Shown: piece after piece, positions 1 to 5,578 of the stretch
Layout: each line of letters opens with the position of its first letter
Numbering within the stretch: the first letter of the stretch is position 1
Assembly (NCBI GenBank): GCA_024278215.1
Contig: JAJRTR010000051.1
Coordinates: 1 to 5,578, forward strand
Direction: 5' to 3'
Length of the DNA stretch: 5,578 nt
DNA from: a bacterium
GTDB lineage: Bacteria; UBP15; UBA6099; JAJRTR01
Translations under genes and position numbers: made by a program
The notes under the pieces: model-generated
Seen by the model: the letters and a program-made list of their open reading frames with translations, nothing else
Told to the model about the DNA's origin: nothing
The model's database searches: none

Positions 1-2
1 AT

Positions 3-551
3 ACGATGGCAGCGATTGTCGGAAAACTTGTTTCGAGAAGGAAAGTCGCGGATGCGCTATTGATCGCGATGACTATTCTCATATCGTTCTTTTATGCGAA
101 TCGCGCGACGGCATACAGGGAAATATGGCGCGACGACTACACGCTGTGGAGCGCGGGCACGGCGTGTGCACCGGAATCTTATGTCGCGCACAACAACCTG
201 GGCCGCGCATATTATGACATGGGAAAGAACGAGGCGGCGGCTGCGGAGTTCGAAAAGGCAGTCGCTCTCATGCCCGGCTTCCCGACGATAAGGAGGAATC
301 TCGCGCAGTTTTATGCGTCACTTGGTCGCTTCGACGAGGCGCACAGGCACTACGAGGCGCTGGTTCTGCAGAATGCCTTCGATGCAAACGCGCTGCTTCC
401 TTATATTGCTGTCAAAGTGAAAATGGGCAGAAAGCGTGAGGCGCTGATACTGATAGATCGCATGTTGCCGCTCCCTGAGTTGCCGGAAGAACTTCGGTGG
501 GAACTGTTGCGTATGCGCGAAAATATCACAGCGACTGAAAAGGAGAAATGA
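3..551 (+). CDS. C-terminal part of a membrane-anchored TPR protein (TMTC / DUF1736-like), probably 5'-truncated by the window edge
   Basis: The reading frame is already open at the window start. The first ATG (base 6) has no room for a visible ribosome binding site, so it is probably internal. Numbering from that ATG, a hydrophobic helix at about residues 15-33 is followed by the juxtamembrane motif YREIWRDDYTLW (37-48). Then come two clear TPR units (about 58-90 and 92-124, with NNLGRAYYDMG and RRNLAQFYASLGR signatures) and a degenerate third (about 126-158). A last membrane helix, a W-x-x-x-x-x-LW stretch and then TPRs is the layout I know from the C-terminus of large polytopic TPR proteins of the TMTC/DUF1736 type, which are linked to O-mannosyl-like or other GT-C glycosyl transfer. 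If so, most of the 8-10 membrane segments lie upstream. A standalone 181-residue single-pass TPR protein is possible. The gene ends in an ATGA overlap with the next gene, so it belongs to the same operon and probably the same surface-glycan process. Coding status is secure; the family is inferred. Confidence 0.85.
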   Translation, partial: TMAAIVGKLVSRRKVADALLIAMTILISFFYANRATAYREIWRDDYTLWSAGTACAPESYVAHNNLGRAYYDMGKNEAAAAEFEKAVALMPGFPTIRRNLAQFYASLGRFDEAHRHYEALVLQNAFDANALLPYIAVKVKMGRKREALILIDRMLPLPELPEELRWELLRMRENITATEKEK

Positions 552-2443
552 CTGCGCTCCGGCCCGTTGAAGCGGTACATTATATGATGCCACTGCACTA
601 CTTACTCGCATTTATTCTGACTGCCGACATCGTTTTCACACTGGCGGCGGTAGGTGCCTGCGACAACTTCATAACGCCCGGCGAGACTGCGCTCGGGGTG
701 TCGGTTGTGTCGTTCATCGTGTGGCTTGCGGGAAAAGCCGTCCTGTCGGGCAGATACAGGCTACCGCGAATAAACGTGCCTTTAGTCTTTCTGCTGCTCT
801 GGGTGGCGGCGGAGTTCGTCGCTTCGCTGCTGAGCACGCATCCCCAATACTCGCTCGGTGAGATGAAACTGCTTTTCGTATACGCGGCAGTCGCTGTCGC
901 GGCGGCGGCGACAAAAAAGCAAAACCGCAGGGATGCCGAATATTTCTATATAGTGATTGCCGTTGCGGTGCTCGCGATGTCGGCGCACGGTATACTTCAA
1001 TACTTCGGGTACGACATCATGCCGGCGCAGAGCAGGTACGCGCTATCGCCGTTGCGGCATGACCGGGTGTATTCGATATTCGGCAACAGCGCGCTGTTTG
1101 CCGAGTTCCTTTCGGTGGCGGCGGCGGGCCTGCTGTTCGCCGCTCTGGAGAAGTCGAACAGTATCCGTGTCCGTCTGATCTCCGCGATTGCAGTGCTGCT
1201 TGCCGCAGTGTGCATCATTATGACGGCATCCCGCACGGCGATCCTGGCCGTCGGCTGTGCGGCGATTTTCATTGCGGTGTATCGGATTATAATTACCGAA
1301 TCCGTAGTTCGCAGGCTGGGCGCGGCAATGATAATTATCGTCTTTACAGCGGCAGTTGGGTTTGCTGTCGCGCGACAACACGGCAACGCGAAGAATCAAT
1401 CCGCGCAACTGCGTCTTCTCTACTGGCATTATGCAGTCGAAATGTACCGGGAAAGTCCGGCGCTCGGGAACGGAGCGGGTCACTTCAAGCTGGCGTATCT
1501 CGACAAACAACGCGAATATTTCAGCGGCCCGCATCTACAGCGCATGGAAGCCGCCGTACTTTATGAAAAACCGCGTCATCCACATAACGAATACCTCAAC
1601 ATACTTCTCGAAGCCGGGCCTGCCGGTCTGTTGTTCTTTATAATGATATTTGTAACGGGAATCGGTGCCGCCCTGCGGAAGGGCGCGCCACCCGACGGCG
1701 GCGCTATGGGGGCCATGCTCGCCGCGTTCGCAGCCGTGAGCCTGCTCAGTATGCCACTGAGCGTGCCGGTCACGGGTATGCTGCTCGCATTGATCGCTGG
1801 CGCAATCGGTGTGCCGGGTGCGACCGGCGCGGACGCGGGGGAACCGCACGCGCTGCCGGTGTTATTCCAGAAACCATATTTGAAAGCAGTGCTGATAATA
1901 ATTGTCGCGGCGGTCGGCGCGATGCTGCTGTCAAAACAGTTCAACGCGCTGGAGGCACGCATCTACCTGACGAAAGCAAAACGCGCTCAGCCGAACCTGC
2001 AACATGAAAACGCGGAGCAGTACGCACGGAACGTACTTAGGATATACCCGCGTATGGGTGAAGCGCATTTCATGCTCGGCGTGACCGAGCTGAGGCTGGG
2101 CAGGGCGGAGGACGCGCTCGAACAGTTCGCGCTGGCGGGCGAGACGTCGAGTGACCTGAATCTCGAGATCAATACGAGCCTCGCAATGGCGGCGGCGGGG
2201 CGGATATACGACGCGATAGACGTAATGAAAGAAGTAGCGGCGGCCTCGCCGATGGATATACGTCCGAGGAAAATACTTGTAAAATATTATTCGCAACTCG
2301 GGTATTATGAAGACGCCCTCGAAGAGATGAAGACTGTAATGAAGTTCGAAGGAAAGCGCGAAGAAAACATAAATGCGTATAAGCAACTCGAGAAACTTGT
2401 GGACGAAACACGCGGTGGCGGCAGTGAAGGGACGGCACGATGA
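548..2443 (+). CDS. O-antigen ligase/polymerase family protein (Wzy_C) with C-terminal TPR domain
   Basis: A 631-residue polytopic membrane protein. Hydrophobic helices run from about residue 15 to 275, with more at 357-375, 388-420 and 446-462. Wzy_C landmarks are present in order: YSIFGNSALFAEF (175-187), the TASRTA segment (226-231), and the large extracytoplasmic loop starting LLYWHYAVEMYRESPALGNG (290-309). The loop ends in KPRHPHNEYL (341-350), the R-x-x-x-H-N-E-Y motif whose Arg and His are important in WaaL-type ligases. The family joins or polymerises undecaprenyl-diphosphate-linked glycans at the periplasmic face of the inner membrane. Residues about 503-600 form three TPR units (for example AHFMLGVTELRLGRAEDALE), making it longer than typical WaaL (about 400). 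Sequence alone does not separate O-antigen ligase, Wzy polymerase and PglL-type protein O-oligosaccharyltransferase. The ATG at 548 overlaps the upstream stop (ATGA). Its purine-rich AAGGAG lies only 2 nt upstream, so Met13 or Met14 (584, 587) are alternative starts. Confidence 0.9.
   Translation: MTALRPVEAVHYMMPLHYLLAFILTADIVFTLAAVGACDNFITPGETALGVSVVSFIVWLAGKAVLSGRYRLPRINVPLVFLLLWVAAEFVASLLSTHPQYSLGEMKLLFVYAAVAVAAAATKKQNRRDAEYFYIVIAVAVLAMSAHGILQYFGYDIMPAQSRYALSPLRHDRVYSIFGNSALFAEFLSVAAAGLLFAALEKSNSIRVRLISAIAVLLAAVCIIMTASRTAILAVGCAAIFIAVYRIIITESVVRRLGAAMIIIVFTAAVGFAVARQHGNAKNQSAQLRLLYWHYAVEMYRESPALGNGAGHFKLAYLDKQREYFSGPHLQRMEAAVLYEKPRHPHNEYLNILLEAGPAGLLFFIMIFVTGIGAALRKGAPPDGGAMGAMLAAFAAVSLLSMPLSVPVTGMLLALIAGAIGVPGATGADAGEPHALPVLFQKPYLKAVLIIIVAAVGAMLLSKQFNALEARIYLTKAKRAQPNLQHENAEQYARNVLRIYPRMGEAHFMLGVTELRLGRAEDALEQFALAGETSSDLNLEINTSLAMAAAGRIYDAIDVMKEVAAASPMDIRPRKILVKYYSQLGYYEDALEEMKTVMKFEGKREENINAYKQLEKLVDETRGGGSEGTAR
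2427..2432 (+). promoter_or_regulatory. Ribosome binding site of the GT-C gene
   Basis: AAGGGA lies inside the end of the upstream coding region, 7 nt before the ATG at 2440. It fixes the start and, with the ATGA overlap, supports translational coupling. Confidence 0.6.
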
Positions 2444-4587
2444 GTCCTGACCTGACAAGCGCGGCGGTCGAAACGATAATGATTTCGTGCGGGCTGACCT
2501 TCCTCGTCGCAGGCTCGCACATGATACAGAAAGCGTTTCACCAGGAATATGACGCGGCGGAATCTTTCCTCGCGGCAACTGTGCTGGGCATATCATGGAT
2601 CGTCATAACGGGCCAGTTGCTCGGCGCGCTCGGCATGATCACCATCTACAACCGGATACTTACGGACGCGGCCTATCTCGCTTTTTCGCTTGCTGTCTAC
2701 AGGAGATATTACCCGATCAGGCTGCGTCCCGAACAGAGTCTGGGGCGGCTTAAATCACCTGCCGTCAAGCTGATACTCATACTCGCGATGACCGTCGGCG
2801 CGGCCCTGTGGCTGTGGGCTTTCGTCTCGCCGCCTCCGCCCTGGGACGCCTTCGTATACCACCTTTACTTTCCGGCTTCATGGATCGACAGGGGCGCGAT
2901 ATTCCCTGTAACAGTCCCCTTCGGCGACCAGGCCGGCACATATTTCCCATCGAATGTCGAACTCATATACTTGTGGGTTCTCCAGTACCTCGGCCAGGAC
3001 TTCGGAACAAATATCGTACAGTTCTTTTTCCTCACTGTAGCGGCGACCGCCGCCTACAGGCTGGCGAGGATATGCGGCGCGTCACGCGCGATAACGCTGT
3101 GCGCGGTCTTGTCGATATTCTTCATGCCGTCGATCGCGCATCAGGCAGCCGCATCCGAGGTGGATGTAGCGTTTACAGCTTTTTTTATCACGTCGCTGTA
3201 TTTTATCCTTCGATGGTACGAAGACCCGGAACGGAAAGTCAACTTTGTGCTTTCATGCCTCTGCGCGGGTCTCTTCGTCGGCACCAAGTCCATCGCGATC
3301 CCGTTCGCCCTGTTCCTGCTGCTGCCGGTCTTCGCGTTTGTTTTGTACAAAAGAAAACCGGCCCCATGGCTGCTCGCGGCCCTGCTGTTTGTGCCGTTGA
3401 CAGGCGCGTTCTGGTACGCGCGTAACCTGTTGCTGACAGGCAATCCGATATTCCCGCTCGCCGTCAACCTCGGCGATATCGAAATACTGCGCGGCGCGTA
3501 CACGCGGGAGACTATGCTCAATTCGCTCTTTCACACCGACAGCCTCGCGCAATGGTTTAAGCTGATGGGGCATGAATGGGGCTATCCGTTTTTATTTTTC
3601 ATGCCGCTCATGTCGACCGTTGTTATTATCAAGAAGAACATGCGCGCGATTCACAGGATCGTGCTTGGCGTGTTTCCATTCGCGATAATGGCGATATGTT
3701 TTTTTCTCGTTCCTTATAACAGGGAAGTTCGTTTCACCTATACGGCGTTCGTGCTCGGCGCCGCGGCAATGGGAGTTGCACTCACTGACATGAAGCGGCC
3801 CCGCCCTGAAATATTCGCCTGGGCGCTCGCCGCGCTTTACGTGCTGAACCCGATGCTCACCGGCGACGGTTTAGCGGGTGCCTATCACTTGCAAGTTGTC
3901 AGGCAGATCAGAAACATCATAACCGCACCGGTCGAGACATACGCGCTTATGCGGTCGGGCGCGCTCGTCGCGGGCGCGGGTGCTTTCATACTCGCCGCGA
4001 CCCTGATAATCCTGATTATCAGGCAGCGATGGAGCAGATGGAGCAAACCGGCGGTAATCCTGTCGCTGATAATATGTACAATATCGATATTCCCGATTTC
4101 CGCAAATTACCCGGATTATCAATATGATTATTACGCCTCGACTCCGATGGGGCAGGCGTGGAAGTGGCTGCACAGCAACATCAGGGAACCCGCCAATATC
4201 GCCTTTACCGGCACAGATATCGCGTATGGACTGGTCGGTCCGCGACTCAGGAACGATGTATATTATGTCCCGGTAAACAAACACGGTTTCAGTGAATTTC
4301 ACGAATGCAACGAGTACCTGAAGCAGACGGGGCGCTATACGGCACCAACAACGGACAGGATAGACTTCTGCCGGCGCGACCCCGACCCGGTGCAATGGAT
4401 AGAAGGCCTGCGACGCCGCGACACCGACATGCTTTTTATCAGTGTGCTCCACCAGAACGACCGCCCGCACCTCGCCCACGACACAGCCTTCTTTCCCATC
4501 GAGCGCGCCTGGGCCGACGCGAACCCCCGCAACTTCAAGCTCTTATTCGCCAGTTCGTATGTAAGAATCTACGAAGTCGTTTTGTAG
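2440..4587 (+). CDS. Polytopic GT-C-type glycosyltransferase-like protein (GT39/ArnT/RgtA-like) with C-terminal extracytoplasmic domain
   Basis: A 715-residue protein with roughly 14 hydrophobic segments up to about residue 555, then a soluble tail (about 556-715). The first large loop carries PPWDAFVYHL (133-142) and, further on, GTYFPSNVELIYLW (166-179). I associate this with lipid-phosphosugar-dependent GT-C transferases, in which an Asp of the first external loop is catalytic; D136 is the candidate here. Other family-like stretches are SEVDVAFTAFF (239-249), GTKSIAIPF (281-289), FWYARNLLLTGNPIFPL (324-340) and NREVRFTY (428-435). Likely role: transfer of a sugar from a polyprenyl-phosphate carrier to a glycan, lipid or protein outside the cytoplasm; donor and acceptor are unknown. 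Unusually, about four membrane helices precede the acidic loop, whereas ArnT has one. The start is well supported: AAGGGA at 2427-2432 lies 7 nt before an ATG that overlaps the previous stop as ATGA. It is the last gene of the operon. Confidence 0.82.
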   Translation: MSPDLTSAAVETIMISCGLTFLVAGSHMIQKAFHQEYDAAESFLAATVLGISWIVITGQLLGALGMITIYNRILTDAAYLAFSLAVYRRYYPIRLRPEQSLGRLKSPAVKLILILAMTVGAALWLWAFVSPPPPWDAFVYHLYFPASWIDRGAIFPVTVPFGDQAGTYFPSNVELIYLWVLQYLGQDFGTNIVQFFFLTVAATAAYRLARICGASRAITLCAVLSIFFMPSIAHQAAASEVDVAFTAFFITSLYFILRWYEDPERKVNFVLSCLCAGLFVGTKSIAIPFALFLLLPVFAFVLYKRKPAPWLLAALLFVPLTGAFWYARNLLLTGNPIFPLAVNLGDIEILRGAYTRETMLNSLFHTDSLAQWFKLMGHEWGYPFLFFMPLMSTVVIIKKNMRAIHRIVLGVFPFAIMAICFFLVPYNREVRFTYTAFVLGAAAMGVALTDMKRPRPEIFAWALAALYVLNPMLTGDGLAGAYHLQVVRQIRNIITAPVETYALMRSGALVAGAGAFILAATLIILIIRQRWSRWSKPAVILSLIICTISIFPISANYPDYQYDYYASTPMGQAWKWLHSNIREPANIAFTGTDIAYGLVGPRLRNDVYYVPVNKHGFSEFHECNEYLKQTGRYTAPTTDRIDFCRRDPDPVQWIEGLRRRDTDMLFISVLHQNDRPHLAHDTAFFPIERAWADANPRNFKLLFASSYVRIYEVVL

Positions 4588-4620
4588 ATATAACAGGAAT
4601 GCATTATCGTTTTGATACTT

Positions 4621-4665
4621 TTCATCGATTCAAGTCTACCCACTCTGGGACGATGAATGATTTTT
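4621..4665 (+). terminator. Possible rho-independent terminator of the glycan operon
   Basis: TTCATCG (4621-4627) can pair with CGATGAA (4651-4657). Inside the loop CCCA (4639-4642) can pair with TGGG (4646-4649), leaving an unpaired stretch on the left arm. Five T residues follow at 4661-4665, three nt after the stem. The hairpin lies 34 nt after the stop of the last operon gene, where a terminator is expected. The outer stem is A/T-containing and interrupted, so it may be weak. Confidence 0.35.
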
Positions 4666-4714
4666 CGGATTTCTCACGGTTTTTCACCCACGTTTGTGAA
4701 ATACGCAGGCTACT

Positions 4715-4739
4715 CTACTATACTTCTGTGTAGTAGTTT
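4715..4739 (+). terminator. Hairpin with short T tract, second possible terminator
   Basis: CTACTATAC (4715-4723) pairs with GTGTAGTAG (4728-4736) over 9 positions, including one T-G wobble, with the 4-nt loop TTCT. Only three T residues follow, so it is a poor intrinsic terminator. It may be a backup terminator or just an RNA hairpin between operon and gene 4. Confidence 0.3.
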
Positions 4740-4751
4740 GCGGCAATCTTA

Positions 4752-4775
4752 ACATATTGCAAAACAACAATATGT
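4752..4775. repeat. Perfect 8-bp inverted repeat upstream of the gene 4 promoter (possible operator)
   Basis: ACATATTG (4752-4759) is the exact reverse complement of CAATATGT (4768-4775), separated by 8 nt. The half-site centres are 16 bp apart, about one and a half helical turns. It lies about 40 bp upstream of the -35 box of gene 4, a position suited to a dimeric activator or an upstream operator. No T tract follows, so it is not a terminator. Confidence 0.45.
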
Positions 4776-4815
4776 CGACATTAGAGCTTATGCCACATAT
4801 CATTTTATCATAATG

Positions 4816-4843
4816 TTGACAAAGGTTCGTTATGTGATACAAT
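4816..4843 (+). promoter_or_regulatory. Sigma-70-type promoter of gene 4
   Basis: A perfect -35 box TTGACA (4816-4821), a 16-nt spacer and the -10 box TACAAT (4838-4843, 5 of 6 to consensus). The -10 is preceded by TG at 4835-4836 as in extended -10 promoters. Transcription would start near 4850, giving a leader of only about 19 nt. Gene 4 is therefore independent of the glycan operon. Confidence 0.7.
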
Positions 4844-4853
4844 TAAAATAGGG

Positions 4854-4860
4854 AAAGGAG
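4854..4860 (+). promoter_or_regulatory. Strong Shine-Dalgarno of gene 4
   Basis: AAAGGAG ends 8 nt before the ATG at 4869. It matches the 16S anti-SD well and settles the start codon. Confidence 0.75.
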
Positions 4861-4868
4861 AAAAACAA

Positions 4869-5405
4869 ATGGATAATAAAACATTGCGAGAAAAGATTTT
4901 GAAAATTGAAAGCACGGCGAAAAAATGTCATGAGTTGAGCATTATGAGGGGATATGATGATGATTTAAAGGAGATGCTTCTGAAAATCATAATCGACTCA
5001 AACAGAATAATTGAGGGTATCGAAAACGACCCGGATGTGTTAAGCGGAGCTGTCAAGAGACGTATCTTCCCCGGAGGGATACATACAAAAGATCGAATCG
5101 AGGAAAACAGACGTGAAGACATTCACATTGTTGCTTACTGGATGTCCAAGTACGAACATGTTGATTTGTTTCCTCAATACAATCAGACAGATGCATTTAA
5201 TTATCTTTCAGGAGTTTTAGGGATCAAACATAACACCCTGAAAAATTATAGGGATTCTTTTGATCCATATACCGGGAGTCACAGAAGAGGGTGGGTAGAT
5301 GGGCCTCGCAGTGATATGAATAGAAGAGTTTTCAATCGTCTTGAAAAGCTGAACAGAGAGGAGGTCCTGGAGATGGTAAAAAGGATAATTGTTAAGTATA
5401 AGTGA
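4869..5405 (+). CDS. Small soluble protein of unknown function; C-terminal half resembles a domain of restriction/defence-associated proteins
   Basis: A 178-residue charged protein with no signal peptide or membrane segment, so cytoplasmic. Residues 1-55 look helical. Residues 84-95 (EDIHIVAYWMSK) start a second helical block. Residues 108-128 (DAFNYLSGVLGIKHNTLKNYR) look like a helix-turn-helix-like unit, running into RDSFDPYTGSHRRGW (128-142). The last 30 residues form a basic/acidic helix (FNRLEKLNREEVLEMVKRII). From memory, a short domain with a 'lgvk.nTlKN.RD.FDp...n.R.GW' pattern occurs in or next to restriction endonucleases and other defence genes; I could not check this. No nuclease motif such as HNH or PD-(D/E)xK is evident, so the protein may be a DNA-binding or specificity part without its partner. 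Start is secure (strong SD, own promoter). The base composition differs from the upstream operon, and a probable IS end follows 40 bp later, suggesting horizontal acquisition. No T-tract terminator follows. Confidence 0.8.
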   Translation: MDNKTLREKILKIESTAKKCHELSIMRGYDDDLKEMLLKIIIDSNRIIEGIENDPDVLSGAVKRRIFPGGIHTKDRIEENRREDIHIVAYWMSKYEHVDLFPQYNQTDAFNYLSGVLGIKHNTLKNYRDSFDPYTGSHRRGWVDGPRSDMNRRVFNRLEKLNREEVLEMVKRIIVKYK

Positions 5406-5444
5406 GAATTTTGCTATTTATGAAATATGCTATGAGATGCCGCC

Positions 5445-5463
5445 GCTGGATTAAAAATGACCC
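5445..5463 (+). repeat. 19-bp direct repeat, copy 1 (IS21-like terminal repeat)
   Basis: GCTGGATTAAAAATGACCC. It matches copy 2 at 16 of 19 positions, with a 24-bp period. Repeats ending in (A/T)ATGACCC in short-spaced series are what I recall from the ends of many IS21-family elements, where the transposase binds. Confidence 0.6.
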
Positions 5464-5468
5464 TTTAT

Positions 5469-5487
5469 GCTGAAGTAATAATGACCC
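5469..5487 (+). repeat. 19-bp direct repeat, copy 2 (IS21-like terminal repeat)
   Basis: GCTGAAGTAATAATGACCC, followed by a fourth C. It differs from copy 1 at three positions. The 24-bp period places both copies on nearly the same face of the helix. Confidence 0.6.
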
Positions 5488-5542
5488 CACAGTAAGACAA
5501 TATAATACCAGTAACAGGGAGAGGAAGCAAGGGCAAAGGGAA

Positions 5543-5556
5543 GCCCCCATGGGGGC
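5543..5556. repeat. Perfect 14-bp G/C palindrome
   Basis: GCCCCCATGGGGGC is a perfect self-complementary palindrome with no T tract directly after it. A smaller palindrome, TAGGGCCTA, follows at 5561-5569. In an IS end this could form a structure that limits read-through transcription or hides a translation start. The ATG at its centre reads into a TAG after four codons, so it is not a gene start. Confidence 0.5.
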
Positions 5557-5578
5557 GGCGTAGGGCCTAATTTTGTTG

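Follow-up and report, generated by a model that had tools for sequence, protein, structure and literature searches.

Genomic context of gene 4

The window analysed here is one whole contig (C21) of 5578 bp, from a source genome of 4.5 Mb that is distributed over 207 contigs and is 95% complete. Upstream of gene 4 lie the three genes of a glycan operon, followed by an AT-rich gap of 281 bp. The operon encodes a TPR protein that is truncated where the contig begins, a Wzy_C protein of the O-antigen-ligase type (548-2443), whose C-terminus bears TPR repeats, and a large membrane protein, whose match to LIC_10190 was below threshold. Start and stop codons overlap within the operon.

Gene 4 (4869-5405, forward strand) runs from ATG to TGA and encodes a stand-alone protein of 178 aa, formed by a mostly helical N-terminus of about 80 residues and a restriction-associated module. 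An equally long ORF appeared in 2 of 2000 random sequences built with a dinucleotide model of the same 850-bp region, and homologues of the C-terminal half were found in several phyla. Considering both the rarity of such a length at random and these homologues, gene 4 is a real gene and not a chance ORF. The initial annotation had given it a promoter and an RBS of its own and a composition unlike that of the glycan operon, and these features were all recovered. A predicted sigma-70-like promoter site, TTGACA-16-TACAAT with an extended TG before the -10 (4816-4843, forward strand), matches the consensus in 11 of 12 positions, and a near-consensus RBS, read as GGGAAAGGAG (4852-4861, forward strand), is located 7 nt before the ATG. 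The GC content was 38.7% in gene 4 and 35.2% in the gap 5′ to it, compared with 53.8-56.8% in the upstream genes. Taking into account that other sampled contigs of the same genome have 43-51% GC, the operon is GC-rich for this genome and gene 4 is AT-rich.

Upstream of the promoter, about 40 bp before the -35, there is a palindrome, ACATATTG-N8-CAATATGT (4752-4775), which from its sequence is a possible operator but may be due to chance, given that 157 of 2000 random sequences matched it and it is not significant alone. It was also possible to see three successive inverted repeats upstream of gene 4 (4679-4704, 4715-4736, and 4745-4782), the last with a perfect 8-bp arm; they are candidate operators, and the best one is not significant alone.

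At 32 bp downstream of the gene 4 stop codon begins the end of a repeated mobile element (5438-5578), which runs to the end of the contig. The sequence from 5438 is repeated in contigs C173 (99%), C140 (100%), and C155 (99%); the three matches begin at the identical base (query position 39) and their left flanks are unrelated. Since it recurs in three contigs, always from the same base and next to a different sequence, the assignment of this stretch as a mobile-element end is well supported, which bears out the probable IS end proposed in the initial annotation and accounts for the contig stopping inside the element. Contig C140 likewise stops within the repeat and C173 ends less than 70 bp from it, and C155 keeps just the first ~88 bases of the element end, with other sequence after them. 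The shared end is possibly a non-autonomous or decayed IS21-like one. The repeat holds two copies of AATGACCC, and from these an IS21-like end may be proposed, the family assignment being only suggestive. No complete element with this end, having istA/istB between TG...CA ends and repeated terminal motifs as in IS21, was found assembled. Contig C73 was considered as the continuation beyond the element, as it begins in an IstB fragment, and was discarded because its end sequence differs. This fragment (C73, 1-474) is truncated at the contig start and carries a different IS21-like end, and the genome therefore has more than one such element.

The C-terminal module and its relatives

Searches with the full-length gene 4 protein gave nothing usable in Pfam, NCBIfam, PHROG, PADLOC, or PDB. 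By tblastn against plasmids, residues 82-174 were found to match two proteins annotated as "DUF3883 domain-containing", in both cases at the N-terminus. A three-row alignment was then searched against GTDB genomes and a 386-genome sample, yielding 13 loci in the former and 2 genomes in the latter, and one more was added later, which gave 18 relatives in total, some of them near-copies (L003/L016 and L015/L018). A match in genome G056 was spurious (an amidase), and one in G533, partial and weak, was left out. Short tblastn matches of DUF3883 proteins to the minus strand of the window at about 5433-5480, mostly within the repeated element, were taken as chance.

The module comprises about 95 residues (residues ~82-175; 5112-5393, forward strand), and the limits of 80-178 suggested initially were about right. 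A profile built from the other 15 sequences, with gene 4 left out, scored the gene 4 protein at 73 bits (E about 1e-21), while the best of 1000 shuffles reached 6.8 bits. In 16 aligned sequences the invariant residues, in the numbering of the window, are A89, Y90, K125, R128, D129, D132, R139, G141, and V170, every one of them retained in the gene 4 protein; the core motif NTLKNYRDSFDPY...RRGW that had already been pointed out corresponds to residues 122-142, where it had been placed. Pfam has no model for the module (weak HTH matches, best E 0.005), no relative of it was found in viral contigs and phage genomes, and in a tree of the module the gene 4 protein was placed nowhere with support. 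The ~80-residue N-terminus gave no relative, and no second example of the gene 4 architecture was found. A stand-alone form of a restriction-associated module without a Pfam model is unusual.

In 17 of the 18 relatives the module is N-terminal to another domain, namely, a DUF3883/NOV_C putative REase (13), an HNH nuclease (2), or a McrB-like AAA_5 ATPase (2). NOV_C was taken as PF13020 and HNH as PF01844; L041 was counted as DUF3883 through a PADLOC match over that region, and the HNH fusions were assigned by Pfam match in L024 and by alignment in L023. In L012, which with 43% identity across 93 residues is the closest relative, the module is C-terminal, as in gene 4. The N-terminal ~200 residues of this protein (7287-8297 of its locus) have no Pfam match and are possibly an unnamed restriction-associated domain; a homologue of this domain occurs on a Priestia megaterium plasmid, in a Dcm/Sau3AI-type restriction island.

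Restriction or defence genes were present in 13 of the 18 loci. All or most of the operon Vsr - Dcm - module+DUF3883 - GHKL ATPase - Z1 - PD-(D/E)XK - AIPR is found in L013 and, by BLAST clustering, in L014, L016, L017, L020, and L022; this type of operon gave PADLOC matches to MzaB, C, D, and E and has DUF4420 annotated between Z1 and AIPR. The annotation of L003 and L004 is similar to this arrangement. Among the remaining loci, L019 adjoins EcoRII, L021 adjoins DUF2357-PDDEXK_7, L027 adjoins Dcm and Vsr, L041 adjoins Dcm, L012, alone among the relatives, sits behind PglZ and BrxL in a BREX-type locus, and L015 adjoins TIR and caspase-like proteins. In this last one, from a Desulfobacteraceae MAG, the caspase-like and TIR-like proteins (5996-8750 of the locus) are directly upstream of the module+DUF3883 protein, a possible abortive-infection arrangement. 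No defence gene was seen among the annotated neighbours of L023, L024, and L028, and none that could be classified was seen in L018.

The tie of the core domain to restriction enzymes, proposed in the initial annotation, is thus sustained by the fusions to nucleases or a McrB-like ATPase and by the repeated linkage of the homologues to restriction and defence genes, and no competing housekeeping family was found. From these sequence comparisons the link of the module to restriction and defence is firm, and the fusions alone suffice for it.

Predicted structure of the module

AlphaFold models were calculated with 14 sequences. The full-length gene 4 protein reached a pLDDT of 84, and the module alone a pLDDT of 88.8 and a pTM of 0.84, with five helices. 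Among these there is a predicted helix-turn-helix pair, residues 106-117 and 121-135 (5184-5273, forward strand), which bears the invariant K125, R128, D129, and D132. The N-terminus is predicted to begin with a two-helix hairpin, residues 3-27 and 31-53 (4875-5027, forward strand). Comparison of the module with the PDB gave weak matches, the best with Z 4.0 (rmsd 4.2, 73 aligned residues), and Foldseek E values of 1.8 or more; most of these weak matches were to HTH DNA-binding domains, and the best included transposase, homeodomain, LysR, and MntR. In the fold search with the full-length model the N-terminal helices dominated and no meaningful match was obtained. Structure prediction, which had been recommended for this region, provided a confident five-helix model with an HTH-like pair and no strong structural match. 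The HTH assignment is soft because nothing exceeded Z 4.0; according to the model, the fold of the module is likely HTH-like.

A small protein without an enzyme domain, with a predicted helix-turn-helix pair, its own promoter, and a palindrome before the -35, could be a controller-like transcription regulator, whose module would act on its own promoter or on that of a neighbouring mobile or defence gene. We consider this decidedly improbable. The relatives fuse the module to nucleases or AAA ATPases and not to regulatory domains, and the palindrome carries little weight given its frequency in random sequences.

It could also be postulated that the module serves for protein-protein docking, joining nucleases to GHKL, Z1, or BREX machinery, in which case gene 4 would be an adaptor or a decoy. 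The all-helical fold, the modest charge (net about +5), the absence of any DNA-binding domain that matches it strongly in structure, and the occurrence with several effector types would be consistent with such a role. However, in the part of their loci that was annotated, the HNH fusions L023 and L024 have neither GHKL nor Z1 as a neighbour, and the invariant K and R fall in the predicted second helix of the HTH-like pair. Docking is the least probable of the alternatives considered here.

Search for a partner

The gene 4 protein contains neither a nuclease nor any Pfam domain, and no NOV_C (PF13020) follows the module as it does in the DUF3883 proteins. The first reading of the sequence had stated that no nuclease or methylase is visible with the core domain; GHKL ATPase, Z1 helicase, PD-(D/E)XK, and AIPR were absent from the window, whose contig ends at 5578. 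In the source genome, at 95% completeness, DUF3883/PF13020 was not detected and PglZ (PF08665), by which BREX would be recognised, was not matched. The only cytosine methylase of the genome is located on another contig (C29), as a 252-aa ORF directly followed by an adenine-methylase-like ORF (L042, 959-2440); the pair looks phage-derived.

These results bear on the main rival explanation, that gene 4 is a relic: the last gene of a defence locus broken up by mobile elements, expressed and functionless. The proximity of the mobile-element end to the stop codon, the failure to find DUF3883 and PglZ in the genome, and the solitary position of gene 4 behind an unrelated glycan operon agree with it. 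Nevertheless, gene 4 is intact and is preceded by the promoter and RBS described above, all the family-invariant residues are kept, and no convincing nuclease remnant was found in either flank. In addition, the end of gene 4 coincides with the end of the module, as in L012, which indicates that the element did not truncate it. We regard the relic as unlikely.

Proposed function of gene 4

Considering all the above, we propose, with a probability of about 0.5, that the product of gene 4 is a target-recognition or adaptor subunit, in stand-alone form, of an anti-phage system of the restriction type, and that its partner was lost or lies beyond the element. For the gene 4 copy itself we infer DNA binding, docking of a partner, and a role in defence. 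The module would bind DNA, recognising either a sequence or a state of modification, and would place a nuclease or an ATPase there; the short, mostly helical N-terminus, in the place of the enzyme domain, would dock the partner or drive dimerisation. The partner gene would lie on the far side of the mobile element whose end starts at 5438, unless it has been lost. The fusion of the module to three types of effector agrees with a role in recruiting effectors to DNA.

A wider version of this proposal, which we put forward as doubtful, is that several unrelated restriction and anti-phage effectors (DUF3883, HNH, McrB-like, and BREX-linked) recruited the module independently, as a specificity domain that has no name yet, and that gene 4 is the first stand-alone form seen, with its nuclease in trans. 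If it were true, a recognition module common to these proteins would link several poorly understood defence systems and would be a specific candidate for the means by which these select the DNA they target. The stand-alone form of 178 aa would be a convenient small protein for testing the binding of the module.

Comparison with known systems

The L013-type operon corresponds to the MORC/paraMORC R-M systems of Iyer et al. 2008 (PMC2292703), and similar operons have been noted to resemble MzaABCDE (PMC9523054). DUF3883 was named a novel REase domain (PMC3710099) and is presumed to be a Type II REase (PMC10609329). A description of the module was absent from the papers searched.

In the DUF3883/NOV_C putative REases of the Dcm-Vsr-GHKL-Z1-AIPR systems, the module makes up the N-terminal ~100 residues, which have about 28-32% identity and share with gene 4 the invariant A, Y, K, R, D, D, R, G, and V. 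The gene 4 protein differs from them in having no NOV_C, in its extra N-terminus of ~80 residues, and in the absence of visible system genes. The McrB-like AAA_5 relatives of Clostridium bowmanii (L021) and genome G264 (L027) also have the module at the N-terminus, whereas the gene 4 protein has no ATPase. In the HNH-fused proteins of Shewanella mangrovi (L024) and Marinomonas pontica (L023) the same module is N-terminal, with 23% identity; unlike gene 4, they carry their own HNH nuclease, and their annotated neighbours are not defence genes. The L012 protein (336 aa, JALUTY010000051.1), from the BREX-type locus, differs from gene 4 in its unclassified N-terminal domain of ~200 residues and in its neighbours, PglZ, BrxL, and AAA_21, and it shares with gene 4 both the C-terminal position of the module and the same endpoint.
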